Positions 1-64,000 of a stretch of DNA of 64,000 nucleotides are shown piece after piece. The stretch is from assembly GCA_029243395.1 (NCBI GenBank), contig JAQWSE010000002.1, forward strand, positions 124,001-188,000. The letters are read 5' to 3'. The translations under genes were made by a program, and so were the position numbers. Positions within the stretch are counted from its first letter, which is position 1. Each line of letters opens with the position of its first letter. The DNA is from Paracoccaceae bacterium (GTDB lineage: Bacteria > Pseudomonadota > Alphaproteobacteria > Rhodobacterales > Rhodobacteraceae). Under the pieces are notes generated by a model, which saw only the letters and a list, made by a program, of their open reading frames with translations, ran no database searches and was not told the DNA's origin.

Positions 1-1
1 G

Positions 2-283
<282 letters not shown>

Positions 284-346
284 TCAGCATCAATCGTTAC
301 AAAAAAATGGCACTTCAGTAAATATTTAATCAATTAGGATCAGTAA

Positions 347-3300
347 ATGAACAAAGAAATTACAAATCCATTTAATCCAAATCAGCAAGTTAGATCTTTT
401 GATCAAATAAAGATTTCATTGGCATCGCCTGAAAAGATAGTCAGTTGGTCTTTTGGTGAAATTCGAAAGCCCGAAACAATAAATTATCGAACATTCAAGC
501 CAGAAAGAGACGGCTTATTTTGTGCAAGAATTTTTGGCCCAATCAAAGATTATGAGTGTTTATGTGGCAAATACAAAAGAATGAAGTATAGGGGCGTAAC
601 TTGTGAAAAATGTGGTGTTGAGGTAACCCTTCAAAAGGTTCGTAGGGAGCGGATGGGTCATATAGATTTAGCTTCCCCCGTAGCACACATTTGGTTTCTT
701 AAGTCATTACCGTCGCGGATAGGTTTAATGTTGGATATGACTCTTAGAGACCTAGAAAGAGTTTTATATTTTGAGCAATATATCGTGATTGAACCCGGAT
801 TGACGGACCTTAAACATGGGCAGATGTTGACGGAAGAAGAATTTGTAGATTGTCAGGATCAATTCGGTTCCGATTCTTTTACAGCGGGTATTGGAGCTGA
901 AGCCGTCAGGGAAATTCTCACATCTATTGATCTTGAAGCAGAAGCTGAAAAACTGAGAGCAGAACTTGCAGTAGCCACAGGTGAGTTGAAACCAAAGAAA
1001 ATAATTAAGCGTCTTAAGCTAGTGGAAAACTTTATAGAGGGTGGCAATAGACCAGAGTGGATGGTACTCACTGTAATACCAGTCATTCCGCCGGAACTAA
1101 GACCACTGGTACCGTTAGATGGCGGACGTTTTGCGACTTCAGATTTAAATGATTTATACAGGAGAGTTATAAATAGAAATAATCGTTTAAAGCGTCTCAT
1201 TGAACTTAGAGCTCCTGATATAATAATCCGAAACGAAAAGAGAATGTTACAGGAGTCAGTTGATGCCTTATTTGACAATGGTAGGAGAGGCAGGGTTATT
1301 ACTGGTGGGAATAAAAGACCCTTAAAATCACTGTCTGATATGTTGAAGGGTAAGCAAGGAAGATTTAGACAAAACCTTTTAGGAAAAAGGGTTGATTTTT
1401 CTGGTCGCTCAGTGATTGTTACAGGGCCAGAGTTGAAGTTGCACCAGTGTGGCTTACCAAAAAAAATGGCTCTGGAATTATTTAAACCATTCATCTATTC
1501 ACGCTTAGAGGCTAAAGGCCTTTCTTCAACAGTGAAACAAGCTAAAAAACTTGTTGAAAAGGAAAGACCCGAGGTCTGGGATATTCTAGAAGAGGTCATT
1601 AGAGAGCACCCAGTTTTGCTGAATCGTGCACCTACTTTGCACAGATTAGGGATACAAGCATTCGAACCAATCTTGGTAGAAGGCAAGGCTATTCAACTAC
1701 ATCCTCTCGTATGTTCGGCTTTTAATGCGGATTTTGATGGAGACCAGATGGCTGTTCACATACCGTTAAGTTTAGAAGCGCAGTTGGAGGCTAGAGTGTT
1801 AATGATGTCTACTAACAATGTCTTATCACCAGCCAACGGGAAACCTATAATTGTTCCCTCTCAGGATATGGTTTTAGGATTATATTACCTTTCTTTGGAG
1901 AGCGAGGGGCAAGTTGGACAAGGTAAGATTTTTGCTTCGGTTGAAGAAGTGGAACATGCTATGGAGCTTGGGGTTGTGACCCTTCACACAAAAATTCTTG
2001 CTAGGTTCCCCCAGATTGATGAACAGGGTCTAACATTTTATAAGAGGTTTGAAACGACGCCAGGTCGGTTAAGAATAGGAGCCTTGTTACCAAAAAATCA
2101 TAAAGCCCCCTTCGAAATCGTTAATAGGTTGTTGAGAAAGAAGGAGGTTGGGGAAGTAATTGACACTGTGTATAGACATTGTGGACAAAAGGAATCTGTC
2201 ATATTTTGCGATCAAATAATGCAACTTGGCTTTAGGGAAGCTTTCAGAGCAGGTATATCATTTGGTAAGGATGATATTGTTATACCAGAAAAAAAATGGA
2301 AGCTTGTTGAAGATACCAGAAACCAGGTAAAAGAGTTTGAAAGACAATATATGGATGGTTTAATCACTCAAGGAGAAAAATATAATAAAGTTGTTGATGC
2401 ATGGTCAAATTGCTCAGACTCGGTTGCTAATGCTATGATGAAGGAAATTTCATCCGTACAACCTGATCAGTTAGATGCGGAAAAACAGTTGAATTCAGTT
2501 TATATGATGTCCCATTCTGGTGCTAGAGGTTCTCCAGCTCAAATGAAGCAGTTAGGTGGCATGCGTGGTTTAATGGCAAAGCCTTCTGGTGAAATAATTG
2601 AAACACCTATTATTTCAAATTTTAAGGAAGGTTTGACTGTTTTAGAGTACTTCAATTCTACCCACGGTGCCAGAAAAGGTTTAGCTGATACGGCTTTGAA
2701 GACAGCGAATTCCGGTTATCTCACTCGTCGCCTAGTTGATGTAGCTCAAGACTGCATTATTAGACAGGAAGACTGTGGCACAGATTCATTTATCCAAGTT
2801 TCAGCTGTTATTAATGACGGAGATGTAGTGGCTCCACTTTCTGAAAGAGTATTGGGAAGAGTGGCTGCAGCTGATATAATATCTCCTATAGATCAATCAG
2901 TTCTCGTAAAAGAAGGGGTTATAATTGATGAAAAAATGTCAGAAATTATGGATAACCTTAATTTGCAGAGTGTGAAAATTAGATCTGCTTTGACTTGTTC
3001 TGCTGATGATGGAATTTGTGCTCAATGTTATGGCCGTGATTTAGCCAGGGGTACTAGAGTGAATCCTGGTGAAGCAGTGGGTATAATTGCGGCCCAGTCG
3101 ATTGGAGAACCTGGTACACAACTTACTATGAGAACGTTTCATATTGGCGGTATTGCTCAAGGAGGCTCTCAATCTTTTATTGAAGCAAGTCATGGAGGTC
3201 ATATCAAATTAGTAAATGCCAACCTCATCGAAAACTCAGCTAAAGAGAAAATTGTAATGGGTAGGAACTTGGAAATTTTGATTGAGGATGGACAAGGTGT

Positions 3301-4561
3301 CCAGAGAGCAACTCATAAGGTGGCATTTGGTTCAAAATTGTATGTTAAAGAAGGAGATGAAATCGAGGCAGGACGAAAGTTATTCGAATGGGATCCTTAT
3401 ACACTGCCTATCATCGCAGAAAATAATGGTGTTGCGAAGTTTATCGATCTTATTGCTGGAGTATCTTTACGGGAAGACACGGATGATGCAACTGGAATTG
3501 CTCAGCGCATTGTATCGGATTGGAGGTCTGCTCAAAAAGGTAATGAACTAAAGCCTGAAATAGTGGTTGCAGATTCCAAAACAGGTGAGCCTGTGAAAAG
3601 AGAAAATGGAAATCCTGAGAGACATTCTATGTCTGTGGATGCAATTTTGTCGTTAGAAGATGGTGATGTAGTTAGTGCAGGAGATGTAATAGCAAGGATC
3701 CCAAGAGAGGGAGCTAAGACAAAGGATATCACTGGTGGTCTACCAAGGGTCGCCGAACTATTTGAAGCGAGACGGCCAAAGGATCATGCAATTATTGCTC
3801 AAATAGATGGTCATGTAAGATTTGGTAAAGACTATAAGAATAAATTAAGACTGTCTATTGAACCTCCAGAAGGTGATGGAGACCCCATCGAATACCTAGT
3901 GCCAAAAGGAAAGCACATTCCAGTGAATGAGGGGGATTTCATAAAAAAAGGAGAGAATCTTGTGGATGGAAATCCAGCCCCCCACGATATTCTTGCAATT
4001 TTAGGGGTCGAGGCTTTAGCTGACTATATGATTTCTGAGGTGCAAGATGTTTATAGACTTCAAGGAGTTAAGATAAATGATAAACACATTGAGGTTATTG
4101 TTCGCCAAATGTTACAGAAATGGGAGATTTCCGATAGTGGGGGAACTGTATTATTAAAAGGAGAACAGGTTGATCGTGTAGAGTTTGAGGATATTAATAG
4201 AAAAGCTCTAGAAAAAGGCTACGAACCAGCTAAAGGTGGACCGGTCTTGCTTGGTATAACAAAAGCAAGTTTACAAACGAGAAGTTTTATATCTGCAGCA
4301 TCCTTTCAGGAGACCACCCGTGTCCTAACGGAAGCTTCAACTCAGGGAAAAAGAGATAAACTGATTGGTCTTAAAGAAAATGTAATTGTCGGACGTTTGA
4401 TTCCAGCAGGGACTGGTGGTGCGGCAAGAGATATTCGAAAAATCGCTTCTGATAGAGATGCCAAAATCGTTGAGCAAAAAAGATTAGAAGAAGAAAAATT
4501 AGAAAAATTGAAGGAATCTGCGGGTGAGGAGGAGTTAGCTGGGGTAAGTGAGATCGATTAG
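347..4561 (+). CDS. rpoC: DNA-directed RNA polymerase beta' subunit
   Basis: This is the largest subunit of the core RNA polymerase, with 1404 residues, the normal size for proteobacteria. Visible landmarks are the N-terminal zinc site (CLCGKY...CEKCG, around residues 70-90), the catalytic magnesium loop NADFDGDQM near residue 460, and the second zinc cluster [13 protein letters not shown] near residue 885. The C-terminus carries a short charged Glu/Lys-rich tail. The gene starts at an ATG 63 bp after rpoB and is presumably co-transcribed with it. The 385-bp gap downstream separates it from the str operon. Confidence 0.99.
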
Positions 4562-4644
4562 GACGCTATCAGCCGATTTCCGGGTTCATGCAGGTATTGT
4601 AAATTCAGTGCCAAGTAGTCATTAGTGACAATTGAGTTGGTGAT

Positions 4645-4663
4645 TTAGTGGAAAATTCACTAA
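4645..4663 (+). terminator. weak stem-loop after rpoC
   Basis: A 6-bp inverted repeat (TTAGTG / CACTAA, loop of 7) is followed by TAATTTT. It lies 84 bp after the rpoC stop and before the rpsL promoter candidate. The stem is AT-rich and the T tract is short, so it could be only a weak terminator or a processing site. Nothing else in 4562-4752 was recognised. Confidence 0.3.
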
Positions 4664-4752
4664 TAATTTTGGTGATCCATATGATCCGTAAGGGTTTTTA
4701 TTGACTTTCTGTATATAAATAATGATTTTTAACTAATAATGGAACACCCCTG

Positions 4753-4781
4753 TTGACATTTGATTGTTCTCAGAATACCTT
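4753..4781 (+). promoter_or_regulatory. promoter candidate for rpsL-rpsG-fusA-tuf
   Basis: A perfect TTGACA at 4753-4758, a 17-nt spacer and TACCTT at 4776-4781 are followed immediately by the GC-rich stretch CCGCCGACC. The promoter before rpsM has almost the same GC-rich stretch just after its -10 box. Such GC-rich discriminators are known from stringently controlled ribosomal promoters. The -10 match is poor (3 of 6), so the call rests on the -35 box, the spacing and the shared discriminator. Confidence 0.5.
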
Positions 4782-4827
4782 CCGCCGACCTTGTTAGTTC
4801 AAGGAGTTTTTGTTAGAAGTAGAGCAC

Positions 4828-4887
4828 GATCTGGGTAGGTTCCCGAGATCCTCTGTAAGGTCTTCCGGTGAATGAGATTATTACCGG
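4828..4887 (+). promoter_or_regulatory. structured leader upstream of rpsL
   Basis: The transcript from the promoter candidate at 4753 would have a leader of about 160 nt. It contains two inverted repeats: GATCTGGG pairing with CCCGAGATC (4828-4850, one bulged G, 6-nt loop), and CCGGT pairing with ACCGG (4865-4887, loop of 13). Translational feedback leaders are common on ribosomal protein operons, but no specific known leader family was recognised here. Confidence 0.35.
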
Positions 4888-4946
4888 GTTGTGTCGCGTG
4901 GGAAATTTGGGGTAAGGCCCTGAAATTAGAATCGGAGTGAGTTGTA

Positions 4947-5318
4947 ATGCCAACTATACAACAATTGATTAGGAAACCTCGAAAACCAAAGGTGGCGAGA
5001 CAAAAGTCCATGCATATGCAGGCCTGTCCGCAAAAAAGAGGAGTTTGTACTAGGGTCTATACAACTACGCCAAAGAAACCTAACTCAGCAATGCGAAAGG
5101 TAGCAAAGGTGAGGTTAACAAATGGCTATGAGGTCATTTCTTATATACCAGGTGAGTCCCATAATTTGCAGGAGCATTCAGTGGTATTAATCCGTGGTGG
5201 TAGGGTAAAAGATTTGCCAGGGGTGCGTTACCATATTTTGAGAGGGGTTTTAGATACCCAAGGTGTTAAAGATCGTCGACAAAGACGCTCGAAGTATGGT
5301 TCTAAGAGACCGAAATAA
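4947..5318 (+). CDS. rpsL: 30S ribosomal protein S12
   Basis: S12 has 123 residues and sits at the decoding centre. Conserved blocks are [11 protein letters not shown] at the N-terminus, [14 protein letters not shown] (the loop containing the lysine changed in streptomycin-resistant mutants, here wild-type Lys) and [15 protein letters not shown]. The loop before the HNLQEHS motif reads PGES where most bacteria have GEG. It is the first gene of the str operon, 15 bp before rpsG. Confidence 0.99.
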
Positions 5319-5333
5319 GATAGGAAATTTGGT

Positions 5334-5804
5334 ATGTCCAGACGTCATAGTGCAGAAAAAAGACTAGTATTACCTGATGCCAAATTTGGTGATGTAGTGC
5401 TTACAAAATTTATGAACAGTCTGATGCTCAATGGCAAGAAATCGATAGCAGAAGGTATTGTTTATGGTGCCTTAGAGAAAGCTGAAGATAAGTTAAAGAA
5501 AGCTGCGGTTGATTTATTTCATGAAGCTTTAGAGAACATAAAGCCTTCAATTGAAGTTAGATCTAGGCGAGTTGGTGGAGCTACATATCAAGTACCTGTT
5601 GAGGTTAGGCCAGAGAGACGACAGGCACTTGCAATCAGGTGGTTAATTAAAGCTTCAAGAGATAGAAACGAAAATACGATGGAAGAAAGATTGGCCGGTG
5701 AGATAATAGATGCAGTCTCGTCAAGAGGGGCTGCAGTGAAAAAGCGTGAGGACACGCATAAAATGGCTGAGGCGAATAAGGCTTTTAGTCACTATCGGTG
5801 GTAA
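5334..5804 (+). CDS. rpsG: 30S ribosomal protein S7
   Basis: S7 has 156 residues. It nucleates 30S head assembly and contacts the E-site t[13 protein letters not shown] at the N-terminus and the block [26 protein letters not shown] are typical. It lies 15 bp after rpsL and 37 bp before fusA. In E. coli S7 represses the str operon between rpsL and rpsG; the gap here is too short to hold a comparable structure. Confidence 0.99.
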
Positions 5805-5841
5805 GGAACTCCGTGACAAGGTATTGGATGAGGACTAGGTG

Positions 5842-7959
5842 ATGGCTCGAGAATATACGTTAGATTTTTATCGGAATTTCGGTATTATGGCTCATATTGA
5901 TGCTGGCAAGACCACTTGTACCGAAAGGATACTCTATTATACCGGTAAGTCTCACAAGATTGGAGAGGTTCATGATGGGGCTGCAACTATGGATTGGATG
6001 GAGCAAGAGCAAGAGCGAGGAATTACAATCACTTCAGCTGCAACCACAACGTTTTGGGAGCGCACTGAAGATGGAGAAAAAGCTGATAGCTCAAAGCATC
6101 GTTTGAATATAATTGATACCCCCGGTCATGTGGACTTTACCATAGAAGTGGAAAGATCATTGGCTGTTCTTGATGGTGCGGTATGTGTTTTGGATGCAAA
6201 TGCAGGAGTGGAGCCTCAAACTGAGACAGTTTGGAGGCAAGCAGACCGGTACAAGGTTCCAAGGATAGTTTTTGTGAATAAGATGGATAAGATAGGAGCA
6301 AGTTTCGATAATTGTGTAGAAATGATAGCTGATCGAACTGGAGCTAGACCTTGTCCTGTTCAAATACCCATCGGTTCTGAGAATGCATTCGAGGGAATGA
6401 TTGACTTGGTTACGATGGAAGAGTGGATCTGGCAAGGGGAAGATCTGGGGGCGACATGGACCAAAAGCGCCATACGCGAGGATTACATGGAAAAAGCTCA
6501 GCAGATGAGATCAAATATGATTGAGATCGCGGTTGAGATGGATGACAACGTGATGGAGGCCTATCTAGAAGGAGAAGAACCAACCCCTGAAGAACTGAGA
6601 AGGTTGATTAGGGCGGGAACTTTAAGCATGACATTCATCCCAGTTTTATGTGGATCAGCATTTAAGAATAAAGGTGTTCAGCCTCTTCTGAATGCTGTAA
6701 TAGATTACCTTCCCTCGCCTTTGGATGTGCCAGCTTATCTTGGATTTACCCCTGGTGATTCAAGTGAGGAGAGAAATATTGAGCGCTCAGCTGATGATGC
6801 TTTACCCTTCTCAGGTTTGGCTTTTAAGATAATGAATGATCCTTTTGTAGGATCTTTGACATTCTTGAGGATATACTCTGGAACAGTTAAGAAAGGGGAT
6901 AGCTTTCTGAATTCCACAAAGGGGAAAAAGGAACGGATTGGTAGGATGATGATGATGCATTCCATCAATAGAGAAGAAATAGAGGAGGCCTTTGCGGGAG
7001 ATATAATAGCGTTAGCGGGTCTTAAAGATACTACAACTGGAGACACACTCTGTGATATAGGTCAGCCTGTGGTATTGGAAACAATGACTTTTCCTGACCC
7101 AGTAATGGAAATTGCAGTTGTACCTAAGACAAAGAATGATCAAGAAAAAATGTCTGCTGGTTTACAACGCCTGGCTGCAGAGGATCCTTCTTTCAGAATC
7201 GAAACAGATTTGGAATCGGGCCAAACAATAATGAAGGGCATGGGAGAACTACACTTAGATATATTGGTAGATCGCTTGAAACGGGAATTTAAAGTAGAAG
7301 CCAATATAGGAGCACCTCAGGTAGCATACAGGGAAACCATATCTGTAGCGGCTGAGGTGGATTATACCCATAAAAAACAGTCTGGTGGAGCAGGTCAGTT
7401 TGCGAGAGTAAAGATGATAATATCCCCTACAGAGGTTGGAGAAGGTTATAGCTTTGAAAGTAAGATAGTAGGTGGAGTTATCCCAAAAGAATACATACCA
7501 GGGGTAGAAAAAGGTATTCAATCAGTCATGGATAGTGGACCCTTAGCTGGGTTTCCAGTGATAGATTTCAAAGTATCTTTGATAGATGGTGCTTATCACG
7601 ATGTTGATTCTAGTGTGCTGGCATTTGAGATTGCCGGAAGGGCAGCACTAAGAGATGGTTTGAAAAAAGCAGGGGCAAAGCTCTTGGAGCCAGTGATGAA
7701 AGTTGAGGTAGTGACGCCGGAAGATTATACAGGCAATATCATTGGCGATCTTACTTCGCGCAGGGGTATGGTTACTGGTCAAGAGACTCGTGGAAATGCT
7801 ATTGTTGTTAACGCATTCGTACCGTTAGCAAATATGTTTGGTTATATCAACAATTTGAGGTCAATGTCTTCTGGCCGTGCCCAATTTACGATGATTTTTG
7901 ATCACTATGAGACGGTACCTTCAAATATATCTGAAGAGATACAAGCTAAGTACGCTTAA
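5842..7959 (+). CDS. fusA: elongation factor G
   Basis: EF-G is the translocation GTPase, with 705 residues from the ATG at 5842. An in-frame GTG one codon upstream is possible, but ATG gives the usual MAREYTL start and follows GAGGAC. GTPase motifs are AHIDAGKTT (G1), DTPGHVDF (G3) and NKMDK (G4). The later domains are complete, with the conserved [10 protein letters not shown] region near the C-terminus. It is third in the str operon, with tuf 50 bp downstream. Confidence 0.98.
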
Positions 7960-8009
7960 AATATGAATTTATTTATTAATTTAGTTTAGTTGGAAAGTGG
8001 AGACAAAAA

Positions 8010-9185
8010 ATGGCAAAAGAAAAATTTGAACGTAATAAACCGCATGTAAATGTTGGCACTATAGGTCATGTTGATCATGGTAAGACGACTCTGACGGCTG
8101 CAATAACAAAACATTATGGGGATTTTAAAGCTTATGATGAAATTGATGGAGCTCCAGAGGAAAAAGCTAGAGGAATAACAATTTCGACAGCTCATGTGGA
8201 GTATGAGACGGAGAAAAGACATTATGCACACGTTGATTGCCCTGGACACGCAGATTATGTCAAAAATATGATCACAGGGGCTGCCCAGATGGATGGAGCT
8301 ATATTAGTGGTGAATGCAGCTGATGGACCGATGCCACAGACCAGAGAGCATATATTATTGGCCAGACAAGTGGGAGTGCCATCACTTGTGGTATTCTTGA
8401 ATAAAGTGGATCAAGTTGACGATGCAGAACTTTTAGAGCTTGTTGAAATGGAAGTAAGGGAGTTACTATCAAAGTATGAATATCCTGGTGATGACATTCC
8501 AATCGTATCAGGATCAGCATTGGCTGCACTTGAAGACAGGGATGCGGAAATTGGAGCAAACAAGATATCGGAATTAATGGCTGCTGTGGATGAATCTATA
8601 CCCACTCCCGATAGGCCTATAGATCAACCATTCCTAATGCCAATTGAGGATGTGTTCTCAATTTCAGGGCGTGGAACTGTGGTGACGGGGAGAGTAGAGC
8701 GTGGAGTGATAAACGTAGGAGATGAGATAGAAATAATAGGGATAAGAGAAACAAGTAAATCTACATGCACTGGAGTGGAAATGTTCCGCAAACTTCTAGA
8801 TAGAGGTGAGGCTGGCGACAATATAGGGGCCTTATTAAGAGGTGTTGAGCGTGACGGTGTTGAGCGAGGCCAATGTCTAGTAAAACCGGGATCTGTAACC
8901 CCTCACACAAAGTTTGAGGCAGAGGCATATATCCTGACAAAAGAGGAAGGCGGAAGACATACACCTTTTTTTGGTAATTACAGACCCCAGTTTTATTTTC
9001 GAACGACAGATGTAACAGGAACGGTACAACTGCCTTCAGGAACTGAGATGGTAATGCCTGGTGATAATTTGAAGTTTGAAGTTGAATTAATTGCTCCGAT
9101 AGCAATGGAAGAAAAGTTACGTTTTGCTATCAGAGAAGGTGGGAGGACCGTTGGTGCAGGGGTCGTTTCCAAAATCTTAAAATAG
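8010..9185 (+). CDS. tuf: elongation factor Tu
   Basis: EF-Tu delivers aminoacyl-tRNA to the ribosome. It has 391 residues. GTPase motifs are [17 protein letters not shown] and NKVD, followed by domains 2 and 3 ending in AGVVSKILK. It starts at an ATG with upstream GTGGAGA. It closes the str operon, and rpsJ follows after 37 bp with no visible terminator, so str and S10 operons are probably continuous. Whether a second tuf exists elsewhere cannot be seen. Confidence 0.99.
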
Positions 9186-9222
9186 TAAATGACCCAATGA
9201 TCACAATTTAGGCGAGTTCAAA

Positions 9223-9531
9223 ATGCAAAGTCAAAATATTAGGATTAGGCTGCAGGCCTTTGACTATCGGGTGCTGGATGTCAGTACGGCCGAGATTGTT
9301 TCAACTGCTAAAAGAACGGGAGCACAGGTGAGAGGTCCTATACCTCTTCCTAATAAGATTGAAAAATTTACTGTACTTCGGGGACCTCATGTTGACAAGA
9401 AAAGCAGAGAACAGTTTGAGATCAGGACTCATAAAAGGTTGTTGGATATAATAGATCCAACACCACAAACGGTTGACGCCTTAATGAAGCTAGATTTGGC
9501 AGCAGGTGTTGATGTGGAGATTAAGCTTTGA
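9223..9531 (+). CDS. rpsJ: 30S ribosomal protein S10
   Basis: S10 has 102 residues and belongs to the 30S head; it is also the NusE antitermination partner. The motif [29 protein letters not shown] is recognisable in overlapping pieces between residues 38 and 66. It begins the S10 operon, 10 bp before rplC. Confidence 0.98.
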
Positions 9532-9541
9532 GGAAGAGATT

Positions 9542-10354
9542 ATGCGATCTGGTGTAATTGCGAAGAAAATTGGTATGACAAGGATCTTCAGAGAAGATGG
9601 TAGACAGGTGCCTGTGACAGTTCTGAAACTAGAAAAGTTGCAAGTTGTTGCTCAGAGAACTTTAGAGAAAGATGGTTATTGTGCTTTGAAGCTAGGGGCG
9701 GGCACCGTTAAGGCTAAGAATTGTAATAAGGCCCTTAGAGGTCAGTTTTCTATAGCAAATGTCGAACCAAAGAAGAGATTGAAGGAATTCAGAGTATCAT
9801 CTGATAATCTTATTGACGTAGGCCAAGAAATTGGTGTGGGTCACTATGTTGAGGGACAATATGTTGATGTATCAGGTATGAGTATAGGTAAGGGTTTTGC
9901 AGGAGCAATGAAGCGACATAACTTCTCAGGTCTTAGAGCTTCTCATGGGGTATCTGTTTCTCACCGTTCTCATGGCTCTACAGGTCAATGCCAAGATCCT
10001 GGGAGGGTTTTTAAGGGCAAGAAAATGGCTGGTCATCTTGGTGACGCTAGTGTGACAATCCAGAACTTGCAGGTTGTTAGGACCGATCCAGATAAAGGTC
10101 TTATAATGATAAAAGGAGCTGTGCCAGGAGCAAAGGGGGGATGGGTCACTCTCAAGGATGCAGTGAAGAAAAAAGCTATTGTCAGCGTACCGTATCCCAC
10201 AGCAGCAATCAGTGAACCCAAAGCAGAAATTGAAATGAAATCTGGAGAGTTAGGTGACGATTCACAAAAACTAGATGATGTTAAGAAGAGTGAGGATAAA
10301 CCTATCACGGAAGGAAAAAATCAACCAGATTTGGAGATCAAAGATGAAAGTTGA
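9542..10354 (+). CDS. rplC: 50S ribosomal protein L3 with acidic C-terminal extension
   Basis: L3 binds the 3' end of 23S rRNA near the peptidyl transferase centre. The ATG at 9542 is chosen because it gives [16 protein letters not shown] and follows GAGGAAGAG; an upstream in-frame start would lie inside rpsJ. The protein has 270 residues. The core ends near residue 213, and the remaining 55-60 residues form an acidic Glu/Asp/Lys-rich tail of low complexity. Tails of this kind are known from alphaproteobacterial L3. The end overlaps rplD by 11 bp. Confidence 0.97.
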
Positions 10355-10970
10355 TGTCATTAGCATTGATGCTAAAAAATCTGGTACAATTGAGTTGAGT
10401 GGTTTTTTGTTTGGGCTAGATCCCAGGCCAGACATTCTTAATAAAGTAGTGCGTTGGCAACGGGCTAAGAAACAGCAAGGCACCCATTCGGTTTTAACAC
10501 GATCTGAGGTCAGTTACTCTACAAAGAAGGTGGTTCGTCAAAAGGGGGCGGGTAGTGCCCGTCATGGATCAAGAAGAGCACCAATTTTTCGTAAGGGAGG
10601 AGTGTACAAGGGTCCTACTCCTAGAAGTCATGCATTTAGCCTAAACAAAAAATTCAGGGCATTAGGCTTGCGGCATGCTCTGTCAGCTAAATATTCCAGT
10701 GGCCAGTTAGTAATTCTTGAAAAGGCAGAGCTGAAAGATCAGAAAACCGGGACTTTTGCCAAAAACTTAAAGAAATTGGGTTGGGGACGCACTTTGGTTG
10801 TTGGTCAGGATGGATCCTCCTCAAGTGCCAATTTTATTAAGGCAAGTAAGAATATTCCAGCATTTGATGTTCTTCCTGTTGAGGGAATAAATGTATATGA
10901 TGTTTTGAAGAAAGATACTTTAGTTTTGACTAAAGCAGCTGTGGTGGCTTTGGAGGAAAGATTTAAATGA
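10344..10970 (+). CDS. rplD: 50S ribosomal protein L4
   Basis: L4 has 208 residues from the ATG at 10344; a longer open frame upstream overlaps rplC and is not used. The conserved extended loop is present ([20 protein letters not shown]), which lines the peptide exit tunnel. In E. coli L4 represses the S10 operon, but no matching leader was recognised before rpsJ. The stop overlaps the rplW start in ATGA, indicating translational coupling. Confidence 0.98.
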
Positions 10971-11263
10971 CAAAAGCGACTGACAAATTCGATATTATCA
11001 GACGGCCTATAATAACGGAAAAAGCGACTATGGCTTCAGAATCAGGAACTGTGGCGTTTGAAGTGGCAATGGGGAGTTCAAAAAGGGATATTAAAGTCGC
11101 AATAGAAGAATTATTTAACGTGAAAGTGAAAGCCGTAAACACCCTAATTGTTAAGGGTAAAGTTAAGAGATTTCGTGGTCAAATAGGTCGGCGACGTAAT
11201 ATGAAAAAAGCATACATTACCCTAAAAGAGGGTAACACAATTGATGTAAATAGTGGATTATAA
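10967..11263 (+). CDS. rplW: 50S ribosomal protein L23
   Basis: L23 has 98 residues and sits at the tunnel exit, where trigger factor and SRP dock. The motifs [12 protein letters not shown] and [15 protein letters not shown] are typical. It overlaps rplD by 4 bp and lies 20 bp before rplB. Confidence 0.98.
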
Positions 11264-11283
11264 ATGTCAGATGGTGAAAAACT

Positions 11284-12120
11284 ATGCCGTTGAAATCGTA
11301 TAAACCTACTTCCCCAGGTCAAAGAGGCTTGGTGCTTGTAGATAAGAGTGAGTTATGGAAGGGTGGCCCTGAAAAAGCGCTATGCGTTGGGTTGTCCAAA
11401 ATGGGTGGGAGAAATAATACCGGCAGAATAACTATGAGGCGGAAAGGTGGCGGAGCTAAAAGGTTATATAGGATCTTAGACTTTAAACGAAATAAAATGG
11501 ATATAATAGGTATTGTAGAAAGAATTGAATATGATCCTAATAGAACGGCTTTTATTGCACTAATAAAGTATGAAGACGGTGAAAAGTCCTATATATTGGC
11601 ACCACAACGACTAAAGATAAATGATCAAGTAATATCCTCTGACAGTTCAGATATAAAGCCTGGAAACACAATGCCTTTTACTGGGATGCCAATTGGGACA
11701 ATTGTTCATAATGTGGAATTGAAGATTGGTAAGGGTGGTCAGATAGCAAGGGCAGCCGGGTCATACGCTCAATTTGTTGGAAGAGACGGAAGTTATGCCC
11801 AGTTAAGACTTTCCTCAGGAGAGATGAGGTTAGTAAGACAGGAATGTCGGGCTACAGTTGGTGCAGTATCGAATCCTGACAATTCCAATCAGAATTTTGG
11901 AAAAGCTGGAAGAAATCGTAACAAAGGAATAAGACCTTCTGTTAGAGGTGTCGTAATGAATCCGATTGACCATCCTCATGGAGGGGGCGAAGGGAGAACC
12001 TCTGGAGGTCGTCATCCTGTGACTCCATGGGGTAAACCCACTAAAGGGGCAAAAACTAGATCTAACAAATCAACTGACAAGTATATACTGAGATCAAGAC
12101 ATTACAAGAAGGGACGCTAG
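11284..12120 (+). CDS. rplB: 50S ribosomal protein L2
   Basis: L2 has 278 residues. It is a primary 23S rRNA binder needed for subunit association and peptidyl transfer. The C-terminal signature [15 protein letters not shown] carries the conserved histidine implicated in peptidyl transferase activity. It follows rplW by 20 bp and precedes rpsS by 4 bp. Confidence 0.99.
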
Positions 12121-12124
12121 ATAG

Positions 12125-12403
12125 ATGGGAAGATCAATATGGAAAGGCCCTTTTGTTGAAGGCTATGTATTAAAGAAAGCAGAAAAAGCAAGAGAATCTG
12201 GAAGAAACGAGGTAATAAAGATCTGGTCCAGGAAGTCAACCATCTTACCACAATTTGTCGGCTTAACTTTTGGCGTTTATAACGGTAAGAAGCATATACC
12301 AGTGTTAGTTAGTGAAGAGATGATAGGCCAGAAATTTGGAGAGTATAGTCCCACCAGGACTTATTACGGACATGCTGCAGATAAGAAGGTAAAGAGAAAA
12401 TAA
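12125..12403 (+). CDS. rpsS: 30S ribosomal protein S19
   Basis: S19 has 92 residues. The motifs [14 protein letters not shown] and [14 protein letters not shown] are diagnostic. It pairs with S13 in the 30S head. Its stop TAA shares one base with the ATG of rplV. Confidence 0.98.
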
Positions 12404-12810
12404 TGATGTCAGAAAAATCTGTTAATGATAAAAACCAAAATAGTGAAGCTGAAGCTATGGCAAAGGCTAGGATGTTGAGAGTGAGCCCTCAGAAGTTGAA
12501 TTTAGTGTCTAAACTTATAAGGAATAAGCCTGTCAATGATGCGTTGGCTCAGTTGAGATTTTCTAAGAAAAGGATAGCGGTTGATGTAAGAAAATGCTTG
12601 GAGTCCGCAATTGCTAATGCAGAGAATAATCATGGCTTGGATATAGAAGAACTCGTAGTGGCAGAGGCCTATGTCGGTAAAAATTTAGTACTTAAAAGAG
12701 GGCGTCCTAGAGCGAGGGGGCGGTATGGAAAAATTTTAAAACCTTTCAGCCAATTAACTATTAAGGTCAAGCAAAAACCAAATGAGGATGATAAAGGGGA
12801 GAAGGGTTAG
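12403..12810 (+). CDS. rplV: 50S ribosomal protein L22
   Basis: L22 has 135 residues and lines the exit tunnel. The signature [15 protein letters not shown] is intact; this is the tip of the beta-hairpin altered in macrolide resistance elsewhere. The N-terminus has an extra charged segment of about 18 residues before [14 protein letters not shown], so a later start is possible, although the ATG directly at the rpsS stop fits coupling. Its stop overlaps the GTG of rpsC by one base. Confidence 0.97.
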
Positions 12811-13511
12811 TGGGTCAAAAAATTAATCCAGTGGGACTTCGTTTGCAAGTCAATAGAACTTGGGAAAGCCGGTGGTTTGCTAGTACAAAAGAGTATGGTG
12901 AATTGCTACATGAAGATCTTGAAATTAGAAGTTTTATTAAGAAGAAATGTGCGCAGTCGGGCATTAGTAGGGTGGTAATTGAACGGCCTCATAAGAAGTG
13001 CAGGGTTACTATTTATGCGGCTCGACCAGGTGTCATTATTGGTAAAAAAGGCGCGGATATCGAAACTCTTAAGAATCAGGTCGCTAAGTTAACAAATAGC
13101 GAATTACACTTGAATATTGTGGAGGTGAGAAAACCAGAGATAGATGCGGCACTTGTTGCTGAGAGCATAGCCCAACAAATGGAAAGAAGAGTTTCATTTA
13201 GAAGAGCTATGAAAAGGGCCGTGCAAAATGCTATGAGAATGGGTGCTTTAGGTATTAGGGTTGATATCGCTGGGAGACTTGGAGGAGCTGAAATAGCTAG
13301 AACAGAGTGGTACTCAGAAGGAAGAGTTCCGAGACATACTTTAAGAGCAGATATTGATTATTCATTGGCGGAGGGTTTGACAGCGTATGGCATTATAGGT
13401 GTCAAGGTTTGGATATTTAAAGGTGAAATTCTTGAACATGACCCGGCTGGAAGGGACAAAAGGCTTAACGATTCACAGGAAAATCCTTCGGGAATGCGCG
13501 GAAAACAATAA
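12810..13511 (+). CDS. rpsC: 30S ribosomal protein S3
   Basis: S3 has 233 residues with a GTG start. The KH domain GXXG motif ([11 protein letters not shown]) lies near residue 75, and the helicase-like C-terminal domain block [18 protein letters not shown] is present. S3 lines the mRNA entry tunnel. It overlaps rplV by one base and precedes rplP by 20 bp. Confidence 0.98.
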
Positions 13512-13531
13512 GTTAATTATAGGAGAATAGA

Positions 13532-13945
13532 ATGCTTCAACCGAAGCGAACAAAGTTTCGTAAGCAACATAAGGGCAGGATACACGGGAAAGCCAAAGGA
13601 GGTTTTGATATCAATTTTGGTAGCTATGCTCTTAAGGCAATTGAACCTGATCGTGTGAATGCTAGACAAATAGAGGCTGCTAGAAGAGCCTTGACAAGGC
13701 ATATGAAACGTCAAGGTAGAGTTTGGATAAGAATATTTCCTGATGTTCCGGTTACAGCAAAGCCGATAGAAGTGAGAATGGGTAAGGGTAAAGGCTCTGT
13801 AGACCGATGGGTTGCAAAAATAAAACCTGGTCGTGTGATGTTTGAGGTTGACGGAGTGGCAGAAGATGTGGCAATGGAGGCTCTCAGATTAGCAGCTATG
13901 AAACTATCGGTCAAATGTAGATATATTAAGCGCGAGGATTGGTAG
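13532..13945 (+). CDS. rplP: 50S ribosomal protein L16
   Basis: L16 has 137 residues and helps position the A-site t[19 protein letters not shown] and the [18 protein letters not shown] loop are diagnostic. A clear AGGAGA lies 6 nt before the ATG. It is followed by rpmC after 38 bp. Confidence 0.98.
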
Positions 13946-13983
13946 AAATGTGTAGGGTTTTAGAATTTTGTGAGGGCATGTAA

Positions 13984-14187
13984 ATGAAGGTTGAGGAATT
14001 AAAAGACAAAAACATTGAGCAATTGGAGAGCTCTTTTAAGGAACTTAAGAAAGAAGCCTTCAATTTAAGATTTCAGAAAGCTAATGGTCAACTGGAAAAT
14101 ACGTCGCGTGTCAGAATTGTTAGACGGAGTGTTGCTAGAGTAATGACTCTAATTAAACAAAAATCCGAGAAGGTTATGGAGCGTTAG
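13984..14187 (+). CDS. rpmC: 50S ribosomal protein L29
   Basis: L29 has 67 residues and is a small two-helix protein at the exit tunnel. The typical pattern [24 protein letters not shown] appears across residues 20-43. It precedes rpsQ by 2 bp. Confidence 0.97.
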
Positions 14188-14189
14188 GT

Positions 14190-14420
14190 ATGCCTAAGAG
14201 AATATTGACAGGTCAGGTTACTAGTGACAAGAATGACCAGACAGTTACTGTTTTGGTAGAACGCCGCTTTACACACCCAGTGTTAAAAAAGACTATCCGT
14301 AAGTCAAAAAAATATAGGGCTCACGATAAGGGTAATGATTTTAAGGTAGGCGATATGGTAAAGATTCAGGAGTGCCCTCCTGTTTCAAAAACAAAGAGAT
14401 GGGAAGTGATCACAACCTAA
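14190..14420 (+). CDS. rpsQ: 30S ribosomal protein S17
   Basis: S17 has 76 residues, an OB-fold primary 16S rRNA binder. The motifs [16 protein letters not shown] and [20 protein letters not shown] are typical. It is the last gene before a 71-bp gap with a stem-loop, the classical S10/spc operon junction. Confidence 0.97.
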
Positions 14421-14456
14421 ATATTGTGTGACACTATAATGTAAATTAAGCGAAAC

Positions 14457-14473
14457 CGTGGGGAAGAGCCCCG
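14457..14473 (+). promoter_or_regulatory. stem-loop in the rpsQ-rplN junction, with upstream TATAAT
   Basis: In the 71-bp gap between rpsQ and rplN, GTGGGG pairs with CCCCGC around a 5-nt loop (six pairs, one wobble). A perfect TATAAT lies upstream at 14435-14440, but no -35 box at the right distance was found. The position matches the S10/spc operon boundary. It could be a leader structure for the spc operon or an internal promoter region; no known family was matched. Confidence 0.35.
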
Positions 14474-14491
14474 CAGGTCGGGAGAAAAAAA

Positions 14492-14860
14492 ATGATCCAG
14501 ATGCAAACTAATTTGGATGTAGCTGATAATTCAGGGGCCAAAAGAGTACAGTGCATCAAAGTTTTGGGTGGAGCAAAGCGAAAGTATGCATCAGTAGGGG
14601 ATGTAATCGTAGTTTCAGTCAAGGATGCTATCCCGCGAGGTAGAGTCAAGAAGGGTGATGTGAGGAGAGCTGTTATAGTTAGGACAGCAAAAGAAATTCG
14701 CCGTGCTGATGGTACCACGATAAAATTTGATAAGAATGCTGCAGTTATCCTTAGCAATTCTGGTGAATTGATTGGTACCAGGATATTTGGTCCTGTCGTA
14801 AGAGAATTAAGATCAAAGAACTTTATGAGAATCGTTTCTTTAGCACCGGAGGTTTTGTGA
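14492..14860 (+). CDS. rplN: 50S ribosomal protein L14
   Basis: L14 has 122 residues and sits at the subunit interface. [19 protein letters not shown] and the FGPVVRELR block are diagnostic. It is the first gene of the spc operon, preceded by GGGAG 8-12 nt upstream. Its stop shares one base with the rplX start. Confidence 0.98.
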
Positions 14861-15174
14861 TGGCAGCTAAGATTGTCAAAGGGGATAAAGTTATAGTCTT
14901 AGTAGGCAAGGATAAGGGTAAAACAGGAGAGGTGCTCCAGGTATTTCCCAAGACTGGTAGGGCGCTGGTTTCTGGTGTTAATATGGTTATTAGGCATTTA
15001 AAACAATCAGAGAAAAATGCTGGAGGGCGAATTCCAAAGGAAGCGTCAATTCATCTTTCTAATCTTGCGATACCAGATCCCAAAAGTAAGCAAGCAGCTA
15101 GAGTGGGATTTAAAACTGTTGATGGTAAAAAAGTACGGTTTTCAAAAAAGTCTGGGGAGCTGATCAATGGCTGA
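14860..15174 (+). CDS. rplX: 50S ribosomal protein L24
   Basis: L24 has 104 residues from the ATG at 14860; a GTG one codon earlier is also in frame. The KOW motif [20 protein letters not shown] lies at the N-terminus. L24 initiates 50S assembly. The end overlaps the rplE start by 8 bp. Confidence 0.97.
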
Positions 15175-15718
15175 TTATGTACCAAGATTAAAAGACAAAT
15201 ATCAACGTGAGATACGGAATGATTTAAAAAACAAGTTTTCTTATAAAAACGCTATGATGATTCCTTGTCTAGAGAAGATAGTTTTGAACATGGGTGTTGG
15301 TGAGGCAGTAGGTGATAGCAAGAAAATAAATAGTGCTAAAGAGGATTTAAAAAAGATAGCAGGACAACTTCCCATCATTACGAAAGCAAAAAAATCTATT
15401 GCTGGTTTCAAAGTAAGAGAAGATATGCCTCTTGGAGTCAAGGTTACTTTACGGCGGAATATGATGTATGAATTCCTAGATAGGCTGATTACTATCGCTA
15501 TGCCGAGGATACGGGATTTTAGAGGGGTATCTCCAAAAAGTTTTGATGGTCGGGGTAATTATGCTCTTGGAATAAAGGAGCATATTGTTTTTCCGGAAAT
15601 CGATTTTGATAAAGTTGATATGATCTGGGGTTTAGATGTAGTTATCTGTACGAGCGCGTCTAGTGATGATGAGGCTCAGGCATTGTTGAAGCAGCTCAAC
15701 ATGCCTTTTATGAATTAA
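15167..15718 (+). CDS. rplE: 50S ribosomal protein L5
   Basis: L5 has 183 residues and binds 5S rRNA and the P-site tRNA. The blocks [13 protein letters not shown] and [20 protein letters not shown] are typical. It overlaps rplX by 8 bp, suggesting translational coupling, and precedes rpsN by 14 bp. Confidence 0.98.
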
Positions 15719-15732
15719 TTGGGGAGATTGAA

Positions 15733-16038
15733 ATGGCTAAAGTCTCGATGATAAATCGTGAGTTGAAAAGGCAAAAGCTTGTTAAGAAATTTTCTAAGCG
15801 CCGTTCAGCACTTAAGGAGATAGTGAAAAACAGAGAGTTATCTATGGAAGAACGTTTTAAGGCTCAAATTGGTTTAGCAAAATTACCACCAAATTCGTCT
15901 CCAACTAGATTACATAGTCGCTGCAAGGTTACAGGTAGACCAAAGGCGTTTTATAGAAAGCTAAAAATGTCTCGGATAGCATTAAGGGACTTGGCTTCCC
16001 GCGGAGAAATTCCGGGCATGGTAAAGTCGAGCTGGTAG
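15733..16038 (+). CDS. rpsN: 30S ribosomal protein S14 (long form)
   Basis: S14 has 101 residues. It is the long, non-zinc form: the CxxC pairs of the short form are absent, and the C-terminal block [18 protein letters not shown] is as in most proteobacteria. A GGGGAGA lies just upstream. It lies between rplE and rpsH, as in other spc operons. Confidence 0.98.
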
Positions 16039-16052
16039 GTGAGGAGAGGCTT

Positions 16053-16451
16053 ATGGTTATGAACGATCCAATCGGTGATTTACTAGCAAGAATTAGGAAT
16101 GCACAGATGAGGAATAGAACTGTGGTAATGACACCGGCATCCAAATTGAGAAGTTGGGTTCTTGATGTTTTAAAATCCGAAGGTTTTATAAGGGGGTATG
16201 AAGTTGTTCAGGATGATGAAGGTAAAAATAACCTCCAAATAGATTTGAAGTATTTTGATGGCCAGCCAGTCATTAAGGAACTTAAGCGTATTTCAACTCC
16301 AGGGCGAAGAGTTTACACAGGTGTTAAAGATATTCCTCGGGTAAGGCAGGGTCTTGGTATAGCTATTATATCGACTCCAAAAGGAGTTATGTCTGATAGT
16401 AAGGCCAGAGCTACCAATGTTGGTGGCGAAGTCCTATGCACTGTATTCTGA
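16053..16451 (+). CDS. rpsH: 30S ribosomal protein S8
   Basis: S8 has 132 residues and is a primary 16S binder. The N-terminal [14 protein letters not shown] and the C-terminal GGEVLCTVF are diagnostic. The first ATG gives a start of normal length (MVMNDP). In E. coli S8 autoregulates the spc operon. It is followed by rplF after 8 bp. Confidence 0.98.
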
Positions 16452-16459
16452 GGAAAAAA

Positions 16460-16993
16460 ATGTCTCGAATTGGAAAAAAACCTATTAATATTCCTGAAAA
16501 TGTTACTGCTAGTGTAGTTGGTGGTAAAGTTGAAGTGAAAGGACCAAATGGTAATAGGGAGTTTCGTGCTTCCAAAGAAGTTTTGGTTGAATTGAGTGAA
16601 AATCAAATTTTTGTTAAACCAATAAATTTATCGAAGAAAGCTAGACAACACTGGGGTATGAACAGGACACAGATTGCAAATCTAATAGAAGGGGTCACAA
16701 ACGGTTTTTCAAAACATTTAGAGTTGAATGGTGTGGGATATAGGGCAGCGCTTCAGGGGAAGGCGTTAAAACTTTCTCTTGGTTATTCGCATGAGATTGA
16801 GTTTGATATTCCCGACACTGTGAAGATTAGTGTGCCAAAACCAACCGAAATTACAATAAATGGAATAGATCAACAAGTTGTAGGGCAAATTGCAGCAAAC
16901 ATAAGGGCAAAGCGAAAGCCAGAACCATATAAAGGCAAAGGTATAAGATATAAAGACGAGTACGTTTTTGCCAAGGAAGGTAAGAAAAAGTAG
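16460..16993 (+). CDS. rplF: 50S ribosomal protein L6
   Basis: L6 has 177 residues from the ATG at 16460, which follows GAGG and gives the standard MSRIGKKPI start; a longer frame would run into rpsH. The C-terminal block [14 protein letters not shown] is diagnostic. It is followed by rplR after 10 bp. Confidence 0.98.
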
Positions 16994-17003
16994 GAATTTG
17001 ACT

Positions 17004-17363
17004 ATGAGTAATAAGAAACAAAATTTATTTTTAAGGAGACGATTGCGGGTTCGTAATAGAATTAAGCAGTACTCAAAGTCACGAGTTAGAATGAGTGTGC
17101 ATAGGTCATCCAAGAATATGTACGTTCAGCTTATTGATGATTCTGTTGGTAAGACAATTGCTTCGGCTTCGACTAGAGAGAGTTCTCTAGGAAAGGCTCT
17201 TAGGAATAATGTTAAAACTGCAGCACTTGTTGGTAAAGAGATAGCTATCAGGGCAAAGAAGACTGGAATAACTGAAGTATATTTCGATAGAGGTGGGTTT
17301 TTGTTCCATGGTAGAGTTAGAGCTTTAGCTGATGCTGCTCGGGAAGAAGGCCTCAAGTTTTAG
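17004..17363 (+). CDS. rplR: 50S ribosomal protein L18
   Basis: L18 has 119 residues from the ATG at 17004; the longer frame overlaps rplF and is rejected. It carries 5S rRNA to the 50S subunit. The motifs [32 protein letters not shown] are typical. It lies 12 bp before rpsE. Confidence 0.98.
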
Positions 17364-17375
17364 GAGAAATGGTAT

Positions 17376-17933
17376 ATGGCAAGAAATATAAACCGTAGAG
17401 ACAAAAGGGAACGTGAGGAATCCTCAGAATTTTCTGACAGATTGGTAGCGATTAATAGGGTATCAAAAACTGTGAAAGGCGGAAAGCGTTTTGGCTTTGC
17501 AGCACTTGTGGTAGTTGGTGATCAGCATGGACGAGTGGGCTTTGGTAAGGGTAAGGCTAAGGAAGTTCCTGAGGCGATACGTAAAGCAACGGAACAGGCC
17601 AAAACGCAAACAGTAAAGGTGCCACTTAAAGAAGGTAGAACCTTACATCATGACATAAATGGTCGACATGGGGCTGGATTAGTGGTGATGCGGACTGCTC
17701 CCGCTGGAACCGGAATAATTGCAGGGGGGCCTATGCGAGCTGTTTTCGAAATGCTTGGTATTCAAGATGTTGTCGCCAAGTCTATTGGATCACAAAATCC
17801 ATATAACATGGTACGAGCTACTATTGATGGTTTAAAAAAGGAAGTCAGTCCAAGAATTGTGGCCCGACGGAGAGGTAAAAAGCTTTCAGAAATAGTGTTT
17901 AAAGATGAAGAAATGAAAGAAATGCCTACCTAA
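17376..17933 (+). CDS. rpsE: 30S ribosomal protein S5
   Basis: S5 has 185 residues and is involved in decoding fidelity. The blocks [21 protein letters not shown] and [17 protein letters not shown] are diagnostic. It precedes rpmD by 19 bp. Confidence 0.98.
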
Positions 17934-17952
17934 CAGAGCTCGAGGAATCAAT

Positions 17953-18147
17953 ATGGTAGAAAAAAAGATATATGTGAAGCAAATAGGATCGCCAATAAGA
18001 AGACCCAAAGATCAGAGAGCAACTTTGAAGGGCTTAGGTCTGAATAAGATGCACAAAATTTCTGAACTAAACGATACTCCTTCAGTGAGGGGAATGATAA
18101 ATAAAATACCTCATTTAGTGCGAGTGCTGGATGAGTCTGAGGTATGA
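17953..18147 (+). CDS. rpmD: 50S ribosomal protein L30
   Basis: L30 has 64 residues. The pattern [20 protein letters not shown] and LGLNKMHKI is typical. A weak GAGGAATC lies upstream. It is separated from rplO by 73 bp, an unusually loose spacing for this operon. Confidence 0.97.
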
Positions 18148-18169
18148 TTTATAGGACCATTTCTAATTT

Positions 18170-18190
18170 TGCAAAAAGCTTTTTTTTGCA
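18170..18190 (+). promoter_or_regulatory. AT-rich stem-loop between rpmD and rplO
   Basis: TGCAAAA at 18170-18176 pairs with TTTTGCA at 18184-18190 around a 7-nt loop, in the 73-bp gap between rpmD and rplO. The downstream arm ends a run of eight T. It resembles a small terminator or attenuator but has no T run after the stem, so a processing or stability site is equally possible. Confidence 0.3.
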
Positions 18191-18220
18191 TTCTAGATAA
18201 AGTAGGTAAGAGAGGCTGTT

Positions 18221-18676
18221 ATGAAGTTACATGAGTTAGGAGAAAAACCAGGCGCCAAGCACAGAAAAAAGCGTGTAGGTAGAGGACCTGGCTCAGGCAT
18301 TGGTAAAACTTGTGGACGAGGATTGAATGGGCAGAAGTCACGTTCTGGTGTGTCTCTTAATGGGTTTGAAGGTGGACAAATGCCAATTTACATGCGATTG
18401 CCTAAAAGAGGCTTCAATGTTCCCAATCCAAAGAGATATGTGCTGGTAAACCTAGGTACTTTACAAGATTTTATTGACCGAAAGAAAATTGACCCGAAGA
18501 AAGAAATAAATGAGGATGTGCTCCAAGATTCTGGGCTGGTAACGCGAAAGCTTGATGGCGTGAGGATTTTGGGAAAGGGTACACTTACCTCAAAAGTTAT
18601 GATTAAGGTGACAGGTGTATCTAAAGGTGCAATGTCAGCCATCGAAAAGCAAGGGGGGTCTTGCTCAATTTCTTAA
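18221..18676 (+). CDS. rplO: 50S ribosomal protein L15
   Basis: L15 has 151 residues. The N-terminal Gly/Arg/Lys-rich segment [19 protein letters not shown] and the block [18 protein letters not shown] are diagnostic. It is followed by secY after 49 bp. Confidence 0.98.
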
Positions 18677-18725
18677 CGAGTTTAGATCTTTAGGCTTTTT
18701 CAGTTAAGGGGACAAGGGGTAAAAC

Positions 18726-20078
18726 ATGCCTTCTGCTGCAGAACAAATGGCGGCCAATTTAAGTTGGGGATCTTTTGGGAAAGCTAAAGACCTTCAGCGG
18801 CGAATCTTTTATGCTCTAGGGTTATTAATTGTATACCGAATTGGTACTTATATTCCTGTGCCAGGTATTGATGCGGGTCAGTTAAGATCTTTTTTTGAAC
18901 AGGCAAATACTGGAATAGGTGGGATGCTAAACATGTTCACTGGTGGTGCGGTGGGGAGGATGGCTATCTTTGCACTTGGAATAATGCCTTATATAACATC
19001 GTCCATAATTATGCAGCTGCTTGCATCTATGGTACCGCAGCTAGAACAATTAAAAAAAGAAGGGGAGCAAGGAAGAAAGAAAATAAATCAATACACGAGA
19101 TACGGTACAGTGTTACTAGCCTTTTTTCAGGCTTATGGGATTTCAGTAGGATTAGAAAGTCAGGGTTTGGCCTCAGATCCAGGCTGGTATTTTCGTGCTT
19201 CTTGCATAATTACCCTAGTGGGAGGCACAATGTTCCTAATGTGGTTAGGGGAACAAATAACTGCTAGGGGAATTGGAAACGGTATATCTTTGATAATTTT
19301 TGTGGGCATTGTAGCTGAATTACCTGCCGCCCTGGCACAATTTTTTGCTTCTGGCAGATCTGGTGTCATTAGTCCATTGGTAATCCTAGCTGTAATAGCA
19401 ATGGTAGTTGTGGTCATTGGTCTAGTAGTCTATCTAGAGCGCGCACTGAGGAAGATTCATATACAGTACCCTAGACGGCAAATTGGGATGAAGATGTACG
19501 GTGGTGATAGTTCTAGCCTACCAGTTAAATTAAATCCCTCAGGAGTTATCCCTGCTATATTTGCTTCATCTCTTCTGCTTTTACCGACAACAGTGGTAAC
19601 TTTTGCTCAGGATGACAGCACTGGAATACTTGCAACAGCGGCGGCGTATCTTGGTCCTGGCCAGCCAATGTATTATATGTTTTTTGGTGGTATGATTATT
19701 TTCTTTACATATTTTTATACCCTAAATGTAGCTTTTAAACCTGACGAGGTAGCAGACAATCTAAAGAAACAGGGAGGATTTGTCCCTGGGATTAGACCAG
19801 GAGAAAGAACTGCTCAATATCTAGAGTACGTGGTCATGAGGACACTTGTGTTGGGATCAGGCTATCTAGCAGCGGTTTGTTTGCTCCCTGAAGTTCTCAG
19901 ATCACAGTTTGCGATCCCATTTTATTTTGGTGGAACCTCTTTGCTAATTGTTGTTTCAGTTACTATGGATACTATTACTCAGATCCAATCTCATATGCTT
20001 GCCTATCAATATGAGGGTTTGATTGAAAGGTCTAAAATCCGAGGTTCTAGCAAAAGAAAAAGGAAGGCAAAAAGATGA
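18726..20078 (+). CDS. secY: preprotein translocase subunit SecY
   Basis: SecY has 450 residues and forms the protein-conducting channel of the inner membrane. About ten hydrophobic segments are visible. Conserved parts are [13 protein letters not shown] at TM1 and the cytoplasmic loop [15 protein letters not shown], which contacts SecA and ribosome. It sits in the spc operon as usual and overlaps adk by 4 bp (ATGA). Confidence 0.98.
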
Positions 20079-20731
20079 ATATAATTCTCCTCGGTCCTCC
20101 AGGCGCTGGAAAGGGAACACAGGCTAGGGTTTTGTGCGAAAAATACAGTTTGGTTCAATTATCAACAGGGGACATGTTGCGAGAGGCTAAGAAAGCTGAT
20201 TCGGAAATAGGAAAAAGAGCAGCTGCGATTATGGCAAAAGGAGAACTTGTTACAGATGATGTGGTAATAGGTTTGATCGAAGATAAAATTGCTGAAGGAG
20301 GTAATGTCGAGGGCTTTATATTTGATGGATTTCCAAGGACCTTAGGTCAGGCTGATGCTTTAGAAGAATTACTTATGAAAACAGGACAGAACCTTGATCA
20401 CGTGATCGAATTATTCGTAGACGATAACAAACTAATAGAGCGTATTACTGGACGTTTTACCTGTTCTTCGTGTGGAGAGCTTTATCACAAAGCAACTAAG
20501 CCTCCAAAAGAAAAAGGTTTATGTGATATTTGTGGTGCTGCTGGAAGTTTTAAATTTCGACAGGATGATAATGAGGATTCCCTCAAAACTAGATTACTGG
20601 CTTATTACCGTGATACGTCTCCTCTCATAGGTTTCTATCATGCAAAGAAGATTCTTCGGAAAATTGATGGCCTTGGTAGTATTGATGAAATTCAGAAAAA
20701 TATTAAGAATGTAATTGGAAAATTTAATTAG
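20075..20731 (+). CDS. adk: adenylate kinase, zinc-lid type
   Basis: Adenylate kinase interconverts AMP, ADP and ATP. It has 218 residues. The P-loop [10 protein letters not shown] is at the N-terminus, and DGFPRT follows near residue 88. The LID domain carries four cysteines (C130, C133, C150, C153; CSSC...CDIC), the zinc-binding form common in Gram-positives and known in some alphaproteobacteria such as Paracoccus, in place of the His/Ser/Asp/Thr set of enterobacteria. It overlaps secY by 4 bp, indicating coupling. Confidence 0.97.
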
Positions 20732-20752
20732 TCCTTTTAATGATTTACGAAC

Positions 20753-20780
20753 TTGACGAATTAGAATGTATGACTATACT
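20753..20780 (+). promoter_or_regulatory. promoter for rpsM-rpsK
   Basis: TTGACG at 20753-20758, a 16-nt spacer and TATACT at 20775-20780 are each one base from consensus. The next bases are CCGGCGAACC, a GC-rich discriminator very like the one before rpsL. The expected transcript has a leader of about 100 nt before the GTG of rpsM. This is the best promoter match seen in the ribosomal block. Confidence 0.7.
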
Positions 20781-20889
20781 CCGGCGAACCTGTGAGATGA
20801 TTGACCCGGTAGGAAAGAAACGACAAAGAATTTCACTGGCATCTATAATATGATAAATGTGCAGTCTTAAGAGATTAATGGAGTGAAAA

Positions 20890-21258
20890 GTGGCTAGAAT
20901 AGCTGGTGTAAATCTTCCAACTGGGAAGCGGGTACCAATTGCGCTTACCTATGTCCATGGCATTGGTAGTGGAACGGCTCACAAGATTTGCCAAGAGTTA
21001 AGAATCCCGCTTTTGAGTAAGTTGAATGAGTTAGACGATGTGCAGTTATCCGCAATTAGAGAATATATAGCTGCAAACACGATGGTTGAAGGTGATCTTC
21101 GTCGAGAAAAGTCAATGAACATAAAACGGCTTATGGATTTAGGTTGCTATCGTGGATTAAGACATAGGCGCGGGTTGCCTGTAAGAGGGCAGAGAACACA
21201 CACAAACGCTAGAACGAGAAAAGGACCATCAAGAGCAATTGCAGGAAAGAAAAAGTAG
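20890..21258 (+). CDS. rpsM: 30S ribosomal protein S13
   Basis: S13 has 122 residues with a GTG start preceded by GGAGTG. The motifs [20 protein letters not shown] and [24 protein letters not shown] are diagnostic. It contacts the P-site tRNA and the 50S subunit. It is the first gene of the alpha operon and has its own strong promoter; no rpmJ or infA lies between adk and rpsM. Confidence 0.98.
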
Positions 21259-21270
21259 GGATTATTGAAT

Positions 21271-21660
21271 ATGGCTGTGGAGAAATCAAAGGCAAAGAAG
21301 AAAGAGAAAAAAAATATTTCTACTGGAATTGCGCATATTAACTCAAGCTTTAATAACACGAAAATCCTGATTTCAGATGCTCAAGGAAATGCTATTGCGT
21401 GGTCTTCGGCTGGCACCATGGGTTTTAAGGGATCCAGGAAGTCAACCCCTTATGCTGCTCAAATGGCGGCTGAAGATGCAGGGAAAAAGGCCCAAGAACA
21501 TGGTGTGAAGACCTTAGAAGTTGAAATTCAAGGACCTGGTTCTGGGAGAGAGTCCGCCTTGAGAGCTTTGTCTACCGTTGGAATGACTGTAACCTCAATA
21601 CGTGATGTAACACCCATGGCTCACAATGGTTGTCGACCACCTAAGCGTCGAAGAGTTTAG
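21271..21660 (+). CDS. rpsK: 30S ribosomal protein S11
   Basis: S11 has 129 residues from the ATG at 21271; an in-frame TTG two codons earlier is less likely. The blocks [12 protein letters not shown] and [16 protein letters not shown] are diagnostic. The N-terminus is Lys-rich. It is followed by a 111-bp leader before rpoA. rpsD is not between them, unlike in E. coli but as is usual in alphaproteobacteria. Confidence 0.98.
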
Positions 21661-21672
21661 TAATTATTTATG

Positions 21673-21701
21673 TTGGTACCGAGTAACTTTTAATCTATAA
21701 A
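21673..21701 (+). promoter_or_regulatory. promoter candidate for rpoA
   Basis: TTGGTA at 21673-21678, a 17-nt spacer and TATAAA at 21696-21701 lie 70 bp before the rpoA start. The -10 matches 5 of 6 and the -35 matches 4 of 6. It would allow rpoA-rplQ to be made independently of rpsM-rpsK. Confidence 0.45.
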
Positions 21702-21771
21702 ATTTATATATGTGAAACCCTCGGGCGTAGGTGGCTTTTGGATTAGGTTGTCTACTGGAATGGAGGAAATT

Positions 21772-22788
21772 ATGATCCAGAAAAATTGGCAAGAATTGAT
21801 AAGACCCACAGGCATAAAGATCAAGCCTGGAGACGATCCTAGTCGTACTGCAACGATTACTACAGAGCCGCTTGAGAGGGGCTATGGGTTGACGCTAGGA
21901 AACGCGTTAAGAAGGATATTGCTTTCTTCATTACAGGGAGCGGCAATTGTTTCAGTGCAAATAGATAATGTATTGCATGAGTTCTCATCCTTGGCCGGTG
22001 TAAGAGAGGATGTGACTGATATTATACTAAATCTAAAAGGTGTGTCAGTTTCTATGGAAGTAGAAGGACCAAAGAGGCTAACTATTAATGTGAAAGGGCC
22101 GGGGGTTATCACAGCTGGAGACATAAATGAATCAAATGGAATTGAGATATTAAACAAAGATCATATAATATGTCACTTGGATGAAGGAGTGTCTTTTTCA
22201 GTGGAATTAACTGTGGATACCGGAAAAGGCTATGTGGCTGCTGATAAGCAGAACACTGAAGATGCTCCAATTGGTTTGATAGCTATTGATGCACTTTTTT
22301 CTCCAGTAAAAAGGGTTTCCTATGATGTTGTTCCAACCAGGGCAGGGCAGGTGTTGGATTATGACAAGTTGACTATGGAAATTGAAACTGATGGATCAAT
22401 AACCCCTGAAGATTCATTAGCATTTGCTTCAAGGATACTTCAGGATCAGCTAACAGTTTTTGTAAACTTTGATGAGCCTGAGACTGATTCTCGGGATGAA
22501 GATGAAGATGAATTAGAATTTAACCCGCTTCTTTTGAAGAAAGTAGACGAATTAGAGCTTTCTGTTAGATCAGCCAATTGTCTGAAAAACGACAACATTG
22601 TTTATATTGGTGATTTAATACAAAAAACTGAGGCAGAAATGCTTAGAACACCTAACTTCGGAAGAAAATCTTTGAATGAGATAAAGGAAGTCTTGACTGG
22701 TATGCAATTGCATTTGGGAATGGATGTTTCCGAATGGCCTCCTGAGAATATTGAGGAATTGTCGAAGAAATATGAGGATCATTTTTGA
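21772..22788 (+). CDS. rpoA: DNA-directed RNA polymerase alpha subunit
   Basis: Alpha has 338 residues from the ATG at 21772, chosen for the GGAGGA 5 nt upstream and the standard [10 protein letters not shown] start; a longer in-frame opening from a GTG is rejected. The N-terminal domain dimerises and binds beta and beta'. The C-terminal domain ([12 protein letters not shown], then [18 protein letters not shown]) contains the arginine that contacts UP elements and activators. A very acidic linker ([11 protein letters not shown]) joins the two domains. Confidence 0.98.
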
Positions 22789-22877
22789 GGGTTGATTCTT
22801 TGTAGTTTAGGGTTTAACAGACTGAGTGACGTGAACTGTGCGTAGTAAATAAGAATTAGAAAATGTGGTAAATTATT

Positions 22878-23300
22878 ATGAGACATGGGAATAGTCATCG
22901 CAAATTGAACCGAACTCATGAGCATCGAAAAGCCATGTTCTCTAATATGATATGCTCATTGATTGAGCACGAGCAGATAAAGACTACCCTCCCGAAGGCG
23001 AAAGAACTAAAGAGAATTGCTGACAAGTGTGTGTCTATTGGAAAAAAAGGTGATCTCCATTCCAGGAGAATAGCTTATTCTAGATTGAAGCAGGATAACG
23101 CTGTAAAGAAGCTCTTTGAAACACTGGCACCAAGATATAAAGACCGTAATGGTGGTTATACGCGAGTAATAAAGGCTGGTTTTAGATATGGCGACATGGC
23201 ACCAATGGCGGTGATAGAATTTATAGAAAGAGATGTTTCGGCAAAGGGAGCTCGTGATAAAGCCCGGATAGAAGCTGAAGATGAAGAATCTGCTGAATAG
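22878..23300 (+). CDS. rplQ: 50S ribosomal protein L17
   Basis: L17 has 140 residues. [20 protein letters not shown] is diagnostic. It ends the ribosomal block, and a terminator-like structure follows directly. The C-terminus has a short acidic tail (EAEDEESAE). Confidence 0.98.
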
Positions 23301-23306
23301 TTAAGG

Positions 23307-23347
23307 AATATTTTCACCTACAATGATAGGTTCCAATATTTTTTCTT
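23307..23347 (+). terminator. terminator of the ribosomal protein block
   Basis: Seven bases after the rplQ stop, AATATT pairs with AATATT and, inside it, ACCT pairs with AGGT around an 8-nt loop. A run of T-rich sequence follows (TTTTCTTTTATTT). The stem is AT-rich and interrupted by a small internal loop, but the position and T tract fit an intrinsic terminator. Confidence 0.6.
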
Positions 23348-23380
23348 TTATTTGAAAGAAATTATGGTTAACAAGTGGTA

Positions 23381-24703
23381 ATGAATGACCTTTTTGGATC
23401 AATGATTACGACGGAACTGGTTGACGATTCTTCAAAGCCATTAGCTGATCGATTACGACCAAAGTCTTTCAGGGACATTTGTGGACAGGACCATTTGACA
23501 AGTGAAGATGGACCTTTTCGTGCAATGTGCACAAATCAGATTTTATCTTCAGTAATATTATGGGGGCCACCTGGCGTTGGTAAAACAACACTGGCTAGGT
23601 TGATACCAAAAACTATGAAACAGGTTAGGTTCCATGAAATAAGTGCGGTTTCTTCTGGAACGGCAGATTTAAAAAGTATCTTTAAGTCAGCTCAGGAATT
23701 TTCATCTCAAGGCGAAAAGTTCCTGCTGTTTGTGGACGAAATACATTATTTTAACAAGATGCAACAGGACATGTTTCTACCTATAATTGAGAATGGTATT
23801 TTGGCTTTAATTGGCGCCACCTCACAAAACCCAAGCTTTCAGTTGAATGCAGCCTTACTATCTAGATCATCAGTTTTTGAAGTTAGAAAATTAACAAATA
23901 CTGCACTTGGAGGCATAATTAAGCGAGCAGAGATTTTTATGAAAAAAACCTTGCCGCTAGATAAAGACAGTAGAGCTGCTTTAATCAAGAAATCAGGTGG
24001 TGATGCAAGAGTTTTGATCAACTTGTTAGAACAAGTATTCCTATCAAAAAAGAAAATTTCAGTAGATGAACTTGAAAAAAAATTGTCCACAACTATTCCT
24101 AAACATGACAGGGCTGGTGATAGCCATTATGCTATTATTTCTGCCATTCATAAATCAATACGTGGTTCAGATCCAGATGCAGCACTTTATTGGTTGGCCC
24201 GAGCCATGATTGCGGGCGAGGATCCGAATTATCTTTTTCGCAGATTACTTCGGATATCTTTTGAAGATATTGGTTTGGCTGCGAGCAATGCCCAAAGAAT
24301 AGTTTTAGATAGCTGGTCCGCCTACGAAAGATTAGGGTCCCCTGAAGGAGATATTTCATTAGTAATGACGGTACTATTTTTATCACTTTCTCCAAAGTCT
24401 AATGCTGTATACAAAGCGGAGCACAGTTCGGTAAAATATGCTAAGAAGCATCCTTCAGAGTTACCACCAAAGCACATAACCAATGCTACCACTAGCTTAA
24501 TGAGTGAATTTGGCTACGGACAAGGTTATGAATATGACCATGATACAAAAGCTGGCTTTTCAGGCCAAAACTATTTCCCGGAGGGCATGAAGCGACAACT
24601 TTTTTATCATCCAGTTGATCGGGGTCTAGAGAGGGAACTTAAGAAACGTTTAACTTATTTTACTAAGCTTAGAGATAATTTAATAAAAAAGTCTGGTGAT
24701 TAA
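23381..24703 (+). CDS. rarA: replication-associated recombination protein A (RarA/MgsA AAA+ ATPase)
   Basis: RarA acts at stalled replication forks and is related to the clamp-loader ATPases. It has 440 residues from the ATG at 23381; an in-frame GTG two codons upstream is an alternative. Motifs are LADRLRPKSFRDICGQDHL at the N-terminus, Walker A GPPGVGKTTLARL and Walker B VDEIHYFNK. The C-terminal region (QNYFPEGMKRQLFYHPVDRG) is typical of the family. It ends directly at the ATG of the next gene (zero spacing), so the two are coupled. Confidence 0.95.
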   Translation: MNDLFGSMITTELVDDSSKPLADRLRPKSFRDICGQDHLTSEDGPFRAMCTNQILSSVILWGPPGVGKTTLARLIPKTMKQVRFHEISAVSSGTADLKSIFKSAQEFSSQGEKFLLFVDEIHYFNKMQQDMFLPIIENGILALIGATSQNPSFQLNAALLSRSSVFEVRKLTNTALGGIIKRAEIFMKKTLPLDKDSRAALIKKSGGDARVLINLLEQVFLSKKKISVDELEKKLSTTIPKHDRAGDSHYAIISAIHKSIRGSDPDAALYWLARAMIAGEDPNYLFRRLLRISFEDIGLAASNAQRIVLDSWSAYERLGSPEGDISLVMTVLFLSLSPKSNAVYKAEHSSVKYAKKHPSELPPKHITNATTSLMSEFGYGQGYEYDHDTKAGFSGQNYFPEGMKRQLFYHPVDRGLERELKKRLTYFTKLRDNLIKKSGD

Positions 24704-25756
24704 ATGTCTAAAGACAGCACTGAAAAGAATGAAATGGAAAAATTGAAACCAATTGAGGTAAGTGCAGCAGAAGACGGCCAACGATTAGACAAATGGCTCA
24801 GAGCTCATTTCATTAACATATCAAAAGTGATGATAGAAAAGTTATGTAGAACAGGTCAATTGCGTGTCGACAGTTTGAGAGTGAGACCAAATGTTCGCGT
24901 GTTGGAAAATCAAAAAATTCGTGTTCCAGATTTCATTCGTTCAAAAAATTCAAGGATGGATCCCATACCCACTAGGGTTTCGTTAAAATTGGTGGAGGGT
25001 TTGAAAGAATCTCTAATTTTTAATGATGAACACTTTATAATTTTTAATAAACCAGCTGGAATGGCAGTACAGGGTGGATCCAAATTAGGTCACTATCACC
25101 TTGTTAATGCTTTGCCTCAATTCAGTCTTCCTGGTGACCCAGTGCCCAAGCTTGTGCATAGATTGGATAAGGAGACATCAGGGGTTTTAATAGTAGCCAG
25201 AACTCCAAAAAGTGCGCGCATCATATCCGAGATGATTAAGGATAGGAAAGTAAAAAAAATATATTGGGCAATAGTCCACAAATTTCCTAAGAAGCAAAGG
25301 GGTATAATTTTTAGTCCAACAGTTTCAAACAGCAATCAAGAAAGCAGGGAGTTAGGGCTTTTAGCAAAAAGTGAAGCTTACAGAGGGTTTCAATTATTGA
25401 TCTTAGATAGAGAGGAAAAGGAAGCCTTATCCATCTATAAGGTTTTAGACCAAATCGGGAAAGAAGGTTCTTGGATTGAACTTCTTGCGATAACTGGAAG
25501 AAAGCACCAACTTAGAAAACATATGGCGAGCATAGGTTGCTCCATAGTGGGTGATAAAAAATATGGAAATAATCCGAAACTTAAGTTTATTGAAAATGAT
25601 GATGCGAAAATTGATTTTGGTAATCAGAAATTACAACTTCATGCTCGCCTAGTCGAATTTGAACATCCATTTACAGGAAAAAAGATAACAGTCAAAGCCG
25701 ATCCGCCCTTTCACATGTCCCAGTATTTGGAATTATTTCGATCAAAAGAAGTGTAA
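24704..25756 (+). CDS. rluC: RluA-family 23S rRNA pseudouridine synthase (RluC-like)
   Basis: The protein converts uridines of 23S rRNA to pseudouridine. It has 350 residues: an S4 RNA-binding domain (DGQRLDKWLRAHF, residues 24-36, onwards) followed by the catalytic domain with HRLDKETSGVLIVART, which holds the catalytic aspartate. The later block TGRKHQLRKHMASIG is also conserved. RluC and RluD are hard to separate by eye; RluC is favoured by the context next to rarA. It abuts rarA and precedes an ATP12 gene, an order shared by many alphaproteobacteria. Confidence 0.85.
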   Translation: MSKDSTEKNEMEKLKPIEVSAAEDGQRLDKWLRAHFINISKVMIEKLCRTGQLRVDSLRVRPNVRVLENQKIRVPDFIRSKNSRMDPIPTRVSLKLVEGLKESLIFNDEHFIIFNKPAGMAVQGGSKLGHYHLVNALPQFSLPGDPVPKLVHRLDKETSGVLIVARTPKSARIISEMIKDRKVKKIYWAIVHKFPKKQRGIIFSPTVSNSNQESRELGLLAKSEAYRGFQLLILDREEKEALSIYKVLDQIGKEGSWIELLAITGRKHQLRKHMASIGCSIVGDKKYGNNPKLKFIENDDAKIDFGNQKLQLHARLVEFEHPFTGKKITVKADPPFHMSQYLELFRSKEV

Positions 25757-25783
25757 ACCTATATCAAGAGTAATCATAGTAAA

Positions 25784-26494
25784 TTGATTTTGAAGAAAAT
25801 AAAGAATTGGAAGTCTGTTAAGCTGAAGAGCCATCCTTCGGGATATATAATATTGTTAGATGAAGTTACCTTAAGAACTCTTTCGGGAAATGTGCTTATT
25901 ATAGGGAATAGATCGATTGCTCATAAAGTTAAAAAGGAGTGGTCCGAGGTGAAGAAAGAAATTAATTATACACATATGCCCTATACCAAAGCTTGTTTTC
26001 TTTCAGCGGATCGTTCTGAAAGAGAAAGCTTGAAGTTAAAAGATAAATTAGTGGGTTATGGGATGTCAGATCTCTTATGCTATAGGGCGGACAAAGGATC
26101 TGATTTAGTTGAAATTCAGTCAAAGAGTTGGGATCCATTAGTAGATTGGCTGCAAAATCAACTTAATACTACTTTATTGATTTCTCACAGCCTTGTGCCG
26201 GTTGAGCAGAGTAGCGACTTGGAGAAAGGGCTGTCTAAGTTATTACTACCAATCGAACCATTATCCTTAACAGCCATGAATGAATTAGTCACCTTATCAA
26301 ATTCTTTAATCATTGGGTTGGCCCTATTAAAGGGGAAGATTTCACCAGAAAAAGCATGGAAAATCATGAGAATTGAAGAAGAGTGGCAGCGTACTATATG
26401 GGGAACGTTGGCTGAACAAAAGGCTGAAGATAAGATAAAAAGATTCCTGTTTATGCACGCTTGTGAAATATTGCAAATGGTCCAGAAAGTATGA
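25784..26494 (+). CDS. ATP12-family F1-ATPase assembly chaperone
   Basis: ATP12 proteins chaperone the alpha subunit during F1 assembly in mitochondria and alphaproteobacteria. It has 236 residues. Visible family features are the block ending SDLLCYRAD, the LVDWLQ region after WDP, and a C-terminal EEWQRTIWGTLAEQKAEDK. The start is a TTG with no strong ribosome site; a second TTG two codons on is equally possible. It follows the pseudouridine synthase by 27 bp and is probably the last gene of the rarA unit. Confidence 0.85.
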   Translation: MILKKIKNWKSVKLKSHPSGYIILLDEVTLRTLSGNVLIIGNRSIAHKVKKEWSEVKKEINYTHMPYTKACFLSADRSERESLKLKDKLVGYGMSDLLCYRADKGSDLVEIQSKSWDPLVDWLQNQLNTTLLISHSLVPVEQSSDLEKGLSKLLLPIEPLSLTAMNELVTLSNSLIIGLALLKGKISPEKAWKIMRIEEEWQRTIWGTLAEQKAEDKIKRFLFMHACEILQMVQKV

Positions 26495-26926
26495 ATATCG
26501 GAAATCATCATAGATGAAAAAAAGAATCACTTGTTTTTCATCACAAGAAAAAGAAAATTTATGATGATTTTTCTTAATTTAATTGGGCTAAACAAACTTA
26601 AGCCTATTCTAGGCACTTTTAATTTATATTTAGGATATTGTAAGGAATAAATGTAGAAATCTAATACGATTGAATAAAACTTAATTAAAACATAAACTTA
26701 GCAGAAAGTTAGGTGAAACTTCTTATCAGAGAGTGACATTGGCAGTTCTCTATAGGATTTCGTTTTATGTATATGCCAGTCAGAAAATTTGAATGAAGAC
26801 TTGACCAAAGAGCTCACAAATCGCAAAAGTGTACACTGCTGAAGGTTTTCAGAACATATTTAGGCCCCAGAAAACTTTCAGGTTGGAGATATTTTTGGGG
26901 GGGTCACAACTTATGAAGAGGGAAAA
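26495..26926. other. 432-bp intergenic region upstream of aapJ
   Basis: The stretch is AT-rich and has no convincing gene. It presumably holds the aapJ promoter and regulatory sites. I could not find a -35/-10 pair of good quality, nor a sigma-54 site (TGGC-N-GC pattern). Small inverted repeats occur, such as CTGAA/TTCAG near 26840. A GGGGGG run lies 40 bp before aapJ. Confidence 0.5.
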
Positions 26927-27940
26927 ATGAAAAAATCATTTATTTTTGGAGCAATTGCTGCCTTAGGATTGATTTCCACGGGAGCTTTTGCTGGTACTTT
27001 GGACGACATAAAAAGCAAGGGATTTGTTCAGTGTGGAGTTAGCCAGGGATTACCAGGTTTTTCTAATCAAGACGATTCTGGCAAGTGGACTGGTCTGGAT
27101 GTGGAATTGTGTAGAGCAGTAGCTGTTGCCGTTTTTGGTGACACTAATGCTGTTAAATTTTCACCACTGTCATCTAAGCAAAGATTCACAGCATTGAGTT
27201 CTGGTGAAATTGACATTTTGTCCAGAAATACAACATGGACTATGACTCGAGATACACAACTCGGTCTAAACTTTGCTGGTGTAAATTATTATGACGGTCA
27301 GGGCATGATGGTTCCGGCTGGCATGGGTGTTTCTTCAGGTACTGAGCTTGATGGGGCTAATATTTGTACAAATACTGGTACTACTACGGAATTAAATATC
27401 ACTGATTACTTTAGGTTTAATAACATGGGCTTTAATCTTGTAGCTTTTGAAAAAGCTGACGAAGTTGTAGCTGCGTATGATGCAGGAAGATGTGATGTTT
27501 ATACGACTGATCGTTCGGGATTAGCTGCTCAGCGTCTAAAACTATCAAATCCTGACTCCCATGTTGTTTTACCAGAAATTATTTCTAAGGAGCCTTTGGG
27601 TCCAGTGGTAAGACAAGGTGATGACCAGTGGTTCAATATTGTTAAGTGGGTACACAATGCAATGGTTAACGCCGAAGAGATGGGAATAACATCTGCCAAT
27701 GTTGATAGCAAGAAGGGTTCAGATAACCCTGCTGTGAAGCGATTGCTTGGAACTGAGGGTTCTTTTGGTGACGAACTAGGTATTTCAAATGATTGGGCCT
27801 ATAACATTATCAAACATATTGGTAATTATGGGGAATCTTATGAAAGAAATGTAGGACCTAACACTCCTCTGAAATTAGCACGTGGTGCTAATGCTCTTTG
27901 GACAAATGGTGGTCTTATGTATGCTCCACCAATAAGATAA
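26927..27940 (+). CDS. aapJ: general L-amino acid ABC transporter, periplasmic binding protein
   Basis: AapJ captures L-amino acids in the periplasm for the AapQMP permease, first described in Rhizobium. It has 337 residues with a clear signal peptide (residues 1-22, cleavage after AFA). The mature part begins GTLDDIKSKGFVQCGVSQGL, characteristic of the AapJ/BztA subfamily, and includes GLDVELCRAVAVAVFGD. It starts at an ATG with GAGGG upstream. A stem-loop separates it from aapQ. Confidence 0.95.
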   Translation: MKKSFIFGAIAALGLISTGAFAGTLDDIKSKGFVQCGVSQGLPGFSNQDDSGKWTGLDVELCRAVAVAVFGDTNAVKFSPLSSKQRFTALSSGEIDILSRNTTWTMTRDTQLGLNFAGVNYYDGQGMMVPAGMGVSSGTELDGANICTNTGTTTELNITDYFRFNNMGFNLVAFEKADEVVAAYDAGRCDVYTTDRSGLAAQRLKLSNPDSHVVLPEIISKEPLGPVVRQGDDQWFNIVKWVHNAMVNAEEMGITSANVDSKKGSDNPAVKRLLGTEGSFGDELGISNDWAYNIIKHIGNYGESYERNVGPNTPLKLARGANALWTNGGLMYAPPIR

Positions 27941-27955
27941 GACAAAATATGAACT

Positions 27956-27986
27956 GCACTGGTCCTTCATGAGGGCTAGTGCTTTT
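27956..27986 (+). promoter_or_regulatory. stem-loop between aapJ and aapQ
   Basis: Ten base pairs (two G-T wobbles) join GCACTGGTCC and GGGCTAGTGC around a 7-nt loop, followed by TTTT. It begins 15 bp after the aapJ stop. Structures like this after binding-protein genes act as partial terminators or 3' mRNA stabilisers, giving more binding protein than permease. It could let aapJ be made in excess over aapQMP. Confidence 0.65.
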
Positions 27987-28032
27987 CAAGCTATTGTTAT
28001 CAGAAATCTAGGACTCAGAAGGCATTTACTTG

Positions 28033-29259
28033 ATGAATAGCTCAGGAGTCAAATTGAGTGATGAGAAAGAATCACTAATTTATAACCCTAAGATCCGGAG
28101 TATTTTCTTTCAGATTTTAGCATTAGTTATAGTATTTGGCAGTCTAATACTCCTAAGACATAACACTTTAGTGAATTTAGAGGATCGTGGTAAATCGCTG
28201 GGATTCCATTTTTTAGGTGAGACGTCAGGATTTTCAATTCTCCCGACATTTGGTACTTGGGTTGTGGGGTACGAGGTGGGTGTTTCTACCTATGTTGATG
28301 TATTTATTATTGGTATCCTAAACACTTTAGCAGTTGGACTTTTTGGTATTATAGCAGCGACTTTACTGGGTTTTACAATAGGAATATTTCGTTTATCTAA
28401 CAATTTTATACTGAGGAGCTTTGCAGCAACTTTTGTTGAAATATTTAGAAATATTCCCTTACTTTTATGGCTCTTTATTGTGTACTTTGCGGTTTTGCGA
28501 AACCTTCCAGCAAAAAGGGAAGCATTATTTTTTACCGAAAACATCGGAATAAATATTACGGGGCTATATGCTCCAGCGCCACAGCCACTTGAAGGTTTTT
28601 TATACGTTTTAATTGCGCTGATAGTTGGTATGGTTGGCTGCATTTTTTTCATTAAGTGGTCTACTAGGAGATTTCTGATAACAGGGAAGAAATTTCCTGG
28701 AGGATGGTTGGGTTTAATTTTATTAATTTGCTTGCCATTAGCTATCTATTATATTTTGGGGCAACCGTTAAATTGGGAAGATCCAATCTTTAAATCTGAT
28801 GGACCGGTCTTCCGAAGAGGATATCAAGCGGGTATGGGCATGATGATTGTCCCTGAGATGATTGCTGTCTGGGCAGCTCTTTCCCTTTACACAGCTGCAT
28901 TCATAGCAGAGATAGTCAGAAGTGGCATTCTTGCGATTAGTTACGGCCAAACGGAAGCTTCATTTGCTCTCGGGTTACGTCCAGGTACAACTCTCCGACT
29001 TGTTATCATACCTCAAGCGATGAGAGTAATAGTTCCTCCTCTTACCTCACAGTATTTAAATTTGCTAAAAAATTCTTCTTTAGCAGTAGCTATTGCCTAC
29101 CCCGAATTAGTTTCAGTCTTTGGAGGCACGGCCCTAAATCAAGTGGGAAAAGAGGTCGAGATGATTTTCATGCTAATGTTAGTTTACCTATCATTCTCTA
29201 TTATTACGTCGATATTTATGAATTGGTTCAACTCCAAAATAAAACTGGTGGAAAGATGA
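28033..29259 (+). CDS. aapQ: general L-amino acid ABC transporter permease AapQ
   Basis: This is an inner-membrane permease of 408 residues; the ATG at 28033 is chosen over an in-frame TTG one codon earlier. Several hydrophobic segments are visible. The EAA-type cytoplasmic loop is LGLRPGTTLRLVIIPQAMRV near residue 315-335, and FRNIPLLLWLFIVYF is typical of the His/Glu/Gln permease family. It overlaps aapM by 4 bp (ATGA). Confidence 0.93.
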   Translation: MNSSGVKLSDEKESLIYNPKIRSIFFQILALVIVFGSLILLRHNTLVNLEDRGKSLGFHFLGETSGFSILPTFGTWVVGYEVGVSTYVDVFIIGILNTLAVGLFGIIAATLLGFTIGIFRLSNNFILRSFAATFVEIFRNIPLLLWLFIVYFAVLRNLPAKREALFFTENIGINITGLYAPAPQPLEGFLYVLIALIVGMVGCIFFIKWSTRRFLITGKKFPGGWLGLILLICLPLAIYYILGQPLNWEDPIFKSDGPVFRRGYQAGMGMMIVPEMIAVWAALSLYTAAFIAEIVRSGILAISYGQTEASFALGLRPGTTLRLVIIPQAMRVIVPPLTSQYLNLLKNSSLAVAIAYPELVSVFGGTALNQVGKEVEMIFMLMLVYLSFSIITSIFMNWFNSKIKLVER

Positions 29260-30644
29260 GTAAGATAGAGTCTAACGTAGAATTTGTAAGAAAAGAAGAC
29301 GCACCAGTCTTGCCGCCACCCATCAATCAAGTTGGCTTAATAGGATGGCTTTGGAGAAACGGCATTTCATCTATGATTAATTTTTCAACTATCACAGGAT
29401 CTATACAGTCTGTTTTAATGATACTGCTTACTGTAGTTGTTTTATACCTTGGGTTGAACGGTATTTGGACCTTAGTTGATTTTGCTTTTATTCAAGCTAT
29501 TTGGTCTGATGCAGATGAATTAAAGAGGTTAGCGTGCGCTACGACCCTGCAAGGAGGTAGCCTGCCAGAAGAATGGTTTGGTGCCTGTTGGCCTTTCATA
29601 GCAGCAAAAAGCAAACTTCTCATTTATGGTGTATATGATATTGACGAGATCTGGAGAGTAAATCTGACATATCTTATCTTATTAGTGGGTATAGGATGGG
29701 TAGTCATTGAAAAAATGCCATATCGTTTCCATGTGGGAATTTTTCTCCTTGTTATTTATCCTATTGTAGCTTTTGTCTTACTAACAGGTGGCAATTTGGA
29801 AATCGCAAATTCGACTTTGATCATTATGATTTTGGTAAGTTTATTAATCAGCGTTTTTTGCTTTTTAATATACAGAGGCTTTCTTGGGGAAGGTTTTCTA
29901 GCAGCATATACGGTTTTCAATGCAATTAGATACCTTTCGATTTATATTACTATGGTAACAATTATCTTCACTAGTGATTTTGGTTTGGTGACTGTAGAAA
30001 CTGATAAATGGGGAGGTTTATTAGTTACATTAGTGGTAGCTATTACAGGCATTGTGGCATCTTTGCCATTAGGAATTTTATTAGCGCTAGGCAGGCGGTC
30101 ATCAATGCCAGTGATCAGACTTTTATGTGTTTTATTCATTGAATTCTGGAGAGGGGTTCCCCTGATAACAGTTTTATTTATGGCCTCCTTTATGTTACCC
30201 TTATTCCTTCCTGAAGGAACCGACTTCAATAAGCTGTTGAGGGCCTTGATTGGGGTGACTTTGTTTTCTGCGGCTTATATGGCGGAAGTAATAAGGGGAG
30301 GATTACAAGCTATTCCAAAAGGTCAGTTTGAAGCTGCCTCTGGGTTAGGGTTATCATATTATCAAACTTCCAGGCTGATTATTTTACCACAAGCATTGGT
30401 CCTGGTAATTCCAGGAATCGTGAACACATTCATTGGGCTGTTTAAAGATACAACACTTGTTTTGATTATCAGTTTGTTTGATCTTTTAGGTATGATTCAA
30501 TCGTCTTTTGCCGATCCAAATTGGTCTACACCTGTTCAGTCATTAACTGGCTATTTGGCTGTGGCAACTATATTCTGGGTGATTTTATTTAGCATGTCAC
30601 GTTATTCCATGTTTATGGAGAAAAAACTGAGGTACGAGCATTAA
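29256..30644 (+). CDS. aapM: general L-amino acid ABC transporter permease AapM
   Basis: AapM is the second permease subunit, 462 residues from the ATG at 29256, which overlaps the aapQ stop and follows GGTGGAAAG. A longer frame upstream lies inside aapQ and is rejected. The EAA loop [20 protein letters not shown] lies near residue 370. It has the long N-terminal half with extra membrane segments typical of AapM relative to simple amino-acid permeases. Confidence 0.93.
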
Positions 30645-30661
30645 TTAAAGGAAAGATAGTT

Positions 30662-31447
30662 ATGGAAAAGGAAATGATAAGAACAGATGCTTCTCCCAAA
30701 GGGAAAAATGGCGATCATGTTATAGAAATAGTTAGCATGAACAAATGGTTTGGATCTTTTCATGTTTTAAGAGATATAAATTTGTCTGTCCGGGAGGGTG
30801 AGCGTATTGTGGTTTGTGGCCCATCTGGGTCTGGTAAGTCCACTCTCATTAGGTGTATCAACAGGTTGGAACAACATCAGGATGGGATCATTCGGGTTGA
30901 TGGAATTGAATTAACAGAAGATCTAAAGAAAATTGATAGAATTAGGTCAGAAGTCGGTATGGTCTTTCAACATTTTAACCTTTTCCCTCATTTGACTATC
31001 TTAGAGAATTGCACTTTGGCTCAAATCTGGGTCCGTAAGACCCCTAAGAAAGAGGCCGAAGCATTGGCTATGCAATTTCTTGAGAAGGTCAAGATACCTG
31101 AGCAGGCATCAAAGTATCCTGGACAGTTGTCAGGCGGCCAACAGCAAAGGGTTGCAATAGCTAGATCTCTCTGCATGCAGCCTAAAATAATGCTATTTGA
31201 TGAACCAACTTCTGCTTTGGATCCTGAGATGATTAAAGAGGTTTTGGATACAATGATAGAACTTGCTCAAGAAGGGATGACAATGATAGTGGTTAGCCAT
31301 GAAATGGGTTTCGCGAGGCAAGTGGCAGATAGAGTGATTTTCATGGATGATGGTCAGATAGTGGAACAAAATGAGCCAGAGAGCTTTTTTAATGATCCCA
31401 AATCAGATAGGACAAAATTATTCTTAAGTCAGATATTAGGACATTGA
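30662..31447 (+). CDS. aapP: general L-amino acid ABC transporter ATP-binding protein AapP
   Basis: AapP powers the transporter. It has 261 residues. Walker [11 protein letters not shown]-loop [13 protein letters not shown], signature [13 protein letters not shown] and Walker [15 protein letters not shown] are intact, with the switch histidine in VVSHEMGF. It is 17 bp after aapM and completes the operon. It ends one base short of the convergent argB stop with no visible terminator. Confidence 0.96.
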
Positions 31448-31448
31448 T

Positions 31449-32315
31449 TTACGGATTTCGAATTAAAGTACCAACGCCATGCTCAGTAAAGAGCTCCAAT
31501 AAGCAAGCATTTTGAACTCTACCATCAAGTATTACAACTGCTCTCACACCGTTCTCAATTGCGTCTAGTGCTGTTTTTACTTTTGGTATCATACCTCCTG
31601 AGATGGCTTCACAGGCAAGCAATTTTCTTATTTCCGTTGGGCAAGCTTTTAGGACTAGTTCCCCTTCAATATCATGAACTCCATTAACATCAGTTAGCAA
31701 CAATAACCTGTCTGCATTCATGCCAGCAGAAATTACACCTGCCATGGTATCTGCATTAATGTTGAAGGTTTGCCCGGATTCATCTGTTCCAATTGGTGCA
31801 ATGACTGGAATAAAATCATTCTTTACCAAATTGGAAAGAATCTCTACATTAGTTTTGACGGGTTTCCCGACAAAGCCTAAATCTTCTTTTTCCTTTTCGC
31901 AGATTACCAGAGATGCATCTTTTCCAGACAAACCTATACCCTTACCTCCTTGGCAGTTAAGAGCTGAAACAATCGTCCTATTAACATCACCTGACAGTAC
32001 CATTTCTACTACTTTAATAGCTTTAGCATCCGTAACACGTTTCCCATCAACAAAGTCAAAATCTATCTTCCATTTGTCCAAGGCTGCATTGATCATGGGA
32101 CCTCCTCCGTGGACAATTATTGGATTCACTTTACATTGTTTCATCAAGACAACGTCTCTTGCAAAGGAGGATAGATTTTCAATATTAGCCATAGCAGCTC
32201 CACCTAATTTTATTACAATGGTGGCAGACTCATACCTCTTAAGATATGGCAGTGCTTCCGAGAGAGTTTTAGCTGTAGTGACCCAGTCAATCTGTTTTTC
32301 TGTTTTTTTATTCAT
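31449..32315 (-). CDS. argB: acetylglutamate kinase
   Basis: ArgB phosphorylates N-acetylglutamate, the second step of arginine synthesis. It has 288 residues from the ATG at 32315, preceded by GGGGAAA; a GTG five codons upstream is in frame. Motifs are VIKLGGAAM (phosphate loop), VHGGGPMINAAL, and SGGMIPKVKTAL near the C-terminus. It is the last gene of the rpmH-to-argB unit on this strand. The position after engB is common in alphaproteobacteria. Confidence 0.95.
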   Translation of the reverse strand: MNKKTEKQIDWVTTAKTLSEALPYLKRYESATIVIKLGGAAMANIENLSSFARDVVLMKQCKVNPIIVHGGGPMINAALDKWKIDFDFVDGKRVTDAKAIKVVEMVLSGDVNRTIVSALNCQGGKGIGLSGKDASLVICEKEKEDLGFVGKPVKTNVEILSNLVKNDFIPVIAPIGTDESGQTFNINADTMAGVISAGMNADRLLLLTDVNGVHDIEGELVLKACPTEIRKLLACEAISGGMIPKVKTALDAIENGVRAVVILDGRVQNACLLELFTEHGVGTLIRNP

Positions 32316-32341
32316 ATTTTCCCCAACCACTGAGCTTAAAC

Positions 32342-33055
32342 TTAATTAAGGTGAAACAATTTACTAATGGTGGCCCGGAGTATTGCTATCCCATGCCCCT
32401 TTCTTGAGGAAGTAAGTAGTACTTCTGAAAATGCATTTGCATGGGCAGCCATTTTCTCAAAACTTGCTTCTAATACCTCTTTAAATTGAAGATCCTTCAC
32501 TTTATCGTGTTTTGTAAATACTACCTGAAAAATCACACCAGCTTCCCCTAACATCTTCATTAAGTTGATATCACTTGATTTAATCCCATGTCTACTATCA
32601 ATTAGGAGGAAGACTCTTCTTAAATTTTGGCTTTGGAAGAAATAATCACTTACTAGTTTTTGCCATCGTTCTCTTTCCTTCAAAGGGGCTTTGGCAAAAC
32701 CATAGCCAGGCAAATCAACCAAGAACTTATTTTGATCGAGAAGAAAAAAATTGATTTCGCGAGTTCTCCCAGGAGTTTTTGATGTTCTTGCTATTGAATT
32801 TCTGCCCGTTAGATTGTTTATCAGACTAGATTTTCCAACATTGGATCTACCTGAGAAACATACTTCAGGATGACCTTCTGAAGGCATGGCAGTTATAGAG
32901 GTTATCCCTTTGATGAATTCCGTCTGTTTAGCAAAAAGCTTTTGACCAGCTTTAAGCTGATCTGGATCAATATGATTAGCTAGATAAAATGGGGCCTGTT
33001 GTTTCTCTTTAGTCAAATTATTCTGATCGCTTGAAAGATTTCGTGATATTGCCAA
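32342..33055 (-). CDS. engB: ribosome biogenesis GTPase EngB (YsxC/YihA)
   Basis: EngB is a small GTPase for 50S assembly, 237 residues. GTPase motifs are GRSNVGKSSLINNL (G1), TSKTPGRTREINF (G2), DLPGYGFA (G3) and FTKHDKV (G4). The TTG at 33055 is the longest start and makes a 38-bp overlap with yidC; a TTG 13 codons later is also possible, and neither has a strong ribosome site. It lies 26 bp before argB. Confidence 0.95.
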   Translation of the reverse strand: MAISRNLSSDQNNLTKEKQQAPFYLANHIDPDQLKAGQKLFAKQTEFIKGITSITAMPSEGHPEVCFSGRSNVGKSSLINNLTGRNSIARTSKTPGRTREINFFLLDQNKFLVDLPGYGFAKAPLKERERWQKLVSDYFFQSQNLRRVFLLIDSRHGIKSSDINLMKMLGEAGVIFQVVFTKHDKVKDLQFKEVLEASFEKMAAHANAFSEVLLTSSRKGHGIAILRATISKLFHLN

Positions 33056-34796
33056 AAATGTCAGGCTTCACTCCTTGGGAGTACATGATAATATACTGTT
33101 GCCCAAACTGGATTAAATTGTTTGCTACCCAGTAAATAACAAGGCCAGCCGAGAATTGACCCAACATGAACATGAACACCCAGGGCATCCAAGCAAAGAT
33201 CATAGCTTGCGTTTTATCTGTGGGTGCAGGATTTAACTTTTGCTGTAACCACATCGTAACACCCATCAAAATAGGATAAACCCCAATAGAAAATATAGAC
33301 AAGATACTTGTCGGGTCAGGTGGTGAAAAGGGTAGTAGTCCAAATAGGTTTAGAAAAGAAGTAGGGTCTGGAGCTGATAGATCTTTTATCCATCCAATGA
33401 AGGGCGCGTGCCGCATTTCTATAGTGACAAAAAGAACCTTATAGAGCGAGAAAAAAACTGGAATTTGTAATAGTATTGGAAGGCATCCAGCCACGGGGTT
33501 TACCTTTTCCTTTTTATAAAGGGCCATTAATTCTTGCTGCAATTTCGCTCTGTCATCGCCAGCATTTTGTTTTATTTTTTCCATTTGGGGTTGCAGTTTC
33601 TTCATCCTAGACATGGAAACAAAGGACTTATACGAAAGAGGAAATAAAAGTGTTTTAATAAAGAGTGTCAAAAGGATTATAGACCAACCCATATTATGGG
33701 TGAATCCATTGAACCAATCCAACAAAAAGAATATTGGTTTGGTAAGATAAAAGAACCATCCCCAGTCAACGGAATCTACAAAGTTTTCAATATTCATAAG
33801 CTTTTGATATGATTTAATGGTAGTTACTTCTTTGGCGCCAATGAAAAGATTTGTGGTAACCGATCTACTCTCATTTGAGCCTATCGTAACGGGAGGTAAC
33901 CGCATCCAAACCTCAAAATTTTCAGAGGAAGGGAAGTACCTCTGATCCATTTTAAATGTTTGTCCAGATTTAGGCAGGAGTGTTGACATCCAGTATTTGT
34001 CTGTAAACCCAATCCAACCATTTTCTTGAATCTCCCGTGTCCGCTTCTCTTTGGGGAGTTCAATTATATCATCATAATTGGTTTCGATAAGCTCTCCATC
34101 CTGCATGCCAACGACACCTTCGTGCAGGATATAAAATCCAATAGTATCGGGTTGTCCATTTCTTGTTAGGTTGCCATATGGATAAAGCTTTACAGTCGAG
34201 TTACTACCATTAATGACCGACTGGGTAACTTCAAACATGTAGTTTTCATCCACAGAAATAGTTTTCTCAAAAATAATTCCATGATTGTTTTTCCAAGTTA
34301 AGACCACAGGGCTCTTCTCTGTCAAAACGGTTCCTGACTTCAATGTCCAAACAGTATTTGAGTCTGGTGTATCTTTTTGTTTCAAACCTTCTATCGCAGC
34401 CCAACCATGAGAAGCATAATAAGGTTTGTCACTGTCACTGGGAGCCAATAAAGAAACATTATTTGAAGTACTATCAAGAGTTTCCCTGTAATTAACCAAA
34501 CTAAGGTCGTCAATCCTGCCTCCCTTTAACCAAATAGAGCCCTTCAAATTTTTTGTCAGGATTTCAACTCTAGGCGCAAACTGTCCAATAGAATCTTCTT
34601 GAATATTTTCACTATAATTCTGAATTTCTTTGTCAGTAAGCTTGGTGTTTCTATCGTTGGGCCCTTGTGTGGTATCCGTTGCAAGGGAGTCAAAATTTTC
34701 TGGGATTGGTTCCGGAGGAAAGAAAAACATCCAAGAAAGCAAGACAAGAAAACTCAGTCCGGTAGCTAGTATAAGATTTTTAGTTTGTTCATCCAT
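33018..34796 (-). CDS. yidC: membrane protein insertase YidC
   Basis: YidC inserts and folds inner-membrane proteins. It has 592 residues: an N-terminal membrane anchor (LILATGLSFLVLLSWMFFF), a large periplasmic domain of about 300 residues, then the conserved insertase core with MAGCLPILLQIPVFFSLYK-like sequence (here VAGCLPILLQIPVFFSLYK) and a late NNLIQFGQQYIIM segment. It overlaps engB by 38 bp at its 3' end. Confidence 0.96.
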   Translation of the reverse strand: MDEQTKNLILATGLSFLVLLSWMFFFPPEPIPENFDSLATDTTQGPNDRNTKLTDKEIQNYSENIQEDSIGQFAPRVEILTKNLKGSIWLKGGRIDDLSLVNYRETLDSTSNNVSLLAPSDSDKPYYASHGWAAIEGLKQKDTPDSNTVWTLKSGTVLTEKSPVVLTWKNNHGIIFEKTISVDENYMFEVTQSVINGSNSTVKLYPYGNLTRNGQPDTIGFYILHEGVVGMQDGELIETNYDDIIELPKEKRTREIQENGWIGFTDKYWMSTLLPKSGQTFKMDQRYFPSSENFEVWMRLPPVTIGSNESRSVTTNLFIGAKEVTTIKSYQKLMNIENFVDSVDWGWFFYLTKPIFFLLDWFNGFTHNMGWSIILLTLFIKTLLFPLSYKSFVSMSRMKKLQPQMEKIKQNAGDDRAKLQQELMALYKKEKVNPVAGCLPILLQIPVFFSLYKVLFVTIEMRHAPFIGWIKDLSAPDPTSFLNLFGLLPFSPPDPTSILSIFSIGVYPILMGVTMWLQQKLNPAPTDKTQAMIFAWMPWVFMFMLGQFSAGLVIYWVANNLIQFGQQYIIMYSQGVKPDIFGNITKSFKRSE

Positions 34797-34857
34797 GAAT
34801 TTTCTTAAACGCTCTTTTTATATTACCTACGGATAAAGCTTTCATTAGATTTTACAA

Positions 34858-35682
34858 CTACTTTCTGACAAGATTTTTAAAATTAAAAAGCGATTTATCC
34901 AGGAGGTGGCTAGGGTTACTATTTGACAGAGCCTTAAACATAATTTGCTTTCTACCTGGAAATTCCTTCTCCCACTTCGCTAACATGTTTTTAATTTTTT
35001 GTCTTTCTAATCCGTCTTGGCTCCCACAAAGATCACAGGGAATAATAGGAAATTTTAAACAATCTGAAAACTTTATACAATCACTCTCGGATACTTTTGC
35101 TAAAGGTCTCAAGAGAAGCAAATCCCCTTCATCATTTAGTAACTTGGGAGGCATAGAAGATAGTTTTCCGCCATGAAAAAGATTCATGAAGAAAGTTTCC
35201 AAAATATCATCTTGGTGGTGACCTAAAACAACAGCAGTACAGCGCTCTTCTCTGGCTATTCGATAAAGATGGGCTCTCCTTAATCGAGAGCATAAAGAAC
35301 AGTAAGTTTTATGAGATGGTATCTTAGATTTCACTATAGAGTAGGTATCCTGGTATTCCACGCGGAAAGGAATTTCCATACTCTCCAAAAAGTAAGGTAA
35401 TATAGTTTTTGGAAAATTTGGCTGACCTTGATCGAGATTGCATGCCATAAAATCTAATGGCAAAAGGCCACGCCATTTTAGTTCTATTAGGGAGGCCAAC
35501 AGTGTAAAACTATCCTTCCCTCCAGAAAGGCAGACAAGCCATTTCCCACTATTTTCTATCATTCCATAGTCTTGAATTACTTCTCTGGTGAGACGAATAA
35601 TTCGCTTTCTGAGTTTTCTAAATTCAAGATTATCAGGACAATTCTCAAATATTTTATGAATTTCTTGTTCGTCTTTTATCAT
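34858..35682 (-). CDS. ttcA: TtcA-like tRNA 2-thiocytidine synthetase (PP-loop ATPase)
   Basis: TtcA inserts sulfur at cytidine 32 of certain tRNAs. It has 274 residues. The PP-loop SGGKDS is at residues 53-58, the central CSLC pair at C128 and C131 (iron-sulfur/thiolation site), and a further pair CDLC at C215/C218 followed by [11 protein letters not shown], as in TtcA. GHHQDD with the downstream ETFFMNLF is typical. It is placed between yidD (4-bp overlap) and yidC, an unusual position. Confidence 0.88.
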
Positions 35683-35915
35683 TTTTTAATTTTTTTTTTA
35701 GGCACTGGATCATACCCAAAACTTCCAAAAGGATGGCATCGGAAGATCCTTTTAAATCCCAAAAACGAGCCAAATATTAAACCGTGTACGATTATGGCAT
35801 CCCTGAAATATTGAGAACAAGTAGGTTCAAATCTACAATTTCTTCCCATAAATGGGCTAATACAGACCTGGTATAAGTAAATTGGCAGAACAAAAATTTT
35901 TCTAATATTTTTCAA
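35679..35915 (-). CDS. yidD: membrane protein insertion efficiency factor YidD
   Basis: YidD is a small membrane-associated protein of 78 residues that aids YidC-dependent insertion. The signature [10 protein letters not shown] and the preceding SPFMGRN are diagnostic. The TTG start lies inside the end of rnpA (14-bp overlap), and its end overlaps ttcA by 4 bp, so the three are tightly coupled. Confidence 0.94.
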
Positions 35916-36291
35916 TTTCTTTATCAGTTCGATGATACATTTTGGTTAATGCTGCCGTCAGATCTTCTTTCAAGATGTGAAAAGGTAGATTTTCTGTTAA
36001 ATTAATTTTCCCTATTAAAACATAATCCCATCCCTTTAGACCAGAACTAGGCAAGATATTTGCTACTAAGGACCTTAACCTGCGTTTGGCGCGATTTCGT
36101 CTAACAGCATTTCCAATTCTCTTGGAACATGTAATACCGTACCTAGCAACGTTAGGGTTTATTAGGTTATCATCAGTTCTTGGTTTTCCTTGAAGAATGA
36201 AACCTGGCGTGGAAATCTTATATCCTTTTTTCATTTCCACGTAGTCAGCATGTTTAGTTATTTTTTCTAGTAAAAAATTCTTCTTATCCAC
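35902..36291 (-). CDS. rnpA: ribonuclease P protein component
   Basis: RnpA is the protein cofactor of RNase P, which matures tRNA 5' ends. It has 129 residues with a GTG start. The RNR signature RIGNAVRRNRAKRRLR is intact. It lies downstream of rpmH with a 112-bp gap, the standard rpmH-rnpA pair. Confidence 0.95.
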   Translation of the reverse strand: MDKKNFLLEKITKHADYVEMKKGYKISTPGFILQGKPRTDDNLINPNVARYGITCSKRIGNAVRRNRAKRRLRSLVANILPSSGLKGWDYVLIGKINLTENLPFHILKEDLTAALTKMYHRTDKEIEKY

Positions 36292-36403
36292 AGTATCCCC
36301 ATTCTTATCATTTCGTACTAGGATACCAGGACTATGTCCAAAATATGCTCATTGAAATCCAAAAAGATGGTTTATTAACTTATTGGGGCTTAGTTTAACA
36401 AAG

Positions 36404-36538
36404 CTAAGCAGACAGATTTTTCCGCCCTTGAGCCCTTCTTCTGTTAAGAATTCTTCTTCCATTCGAAGTGGACATTCTTGAACGAAAACCGTGACGCCTT
36501 TTTCTTACAAGATTACTAGGTTGAAATGTTCTTTTCAT
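36404..36538 (-). CDS. rpmH: 50S ribosomal protein L34
   Basis: L34 has 44 residues and was found by translating the reverse strand of this gap. It starts [20 protein letters not shown] and ends GRKNLSA, matching the strongly conserved family at both ends and at the usual length of 44. It heads the rpmH-rnpA-yidD-ttcA-yidC-engB-argB unit. A promoter candidate lies 35 bp upstream (minus strand, 36573-36601). Opposite-strand reading frames over this stretch are shadows. Confidence 0.97.
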
Positions 36539-36572
36539 AATGCACCTTTATCTAATCTTTTAAAGTCCGGCT

Positions 36573-36601
36573 GTTGTATTACGCAAATGTACTCAAGTCA
36601 A
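36573..36601 (-). promoter_or_regulatory. promoter candidate for rpmH-rnpA unit
   Basis: On the minus strand, TTGACT (36601-36596), a 17-nt spacer and TACAAC (36578-36573) lie 35 bp before the rpmH start. The -35 matches 5 of 6 and the -10 matches 4 of 6. The next bases include AGCCGG, again GC-richer than the surroundings. Confidence 0.5.
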
Positions 36602-36702
36602 TTGCTAAGTGGTTACAATTTTTGTAAAACCAACCAAAGTGTGAGACTATTGAAAAAACTGCAGTGCAGAACTGAAGTCATGCCTTAGACAGAATATAAA
36701 TT

Positions 36703-37392
36703 ATGAAATTTTATTTTTTCTTTTTATTGATTGGGACAATTATAATATCTGGGATTTTCTTTGATTATTTTGGGTTCACATTTGATTTGTTTCTTAATTT
36801 CCATGAGGTATTGCGATCAGTTGTAGAAGAATCGTTTCTCATTTCTATAATAATTTTTACTATATTTTATTTCTTTTCAACTGCTTTTTCTTTTCCGTTA
36901 GGGACAGTATTAACCTTAATAGGAGGGTATCTTTTCAACATTTTTTATGGATTTATTGCTGTGATTACTGGAGCTACCCTCGGAGCTTTAGCTCTTTTTC
37001 TGATTGTTCGTTCGGGATTAATGAAAACGTCCCACAGAAAATATGAAAAATCTAAAATTTTTTTGAGAATAAAAACAGGCATAGAAAAGGATCTTTGGGG
37101 TTATTTATTTTTTATTAGATTTTTCCCAATCTTTCCATTTTGGCTTGTTAACGTAGTACCGGCACTACTAGGCTTACGGTTATTCCCATATTTGATAACT
37201 ACTTTTTTTGGAATCATGCCGGCCACTTTATTCATTACAATTCTTGGGTCAGGAATAGATGACATTCTTGATAATCATCTCAGAGATGGTTTGGATCTTT
37301 TTACTTATGCAGGATTTATGTTGGTTTTATGTGCATTAAGTTTCATTTCAATCTTTCCAGTCATTTATAAGAAATTTAAGAGAGAGCAATAG
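36703..37392 (+). CDS. TVP38/TMEM64 (SNARE-associated/DedA-type) membrane protein
   Basis: This is a membrane protein of 229 residues with about six hydrophobic segments. The block FSTAFSFPLGTVLTLIGGYLF, then GAT-LGALALFLIVR, and the later FIRFFPIFPFWLVNVVPALLG are typical of the TVP38 family, whose members are thought to handle membrane lipids. The gene is very AT-rich. It is divergent from rpmH, with a 164-bp gap containing the rpmH promoter, and ends 100 bp before a tRNA-Arg. Confidence 0.8.
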   Translation: MKFYFFFLLIGTIIISGIFFDYFGFTFDLFLNFHEVLRSVVEESFLISIIIFTIFYFFSTAFSFPLGTVLTLIGGYLFNIFYGFIAVITGATLGALALFLIVRSGLMKTSHRKYEKSKIFLRIKTGIEKDLWGYLFFIRFFPIFPFWLVNVVPALLGLRLFPYLITTFFGIMPATLFITILGSGIDDILDNHLRDGLDLFTYAGFMLVLCALSFISIFPVIYKKFKREQ

Positions 37393-37492
37393 TGTTGTGT
37401 ATGGGTCTATTAAGATATAAGACGTAATTTACTAGCCAACCAATCAATTTCTTCTTGCCTCTCCATTATTCAAAATGTAGTTGTAGCGCAAT

Positions 37493-37569
37493 GCACCGGT
37501 AGCTCAGCTGGATAGAGCACCTGACTTCGAATCAGGTGGTCGGGGGTTCGAATCCCTCCCGGTGCGCCA
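37493..37569 (+). tRNA. tRNA-Arg (anticodon TCG)
   Basis: This is a 77-base cloverleaf with encoded CCA. The acceptor GCACCGG pairs with CCGGTGC, the D arm contains AGCTCAGCTGGATAGAGC, the anticodon stem CCTGA/TCAGG encloses CTTCGAA (anticodon TCG, reading CGN arginine codons), and the T loop is GGTTCGAATCC. It lies at the left edge of the accessory region. Confidence 0.96.
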
Positions 37570-37725
37570 CATCCAGGGAGCAAGGTCCTCGATCCATGAT
37601 TCAAGTCACTTTTTCAAAGGATTAATGTTTTGGAACACGAGTTTGGTAGAAATGGTATGAGGAAGGTCTTCGATATACTATTACAAACGAAAAGATACAT
37701 ACTAAAAACAGGAAACATTGTATAG

Positions 37726-38892
37726 ATGGTTGATCAAAGAAACCGCAAACAGTCGATTGTAACTCGTGTTGCACAGGCTTTACATTTTGTTGAAGCTGAA
37801 ACGGGTGCTGTGATTCCATCCATACAACCCTCCGCAACTTATGCCCGGGATAACAACTATGAAATTCGAAAACCGTATTGGTACCGCCGCGATGGTAGTC
37901 AAACGACGGTACATGCCGAAGCAATCATTGCCGAACTTGAAAATGCAGAAGCTTCATTACTTTTTTCGTCAGGCATGTCAGCCTGTACAGCCGTAATCGA
38001 ACATCTACCAACAGGCGCACATGTGGTTGCACCTAAAGTGATGTATCATGGGGTATTGCAGCAAATCCAAAAGTATGAGTCGAACAAACGGATAGTTGTC
38101 AGCTCATATGAGGCTGGTAATCTTGCAGATTTAGCCGCTGTTGTTCGTGATGGACAGACACAGCTTGTGTGGGTGGAAACTCCCAATAATCCGAACTGGG
38201 ACGTTACTGACATTGCAGCGGCAGCTGAAATAGCGCACGCTGCAGGTGCTAAGTTGCTTACTGATTGTACGGGGACACCCCCTTGCATGACCAAAGCACT
38301 TGATCTTGGCGCTGATATTTCTTTCCATTCGGCAACCAAATATCTGAATGGCCATTCTGACATTACTGCTGGAGTGTTATCCGTTAAAAAAGTAGGTCAA
38401 TTCTGGGAAAATATCTTCTGGGTGCGAAAGTTGCAGGGCACCGTACTGCACTCCCAGGATGCATGGTTATTGATCCGTGGGATGCGAACATTGTTTTTGC
38501 GTGTTGAAAAATCCTGCAGCAATGCCATGGCGATCGCAAAACATTTTGAAGGACACCAGAACATTGAGACTGTGCTTTATCCGGGCCTTCCATCAGATCC
38601 CGGTCACGAAATTGCCAAGCACCAAACAGGAGGGCAATTTGGCGGAATGATGTCATTAATTGTTAGGGGGACTGAACAGAACGCGATTGACGTGATCCGA
38701 TTTTGTGAACTGTTCTATCCAGCCACGTCCTTGGGTGGAGTCGAAAGTTTAATCGAACATCGTAAGACAGTTTCGGGAGAAGGCTTCCCTGTACACCCGG
38801 GATTACTCCGGCTATCAATCGGCATCGAAGATGCTGACGACTTAATCTATGATATTGAGCAATCACTTTCACGTGTGTTTGGCGTTACATAG
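37726..38892 (+). CDS. Cys/Met metabolism PLP-dependent enzyme (cystathionine beta-lyase/gamma-synthase family)
   Basis: This is a fold-type I PLP enzyme of 388 residues. The predicted PLP lysine is K205 in SATKYLNGHSD, the cofactor aspartate D180 is in DCTGTPP, and VETPNNP precedes it. In most family members the tetramer-contact motif is Y-x-R-x-x-NPT; here it reads YRRDGSQTT, and DN(T) is DCT, so the substrate may differ from cystathionine. Reactions in the family include beta- or gamma-elimination from cystathionine, homocysteine or methionine derivatives. It is GC-richer than the preceding genes and sits 156 bp after a tRNA. Confidence 0.8.
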   Translation: MVDQRNRKQSIVTRVAQALHFVEAETGAVIPSIQPSATYARDNNYEIRKPYWYRRDGSQTTVHAEAIIAELENAEASLLFSSGMSACTAVIEHLPTGAHVVAPKVMYHGVLQQIQKYESNKRIVVSSYEAGNLADLAAVVRDGQTQLVWVETPNNPNWDVTDIAAAAEIAHAAGAKLLTDCTGTPPCMTKALDLGADISFHSATKYLNGHSDITAGVLSVKKVGQFWENIFWVRKLQGTVLHSQDAWLLIRGMRTLFLRVEKSCSNAMAIAKHFEGHQNIETVLYPGLPSDPGHEIAKHQTGGQFGGMMSLIVRGTEQNAIDVIRFCELFYPATSLGGVESLIEHRKTVSGEGFPVHPGLLRLSIGIEDADDLIYDIEQSLSRVFGVT

Positions 38893-39059
38893 CTGGCGCT
38901 TGTTGTATTTAAATTGATTTCGTGCAAGGTTTCTCTCCTCTAGTTCGCGGCACGATCAAATAAATAAGGTCCAGGTACCATGATACAAGCGACTGTTGCA
39001 TTTACAAACGCAATAAATTACATTGTTTCGCGGCGAAAGTTTTTGAACTGGAGTAACAT

Positions 39060-40343
39060 ATGCAAAAACTAACCTCTCAATCAGAGTGGATTGCCCGCGC
39101 CCAAGCGGTTCTACCCGCCGGTGGTTTTGGCAATTTTGACCCTAGTATTTTCATTCGCGAAGGCCGCGGATCGCGCGTTTGGGACGAAGATGGAAATGAG
39201 TACATTGATTATTTAATTGGTTCCGGCCCGATGATGCTTGGTCATAGCCATCCTGAGGTTATGGAAGCGGTGTGCAATATGATTCCAAAAGGTCAAACCT
39301 TTTTTGCGAACAATACATTGGGCGTTGAACTCGCTGAAGTTATTTGTGAAGCCGTGCCATGTGCAGAGCAATTGCGCTACGTTTGCTCGGGTGGAGAAGC
39401 AGACATGTATGCTATGCGCCTCGCCCGTGCTTTTACTGGACGTGACAAGATTGTAAAGTTTGAAGGTGGTTATCATGGGATGTCAGCCGAAGCACAGATG
39501 AGCCTTGCACCAGAACAATTGGCAAACTTTCCTTTACCCATACCGGATAGTGCAGGTATTCCGCAGGGTGTCGCCGACAACATGCTGATCGCTCCCTTCA
39601 ATGATGTAGATTACATTCGATCTATTCTGGCGGAATACGAAGGCCAAGTGGCAGGCCTTATTGTTGAACCTTTGCAACGCATCATCCCACCGATTCCTGG
39701 ATTTTTGAAATTGCTGCGAGAGGAATGTACCCGTTACGGTATTGTGTTGATATTTGATGAAGTTGTCACCGGGTTTCGCTTGGCTTACGGTGGGGCACAA
39801 GAACTTTATGGGGTGACGCCTGACGTTTGCACATTGGGTAAACTGATTGGCGGGGGCTTTCCTTTGGCTGCGATTACAGGACGACAAGATATCATGACAT
39901 ATTTTGATAAAAGTAAAGTTGGTGCAGAAAGATGGCTTATGCAACTGGGGACGCTTTCAGGGAATCCCATTGCTGCTTGTGCTGGCTTAAAGAGCTTGGA
40001 AATTCTACGTCGAGCTGGTGCATATGAAACGCTTCGTGAAAAAGGTAACGCAGTCATGAAAATGATCCATGATGCGCTTGGCCCAACAGGCATTGGTTAT
40101 CAAATCATAGGGGATCCTACTCTGTTTGAAGTCGTGTTTTGTGACCACCAACCTTTAAACTATAGGGAGGTACGGGCAGGTAATGGAAAACACAGCAAAA
40201 TATGGGATCACTGTCTGCGTTCAGAAGGGATTTTTAAGGCGCCTGGAAAAATCTACCCCAGCTTGACATTGAGCAATGCCGACCTTGAGCAAACAAAACA
40301 TGCTATGGTGAAAGTAGCTTCAGCTCTATCAGAAACAGGCTAA
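39060..40343 (+). CDS. class III aminotransferase of the glutamate-1-semialdehyde aminomutase type
   Basis: This PLP enzyme has 427 residues. The N-terminal DEDGNEYIDYLIGSGPMMLGHSHPEV, the block IFDEVVTGFRLAYGGAQ and the PLP lysine in GKLIGGGFPLAAITGR (near residue 261) place it in the class III family closest to HemL. The true HemL makes 5-aminolevulinate; many relatives in accessory regions are catabolic aminotransferases, and I favour that here because of the neighbours. A GGAG lies before the ATG. It shares orientation with the preceding PLP enzyme gene (167 bp gap). Confidence 0.8.
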   Translation: MQKLTSQSEWIARAQAVLPAGGFGNFDPSIFIREGRGSRVWDEDGNEYIDYLIGSGPMMLGHSHPEVMEAVCNMIPKGQTFFANNTLGVELAEVICEAVPCAEQLRYVCSGGEADMYAMRLARAFTGRDKIVKFEGGYHGMSAEAQMSLAPEQLANFPLPIPDSAGIPQGVADNMLIAPFNDVDYIRSILAEYEGQVAGLIVEPLQRIIPPIPGFLKLLREECTRYGIVLIFDEVVTGFRLAYGGAQELYGVTPDVCTLGKLIGGGFPLAAITGRQDIMTYFDKSKVGAERWLMQLGTLSGNPIAACAGLKSLEILRRAGAYETLREKGNAVMKMIHDALGPTGIGYQIIGDPTLFEVVFCDHQPLNYREVRAGNGKHSKIWDHCLRSEGIFKAPGKIYPSLTLSNADLEQTKHAMVKVASALSETG

Positions 40344-40594
40344 GAGATTACTTCTAAAATAAAGGCGCAAAAAAAGTCCTGCTGCCGCATCCAAGAAATT
40401 TTATTGGTATTTTAATGTTACTCTCCAAAATACGAAAGCCACCAGTCTCTTCCTCTGTGGGTAAATCTTGGGCTATCCTTAAAACTGTTCCTTCCTGACT
40501 GCTTGAGGTTGAAAATGACTTAGCGGTCCAAAAAATACACCCAACCCATTGGTATTGTTGAATTCAGTCTCAACAACTGGATTAACTCTCAACT
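40344..40594. other. 251-bp gap with a start-less reading frame on the minus strand
   Basis: The gap separates two convergent genes. On the minus strand a frame is open from 40563 to 40354 (about 69 codons) with no ATG, GTG or TTG near its beginning. The translation includes EGTVLRIAQDLPTEEETGG, which looks protein-like in part. It may be a fragment of a decayed gene or chance. No terminator was recognised. Confidence 0.3.
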
Positions 40595-43000
40595 TTATGA
40601 GCGCATTACGCTGCCTTTGGGGTCATATGGAGAGGAAGGAATGATCTTCGCCCTATGCTCTTTTCCCACAACATGTACGTCAAGTTCCTGACCTTCATTC
40701 GCAAGTTCACTATTAACTAAACCCATTGCAAGAGATTTCTTCACTCTATGTCCATAGCCACCAGATGTCACAAACCCAACCTTTTTTCCTTTTACCCAAA
40801 TTGGTTCAAAACCGCTGGCATCTGCATCGGTAGCTTCGACTTGAAGAGTGATTAGTCTTTGATTAGGTCCAGCTATAGTTTTTTCAGCATGAGCTGGTTT
40901 TCGTCCAATAAAATCTCCCTTTTCCCAATCAATCCAACGGTCAAGACCAGTCATTCCTGGAGTATAACCTTGTGTGAACTCAGCAGACCAAATTCCAAAA
41001 CTTTTCTCAAGTCTCATAGAAAGAAGAGCATTAAAGCCGTATTCATGAATGCCAAATTCAGTTCCTTTTTCAATTAAGGTTCGGCGCAGGGCAATATGAT
41101 CTCCCATCTTACAGTTGATTTCATAACCAAGTTCTCCGGCAACAGATATCCTACCCACTTTGGAACGTATTAATCCGATATCAAAATTTCCACACCCCAT
41201 AAAAGGTAATGTTTCAATTCCACCGTCGCAAAGTTGACTAATCATTTCCTTTGACTTGGGTCCGGCAAGAGAAAATCCACAATAATCCTCTCCTAGATCT
41301 CTAATACTGACACCTTCTGAAATGTGGTCTGAGAACCATCTCATATGCCAGGCTCTTAAATAATAAGAACCCATTATCCACCATGTGCCATCTCCCCAAT
41401 TAAAAATACTCAGGTCACCTTTTAGCCTGCCTGTTTTGCTTAACATAGGGGCCAAAGCCGATTTCCCAGGCTTGGGAAGCTTTGAGGCAAAAATTCTGTT
41501 GAGCCATTTTTCAGCATTTGGTCCTATGACCTCAAAACGTGAAAAGCCAGAAATATCTAAAAGTCCAACCCCGTCTCTCACCTTAAGACACTCTCTTTCA
41601 ACAATCTCAAAAGCATTTGAACGCTTAAGAGAAGGAGTTTCTTCAAATCCTTTGTTCGCAAAATATAGTGGTACTTCTAGATCCCAGCTAACCCCCCATT
41701 TACAACCTGCTTCTGTCATTGCATCATGTGCTGGGGGCATTCTTAAGGGTCTTCCTGCAGGCAATTGTTCATTAGGATAGGTCATGACAAACCGTCTAGA
41801 GTAAAATTGACCGGTTGTCTGGCGGATATACTCTTTATTTTCGGCAAATTTCCCATATCGAGCAACATCCATCCCGTAAACATCTGCCTCAGGTTCTCCA
41901 TTTATCATCCATTCAGCTAGAGATTTACCAACACCTCCACCTTGAAGAAATCCTGCCATAACTGCACAGGCACACCAGTACCCTGGTTTTCCAGGTACTG
42001 GTCCCATAAGTGGGTTGCCATCGGGTGAAAAAGTAAATGCCCCATTAACCCAGGTTTTAACTCCAACTTCCTGTAAACATGGATAACGTTGAAAGCCCAA
42101 AGTTATTTCGTTTTCAATACGATCCACCTGCTCTTGGAAAAGTTCCATACCATAATCCCAAGGTGCCCCATCCATCGCCCAGTGTTCATGATTAATTTCA
42201 TAAATGCCTAAGAGGACGCCTTTCTGATCTTGTCTTAGGTAGGTAAATCCTTCTAGATCTACGGTCATTGGTACTTCAAAATCTAATTTTTCTATTGCAG
42301 GAATATTGTCGGAAATTAAATAGTGATGCTTTAATGGGGATACGGGGAGTTCTATTCCTGCCATACGTCCTACTTGTTTGGCCCACAGACCAGCAGCATT
42401 TACTACGTGTTCACAGGTGATGGTGCCTTTCTCTGTGACAACCTTCCATCCTTCTTTCGTTTGATCTAGGGATTCAACCTTGGTATTTTCATGATATTCT
42501 GCACCTCTTAATCTAGCTGCTGTTGCATAAGCTTTAACGGTGCCAGTTGTGTCAAGATAACCTTCACGGTCAGCCCACATTCCTCCAAGCAAACCATCAG
42601 TGGACATAATAGGATTAAGTTGACCGGCTTCTTCAGGAGTCACCAAACGACAGTCTTCTATTCCGATAGATTGGTACACTCTATATGCAGATTGCAACCA
42701 TTCCCACCTTTCCGGGGTACCAGCCATGGTGAGACCACCGGTCATGTGAAGCCCTATGTCTTGGCCACTTTCTTTTTCTACTTGAGGTAGTAAGTCAATT
42801 GTATAAGCTTGAAGAGCTGACATATTAGGATCTGCGTTGAGTGCGTGTATACCGCCTGCTGCGTGCCAAGAAGAGCCAGCGCTTAAAACTGAACGCTCTA
42901 AAAGGCAGACATCTTTCCATCCTAATTTTGATAAATGATAGATCACTGAGGCTCCGACAACCCCACCACCAATGACAACAACTCTGTAGTGTGACTTCAT
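40595..43000 (-). CDS. FAD-dependent dehydrogenase of the dimethylglycine/sarcosine dehydrogenase type with C-terminal GcvT (aminomethyltransferase-like) domain
   Basis: This 801-residue protein is a fusion. Residues 1-400 form a DAO-type flavin domain: GGGVVGAS near residue 11 is the dinucleotide loop, and H46 in SSWHAAGG matches the histidine that carries covalent FAD in dimethylglycine and sarcosine dehydrogenases. Residues about 430-790 form a GcvT-type tetrahydrofolate-binding domain (LDISGFSRFEVIGPNAEKWLN, later RLEKSFGIW). Such enzymes demethylate N-methylated glycine derivatives and pass the one-carbon unit to folate. The exact substrate cannot be told from the sequence. Confidence 0.88.
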   Translation of the reverse strand: MKSHYRVVVIGGGVVGASVIYHLSKLGWKDVCLLERSVLSAGSSWHAAGGIHALNADPNMSALQAYTIDLLPQVEKESGQDIGLHMTGGLTMAGTPERWEWLQSAYRVYQSIGIEDCRLVTPEEAGQLNPIMSTDGLLGGMWADREGYLDTTGTVKAYATAARLRGAEYHENTKVESLDQTKEGWKVVTEKGTITCEHVVNAAGLWAKQVGRMAGIELPVSPLKHHYLISDNIPAIEKLDFEVPMTVDLEGFTYLRQDQKGVLLGIYEINHEHWAMDGAPWDYGMELFQEQVDRIENEITLGFQRYPCLQEVGVKTWVNGAFTFSPDGNPLMGPVPGKPGYWCACAVMAGFLQGGGVGKSLAEWMINGEPEADVYGMDVARYGKFAENKEYIRQTTGQFYSRRFVMTYPNEQLPAGRPLRMPPAHDAMTEAGCKWGVSWDLEVPLYFANKGFEETPSLKRSNAFEIVERECLKVRDGVGLLDISGFSRFEVIGPNAEKWLNRIFASKLPKPGKSALAPMLSKTGRLKGDLSIFNWGDGTWWIMGSYYLRAWHMRWFSDHISEGVSIRDLGEDYCGFSLAGPKSKEMISQLCDGGIETLPFMGCGNFDIGLIRSKVGRISVAGELGYEINCKMGDHIALRRTLIEKGTEFGIHEYGFNALLSMRLEKSFGIWSAEFTQGYTPGMTGLDRWIDWEKGDFIGRKPAHAEKTIAGPNQRLITLQVEATDADASGFEPIWVKGKKVGFVTSGGYGHRVKKSLAMGLVNSELANEGQELDVHVVGKEHRAKIIPSSPYDPKGSVMRS

Positions 43001-43300
43001 ATCGATACCTCTAATTAGCGATTAGGAAAACATTTATGGCTATAGTAAAATTTAAAGATAATTTGGTGTCAAGAAGATATAGATTTTTTAATAATGGGCG
43101 TGCATTCTAAAACAAACTATTTGGTCATATTTAACTAAGCAGTTTAGAAATTTGCCTTCATAAATTTGATTGTATTCCATTTAAGATTATTTATTATGCT
43201 CTTTATCGATGGGAGCTTTTAAACAAGTTCTTTTGCGAATTCTCATCGTTTTTTCATACGAAAAATTAAGTAAGCACTGCGTGGAAATGTTGAGCACAAA
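43001..43300. other. 300-bp divergent promoter region
   Basis: The region lies between the flavin dehydrogenase gene (minus strand) and the EamA-type gene (plus strand), so both promoters should be here. It is AT-rich. No convincing -35/-10 pair or operator was recognised by eye, and there is no protein-like frame. Confidence 0.4.
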
Positions 43301-44179
43301 ATGACCAATCGCAAAAAGGGTTTAATTATTACTGCATTAGGGGTGCTGTTTGTAGTACCAGATTCTCTTTTTGTTAGGTTAATTGATAGTGATCCTATGA
43401 TCATAGCTTTCTGGCGTGGTGCTGTTGCTGGTAGCCTTATCCTTGTGGCTTTATTGGTATCTAATGGCATTTCAGTTTTTAAACCAATATTTAAATCAGG
43501 TTTTCCAGGTGTTTTGTATATCATTCTCATTGGATCGACCACACCAGCTTTTGTTTTTGCTGTGGCGTACACAAGTGTAGCGAATGTGGTTTTTATTTTT
43601 GCTACCATTCCCATTTTTGCTCTATTCTTTAGTTATTTTTTCTTGGGTGAGGCTATTCAATTATCTACAGTGCTGACTACTATTGTTGTTTTTTTGGGCC
43701 TTGCTATCATTGGCTATGGCTCGGGTTCATCCGAAATTTCTTCTTGGAAAGGTGATTTATTAGCAGTTTACGTTTCAGCGGCTTATGCGGGTGCTTTGAC
43801 TGCACTTCGTAAGCTGAAAGAAATATCAATGGTGCCCGCTATTCCTATAGCATACATAGGGACGGCTTTCATCATTAGTTTATTTCACTTTCCATTTGAA
43901 GCCTTTGACAGATATGGTCTTTTCTTCGTAGGTCATGGTTTTTTCATTGGAATTGCGACTTGGTTGTTAACACTCGGTCCAAGATATCTCAGTTCACCCG
44001 AGGTATCCCTACTGATATTATTGGAGTCAGTTCTTGCGCCACTCTTGGTTTGGCTTGTAGTAGGTGAATTTCCTGGCGAATGGGCATTGCTGGGCGGTGC
44101 AATTGTCATTTTTTCTTTATTAGTTTTCAATTTATTAAAACTGTTGGGGGAGAGAAACCAGCATGACTCAAGATATTAG
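43301..44179 (+). CDS. EamA-type (drug/metabolite superfamily) transporter
   Basis: This is a membrane protein of 292 residues with about ten hydrophobic segments in two repeats, the EamA arrangement. The first half has FWRGAVAGSLILVALL, and the second has the WKGDLLAVYVSAAYAGALTALRK block typical of the family. The substrate is unknown. It may be co-transcribed with the next small membrane protein gene (58-bp gap). Confidence 0.82.
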   Translation: MTNRKKGLIITALGVLFVVPDSLFVRLIDSDPMIIAFWRGAVAGSLILVALLVSNGISVFKPIFKSGFPGVLYIILIGSTTPAFVFAVAYTSVANVVFIFATIPIFALFFSYFFLGEAIQLSTVLTTIVVFLGLAIIGYGSGSSEISSWKGDLLAVYVSAAYAGALTALRKLKEISMVPAIPIAYIGTAFIISLFHFPFEAFDRYGLFFVGHGFFIGIATWLLTLGPRYLSSPEVSLLILLESVLAPLLVWLVVGEFPGEWALLGGAIVIFSLLVFNLLKLLGERNQHDSRY

Positions 44180-44237
44180 ACTAATAAAAGAGATTTTAGA
44201 AATGAATTAAATGAAATTTATCGAATGAGGTGAAATC

Positions 44238-44678
44238 ATGTCTTATAGTATTTCCGCATTAATCATGCTAACTGCCGGCCTAGGTATCCCCGTCCTGGCA
44301 TCGTTAAATGCCACCTTGGGTCAGTTCATTGGTTCTCCAGTGGCCGCTGTGACGATCCTTCTCTTTGTGGCCTTCTTCACCATCTGCCTTATTTTAGTCT
44401 TTACTTCTAACTTCCCAGTAGGAAGAATTGCAGAAGCACCTCGACACCTTTTTTTAGCCGGGTTATTGGTGGTATTTTATATGCTGTCGGTCACAGCAAT
44501 TGCGCCCCAATTTGGTGTGGGGAATGCTATATTCTTTGTTTTACTAGGACAGTTGATAAGTGCTGCACTTGTGGATCATTTTGCTTTATTTGGTTCAACT
44601 GGATCACCCTTGACACTAACTCGTACTCTCGGACTAGGTCTTATGGGTCTTGGTGTTTGGATGACACAGCAGGCATGA
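44238..44678 (+). CDS. DMT-family YdcZ-like (DUF606) membrane protein
   Basis: This protein of 146 residues has four or five hydrophobic segments. The opening LTAGLGIPVLASLNATLGQFIGSP and the block FFVLLGQLISAALVDHFALFG are typical of the YdcZ/DUF606 group, single-domain relatives of the EamA transporters that usually pair to form a dimer. Its position after the EamA gene suggests a shared export role. It ends 44 bp before a convergent gene. Confidence 0.8.
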   Translation: MSYSISALIMLTAGLGIPVLASLNATLGQFIGSPVAAVTILLFVAFFTICLILVFTSNFPVGRIAEAPRHLFLAGLLVVFYMLSVTAIAPQFGVGNAIFFVLLGQLISAALVDHFALFGSTGSPLTLTRTLGLGLMGLGVWMTQQA

Positions 44679-44722
44679 ATCTTATTATCTGACAAACCAA
44701 CTAATCAAGCATGTTTAAATTA

Positions 44723-47700
44723 CTATAAATCTTGAACGCTACACTTCTTGTATTTGCTCTTCTTACAGATTCCCGAAAGCTTAAGACTATTTATGATAGC
44801 AGGTGCTGACATAATATTTTCTTGTTCATTTAAAGCCTTGGGAGCTTCCTTATATCCTTTTGTCGAAGAAATATTTAGCCACATATGGGCATAAATATCA
44901 TTTTGTTCAATGCCAGAACCTTCTTTATACTTGAGTCCCAATCGATACTGAGCCTTTGAATTGCCTCGCTTTGCGGCCAACGTGTACCACTTGACAGCTT
45001 CTGTATTATCTTCAGTTACTCCATGGCCATTATCGTACATGTTTGCAAGATTGTATTGACCCCATGAATATTTCTTTTCGGCTGCCAACCTATACCATCT
45101 GATGGCCTCTTGGAAATTCTTATCAACACCTTCACCTCGATAATACATATTGCCAAGATTATTTTGGGCCCAAGAATTCCCTTTATCAGCAGATAGTTTG
45201 TACCACTTTAATGCTTCTTGATCATTTTCTGTAACACCTTTACCGTTGGCATACATCCTGGCTAGATTGTATTGTCCCCATGCATTTCCTTGGTTAGCTG
45301 CTAACCGGTACCAGCGTACGGCCTCTTCATAATCCTTTTCAGTCCCTTTGCCATTATAATATTTGTTTCCAACAGTATTTTGAGCTTTCGCATTTCCTTG
45401 CTCTGCGGAGAGTAAGTACCACCTGAGGGCTTCTTTTTCATCTTTATTGACCCCTTTTCCTTTGGCATACATGTAACCAAGGTTTCTTTGAGCTTTGTTA
45501 TTTCCTTGATCAGCACTGAGGCGATACCATTTTACTGCTTCCTGGTGGTTTTTCTCTATACCTTTACCCCAGTAATATTTGTTGCCAACAGAATTCTGAG
45601 CTGCCGCATTTCCTTGTTCTGCTGAAAGCAAGTACCACTCAAATGCCTTCTTTTCGTCTTTAGGAACACCTTTGCCTTTTTCGTACATATATCCTAAATT
45701 TCTTTGGGCTTTGTCATTGCCTTGTTCAGCACTCATCTGATAGAAATTTACGGCTAGGGAGTGATTTTTCTCTATACCTTTACCCCAATAATATTTGTTA
45801 CCAAGAGCATTTTGAGCCTCGGCATAGCCTTGATCTGCTGACAGCTTATACCATTTGACGGCTTCAGAATTGTCTTCCGCCACTTCTTTACCAAGGTCAT
45901 AAATTTGTCCCACACCATATTGAGCTTCAGCCAGTCCTTGATCAGCAGCGGCCTTATACCATTGCAAGGCTTGTTGGTAATCCTGTTCAACGCCTATTCC
46001 ATCGTAAAACATTTTAGCCAACTCATTTTGAGCGGTATCGTGACCTTGCTTTGCTGCAGATAGGTACCATTTGAAAGCTTCCTGGTAATTTTGAGGAACT
46101 CCCCATCCATGATAATACAGTTCACCCAAACGGTGTTGGGAAGGAGAAAAACCTTGTTCTGCAGATAATCGATACCACCGAGCAGCTTCTTTGTCATCTT
46201 CTGTGATGCCCCCCATACCCATGTCATACATGAGACCCACACTGAATTGTGCCGGGGCACTGCCTTGATCAGCTGCTAACTGATACCATTTCAGGGCTTC
46301 TTCGTCATTTTCGTTTACGCCCTCTCCATTAAAAAACATATCCCCAAGCTCGTTTTGAGCAGGGGCATAACCTTGTTCTGAAGATAATTGATACCATTTG
46401 GCTGCTTCCTGATCATTTTCGGGGGTGCCCTCTCCCTCGTCATACATCCATCCTGCATTATATTGGGCTAAAGCATTCCCTTGTTCAGCACCGAGAAGAT
46501 ACCATTCCAATGCTTCCTGATAGTTTTGGGGAGTCGCTTTTCCATAATAATAAATGTTGCCAAGTTCATTTTGAGCAGGGGCAAAACCTTTTGTTGCCGA
46601 TAATTGGTACCACCAGGCAGCTTCTTGATCATTTTGTGCAACTCCGTCTCCTCTATCGTACATTGTTCCTAAATTATATTGGGCTGAAGCATTCCCTTGC
46701 TCGGCACCGAGCCGATACCATTTTACCGCTTCCTGAAAATCTTGGAGAACCCCTTCCCCAAATTCAAACATTTCTCCTAACTTGTTTGAGGCAGCACCAA
46801 AACCTTGTTCTGCTGATAACTGCATCCATTTTGCAGCTTCCTGATAGTTTTGAAGCGTGCCCGACCCTTCATAATGCATTTTTCCTAAAGTATATGCGGC
46901 TGATGCATTTCCTTTTTCGGCAAGGTCTTTATAGATTTGTAATGCGAGGCCAAAATCACCTTTTTCATAGGCATCGTCTGCATTCTTCAGTAATTTAGCT
47001 TGCTCATCTTTACTTTCGACAAGCGTACCTACCTCACAGCTTAATCCTCTTTCCTTGGCTTCTTTTGAATGATTTTTACCATCGCCCCACATGTCCCAAA
47101 CTTTTTCTCCAGTATCCATTTTGGTTCCGTAAGAGCAAAGATCTTTGTCCGAACAAGCTCTGGGATCATCTTGGCAAGATGTTTCATTAGAGGATGTTTT
47201 TGTGAAATCACATTTCCCAACCACTTCACTATCATCAAACATAAAGCCAGAAGTTATGCTCAGTTGGTTACCTCGGCTCTCAGGATTTGCCAAACGGCCC
47301 GTGCTTTGATCAACGATGTAGTCAACTTCCATGACTTCATCACTACCCTCCGGCGCCATTATCATTTTTTCTTGTGTCACCGTTAAATTGAATTTTTGAG
47401 GTCCTCCCATATTTGCATCCTCATTAATTTTACACTGGCCTTCAAGGGCTGTTCCAATCAGTTTTCTTATCTGTGGCTCAGATTTTAATGCCTCATATGC
47501 CGGGGTTCCCTCATCAATTTTGAAGTTCTCCGTTACTTGATAAAAGGGTAAATTACCGTCTTTATCTTCAGCTAAAATATCTGCACCGTTGGCCAGGAGT
47601 ATTTCAACCACCTCTGGACTTCCCAACATAGCAGCGGAATGCAAAGGTGTTTCACCATCCACAGTGCGAGCCATGACATCCGCACCATTGGCCAGTAATA

Positions 47701-50299
47701 ACTCAATTTTTTCCTTTGATTCAATGGACCAATGTAATGGGGTTTGCTTATATTCATTTGATTGATTGTTCACATTGGCACCATTTTCTATTAATAGTCT
47801 CATGATATCTGCCGTGCCCCAATTAGATGCATAAAGCAGCGGGGTTCTTCCCACACTATCAGAAACTTCAACATCAATGCCTTTAGAAAGAAAAAATTCT
47901 ACCATATATGGAGCGCCAAAAGCTGCAGCAAGATGTAATGGGGTATGACCTCCAAAAGTATCAGAGGCAGATCCCATAATATTCTCGCCCTCTAGGATTT
48001 TGGCTTTTACATCTTCATAGCTAGGAGAATTTGACCACCAGTCCCAGTCACATAATGATGGGCACTCATCAGAATTTTCTAGCGTTTCATTTGACGCTGA
48101 GGCTGTTGCAGTAGTATTCTTAATATCGGTCTCACACTGTAGAAATTCTTCCTCATTCCATAGTTTTCCAGAAAGAATATCAAAGCCTGATAATTCTTCT
48201 GATTCTGAATTAAGAAGCCATCCTAAATAAGGGTCAATTTTAAAAGGAAATGAAAAGCTCTCTCTCCCGTCCGTACTATCCGTACTAGTCATGGTTATTT
48301 GTCCGTCAGACACAATCAACTTGAAAGGGGTTTCGTCTGGAGGAGAACAAACCCATTGTAAGCCCGCATTATTCACTAACACTTCTTTTACTTTAACAAC
48401 GGGAGATAAAAGATTATAAATCTCTGAACCTTCTGGGAATTTATCAATATTTAATAGCCCAAATGGTATATACCCAGTATTGTTTTCAGCTGCGATATTA
48501 GCTCCTAATGAAACTAGGGTTTTTATAGCATCAGGCTCGGAATAATAACTTACTGCTGCATGAAGTGGCGTGTTTCCTTCAGCATTTTTAATGTGCAAAT
48601 CAATACCAAGGTTAACTAATGTTTTGATTGCCAATGGAGACCAGGAAGCTAAATGCAAATATGTTTCTCCATCATTATTTCTTGCGTTGATGTCGGCTCC
48701 GCTGTCAATCAATAGGTTTATGATCTTCAAAAATGAGGGCAGGTAAAGGTCAGTATAGAATAAAGGAGTAAGCCCATCAATATCTCGAGCCTCCAAATCG
48801 GATCCTTCACTGATTAGAAATTCTACGCTCTCTGGAAGGCCAAACATTACTGCATAATGCAATGGGGTCATTAATTCATCATTCGTCCCCTTGACTGGAT
48901 CACCAGCAGCAACTTGGGCTTTAACTTCATCGATGGATACACCATTTCCACCACCCTCCCACCAATCAGAGTCACATAAATTCGAACAGGCTAGGATCCA
49001 TTCAACATTGGCCTGACACTGTACAGCGGATTCCCCCTTACCCATTCTTCCCAAAATAATATCAAAACCTTCTTCTGGGTATTCCGGATCAATTAGTTCA
49101 CCGTAAGGATTTATTTCGTAAGCATATTCATAACTCTCGCCTTCCTTATTGGAAAGTTTCATTTTGCCTTCGGAAACAATCAGTTGAATGGATGGTGATT
49201 TGCCATCAGCCTTTGTGTTACAGACCCATTGTAATTCTTCTTGATTATTTAAGAGTTCTTTGACTTTAGTAACTGGCGTTAGAAGATTATTTATTTCAGA
49301 TCCTTCCGGGAATTTATCAAAATCTAATCGCTCAAAAGGTTTATCGCCATTAGCATCTACAATCAAAATATCGGCTCCATTGGTAACAAGAGCCTTGATC
49401 ATTTCTACTGAATTATTCGATACAGCTAAATGCAAAGGCGTATTTCCCTGCACCAGATCGCGAACATTCAAATCAGCTCCTTGATCGATTAGAAATTCTG
49501 CGATTTCCACTAGGTCAAGCTCTGCTGCAATCCACAATGGCGGGTTTTTGTATTCGCTTGCTTCGCCGTTTATGGGTTCACCTTCGTCCAGTTGCGCTTT
49601 TATATCACTAATGGAAATTTCTGGTTTACTATACCACCAATTGCCATCACATAAATCCGTACATGCTTGAGCCCATGCTGCATTTGCCTTGCATTCTACG
49701 ACCCCTTCTTTTGTCCACACTTTCCCAGACAAAATGTCGATACCACCCTCTCGTTGTTCTGGATTCACTAGCCACCCGGAAATGGGATCAAGTACATAAC
49801 CGTATTCATAAAGCTCTTTGGCTATATTATTGGTGATTTGTATGCTACCTTCAGAGATACTCAACTTTACAGGATCTTGGCCGGGAGGGTTACAAACCCA
49901 TTGTAATTCTTTGTCACTATTTAAGACTTCTTTAATCTCATCCAAATTAAATAAATTTGGCTCGCACTGTAGAAATTCTTCCTCATTCCCTAGTTTTCCG
50001 GAAAGAACGTCAAAGCCCCCCTCTTCGGAGTTTCCAGGTTCAATTAAAAGACCTGAATTGGGATCAATTTCATAAGTAATTGCATAACTTTCCCCATCCA
50101 AAAGAAACATTTCCAATTGCCCTTCAGAAACTCTTATTTGGAAGGGAGCACGATCCGGAGGAGCACACGCCCATTGCAATTCCTTGTTAGTATTAATGAA
50201 CTGCTCAACTTGACTGACTTCTGCTGCCAGGGTCTGGGTCGAAAGAGGGAGAAGCAGCGAAAAGAGCAATATCATTTTTCGGAAGGGGGCTATCTTCAT
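44723..50299 (-). CDS. giant exported ankyrin/Sel1-repeat protein with five copies of an unrecognised Trp-Cys module
   Basis: The protein has 1858 residues. Residues 1-26 are a signal peptide (cleavage after LAA), so it is exported; no transmembrane segment or sorting motif follows. Five related roughly 85-residue modules lie near 32-113, 120-204, 345-430, 637-723 and 944-1031. Copies 1-4 open with LQW-x-C and end in (Q/E)C; copy 5 is divergent. Three CxxLCDxxWW motifs (starting at C213, C438, C746) each precede ankyrin repeats (about 230-345, 455-635, 760-945). A Cys-rich segment (C1042-C1088, with DLCSYGT and EAKERGLSC) resembles short modules of Roseobacter-type cell-wall proteins. Nineteen Sel1 repeats fill 1131-1816, and the tail contains two cysteines. 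Sel1 and ankyrin repeats bind proteins; the partner is unknown. I do not recognise the five-copy module. Confidence 0.85.
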   Translation of the reverse strand: MKIAPFRKMILLFSLLLPLSTQTLAAEVSQVEQFINTNKELQWACAPPDRAPFQIRVSEGQLEMFLLDGESYAITYEIDPNSGLLIEPGNSEEGGFDVLSGKLGNEEEFLQCEPNLFNLDEIKEVLNSDKELQWVCNPPGQDPVKLSISEGSIQITNNIAKELYEYGYVLDPISGWLVNPEQREGGIDILSGKVWTKEGVVECKANAAWAQACTDLCDGNWWYSKPEISISDIKAQLDEGEPINGEASEYKNPPLWIAAELDLVEIAEFLIDQGADLNVRDLVQGNTPLHLAVSNNSVEMIKALVTNGADILIVDANGDKPFERLDFDKFPEGSEINNLLTPVTKVKELLNNQEELQWVCNTKADGKSPSIQLIVSEGKMKLSNKEGESYEYAYEINPYGELIDPEYPEEGFDIILGRMGKGESAVQCQANVEWILACSNLCDSDWWEGGGNGVSIDEVKAQVAAGDPVKGTNDELMTPLHYAVMFGLPESVEFLISEGSDLEARDIDGLTPLFYTDLYLPSFLKIINLLIDSGADINARNNDGETYLHLASWSPLAIKTLVNLGIDLHIKNAEGNTPLHAAVSYYSEPDAIKTLVSLGANIAAENNTGYIPFGLLNIDKFPEGSEIYNLLSPVVKVKEVLVNNAGLQWVCSPPDETPFKLIVSDGQITMTSTDSTDGRESFSFPFKIDPYLGWLLNSESEELSGFDILSGKLWNEEEFLQCETDIKNTTATASASNETLENSDECPSLCDWDWWSNSPSYEDVKAKILEGENIMGSASDTFGGHTPLHLAAAFGAPYMVEFFLSKGIDVEVSDSVGRTPLLYASNWGTADIMRLLIENGANVNNQSNEYKQTPLHWSIESKEKIELLLANGADVMARTVDGETPLHSAAMLGSPEVVEILLANGADILAEDKDGNLPFYQVTENFKIDEGTPAYEALKSEPQIRKLIGTALEGQCKINEDANMGGPQKFNLTVTQEKMIMAPEGSDEVMEVDYIVDQSTGRLANPESRGNQLSITSGFMFDDSEVVGKCDFTKTSSNETSCQDDPRACSDKDLCSYGTKMDTGEKVWDMWGDGKNHSKEAKERGLSCEVGTLVESKDEQAKLLKNADDAYEKGDFGLALQIYKDLAEKGNASAAYTLGKMHYEGSGTLQNYQEAAKWMQLSAEQGFGAASNKLGEMFEFGEGVLQDFQEAVKWYRLGAEQGNASAQYNLGTMYDRGDGVAQNDQEAAWWYQLSATKGFAPAQNELGNIYYYGKATPQNYQEALEWYLLGAEQGNALAQYNAGWMYDEGEGTPENDQEAAKWYQLSSEQGYAPAQNELGDMFFNGEGVNENDEEALKWYQLAADQGSAPAQFSVGLMYDMGMGGITEDDKEAARWYRLSAEQGFSPSQHRLGELYYHGWGVPQNYQEAFKWYLSAAKQGHDTAQNELAKMFYDGIGVEQDYQQALQWYKAAADQGLAEAQYGVGQIYDLGKEVAEDNSEAVKWYKLSADQGYAEAQNALGNKYYWGKGIEKNHSLAVNFYQMSAEQGNDKAQRNLGYMYEKGKGVPKDEKKAFEWYLLSAEQGNAAAQNSVGNKYYWGKGIEKNHQEAVKWYRLSADQGNNKAQRNLGYMYAKGKGVNKDEKEALRWYLLSAEQGNAKAQNTVGNKYYNGKGTEKDYEEAVRWYRLAANQGNAWGQYNLARMYANGKGVTENDQEALKWYKLSADKGNSWAQNNLGNMYYRGEGVDKNFQEAIRWYRLAAEKKYSWGQYNLANMYDNGHGVTEDNTEAVKWYTLAAKRGNSKAQYRLGLKYKEGSGIEQNDIYAHMWLNISSTKGYKEAPKALNEQENIMSAPAIINSLKLSGICKKSKYKKCSVQDL
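44852..46909 (-). repeat. array of 19 Sel1 repeats, arranged in two-repeat units
   Basis: The coding repeat is 108 bp (36 residues), with one 37-residue copy (repeat 7). Alternate repeats resemble each other more than neighbours: one type reads AQN-x-x-GN-x-YY and the other AQ-(Y/R)-NLG-x-MY. Repeats 11 and 13 and repeats 12 and 14 are nearly the same at the protein and DNA level, so the array has grown by duplicating 216-bp pairs. It lies inside the ankyrin/Sel1 gene. Confidence 0.85.
47207..50206 (-). repeat. five dispersed copies of an 85-residue Trp-Cys module in the ankyrin/Sel1 gene
   Basis: Copies lie at about 49961-50206, 49688-49942, 49010-49267, 48131-48391 and 47207-47470. Common features, in order, are a Trp-x-Cys after a short helix (absent Trp in copy 5), a strand with (V/I)-S-(E/D)-G in copies 1-4, Glu/Ser-Tyr or Ser-Phe, an (I/V/L)-D-P or I-N-P turn, a Leu-(I/L/V)-(D/N/E)-P-like segment, GFD-(I/V)-L-SG or similar, and a final Cys. 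The paired Cys would fit a disulfide in an exported protein. Confidence 0.7.
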
Positions 50300-50410
50300 A
50301 AAACTTCTCCAAAGTATTTCATAGTTTAAAACAATTTAATGATCTAAAGGGATGCTAGCAAATGCTTTTAAAAATTTGCCAGAGAAAAAATCACATGATA
50401 ATAATTTTAC

Positions 50411-51781
50411 ATGGCACTGTGGCAAGATTACCTAACCAAGCATCGATTACGGTTTATCACTGAATTGTGCGATTTCGTTCGCATTCCTAGCGTATCAGCA
50501 GATCCTACCCATAAAGATGATGTAGTGGCTGCGGCTGACTGGGTTGCCTCAAGGTTAAAAGCGGCTGGAGCTGAAAATGTTTCAGTCATGCCAACAGGAG
50601 GGCATCCCTGTGTTTATGGCGATTGGCTACATGCTGGTGTTAGCCAACCTACAATTTTAATTTATGGGCATTTTGATGTGCAACCAGCCGTTCCTCTTGA
50701 GCTTTGGACAACGCCTCCATTTGATCCAGATATCCGTGATGAAAAAGTTTTTGGACGCGGGGCATCTGATGATAAAGGTGGCATGTTAATTCCTATTTTA
50801 TCTTTTGAAGCTATGATGAAAACGGATGGTAAACTGCCTGTGAATATAAAATTTATTTTTGAAGGCCAGGAAGAAATTGGCAGCCCTAATATGCCCGATT
50901 TCGTGGCAGAAAACAGGACTTTATTAGCAGCAGATATGATTTTCAGTTCTGATGGATTGCAGTGGACGGCAGACGAACCAAACATCGTGGTTGGTTTAAA
51001 AGGTTTGTCTAGTATGGAAATTAAGGTTACTGGTGCAAAGTCTGATCTTCATTCGGGACTTCATGGTGGCGCTGTGGCTAACCCGCTCTTAGCTTTGTCA
51101 CAGATACTAGCAGGCTTAAAGAACGCCGAGGGGGATATCCTTGTTGAGGGATTTTATAAGGGGGTTCAAGAGCTTACTGATGAAGACCGTGCAGAAATTG
51201 CTAGTGTTCCGTATAACGAGGCCAACTATATGGCCGAACTCGGTGTCGATGCGCTTCACGGAGAACCAGGGTATAGTACGAGAGAGCGCGCTTGGGCTCG
51301 ACCAACAATGGATGTTAATGGTATTTGGGGAGGGTATCAGGGTGAAGGCAGTAAGACTGTTTTACCAAATGAAGCACGCGCGAAAATCACTTGCCGTTTG
51401 GTTGATGGTCAGGAGCCGCAGGAAGTCTTTGAAGCCATTGTTTCTCACGCAAAAAAAATATGCCCGGCGGGGGTGAAATTTTCTGCTGAGCGTCTTGTTG
51501 GTTCAGGAACACCTTTCCGGGTGCCTCGAAATCACAATGCTTCAGAAATGGTTCGTCAGGTTTTAGAAGAAGTTTACGGGATGGCACCTTATGTCACTCG
51601 TTTGGGAGGAAGCATTCCAATTATTTCTACGTTTCTGCAGGAAATTGGTGTTCATACGACAATGTTTGGATTTTCAATCGGAGATGAAAACTTGCATGCA
51701 CCCAATGAATTTTTTCGGCTTAGAAATTTTGATCGTGGTCAAAAAGCCTATTGTCGACTTCTTGAGAAATTAGCAGTTTGA
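50411..51781 (+). CDS. M20 family metallodipeptidase
   Basis: This is a zinc peptidase of 456 residues resembling carnosinase-type/PepV dipeptidases. Metal ligands are H87 (YGHFDVQP), D120 (GRGASDDKGG), E154/E155 (EGQEEIGSPN) and the late histidine in NLHAPNE. The lid/dimerisation domain (KSDLHSGLHGGAVANPL) is present. The ATG overlaps no clear Shine-Dalgarno. It is divergent from the ankyrin/Sel1 gene. Its role is probably cytoplasmic hydrolysis of dipeptides or N-acylated amino acids. Confidence 0.9.
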   Translation: MALWQDYLTKHRLRFITELCDFVRIPSVSADPTHKDDVVAAADWVASRLKAAGAENVSVMPTGGHPCVYGDWLHAGVSQPTILIYGHFDVQPAVPLELWTTPPFDPDIRDEKVFGRGASDDKGGMLIPILSFEAMMKTDGKLPVNIKFIFEGQEEIGSPNMPDFVAENRTLLAADMIFSSDGLQWTADEPNIVVGLKGLSSMEIKVTGAKSDLHSGLHGGAVANPLLALSQILAGLKNAEGDILVEGFYKGVQELTDEDRAEIASVPYNEANYMAELGVDALHGEPGYSTRERAWARPTMDVNGIWGGYQGEGSKTVLPNEARAKITCRLVDGQEPQEVFEAIVSHAKKICPAGVKFSAERLVGSGTPFRVPRNHNASEMVRQVLEEVYGMAPYVTRLGGSIPIISTFLQEIGVHTTMFGFSIGDENLHAPNEFFRLRNFDRGQKAYCRLLEKLAV

Positions 51782-51787
51782 AAGCAA

Positions 51788-51807
51788 TTAAGGATTAGTT
51801 TCCTTAA
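51788..51807. terminator. stem-loop between convergent M20 and racemase-family genes
   Basis: TTAAGGA pairs perfectly with TCCTTAA around a 6-nt loop. It begins 7 bp after the dipeptidase stop and lies before the convergent gene's end at 51885. There is no strong T tract, so termination in either direction is only likely by position. Confidence 0.35.
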
Positions 51808-51884
51808 CTGGTTATGTTTCTGGAGATACTTGAAATCGCTGGGTAAGAACTAAGTTGGATCTGTCTTAGGAGTTAATCGTACAC

Positions 51885-53026
51885 TTAAAGCACTATTTCT
51901 CTTACTGGGTCGAAATGATCAAGGTCTCGAGGTTTGTAGATGTATTGGTCGAAAACCTTCTTGTTAAGCTCGACTCCAAGTCCTGGCTTGGTAGGCAATG
52001 AAAAAGCGCCGTTCTTCATCTCCAATGGCTCGATCAGCACGTCCTCTCTCTCTGGCACTGGGATATATTCAAGAATTCTAAAGTTGGGCATGCAGGCGAA
52101 GCATGAATAGAAGCAGCGGTGCATACGGGACCATTGCAGTTGTGCGGGACAACCGGGCAATAGTATGCTTCTGCCATTGCTGCAATTTTACGAAGCTCAT
52201 TCATACCACCGGTATAAATCGCATCTGGTTGTATATAATCGCAGCAATATTTTTCTAAAAGTTCCCTGAACTGGTGGCGGGCAACATAGCGCTCCCCAGC
52301 AGCTATTGGTGTCCGCGTACTATGCTTAAGTTCTACATATGCATTTAAGTTTTCTGGTGGAAGAGGCTCCTCCATGAAGTAAAGATCGAATTCTTCAAAT
52401 CTTTGGGCTAGTCGACGGGCCTGTGGCAGATCAAATCGACCGTGTGCATCTACCATGAGGTGAACGTCGGGACCGACAGCTTCACGTACTTGACGCACGC
52501 ACTCTATAGCAATATTTTCTTGCTGGGGAGACATGGAGTGGGCAGTATAGCCAAAAGGACTCCATTTTAGCGCGCTGAATCCATTCTCAACAGCGCGTGC
52601 AGCACTTTCTGCGTATTCACCTACGCTCGTACTACCCATGCGGGTTTTCATAAACCAATAGTTGCCGTAGCAGGGTACGGTTTCTCGATAGGGTCCGCCA
52701 AAAAGCTCATAGCATGGAATCCCAAGGGCCTTACCCTTGATATCCCAGCAGGCGATTTCAATAGCGCTTAGGGCAACATTAACCAGTAGGTCCGATCGTA
52801 GAAATTGACCTCGATAGCGGTCTTCCCACAGGTATTCAATTGCCCTCGGATCTTTACCGATTACTGTGCGCTTATAATCCTCAATTAGCGCAACCATGGT
52901 GCGTTCAAAGGGTTCGATGGTTGCTTCCCCGACGCCAGTCACGCCCTCATCGGTTTCAACTTCAATGAAAACCCAGTTCCGCCGGTGGGCTTCAACTAGA
53001 TAACTTTTGATATCTGTAATTCTCAT
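51885..53026 (-). pseudogene. mandelate racemase/muconate lactonizing enzyme-family dehydratase, frameshifted near its C-terminus
   Basis: The intact part has enolase-superfamily catalytic residues: K154 (ALKWSP), metal ligands D193, E219 and E245, with H295 (VVPHNCNG) as the general base, the pattern of RspA or galactonate/mannonate-dehydratase relatives. The main frame runs from 53026 but ends in nonsense after IHAS, with a stop at 52034. The expected C-terminus (ACMPNFRILEYIPVPERED...) continues in a second frame to 51885. The switch is near 52099-52100, where an A pair on the + strand (a T run in the gene) is probably one base short. Repaired, the protein would be about 380 residues, normal for the family. 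The ATGA overlap with the next gene shows they form an operon. Confidence 0.85.
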
Positions 53027-54072
53027 GTTTGCCTACCTAGTTTAAGTTCTTCGGATAGTTCTATAATCTGTTTCCATGTTTCCTCTGGAACGGCAATAAT
53101 ACCGTTACTCTGTTGGCGCTGCTTTCGCTCCCTTTCCCCGGGAATTTCAACTCTCTTGAAACCGGGTGCCGGTGGGCAATTGCGGAGGTCGGCTAAAACT
53201 TCTTCAGCGGCAGCTTTTAATGCCTTCGGTTGTCGGAAGCGCTTAGTATCGATCGTGATTAGAAACCAGTTACATTCTGGTGAAGATGGGCCAAGCATGG
53301 CTTCAGCGATCAGTTCGGCCATAAGTGCTAGCGCGAAGCCTTTGTGCTCACCCATGGGTAGTATTGCTCCGCCATTAAAGTAATCTTCCGGGTTACGTGT
53401 AGGGTTTCCTTCTCTGTCGATGACACAGTTCTTTGGGAGTAGTGCACCTGCAGACTGCGCTGCATAGATCCAGCCACCAGCAATTTTGCCAGTGGCAAAG
53501 TCCATAACAACGGGCCCTAGGTTTCCCCCTGGAATTCCGATGCACCAGGGATTAGTAGGTAACATACCACGTGCTCCTCCATGGGGAACTACCTGGCTAT
53601 GGACTCGGTGGTTCCCTCCACCTGTGCAAATGGTTAAAAAGCCCTCTGCAGCGGCATCGTCTGCAAAGGCACCATGACGACCCGTGTGCCCAGTATTAAG
53701 GATAGATACTGCCGCTAGGCCAGTTTTTTTCGCTAATTCCATAGAAGTCTTATATGCAAGGGTCATGGCTGGAATACCATTCCCCATTTGCCCATCTATC
53801 ACTGTAGTGCCGGTTTTAGTTGTCCGTACTTTGGGTTGTACATCTACTTGCATAGTTCCTTCACGCATTCGCTCAGCGTATTGCATTACTCGCATTACGC
53901 CATGGCTTTCAATTCCACAAAGGTTGGCATCAATTAGATGGTTAGCAATCATCCTACTGGTATTGGTGGGGCAACCTAAACGGTCAAAAATATCTTTGAT
54001 GATTTTGAACACCTGATCGACTACAACTTCTATTCGGCCGCCTTGTAGTTCCAACTTAGTTGAGACATTCAT
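53023..54072 (-). CDS. LDH2/malate dehydrogenase-family NAD(P)-dependent oxidoreductase
   Basis: The protein has 349 residues from the ATG at 54072, which has AAAGGA nine bases upstream. A longer frame reaches 54270, but its extra 66 residues do not look like this family. Members of the LDH2/malate dehydrogenase-like family, unrelated to classical malate dehydrogenase, oxidise 2-hydroxyacids such as malate, sulfolactate or ureidoglycolate. Markers are GIESHGVMR, NTGHTGRHGAF and the C-terminal EHKGFALALMAELIAEA. It is co-transcribed with the racemase-family gene (4-bp overlap), suggesting hydroxy-acid catabolism. Confidence 0.85.
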   Translation of the reverse strand: MNVSTKLELQGGRIEVVVDQVFKIIKDIFDRLGCPTNTSRMIANHLIDANLCGIESHGVMRVMQYAERMREGTMQVDVQPKVRTTKTGTTVIDGQMGNGIPAMTLAYKTSMELAKKTGLAAVSILNTGHTGRHGAFADDAAAEGFLTICTGGGNHRVHSQVVPHGGARGMLPTNPWCIGIPGGNLGPVVMDFATGKIAGGWIYAAQSAGALLPKNCVIDREGNPTRNPEDYFNGGAILPMGEHKGFALALMAELIAEAMLGPSSPECNWFLITIDTKRFRQPKALKAAAEEVLADLRNCPPAPGFKRVEIPGERERKQRQQSNGIIAVPEETWKQIIELSEELKLGRQT

Positions 54073-54327
54073 AGGTCTGTATCCTTTTTGGAGCACCAGG
54101 GATGGATTGTGTTCCCTTACCCTGAGCAGAATAACGTCTAACATCCTAATTTCATTGGATACAGCATAACCCAGTTCACTACAATAAGGAGTATTTTGGT
54201 AAGTAATGGTCGTGGCACTCGACTGGGGGTATGTAGTTTTAATGTACCTAGGCCTAATTAATTCATGCACATCTAAAATTCATTTCAATCAATAAGCCGA
54301 ATTTCAAAGGTCATACTTTAATAAATG

Positions 54328-54966
54328 TTAGAGTAATTTATAAGGATTCTTTATTTTTTGCATAGTAGGCTTGTCTGCTTTGACAACAGAAAAATCCGGT
54401 ATTACCCCGCTTACCACAGCTCCTGCCCCAATCAGGCAATTGTTTCCGATTCTTGTATAAGGAGCAACGGTACATCCAAAACCTAAAAAACATTTTTCTT
54501 CAATTTTCACGTAACTTCCTAATTTTGCGCCTGGAGCTATATAGGTAAGATCTCCGATCTTAGTATCATGCCCAATCAAAGCGCCTGGTCGTATTTGAAC
54601 GAATTGACCTATAGAGCAAGAAAAATCGATATAAGTATTTTGAAAAATCTGGGTTCCTTGCCCATTTTTTAAGTGGTCAGGACGTTCAGAAAAATCAAAA
54701 CCCGGTAAATTCAGGCCCAAGGACAATAGCCTTACAGCAATACGCTCTAAAAAATCAGGCCCTTTATTATTTTCAAAAGTGAAGCCTAGGAATACAGATG
54801 AGTTCTTTTTGGAAATTTTTTCTAGTGTGATTTGTGGACGACTTAAAACATCATCCAATATATATTCATGGTCGACAATAAATGCTTCAATATTTTGTTG
54901 GCCATAAAACTTAATAGAAGTTCGCACTAATTCAGCGTAACGCCCGTTCCCAAAGATATAGTTCAT
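54328..54966 (-). CDS. NeuD-like sugar O-acyltransferase (left-handed beta-helix)
   Basis: The protein has 212 residues from the ATG at 54966; an in-frame start at 55050 would add 28 mostly hydrophobic residues that are not expected. The N-terminus (MNYIFGNGRYAELVRTS) is the nucleotide-fold start typical of NeuD. The C-terminal half has hexapeptide repeats (IGQFVQIRPGALIGHDTKIGD, and IGNNCLIGAGAVV). Such enzymes acetylate sugars of surface glycans. It is divergent from the WbqC-like gene across a 429-bp gap. Confidence 0.8.
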   Translation of the reverse strand: MNYIFGNGRYAELVRTSIKFYGQQNIEAFIVDHEYILDDVLSRPQITLEKISKKNSSVFLGFTFENNKGPDFLERIAVRLLSLGLNLPGFDFSERPDHLKNGQGTQIFQNTYIDFSCSIGQFVQIRPGALIGHDTKIGDLTYIAPGAKLGSYVKIEEKCFLGFGCTVAPYTRIGNNCLIGAGAVVSGVIPDFSVVKADKPTMQKIKNPYKLL

Positions 54967-55395
54967 TCTCAGAGGTATACTATCACAGGTTTTAATTCTC
55001 CACTTATAAATTGTTAAGAAAAAAAAGCATATCGTGGCGACCATAAGCATTTATGATCAAAGATTTATAATAAGAACTTAAGTATACAGTATATCGATTA
55101 AATTCATACACAATATGATGCATTAGATAGCGTATTGAAATATATGAACATTGAACACTCATTCTACATTCAAATTGTACTTTTTGAAGGTTTCTCCATT
55201 TTAACCCTTAACTAAAACACATTTAAAAAAATGATAGTAATTAGTTTTTGGTCTAAAGTTTTCTATGCAATCATTTCAAAATGTATTATTCAATTAATCT
55301 ACTAGGCGGAGGCCTCTGTTGTTGGAAATACATAGTACAACAAGCGCGGCGCTGCATGTTTCTGAAGGGCAATTTTTATACTTTGGAGGGCGTTA
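54967..55395. other. 429-bp divergent intergenic region upstream of the WbqC-like gene
   Basis: The right part (55304-55395) is GC-richer than the rest and holds an 8-bp palindrome GAGGCCTC (55310-55317) and a stem of TTGTTG with CAACAA (55319-55343, loop of 13), then GCGCGGCGC. This sits about 50-90 bp before the GTG start at 55396, so it may be a leader or promoter segment. The rest is AT-rich with nothing recognised. Confidence 0.3.
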
Positions 55396-56094
55396 GTGAA
55401 ACTTGGTATAATGCAACCATATTTTCTTCCTTATTTTGGTTATTTCCAACTAATTTCTGAAACGAACCATTTTTTATTACATGACGACTTGCAATATACA
55501 AAAAAGGGTTGGATAAACCGCAATCGCTTCCTTCTTAATAACCATAGTAATATTTTTACCGTCGCTACGGAGAAAAATGCGCATACATATCTTGTTGGTG
55601 AAAAAAAAGTGAGTGAGCAGTTTTGTAGGATAGCACTCTTGAGGAAATTTTTTTCCGCTTACAAAAAAGCACCTTATTTTAAAAAGCATTTTCCAATTAT
55701 TGAAGAAATAGTACTGTTTGAAAATAATTTTCTTTTTCAGTACATAGAACACTCGATTTTCAAAATCTGTAAGCTTCTGGAAATAAACACAAATATTTTA
55801 AGATCCTCCTCCTTACACTTGGGTAGTCACCTGAAGGGAGAGGATCGTGTAATTACTATATGTCAGAAAAAGGGCGCTACAGAATACATTAATTCTGCAA
55901 ATGGTAAAAATTTATATTCTAAAGAAAGGTTTAGGTTTCATGGTATTCATCTGAGTTTCATTAATCCAGAACGACTTGAATATGTTCAATACGAAAATCA
56001 CTTCGTACCAAACCTTTCTATCATCGATCCTTTAATGTTTAATGATACATCAAAATTAATAAGGTTCTGCAAAACAGGGTATATTTTAGAATGA
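55396..56094 (+). CDS. WbqC-like family protein
   Basis: The protein has 232 residues, with a GTG start behind GGAGGG. The opening MQPYFLPYFGYFQLI and the following NRNRF are diagnostic of the WbqC family, found in O-antigen and exopolysaccharide loci; its exact activity is not settled. It lies next to a radical SAM gene, the NeuD-like gene and two methyltransferases, which together read as a glycan-modification set. Confidence 0.85.
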   Translation: MKLGIMQPYFLPYFGYFQLISETNHFLLHDDLQYTKKGWINRNRFLLNNHSNIFTVATEKNAHTYLVGEKKVSEQFCRIALLRKFFSAYKKAPYFKKHFPIIEEIVLFENNFLFQYIEHSIFKICKLLEINTNILRSSSLHLGSHLKGEDRVITICQKKGATEYINSANGKNLYSKERFRFHGIHLSFINPERLEYVQYENHFVPNLSIIDPLMFNDTSKLIRFCKTGYILE

Positions 56095-56221
56095 TTCCAA
56101 AGCATTATTTCTTGTAGGTGACAGCCAAAAATGCAAAAGGAATTGGCCTAAACGCTTTCTGTGGTATTATTATTGCAAATCCTTAGTGAGAGAGTGCTCG
56201 CTGAGTCTAAGGAGAATATTT

Positions 56222-57238
56222 ATGGCTGTTTTTAAATCTCGTAAAAAGGAAGAAAATTATGTTCCACTGCATGAACAACTTCCATTGAGTGCGCCTTTCT
56301 CAATACTTATTGATTCTAGCAGCATTTGTAACTTTAAATGCTTTTACTGCCCTATGAGTTCAGATAAAAACAAGCATATTACCAAACGTGTACAGGGTCA
56401 TATTAATCAAGCGCTATTTCAAAAAATTGTTGACGATATAGGCGAGTTTAAAACGCCAATTAAAATGCTGGAATTAGGCATGCATGGTGAGCCATTTGCT
56501 AATCCAAAATTAGCGAAAAATGTAGCTTATGCGAAGCAAAGCGGGTTTTTTGAAAGAATTGGGGTCGTAACAAATGGATCTTTGCTTTCACCAAAGCGCG
56601 CGATACCAGTTGTTGAAGCTGGTATTGACCAAATTGATATTTCTCTTAACGGTACTTCAGATGAGCATTTCCGTGAAATTACACAAACTAAAGTTAAATT
56701 TGAGAATTTTGTCAAAAATCTAGAGTATCTGTACAACAATAAGAAAAATACAAAAATCACTATAAAAATGATGGCTGAGAGCTTGAATGCTGATCAAAAA
56801 GAAGCTTTCTTCAATACATTTGAACCGATAACTGACCAAATTTTTCTCGAACATCTAGTCCCTTACTGGAATGACGCTATTGATTATGTTGGGCCAGAGC
56901 CTGATAGAACAATGTTAGACGAAGAAGTGCATGCAAACGCTGAGGTTTGCCCTTTTCCCTTCTACAAGATGAGAATAACTTCAGATGGTAAAGCATTATT
57001 GTGCTCCGCCGATTGGGATCATTTGAGACCAATCGGTGATTTGAATAAACAGTCTATAAAAGAAATTTGGGATTCTGATCTTTTAAAAGAAATTCAACTT
57101 AAATTTTTAAATAATAGACGCGATGAATTAGATGGTTGTAAGGATTGTCAAAACTTTCGATTCACACAGCTCGTGTATTTAGATCCTCATAGGGAATTTA
57201 TTTTAGAGAATTTCAAAACTAAGAGAGCCTGTCATTAA
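56222..57238 (+). CDS. radical SAM protein with SPASM-type C-terminal cluster
   Basis: The protein has 338 residues. The ATG at 56222 is chosen because AAGGAG lies 7 bases upstream; a longer frame from a GTG is rejected. The radical SAM motif is C36-x3-C40-x2-C43 (CNFKCFYC), followed by an auxiliary cluster region with cysteines in CPFPFYKM, LLCSADW and CKDCQNF. The product and substrate are unknown. SPASM enzymes modify peptides or sugars, and the context favours a sugar or a glycan-linked substrate. Confidence 0.85.
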   Translation: MAVFKSRKKEENYVPLHEQLPLSAPFSILIDSSSICNFKCFYCPMSSDKNKHITKRVQGHINQALFQKIVDDIGEFKTPIKMLELGMHGEPFANPKLAKNVAYAKQSGFFERIGVVTNGSLLSPKRAIPVVEAGIDQIDISLNGTSDEHFREITQTKVKFENFVKNLEYLYNNKKNTKITIKMMAESLNADQKEAFFNTFEPITDQIFLEHLVPYWNDAIDYVGPEPDRTMLDEEVHANAEVCPFPFYKMRITSDGKALLCSADWDHLRPIGDLNKQSIKEIWDSDLLKEIQLKFLNNRRDELDGCKDCQNFRFTQLVYLDPHREFILENFKTKRACH

Positions 57239-57296
57239 AGTATTTTAAATTGTTTTTTATTTCGGCATAACCAAACCATCCTTAGCCAGTAGGTTT

Positions 57297-57992
57297 TCAA
57301 TACATCTTGGTCATTATACAGTCAAATCTGTAATGTGCAGTGTAAAGTAACTTTGGTTGACTAATAAATTTACAATTCCATCCAAACTGAACAGACATAT
57401 CTAACAATTCATTTTGTGACCACCATTTGCCAATATGCGGTTGTTGACTTTTTTCGCATTCTAAAAAGTAATTATACTTCTCGCGAGTGTTATAGAAATT
57501 TAAAAGTCGTTTTTTTTCTGGTATTCCTCCCATAAAAATTCTTGCTCCAGTGCTTGCGCTGGAAGAAATGCTTAGAAAAAGGTTGTGTAATTCATCCACA
57601 GTCAAATGTTGAATTACTTCATAAAGTAAATAAATATCCTTACTTTTGAAGCATTCTGAAGGTATTTTGCACAAGTCTACCACATTATATTGAATATTTG
57701 ATTGTCGTTTGGCGCTATTGGCTTTTTTTATGAGTGATGGACTGAAGTCATATCCATCAATTGAATGGACCATTGGTGATAAAGCCTCGCATATTAATCC
57801 ATTTCCACAACCAAGGTCGACGACACGATGCGTTTTTTCAAATTTCAGCGAGTTTTTTAAATGCACAACAATGAGATCAATTTGGGCCCAAGATACCTCT
57901 TTTCCATCAATAGTTTTACCAACTTGCTTTAGGCGAGAATTATTATGATCTTGGCAGAGGTCTTCAAAATATGTACGCCAATCGAATCTCAT
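57297..57992 (-). CDS. class I SAM-dependent methyltransferase
   Basis: The protein has 231 residues from the ATG at 57992 (MRFDWRTYFEDL); a longer frame to 58196 overlaps the upstream gene and is rejected. Motif I is VVDLGCGNGLICEAL, and the block LKQVGKTIDG near residue 20 belongs to a group common in surface-sugar loci. The substrate is unknown. It is 82 bp downstream of another methyltransferase-like gene and convergent with the radical SAM gene. Confidence 0.75.
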   Translation of the reverse strand: MRFDWRTYFEDLCQDHNNSRLKQVGKTIDGKEVSWAQIDLIVVHLKNSLKFEKTHRVVDLGCGNGLICEALSPMVHSIDGYDFSPSLIKKANSAKRQSNIQYNVVDLCKIPSECFKSKDIYLLYEVIQHLTVDELHNLFLSISSSASTGARIFMGGIPEKKRLLNFYNTREKYNYFLECEKSQQPHIGKWWSQNELLDMSVQFGWNCKFISQPKLLYTAHYRFDCIMTKMY

Positions 57993-58074
57993 CAACTTTA
58001 CTTTAGGATATTTTGCTTGAAGGTCAGAAATTAATCTTTCAAATTTTAAAATAGTTGCTTTGAGGCAGATGGAT

Positions 58075-58800
58075 TTACTTAATTGTATACGCGGTCGGTG
58101 TCCAGGAGTTTTGTATTGCTCTGATTTCAATATCAGGCATAAATTCATGTATCGCAAGCGTTTCACCTGGTGCGTGCTCGTGGGAATATTGATCAAAAAT
58201 CATAATTCCGCCTTTATTTAATTTCTTCCAAAAATACGGGAGACAAGACTTAACAACATCATATTTTCCGCAGTCCATATTGATCAATTTAAAACGAATG
58301 TGAGGGTTGTTTTCGAAAAAATTACCGACGTCCGACCGAAGATCAATATCATGTATCTTTAAAATATTATCTAGTTGTTGTCCTTGAGATAATCTAATTA
58401 AATCATCATGGTTCGATTTATATCCACCAGTTTCTGTCAAGGCGGAGTCATATTCTTCGACTATTTGGCCTTTAAACCAGTCGAAACCATGGCATAGCGT
58501 GAGGGACTCAGATTCAAAAATTTTAATTAACTTAGCAAATAAGAATGCGGAACCACCCTTATACACTCCAACATCCGCAATGTGCCCACCTATTTTAAGA
58601 GACTGCTTATATAGTTCAGAAAGTGTTAATATTCGGTTAAGAGACATATGGCCAATATAGGAAGTCGAATGAAATATTAAGTCCTCTACGGTGGGATTAG
58701 ATTTTTTTAAAGACTCTATGTATTCATAAAAAGCATCTCTTCTATGCTGGAATTTATTGCTTTCTAGTATCCCAAATTTATGACCTTGGCTTTCTGGCAT
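58075..58800 (-). CDS. TylF/MycF-family sugar O-methyltransferase
   Basis: The protein has 241 residues. The block ADVGVYKGGSAFLFAKL (SAM-binding loop) and the metal/SAM region DQYSHEHAPGETLAIHEF are typical of the TylF/MycF group, which methylates hydroxyls of sugars in antibiotics and surface glycans. It starts at 58800 and lies 37 bp from the tRNA-Arg. It shares strand and probably transcript with the following methyltransferase. Confidence 0.75.
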   Translation of the reverse strand: MPESQGHKFGILESNKFQHRRDAFYEYIESLKKSNPTVEDLIFHSTSYIGHMSLNRILTLSELYKQSLKIGGHIADVGVYKGGSAFLFAKLIKIFESESLTLCHGFDWFKGQIVEEYDSALTETGGYKSNHDDLIRLSQGQQLDNILKIHDIDLRSDVGNFFENNPHIRFKLINMDCGKYDVVKSCLPYFWKKLNKGGIMIFDQYSHEHAPGETLAIHEFMPDIEIRAIQNSWTPTAYTIK

Positions 58801-58837
58801 TAGCTTCTCCTATAGACTGGCTTAGTCTGAATGATTA

Positions 58838-58914
58838 TGGCGCACCGAGGAGGATTCGAACCCCCGACCCCCTGATTCGTAGTCAGGTACTCTATCCAGC
58901 TGAGCTATCGGTGC
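58838..58914 (-). tRNA. tRNA-Arg (anticodon ACG)
   Basis: This is a 77-base cloverleaf on the minus strand with encoded CCA. The acceptor GCACCGA pairs with TCGGTGC, and the anticodon stem CCTGA/TCAGG encloses CTACGAA (anticodon ACG, where the first base would be inosine). It is nearly identical to the tRNA-Arg(TCG) at 37493 but in opposite orientation, and marks the right edge of the accessory region. Confidence 0.96.
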
Positions 58915-59090
58915 TTAGAAGTTTGTATAATATAAGGTTTAATCCTGATGCAACATCAAAAAAACAAATGCTTCCCATTGGAAATTGGTTTTTTGCGTTC
59001 TAGTTATTGAAGATAATCCGTTTTATTCTGTCCATAATAGCTGCACTGCCTTACTTTATTATTATACTGTTTGGTAAGACTTAATCTTAC

Positions 59091-60602
59091 CTAGTGTTCT
59101 GGCTCGTCACCTATTTCCATCATCTTTTTTTGAAGTGCAGTCTTCATCATCGCAACCACCTCTTGATAGTTAGGATCAGAAAAAACATTAAATAATTCCA
59201 ATGGATCTTTTTTGCAATCAAAGAGTTCCCATTCTCTATCTTGGCCACCTTGGTTAGTCCCAGGTAGACTGTAACCTTCATTATACCAATAAATTAGCTT
59301 GTAGGATTGAGTTCGAATGCCGTAATGAGCATATGCATTATGGTCAGGGTCGCGATGCATCCAGTAACGATGATACGCAATCTGTGGCCAATTATCGGGC
59401 TCTGATCCTTTTAATAGAGGCATAAGACTAATCCCTTGCATATAGCTTGGAATCCTTAATCCTGCCAAATCAAGAAATGTAGGAGCAAAGTCTACGTTAC
59501 AACAAATGCTAGAGCAAATTTGTGCGGGCATTATTTTTTCTGGGTAGCGAATTAGAAATGGCATCTGAAGAGACTGCTCGTAGATGAATCTCTTATCAAA
59601 CCAGCCGTGCTCTCCAAGGAAGAAGCCTTGGTCTGAGGTATAAATAACAACTGTATTTTCAGACAATTGATTTTCATCAAGATAATCCAAGAGACGTCCG
59701 ATACCTTCATCAATTGAGGCAATAGTTCGCAGGTAACGTTTCAAGTACCTTTGATATTTGAAATGGCTTAATTCATCTTTTGTCTCAAAAGTAAAAGCTT
59801 CACCGGTCTCCTTATCAATTAGCCGGAGATTTGTCACATCTTCAGGATTAGGAATTTTACGCCTCGTGCTAGTAGCCGTACTGCGTTGCCCAACCTCTAG
59901 ACCTCCCTCAGGTTGTACGAGCCCAAGGTCCGCATAGGTCATATCATCTTTGATACGCATTTTGGCTTCAGCTGCAGCCTTAGCACGGTTTTTGTAGTCA
60001 TCATGGAAAGTTTCAGGAACTTTAATGTTATCTTTATATATGTCTCGATATTTTGGATGAGGTTCCCATTCCCTGTGGGGAGCCTTGTGGTGACACATAA
60101 GGAAAAATGGCTTATTTTTATTGCGTTTTTCTAGCCAGTTAAGACTTTTGTCTGTGACTATATCAGTCACGTAGCCTGAGACTTCTACGTCGCGTTCCAT
60201 CTCAATCATAAAAGGATCAAAATATTCTCCCTGCCCAGGAAGAACGGACCAATAATCAAAGCCAGTTGGTTCATGATCCTTCCCTTCTCCCAAATGCCAT
60301 TTGCCTACTATGGCCGTTTCATATCCACCAGTTTGAAGGTGTTTTGCAACGTTGGGTAAGCGATTATTGAGAGGCGTATTAAGGGTTGTAACACCATTCA
60401 CATGGTTGTAAGTGCCGGTAAGAATAGCCGCCCTGCTAGGAGTGCAAATTGAATTGGTTACATAGCAATGATCAAATCTCATACCCTCTTGTGCTATCCG
60501 ATCAATATTAGGGGTTTCATTGATTCCTGCTTTATAGGCACTTATGGCTTTTGCTGCATGATCATCAGCCATAATGAATAAGATGTTTGGCTGATTACTC
60601 AA
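59091..60602 (-). CDS. type I sulfatase
   Basis: The protein has 503 residues with a TTG start; AAGGAAA lies about 9 bases upstream. The formylglycine motif is C53-T-P-S-R (CTPSRAAILTG), and metal-site segments are ADDH near residue 12 and SDQGFFLGEHGW near residue 328. No signal peptide is visible, so it may act in the cytoplasm. Type I sulfatases remove sulfate from sulfated sugars or aryl sulfates. No maturation enzyme is seen in the window. Confidence 0.92.
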   Translation of the reverse strand: MSNQPNILFIMADDHAAKAISAYKAGINETPNIDRIAQEGMRFDHCYVTNSICTPSRAAILTGTYNHVNGVTTLNTPLNNRLPNVAKHLQTGGYETAIVGKWHLGEGKDHEPTGFDYWSVLPGQGEYFDPFMIEMERDVEVSGYVTDIVTDKSLNWLEKRNKNKPFFLMCHHKAPHREWEPHPKYRDIYKDNIKVPETFHDDYKNRAKAAAEAKMRIKDDMTYADLGLVQPEGGLEVGQRSTATSTRRKIPNPEDVTNLRLIDKETGEAFTFETKDELSHFKYQRYLKRYLRTIASIDEGIGRLLDYLDENQLSENTVVIYTSDQGFFLGEHGWFDKRFIYEQSLQMPFLIRYPEKIMPAQICSSICCNVDFAPTFLDLAGLRIPSYMQGISLMPLLKGSEPDNWPQIAYHRYWMHRDPDHNAYAHYGIRTQSYKLIYWYNEGYSLPGTNQGGQDREWELFDCKKDPLELFNVFSDPNYQEVVAMMKTALQKKMMEIGDEPEH

Positions 60603-60738
60603 TAAAATGCTTTCCTTTTTTTTGTGGTGTCTTCTGGGAGAAGAACTTCAGTTTATCTTATGTCAAAAAAATTGGAAACATAATGTTTTTATAAATAATT
60701 CTAGGACTCGCAATTAATCTGATATCATAATCCTATAC

Positions 60739-60752
60739 AAGAACATGTTCTT
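60739..60752. promoter_or_regulatory. 14-bp perfect palindrome, possible operator
   Basis: AAGAACATGTTCTT is an exact inverted repeat in a gene-free stretch 137 bp upstream of the sulfatase start. Its two-fold symmetry is of operator size, but the regulator is unknown, and it does not fit the alphaproteobacterial LexA site (direct repeat GTTC-N7-GTTC). Confidence 0.35.
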
Positions 60753-60867
60753 TAGTTTCATTCCCATGCTTTTGTTCAAAATATAGATTTATGGCTACTT
60801 AGAATCTATAAGGGTTTATCTCTTCCAGAGTAGCTTTAAAATCATTTAAGACAGATTATATTGTTAG

Positions 60868-61047
60868 GTGAAGGCTGCTAAAAACCAGGATCAGGAAACA
60901 AAGTTGAAAAAGTTTATAAAAACTCAGTGTGGGTTGGAAAAGTACGAATATTTAAGGAGTAAACCTGGAATTTTAAACCTTGTTCGTCTGTATTGGTTTG
61001 TTTTTTTTGCATCTATTCGAGATAGTATAGGAGCAGACAAAAAATAA
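60868..61047 (+). CDS. hypothetical small protein, 59 residues
   Basis: A frame of 59 codons opens with a GTG directly after an in-frame stop and ends at 61047. The product is Lys-rich at the N-terminus, then has an aromatic/hydrophobic segment (VRLYWFVFFASI) and the end RDSIGADKK. No Shine-Dalgarno is visible, and no family is recognised. In AT-rich DNA a frame this long is unusual but possible by chance. Confidence 0.3.
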   Translation: MKAAKNQDQETKLKKFIKTQCGLEKYEYLRSKPGILNLVRLYWFVFFASIRDSIGADKK

Positions 61048-61065
61048 GAATGAAATCTTTTAATA

Positions 61066-61545
61066 CTAATCATCCTTACTATGATTCATATCCATTTTGA
61101 ATCCATGCTTAGCTTCTTCTACCATAAATGTTATGTCAAACTTACCAGCTTTTTCAAAAATGAGTGTGACTTCTTGATCTTTAAAAGGCTCTAATTTTTT
61201 CTCAAGATTAACAAACATTATGTGAAGCCCACCATGTTCAAATTTCACATTACTATTAGCTGGGATTGTGACTTCTTTAATGTGTTCCATTCGTGCCACT
61301 CCATTGATATCTACCGATGATTTATGAATCATAGCAGTAGCAAAATTAGCCTCAACACTAATAATTCTCTCTTGAACATTGCTGGAGTTAGTAACTGTCA
61401 TATATCCGGCGGCTGTTTTCATATGGGCTCCAAAAACCGGGATGACGGGGTGCTTAATCAAAATGTGTTTAAACGTTATTTCATGTCCATGCAGAAAAGT
61501 GGTTTGGCTTAGAAGGACAAAAAAGGCGTAACTTAATAGTTTCAT
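61066..61545 (-). CDS. copper chaperone PCu(A)C
   Basis: PCu(A)C proteins deliver copper(I) to cytochrome oxidase in the periplasm. It has 159 residues from the ATG at 61545, chosen because GGAG lies 5 bases upstream; four codons earlier a TTG is also in frame. A signal peptide covers about residues 1-20. The copper motif is visible: H74, M86, then 21 residues to H108 and M110 (the HxM). No Sco, cox or TonB genes adjoin it. Confidence 0.88.
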   Translation of the reverse strand: MKLLSYAFFVLLSQTTFLHGHEITFKHILIKHPVIPVFGAHMKTAAGYMTVTNSSNVQERIISVEANFATAMIHKSSVDINGVARMEHIKEVTIPANSNVKFEHGGLHIMFVNLEKKLEPFKDQEVTLIFEKAGKFDITFMVEEAKHGFKMDMNHSKDD

Positions 61546-61731
61546 AAGAAACTCCAAACATGCTAGGATTTTGAAAATGCTATATGTTATTCGGCACTGG
61601 CCATCAAGTTTTATTATAGTGTAAATTAGATCAATTCATTCAATACGTTTCTTGGTCAGAAAAAAATCGTTATTTAGAATGAAAATTCTGTTACCATAGC
61701 GAGAAAAGATATATTCAAAAGGCTTGCAGAT

Positions 61732-63015
61732 ATGGAACTGAAAGGGTTATTGAATGAGATAGAGGCAAGAAGATCTGACCTTGTTCAACTCACATGTGAT
61801 TTGGTTAAGATCCCCACGGTTAATCCACCCGGCAATAATTATAGAGAAATTTGTGAATTTTTATCAAAGCGATTGATCCAATCTGGTTTTGAGTGTCAGA
61901 TAATAAGAGCTGAGGGAGCTCTAGCTGACTCTAATTTGTATCCTAGATACAATTTGATTGCACGCCATGAAGGCACGCGACCAGGGGAATGCATACATTT
62001 CAATTCCCATATTGATGTTGTAGAGCCTGGATACGGATGGACAAAGGATCCATTCGCAGCTGTTGTCGAAAAAGATAGGATTTTTGGTCGCGGAACTTGC
62101 GATATGAAGGGAGGTTTGGCATCAAGTATCATTGCTGTCGAGGCTTTTATTTCCGTTTGTCCAAGTTACTCTGGTGCAATAGAAATCTCTGCTACCGCTG
62201 ATGAGGAGACAGGTGGCTTTGGTGGGGTGGCTTGGCTTGCAGAAAAGGGCTATTTTAGTCCGGAAAGGGTTCAACATGTGGTTATCCCTGAACCTCTCAA
62301 CAAAGATAGGATTTGCCTTGGGCATCGAGGAGTGTGGTGGTCTGAAATAGAGACTAAGGGTCGAGTAGCCCATGGTTCTATGCCTTTTCTTGGTGATTGC
62401 GCCATTAGGCATATGGGAGCAGTTCTCGATGAAATTGAACAATCGCTTTTGCCACAATTGGAGAAAAAAATTACAAGAATGCCTGTTGTTCCTGAGCAAG
62501 CTAGAAAATCTACCCTAAATATTAATTCTATCCATGGTGGATTAGCTGAAGCAAGTGAGAGTTATAACGGCTACCCTTCTCCACTAGTTCCAGATAGTTG
62601 TCGAATGATCTTAGATAGAAGATATTTAATGGAAGAATCGTTAGAACAGGTTAAGTCTGAAGTGTATGAGATATTAGATAAAGTAAAATTGACACGTCCA
62701 AGCTTAGTTTATGAGATAAAGGATTTGTTTGAAGTTAAACCCTCTTATACTGACCCAACCTCTAGTATCGTTCAAACTGTTGGGGAGTCTATAAATCATG
62801 TTCTTGGGGTATCACCCGAATATGTGGTATCACCTGGATCATATGATCAAAAACATATTGATAGGATTGGAAAGTTAAAAAACTGTATCGCTTATGGCCC
62901 AGGTATCTTAGAGTTAGCTCATCAACCAGATGAATACATCTGTATTTCTGATATGATTGATGCTTCAAAGGTGATGGCTATGACGACCAATGATTTGTTA
63001 AACGGTGGAAGTTAG
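61732..63015 (+). CDS. M20 family hydrolase of the ArgE/DapE type
   Basis: This zinc enzyme has 427 residues. Metal ligands are H93 (FNSHIDVV), D124 (GRGTCDMKGG), E158/E159 (ADEETGG), and a late histidine in LAHQPDE. ArgE, DapE and related amidohydrolases cleave N-acyl amino acids or peptides; the window gives no further clue except the following transporter binding protein, 27 bp downstream. I infer uptake and cleavage of a peptide-like compound. Confidence 0.88.
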   Translation: MELKGLLNEIEARRSDLVQLTCDLVKIPTVNPPGNNYREICEFLSKRLIQSGFECQIIRAEGALADSNLYPRYNLIARHEGTRPGECIHFNSHIDVVEPGYGWTKDPFAAVVEKDRIFGRGTCDMKGGLASSIIAVEAFISVCPSYSGAIEISATADEETGGFGGVAWLAEKGYFSPERVQHVVIPEPLNKDRICLGHRGVWWSEIETKGRVAHGSMPFLGDCAIRHMGAVLDEIEQSLLPQLEKKITRMPVVPEQARKSTLNINSIHGGLAEASESYNGYPSPLVPDSCRMILDRRYLMEESLEQVKSEVYEILDKVKLTRPSLVYEIKDLFEVKPSYTDPTSSIVQTVGESINHVLGVSPEYVVSPGSYDQKHIDRIGKLKNCIAYGPGILELAHQPDEYICISDMIDASKVMAMTTNDLLNGGS

Positions 63016-63042
63016 TAAAAAAAACAAAAAAGGGAGATTACC

Positions 63043-64000
63043 ATGAGATTTTTAATAAACATATTTTGTGCTGCATCCGTATTATTTGGTACTTTAAATG
63101 CTGTTCACGCAGCTAGAAACTCAGTAGTGGTTGGAATGCAGTTAGAACCACCGAACCTCGATCCAACAGGAGGAGCTGCTGCCGCTATTGATGAAGTAGT
63201 TTACTCTAATATATTTGAAGGACTTACTCGATTTCAGGCTGATGGATCTGTTTCTTCTGGTTTAGCCAAATCTTGGAGTATTTCTGGAGATGGTTTGGTT
63301 TATACCTTCGAGCTTAACGATGGCGTAAAGTTTCATGATGGTAGTATTTTTGATGCGTCTGATGTGAAATTTTCTTTAGATAGAGCTCGAGCTGAAAATT
63401 CAACTAACGCACAAAAAGGTCTCTTCAAAGGAATAGAAGCTGTCAGTGTGATTAACCCATTAGTTGTTGAAATAAAACTATCTAATCCCAATGGGAGTTT
63501 CTTAAGGAATTTAGCTTGGGGTGATGCGATTATTCTTGACCAAGAAACGGCTGGGAAAGCAGCTACTGCGCCCGTTGGGACGGGACCATTCAAATTTTCT
63601 CAGTGGGTTAAAGGTGATCGGGTTGATTTAGTTAGAAACGAAGATTACTGGGGAAATTCTGTAGCACTAGAAAAGGCATCTTTTAAATTTATCTCTGATC
63701 CTACTGCTGCTTTTGCTGCATTGATGGCAGGTGATGTAGATGCTTTTCCAGTTTATCCTGCTCCAGAGACCCTAGCGCAATTTGATGCAGATCCTAACTT
63801 TAATGTCATAGTTGGTTCTACCGAGGGAGAAACTATACTTTCAACAAATAATCAGGCCGAGAATCTAAAGGATGTCAGAGTTAGGAAAGCAATCGCTCAT
63901 GCTATTAATAGACAAGAGATAGTTGATGGTGCGATGTTTGGATTTGGAACACCTATAGGAACTCATTTTGCTCCTCATCATCCTGATTATGTAGATTTGA
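63043..64000 (+). CDS. ABC transporter solute-binding protein, family 5 (peptide/nickel type), partial
   Basis: The frame opens at an ATG behind AGGGAGAT and is still open at the window edge, giving 319 residues of the N-terminal part. A signal peptide covers about residues 1-24 (cleavage after VHA). The block MQLEPPNLDPTGGAAAAIDE, then NIFEGLTRF and KVS-type DGVKFHDGS, DVKFSLDRA are typical of DppA/OppA-like binding proteins. It is 27 bp after the M20 hydrolase gene and probably co-transcribed; the permease genes should follow outside the window. Confidence 0.9.
   Translation, partial: MRFLINIFCAASVLFGTLNAVHAARNSVVVGMQLEPPNLDPTGGAAAAIDEVVYSNIFEGLTRFQADGSVSSGLAKSWSISGDGLVYTFELNDGVKFHDGSIFDASDVKFSLDRARAENSTNAQKGLFKGIEAVSVINPLVVEIKLSNPNGSFLRNLAWGDAIILDQETAGKAATAPVGTGPFKFSQWVKGDRVDLVRNEDYWGNSVALEKASFKFISDPTAAFAALMAGDVDAFPVYPAPETLAQFDADPNFNVIVGSTEGETILSTNNQAENLKDVRVRKAIAHAINRQEIVDGAMFGFGTPIGTHFAPHHPDYVDL

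What the first reader, a model, noticed from the sequence alone, without database searches (positions are those of the whole stretch)
44723..50299. Giant exported ankyrin/Sel1 protein with an apparently undescribed Trp-Cys module
Five roughly 85-residue modules with a shared pattern (LQW-x-C start, a VSEG-like strand, a (V/I/L)DP turn, a GFD-I-L-SG segment and a terminal Cys) alternate with ankyrin repeats. The first four share the QW-x-C start; the fifth is divergent. I do not recognise the module. The Cys pairing is consistent with a disulfide in an exported protein. Together with ankyrin and 19 Sel1 repeats this suggests a large protein-binding surface outside the cytoplasm.
Basis: partly seen in the sequence, partly recalled or inferred. 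Interest (0 to 1): 0.75.

Follow-up and report, generated by a model that had tools for sequence, protein, structure and literature searches.

The report
Exported repeat protein with new disulfide module
A very large protein that a probably marine bacterium appears to export is built from two familiar kinds of binding repeats interleaved with five copies of a small, probably disulfide-locked domain seen here only in its close relatives; it looks like a scaffold for holding other proteins outside the cytoplasm.

Summary
The ORF at 44723-50299 (-) encodes 1858 aa: a signal-like N-terminus, five modules of 83-90 aa, three ankyrin blocks and 19 Sel1 repeats. Modules 1-4 are clearly homologous; a profile made without the divergent fifth still recognises it. 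All 22 cysteines lie in modules, caps, the m5-Sel1 linker and the C-terminus. Pfam, NCBIfam, PHROGs and PDB sequences give no credible family. AlphaFold2 gives m2 a confident all-beta model (pLDDT 87.7); no fold match is significant, the nearest small one being a lipocalin lipoprotein (TM 0.53). The module occurs in 6 of 12 genomes held of the genus and nowhere credible in samples of family, class and phylum. A distant cousin sits in a second ankyrin protein with SH3_3 domains. Block content differs between species, and one copy is an m1/m4 mosaic. In four relatives the next gene combines other W-x-C...C repeats with, in the one scanned, a peptidoglycan-binding domain. Best reading: a lineage-specific envelope scaffold. 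Function is inferred. New domain family in a known kind of protein.

The parts
44723..50299 (-). whole gene, 1858 aa, exported module/ankyrin/Sel1 protein
   Evidence: NG86 dN/dS 0.33 against the G003 ortholog over 1857 codons
50222..50299 (-). N-terminal signal-peptide-like segment (aa 1-26)
   Evidence: most hydrophobic 19-residue window of the protein starts at aa 10; cleavage site judged by eye
49964..50212 (-). module m1 (aa 30-112)
49691..49945 (-). module m2 (aa 119-203), the one folded
49274..49690 (-). CxxLCDxxWW cap and ankyrin block 1 (aa 204-342)
49016..49273 (-). module m3 (aa 343-428)
48401..49015 (-). cap and ankyrin block 2 (aa 429-633)
48134..48400 (-). module m4 (aa 634-722)
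47480..48133 (-). cap and ankyrin block 3 (aa 723-940), absent in G006 and G008
47210..47479 (-). module m5 (aa 941-1030), divergent
44852..46906 (-). 19 Sel1 repeats without cysteine
44741..44767 (-). C-terminal C-x7-C pair (aa 1845-1853)
   Evidence: present in 6 of 6 proteins read

Best explanation
The gene makes a large scaffold protein that is exported by a signal-peptide route and stays in the periplasm or at the cell surface. The Sel1 superhelix and the ankyrin blocks bind partner proteins, perhaps of the cell-wall machinery. The module is a small all-beta domain, probably a meander barrel, whose first strand (QWxC) and last strand are pinned by one disulfide; it ends or starts each solenoid block, spaces the blocks along the chain, and may itself offer a binding face. 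The modules were multiplied before the species compared here split, and the architecture has since been changed by gain or loss of blocks and by at least one crossover inside a module. Shown: repeats, homology, apparent lineage restriction, architecture differences, predicted secondary structure. Inferred: export, barrel closure, disulfide pairing, partner binding, cellular role.
For: Module homology. 22 of 22 cysteines of the window protein lie in modules, caps, the m5-Sel1 linker and the C-terminus, 0 in Ank or Sel1 repeats; each of the 23 module copies holds exactly two. m2 model at pLDDT 87.7 with Cys18 in the first strand and Cys85 in the last. dN/dS 0.33 overall. Module positions m1, m3, m4 and m5 group across two chromosomal locations. 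m1/m4 mosaic in G011. A cousin module sits in an ankyrin protein with two SH3_3 domains. In G006, G008, G010 and G011 the next frame on the same strand starts about 30 bases after this gene's stop and carries two or three other LSWEC...C repeats; the G006 one, the only one scanned, has a peptidoglycan-binding domain (PG_binding_1, E 1.3e-6, 28.9 bits against a cut-off of 23). Precedents for exported Sel1 proteins that bind one partner: ExoR with ExoS (passages of PMC4550343 and PMC7327166) and PA3978 with MltF (passages of PMC10746161).
Against: No partner, expression or localisation data. In the window and G003 the neighbours are different and that next gene is not in the window or in the 14 kb G003 contig, so the link is not general. 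Its repeats show no profile similarity to the module (hhalign E 0.055-0.35, module scores below shuffles). The model output gives strands, not coordinates: barrel closure and Cys-Cys distance were not measured. The m5 model is weak (59.9; the other four models 39-40) and has a strand where m2 has its helix. In the G002 protein six cysteines lie between its first cap and its module, in and near the ankyrin part. dN/dS of m1 is 1.21 and of cap+Ank3 0.86, each on few changes.
Confidence: 0.55

Rival explanations
1. The modules are functional binding domains in their own right: lipocalin- or MliC-like barrels that block cell-wall hydrolases or carry a small ligand, displayed in an array of five on a scaffold.
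For: All-beta model of the size of small lipocalin-like lipoproteins, TM 0.53 to 5cyb. The W/Y-x-C start and terminal C recall the Y-x-C start and late Cys of the MliC sequences read (by eye). A periplasmic Sel1 protein inhibits a lytic transglycosylase (PMC10746161, passages). Peptidoglycan-binding domain in the adjacent gene of one relative.
Against: No profile link to MliC: hhalign E 0.39 for m1-m4, 0.96 for m5, 0.53 for all modules, best hmmsearch score 0.1 bits. The conserved MliC stretches around SGxxY and the late KG are not seen in the modules (by eye). No fold match is significant.
Confidence: 0.2
2. The protein is a secreted effector-like or surface protein that meets eukaryotic cells, such as grazing protists, as is often proposed for bacterial Ank and Sel1 proteins.
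For: Ank plus Sel1 composition, architecture differing between species, and Ank block 2 only 78% identical to G003 against 95-100% for m2-m4 and Ank blocks 1 and 3. Papers on host-associated bacteria mention such repeats (listings and abstract starts only).
Against: No host link was found; record titles name a MAG and two uncultured isolates. A signal-like N-terminus leads to the periplasm first. Secretion systems were not surveyed.
Confidence: 0.15
3. The module is only a structural spacer created by repeat duplication, and the protein has no fixed partner.
For: Block gain or loss and a module crossover between related species; G011 keeps one m4-like module, m5 and Sel1 only.
Against: Two cysteines in 23 of 23 copies; dN/dS 0.33 overall.
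Confidence: 0.1

Closest known systems
ExoR (periplasmic Sel1 protein of Sinorhizobium that binds the sensor kinase ExoS; PMC4550343 and PMC7327166, passages read)
   Same: exported alphaproteobacterial protein made of Sel1 repeats
   Different: 268 residues and six repeats in the passages read; here 1858 residues, 19 repeats, Ank blocks and modules
PA3978 (predicted periplasmic Sel1 inhibitor of MltF in Pseudomonas aeruginosa; PMC10746161, passages read)
   Same: periplasmic Sel1 protein acting by protein binding
   Different: three Sel1 repeats, model almost entirely helical; no ankyrin or beta module is mentioned in the passages read
5cyb lipocalin lipoprotein of Streptococcus pneumoniae (entry title only)
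   Same: 89 residues, TM 0.53 both ways
   Different: 9% identity, Foldseek E 0.66; homology not shown
MliC (PF09864)
   Same: small domain with a Cys near the start (YxC) and a late Cys in the sequences read
   Different: no profile similarity, different conserved core
SlrC/SlrV Sel1 proteins of Haemophilus influenzae (PMC4792463, passages read)
   Same: signal peptide plus Sel1 repeats, numbers varying
   Different: no Ank blocks or modules mentioned in the passages read

Membership tests
Sel1 repeat proteins (PF08238) | Sel1 repeats above the curated score | tested here: met
   19 stretches, 562.5 bits against a cut-off of 30.7
Ankyrin repeat proteins (PF00023, PF12796) | Ank repeats above the curated score | tested here: met
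   PF00023: 9 stretches, 210.3 bits against 21.1; PF12796: 199.9 against 27.3
MliC / PliC (PF09864) | profile match | tested here: not met
   not among the 5 families that matched any of 13 module copies at E 1 or better; hhalign E 0.39-0.96 against a profile of 11 MliC sequences
MliC / PliC (PF09864) | inhibits c-type lysozyme | not testable with these tools
   needs a bench assay
Lipocalin / calycin barrels | closed meander beta-barrel | tested here: inconclusive
   model has seven strands of three or more residues and two two-residue pieces; closure not measured; best TM among the 50 PDB rows shown 0.53 (5cyb, E 0.66), 0 of 994 matches at E 0.001 or better
Any described domain family for the module | match in Pfam, NCBIfam, PHROGs or PDB sequences | tested here: not met
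   13 of 23 copies scanned; best are single-member hits taken as chance: Pfam E 0.0064 (Plasmodium repeat), NCBIfam 0.012, PHROG 0.075; PDB profile search best E 0.13
ExoR | binds and silences ExoS | not testable with these tools
   genes of the ExoS/ChvI pair were not sought

The most novel reading that the evidence does not exclude
The module is a previously undescribed disulfide-pinned beta-barrel family, born or greatly diverged in one Rhodobacteraceae genus, spread into at least two exported ankyrin architectures (with Sel1 and with SH3_3), and working as a set of binding heads that give a periplasmic scaffold several partners at once, for example cell-wall enzymes or the peptidoglycan-binding protein encoded next to it in some relatives.
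Probability: 0.2. Interest if true: 0.6.

Novelty: new variant of a known kind. Interest (0 to 1): 0.4.

Why it matters
Exported Sel1 and ankyrin proteins are widespread, and few have a known partner. Here a domain that four libraries do not hold is interleaved with both repeat types, related species show how such a giant gains and loses blocks, and the domain is small enough for its structure and partner to be tested directly.

Tried and rejected
Weak library hits to the module (Plasmodium repeat, Csy4, DNA ligase, HisF and others) were taken as chance: in Pfam, NCBIfam and PHROGs each was a single member of 13. The class-sample hit in G357 (E 0.0014, 37 of 83 positions, open frame of 101 aa, two stops read through) was taken as chance. 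The m5-type profile gave four further class hits (E 0.0077-0.0465), in ORFs that by eye look ThiF-like, YchF-like, FtsH-like and unrelated. In the genus search at E 10 a seventh genome, G001, had a 17-position match at E 8.4, not counted. MliC membership was rejected. Plasmid tblastn with the short cousin gave 3 of 72,556 records, E 2-8; with m1-m2 no match. Viral contigs: 4 and 83 pattern matches, none a relative. The repeats of the adjacent gene were tested as relatives of the module and rejected: hhalign E 0.055 (m1-m4), 0.35 (m5), 0.15 (all); best module score 1.6 bits against 7.2 for 1150 shuffles. The m5 model was too weak for a fold search, so none was run. Per-region dN/dS values were not argued from, as dS is 0-0.08 in most N-terminal regions.

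Rows left out: profile A1 holds 13 of the 23 module copies. A4 holds 19 of the 20 copies of the four five-module proteins (one identical copy left out), with its four m5 rows trimmed at the start because a first alignment misplaced them. G011 and G002 rows were not given to the structure tool. Of 13 MliC places 11 were used; L060 and L062 were dropped as partial.

Full report
What is there. The ORF 44723-50299 (-) encodes 1858 aa. Pfam finds 19 Sel1 and 9 Ank stretches and, over the modules, only weak hits below cut-off. The five modules are at aa 30-112, 119-203, 343-428, 634-722 and 941-1030. m1-m4 are far above shuffled controls in 6 of 6 pairs; m5 pairs weakly with three of the four. A profile trained without m5 still recognises it (17.9-25.6 bits in five genomes, 12.5 in G002; highest score among 1200 shuffled sequences 8.6), and hhalign of the m1-m4 against the m5 alignment gives 94.9% probability over 65 columns. 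So the five copies are real. In a 13-copy alignment Cys18, Gly60, Leu62, Gly78 and Cys89 (numbering of m4) are invariant.

Layout. The order is signal-like segment, m1, m2, Ank block 1, m3, Ank block 2, m4, Ank block 3, m5, linker, Sel1 x19, C-terminal C-x7-C. Each Ank block begins with a CxxLCDxxWW cap (aa 213, 438, 746). Cap-like starts also occur in other ankyrin frames of the genus: 271 aa in this genome, 516 aa in G010, 780 aa in G008. All 22 cysteines are in modules (10), caps (6), the m5-Sel1 linker (4) or the C-terminus (2). That is circumstantial evidence for disulfides and export, not proof. The G002 protein does have cysteines between and near its ankyrin blocks.

Relatives. Of the 12 genomes of the genus held, 6 carry the module, 23 copies in all (copies used to build the profile match by construction). 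The other six are 60-77% complete, and in G010 the protein is cut by a contig end so that only its Sel1 part was seen; absence there is not shown. Samples of the family (394 genomes), class (385) and phylum (398), each counting the window's own genome and partly overlapping, gave no credible module outside the genus; the one further genome in the family sample, G003, is of the same genus. An m5-type profile over 385 class genomes gave four weak hits taken as chance. The genome-contig scan found three named records: a Rhodobacteraceae MAG (NAT102) and uncultured Alphaproteobacteria isolates AG-414-O15 and AG-404-G18; they hold the same proteins as G003, G006 and G008. That these are marine is recalled, not shown by a call.

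Architecture differences. G003 has the same layout as the window. G006 and G008 lack Ank block 3 and the Cys-rich linker. G011 has one m4-like module, m5 and Sel1, and by eye no Ank. G002, cut by its contig end, has Ank blocks, m5 and Sel1. In the module tree m1 (92/91), m3 (91/93), m4 (98/94) and m5 (100/100) each group; m2 is unresolved, six inner branches are weak, and the tool warns of long branches at the m5 join. The copies therefore most likely arose before these species split. In G011 the first module follows G006 m1 up to about the QWxC motif and m4 from there on (24/30 against 16/30 bases before, 16/30 against 26/30 after): a crossover within the module. Whether the short form is derived or ancestral is open, and an assembly fault cannot be excluded.

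Neighbours. The window and G003 share one set of neighbours; G006, G008 and G011 share another, and G010 has the same next gene. That next gene, on the same strand and starting about 30 bases after the stop, has a signal-like start and three (G006, G008) or two (G010, G011) repeats of 92-96 aa running from LSWEC or LTWEC to a Cys. The G006 copy has a PG_binding_1 domain (E 1.3e-6); the G008 frame is cut by the contig end, and the G010 and G011 frames were not scanned. NCBIfam gives only sub-threshold hits over the same stretch. The repeats recall the module in layout, W-x-C start and terminal Cys, but no profile similarity was found. The gene is not in the window or the 14 kb G003 contig. It is a candidate partner and points to the cell wall.

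A second home. G008 also encodes a 780-aa frame with Ank repeats, a shorter C-to-C segment and two SH3_3 domains. The segment scores 17.2 bits with the m5 profile (best of 1000 shuffles 5.8) and 77 against G002 m5 in local alignment (best shuffle 52, 0 of 1000 reach it). The m1-m4 profile does not recognise it (3.9 bits, below the best shuffle of 11.3). It is thus a distant relative through m5 only.

Fold. With 19 rows AlphaFold2 gives m2 a mean pLDDT of 87.7 and pTM 0.74: a helix at 2-8, then strands at 14-18, 26-31, 34-39, 44-49, 68-70, 75-78 and 81-87 with two-residue pieces at 51-52 and 59-60; the cysteines are in the first and last strands. No coordinates are given, so barrel closure is inferred. 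Foldseek gives 0 of 994 PDB matches at E 0.001 or better. By E the top rows are talin F3, FERM, PH and LolA structures at TM 0.3-0.4; of the 50 rows shown the best TM is 0.53, for the lipocalin lipoprotein 5cyb. In the viral library the best row is an uncharacterized Megaviridae protein, TM 0.62/0.56, E 0.029. The separate four-row m5 model is weak (59.9; the other four models 39-40); its strands from 12 on resemble those of m2, but it has a strand at 4-7 in place of the helix. I read this as a small barrel of a known general type, with homology undecided.

Selection. Window against G003: dN/dS 0.33 over 1857 codons; Sel1 0.22, m2 0.25, cap+Ank1 0.27, m5 0.31, cap+Ank2 0.62, cap+Ank3 0.86, m1 1.21, m3 0; undefined for m4 and the C-terminus, where dS is 0. 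The protein is constrained as a whole.

Function. Two exported Sel1 proteins with known partners (ExoR, PA3978; passages read) and the adjacent peptidoglycan-binding gene suggest protein binding in the envelope. I commit to a scaffold with disulfide-pinned barrels as joints and possible binding heads. No partner is known. Six literature searches listed no paper on such a module by title or abstract start; this covers only the open-licence library and those terms.

Novelty. The module is a new domain family at the sensitivity of these libraries; the protein is a new architecture of a known kind.

Noticed in passing
L016 11937-13667 + (G006); also L017 2-1138 -, L018 13907-15307 +, L031 1752-3152 +: Gene next to the large protein in four relatives: signal-like start and two or three LSWEC...C repeats of 92-96 aa in all four; a peptidoglycan-binding domain was found in the G006 copy, the only one scanned. 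The repeats may be another undescribed Cys-bounded module.
   Followed up: partly
L101 (G008:C13:33500-38500), 1232-3571 +: Second ankyrin protein with a short cousin of the module and two SH3_3 domains; the counterpart frame in G010 (L030, 3527-5074) ends before the module.
   Followed up: partly
window 48401-49015 (-): Ank block 2 is 78% identical to G003 while m2-m4 and Ank blocks 1 and 3 are 95-100%. Synonymous distance is higher there and in the Sel1 part (0.22 and 0.21) than in the modules and other Ank blocks (0-0.08), hinting at exchange or recent homogenisation.
   Followed up: no
window 47000-47209 (-); L029: Cys-rich linker ACSDKDLC...AKERGLSC between m5 and Sel1, with a similar-looking stretch in the G002 protein; absent in G006, G008 and G011.
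   Followed up: no
G000:C8:257500-261000 and G000:C2:239800-241500 (L103, L104): Two further Sel1 proteins (487- and 224-aa frames) in the same genome; by eye both end in or near a C-x7-C like that of the large protein, and neither shows the module.
   Followed up: no
window 52034-53026 (-): The ORF is 330 aa where the G003 counterpart frame is 382 aa, stop to stop; the cause was not examined.
   Followed up: no
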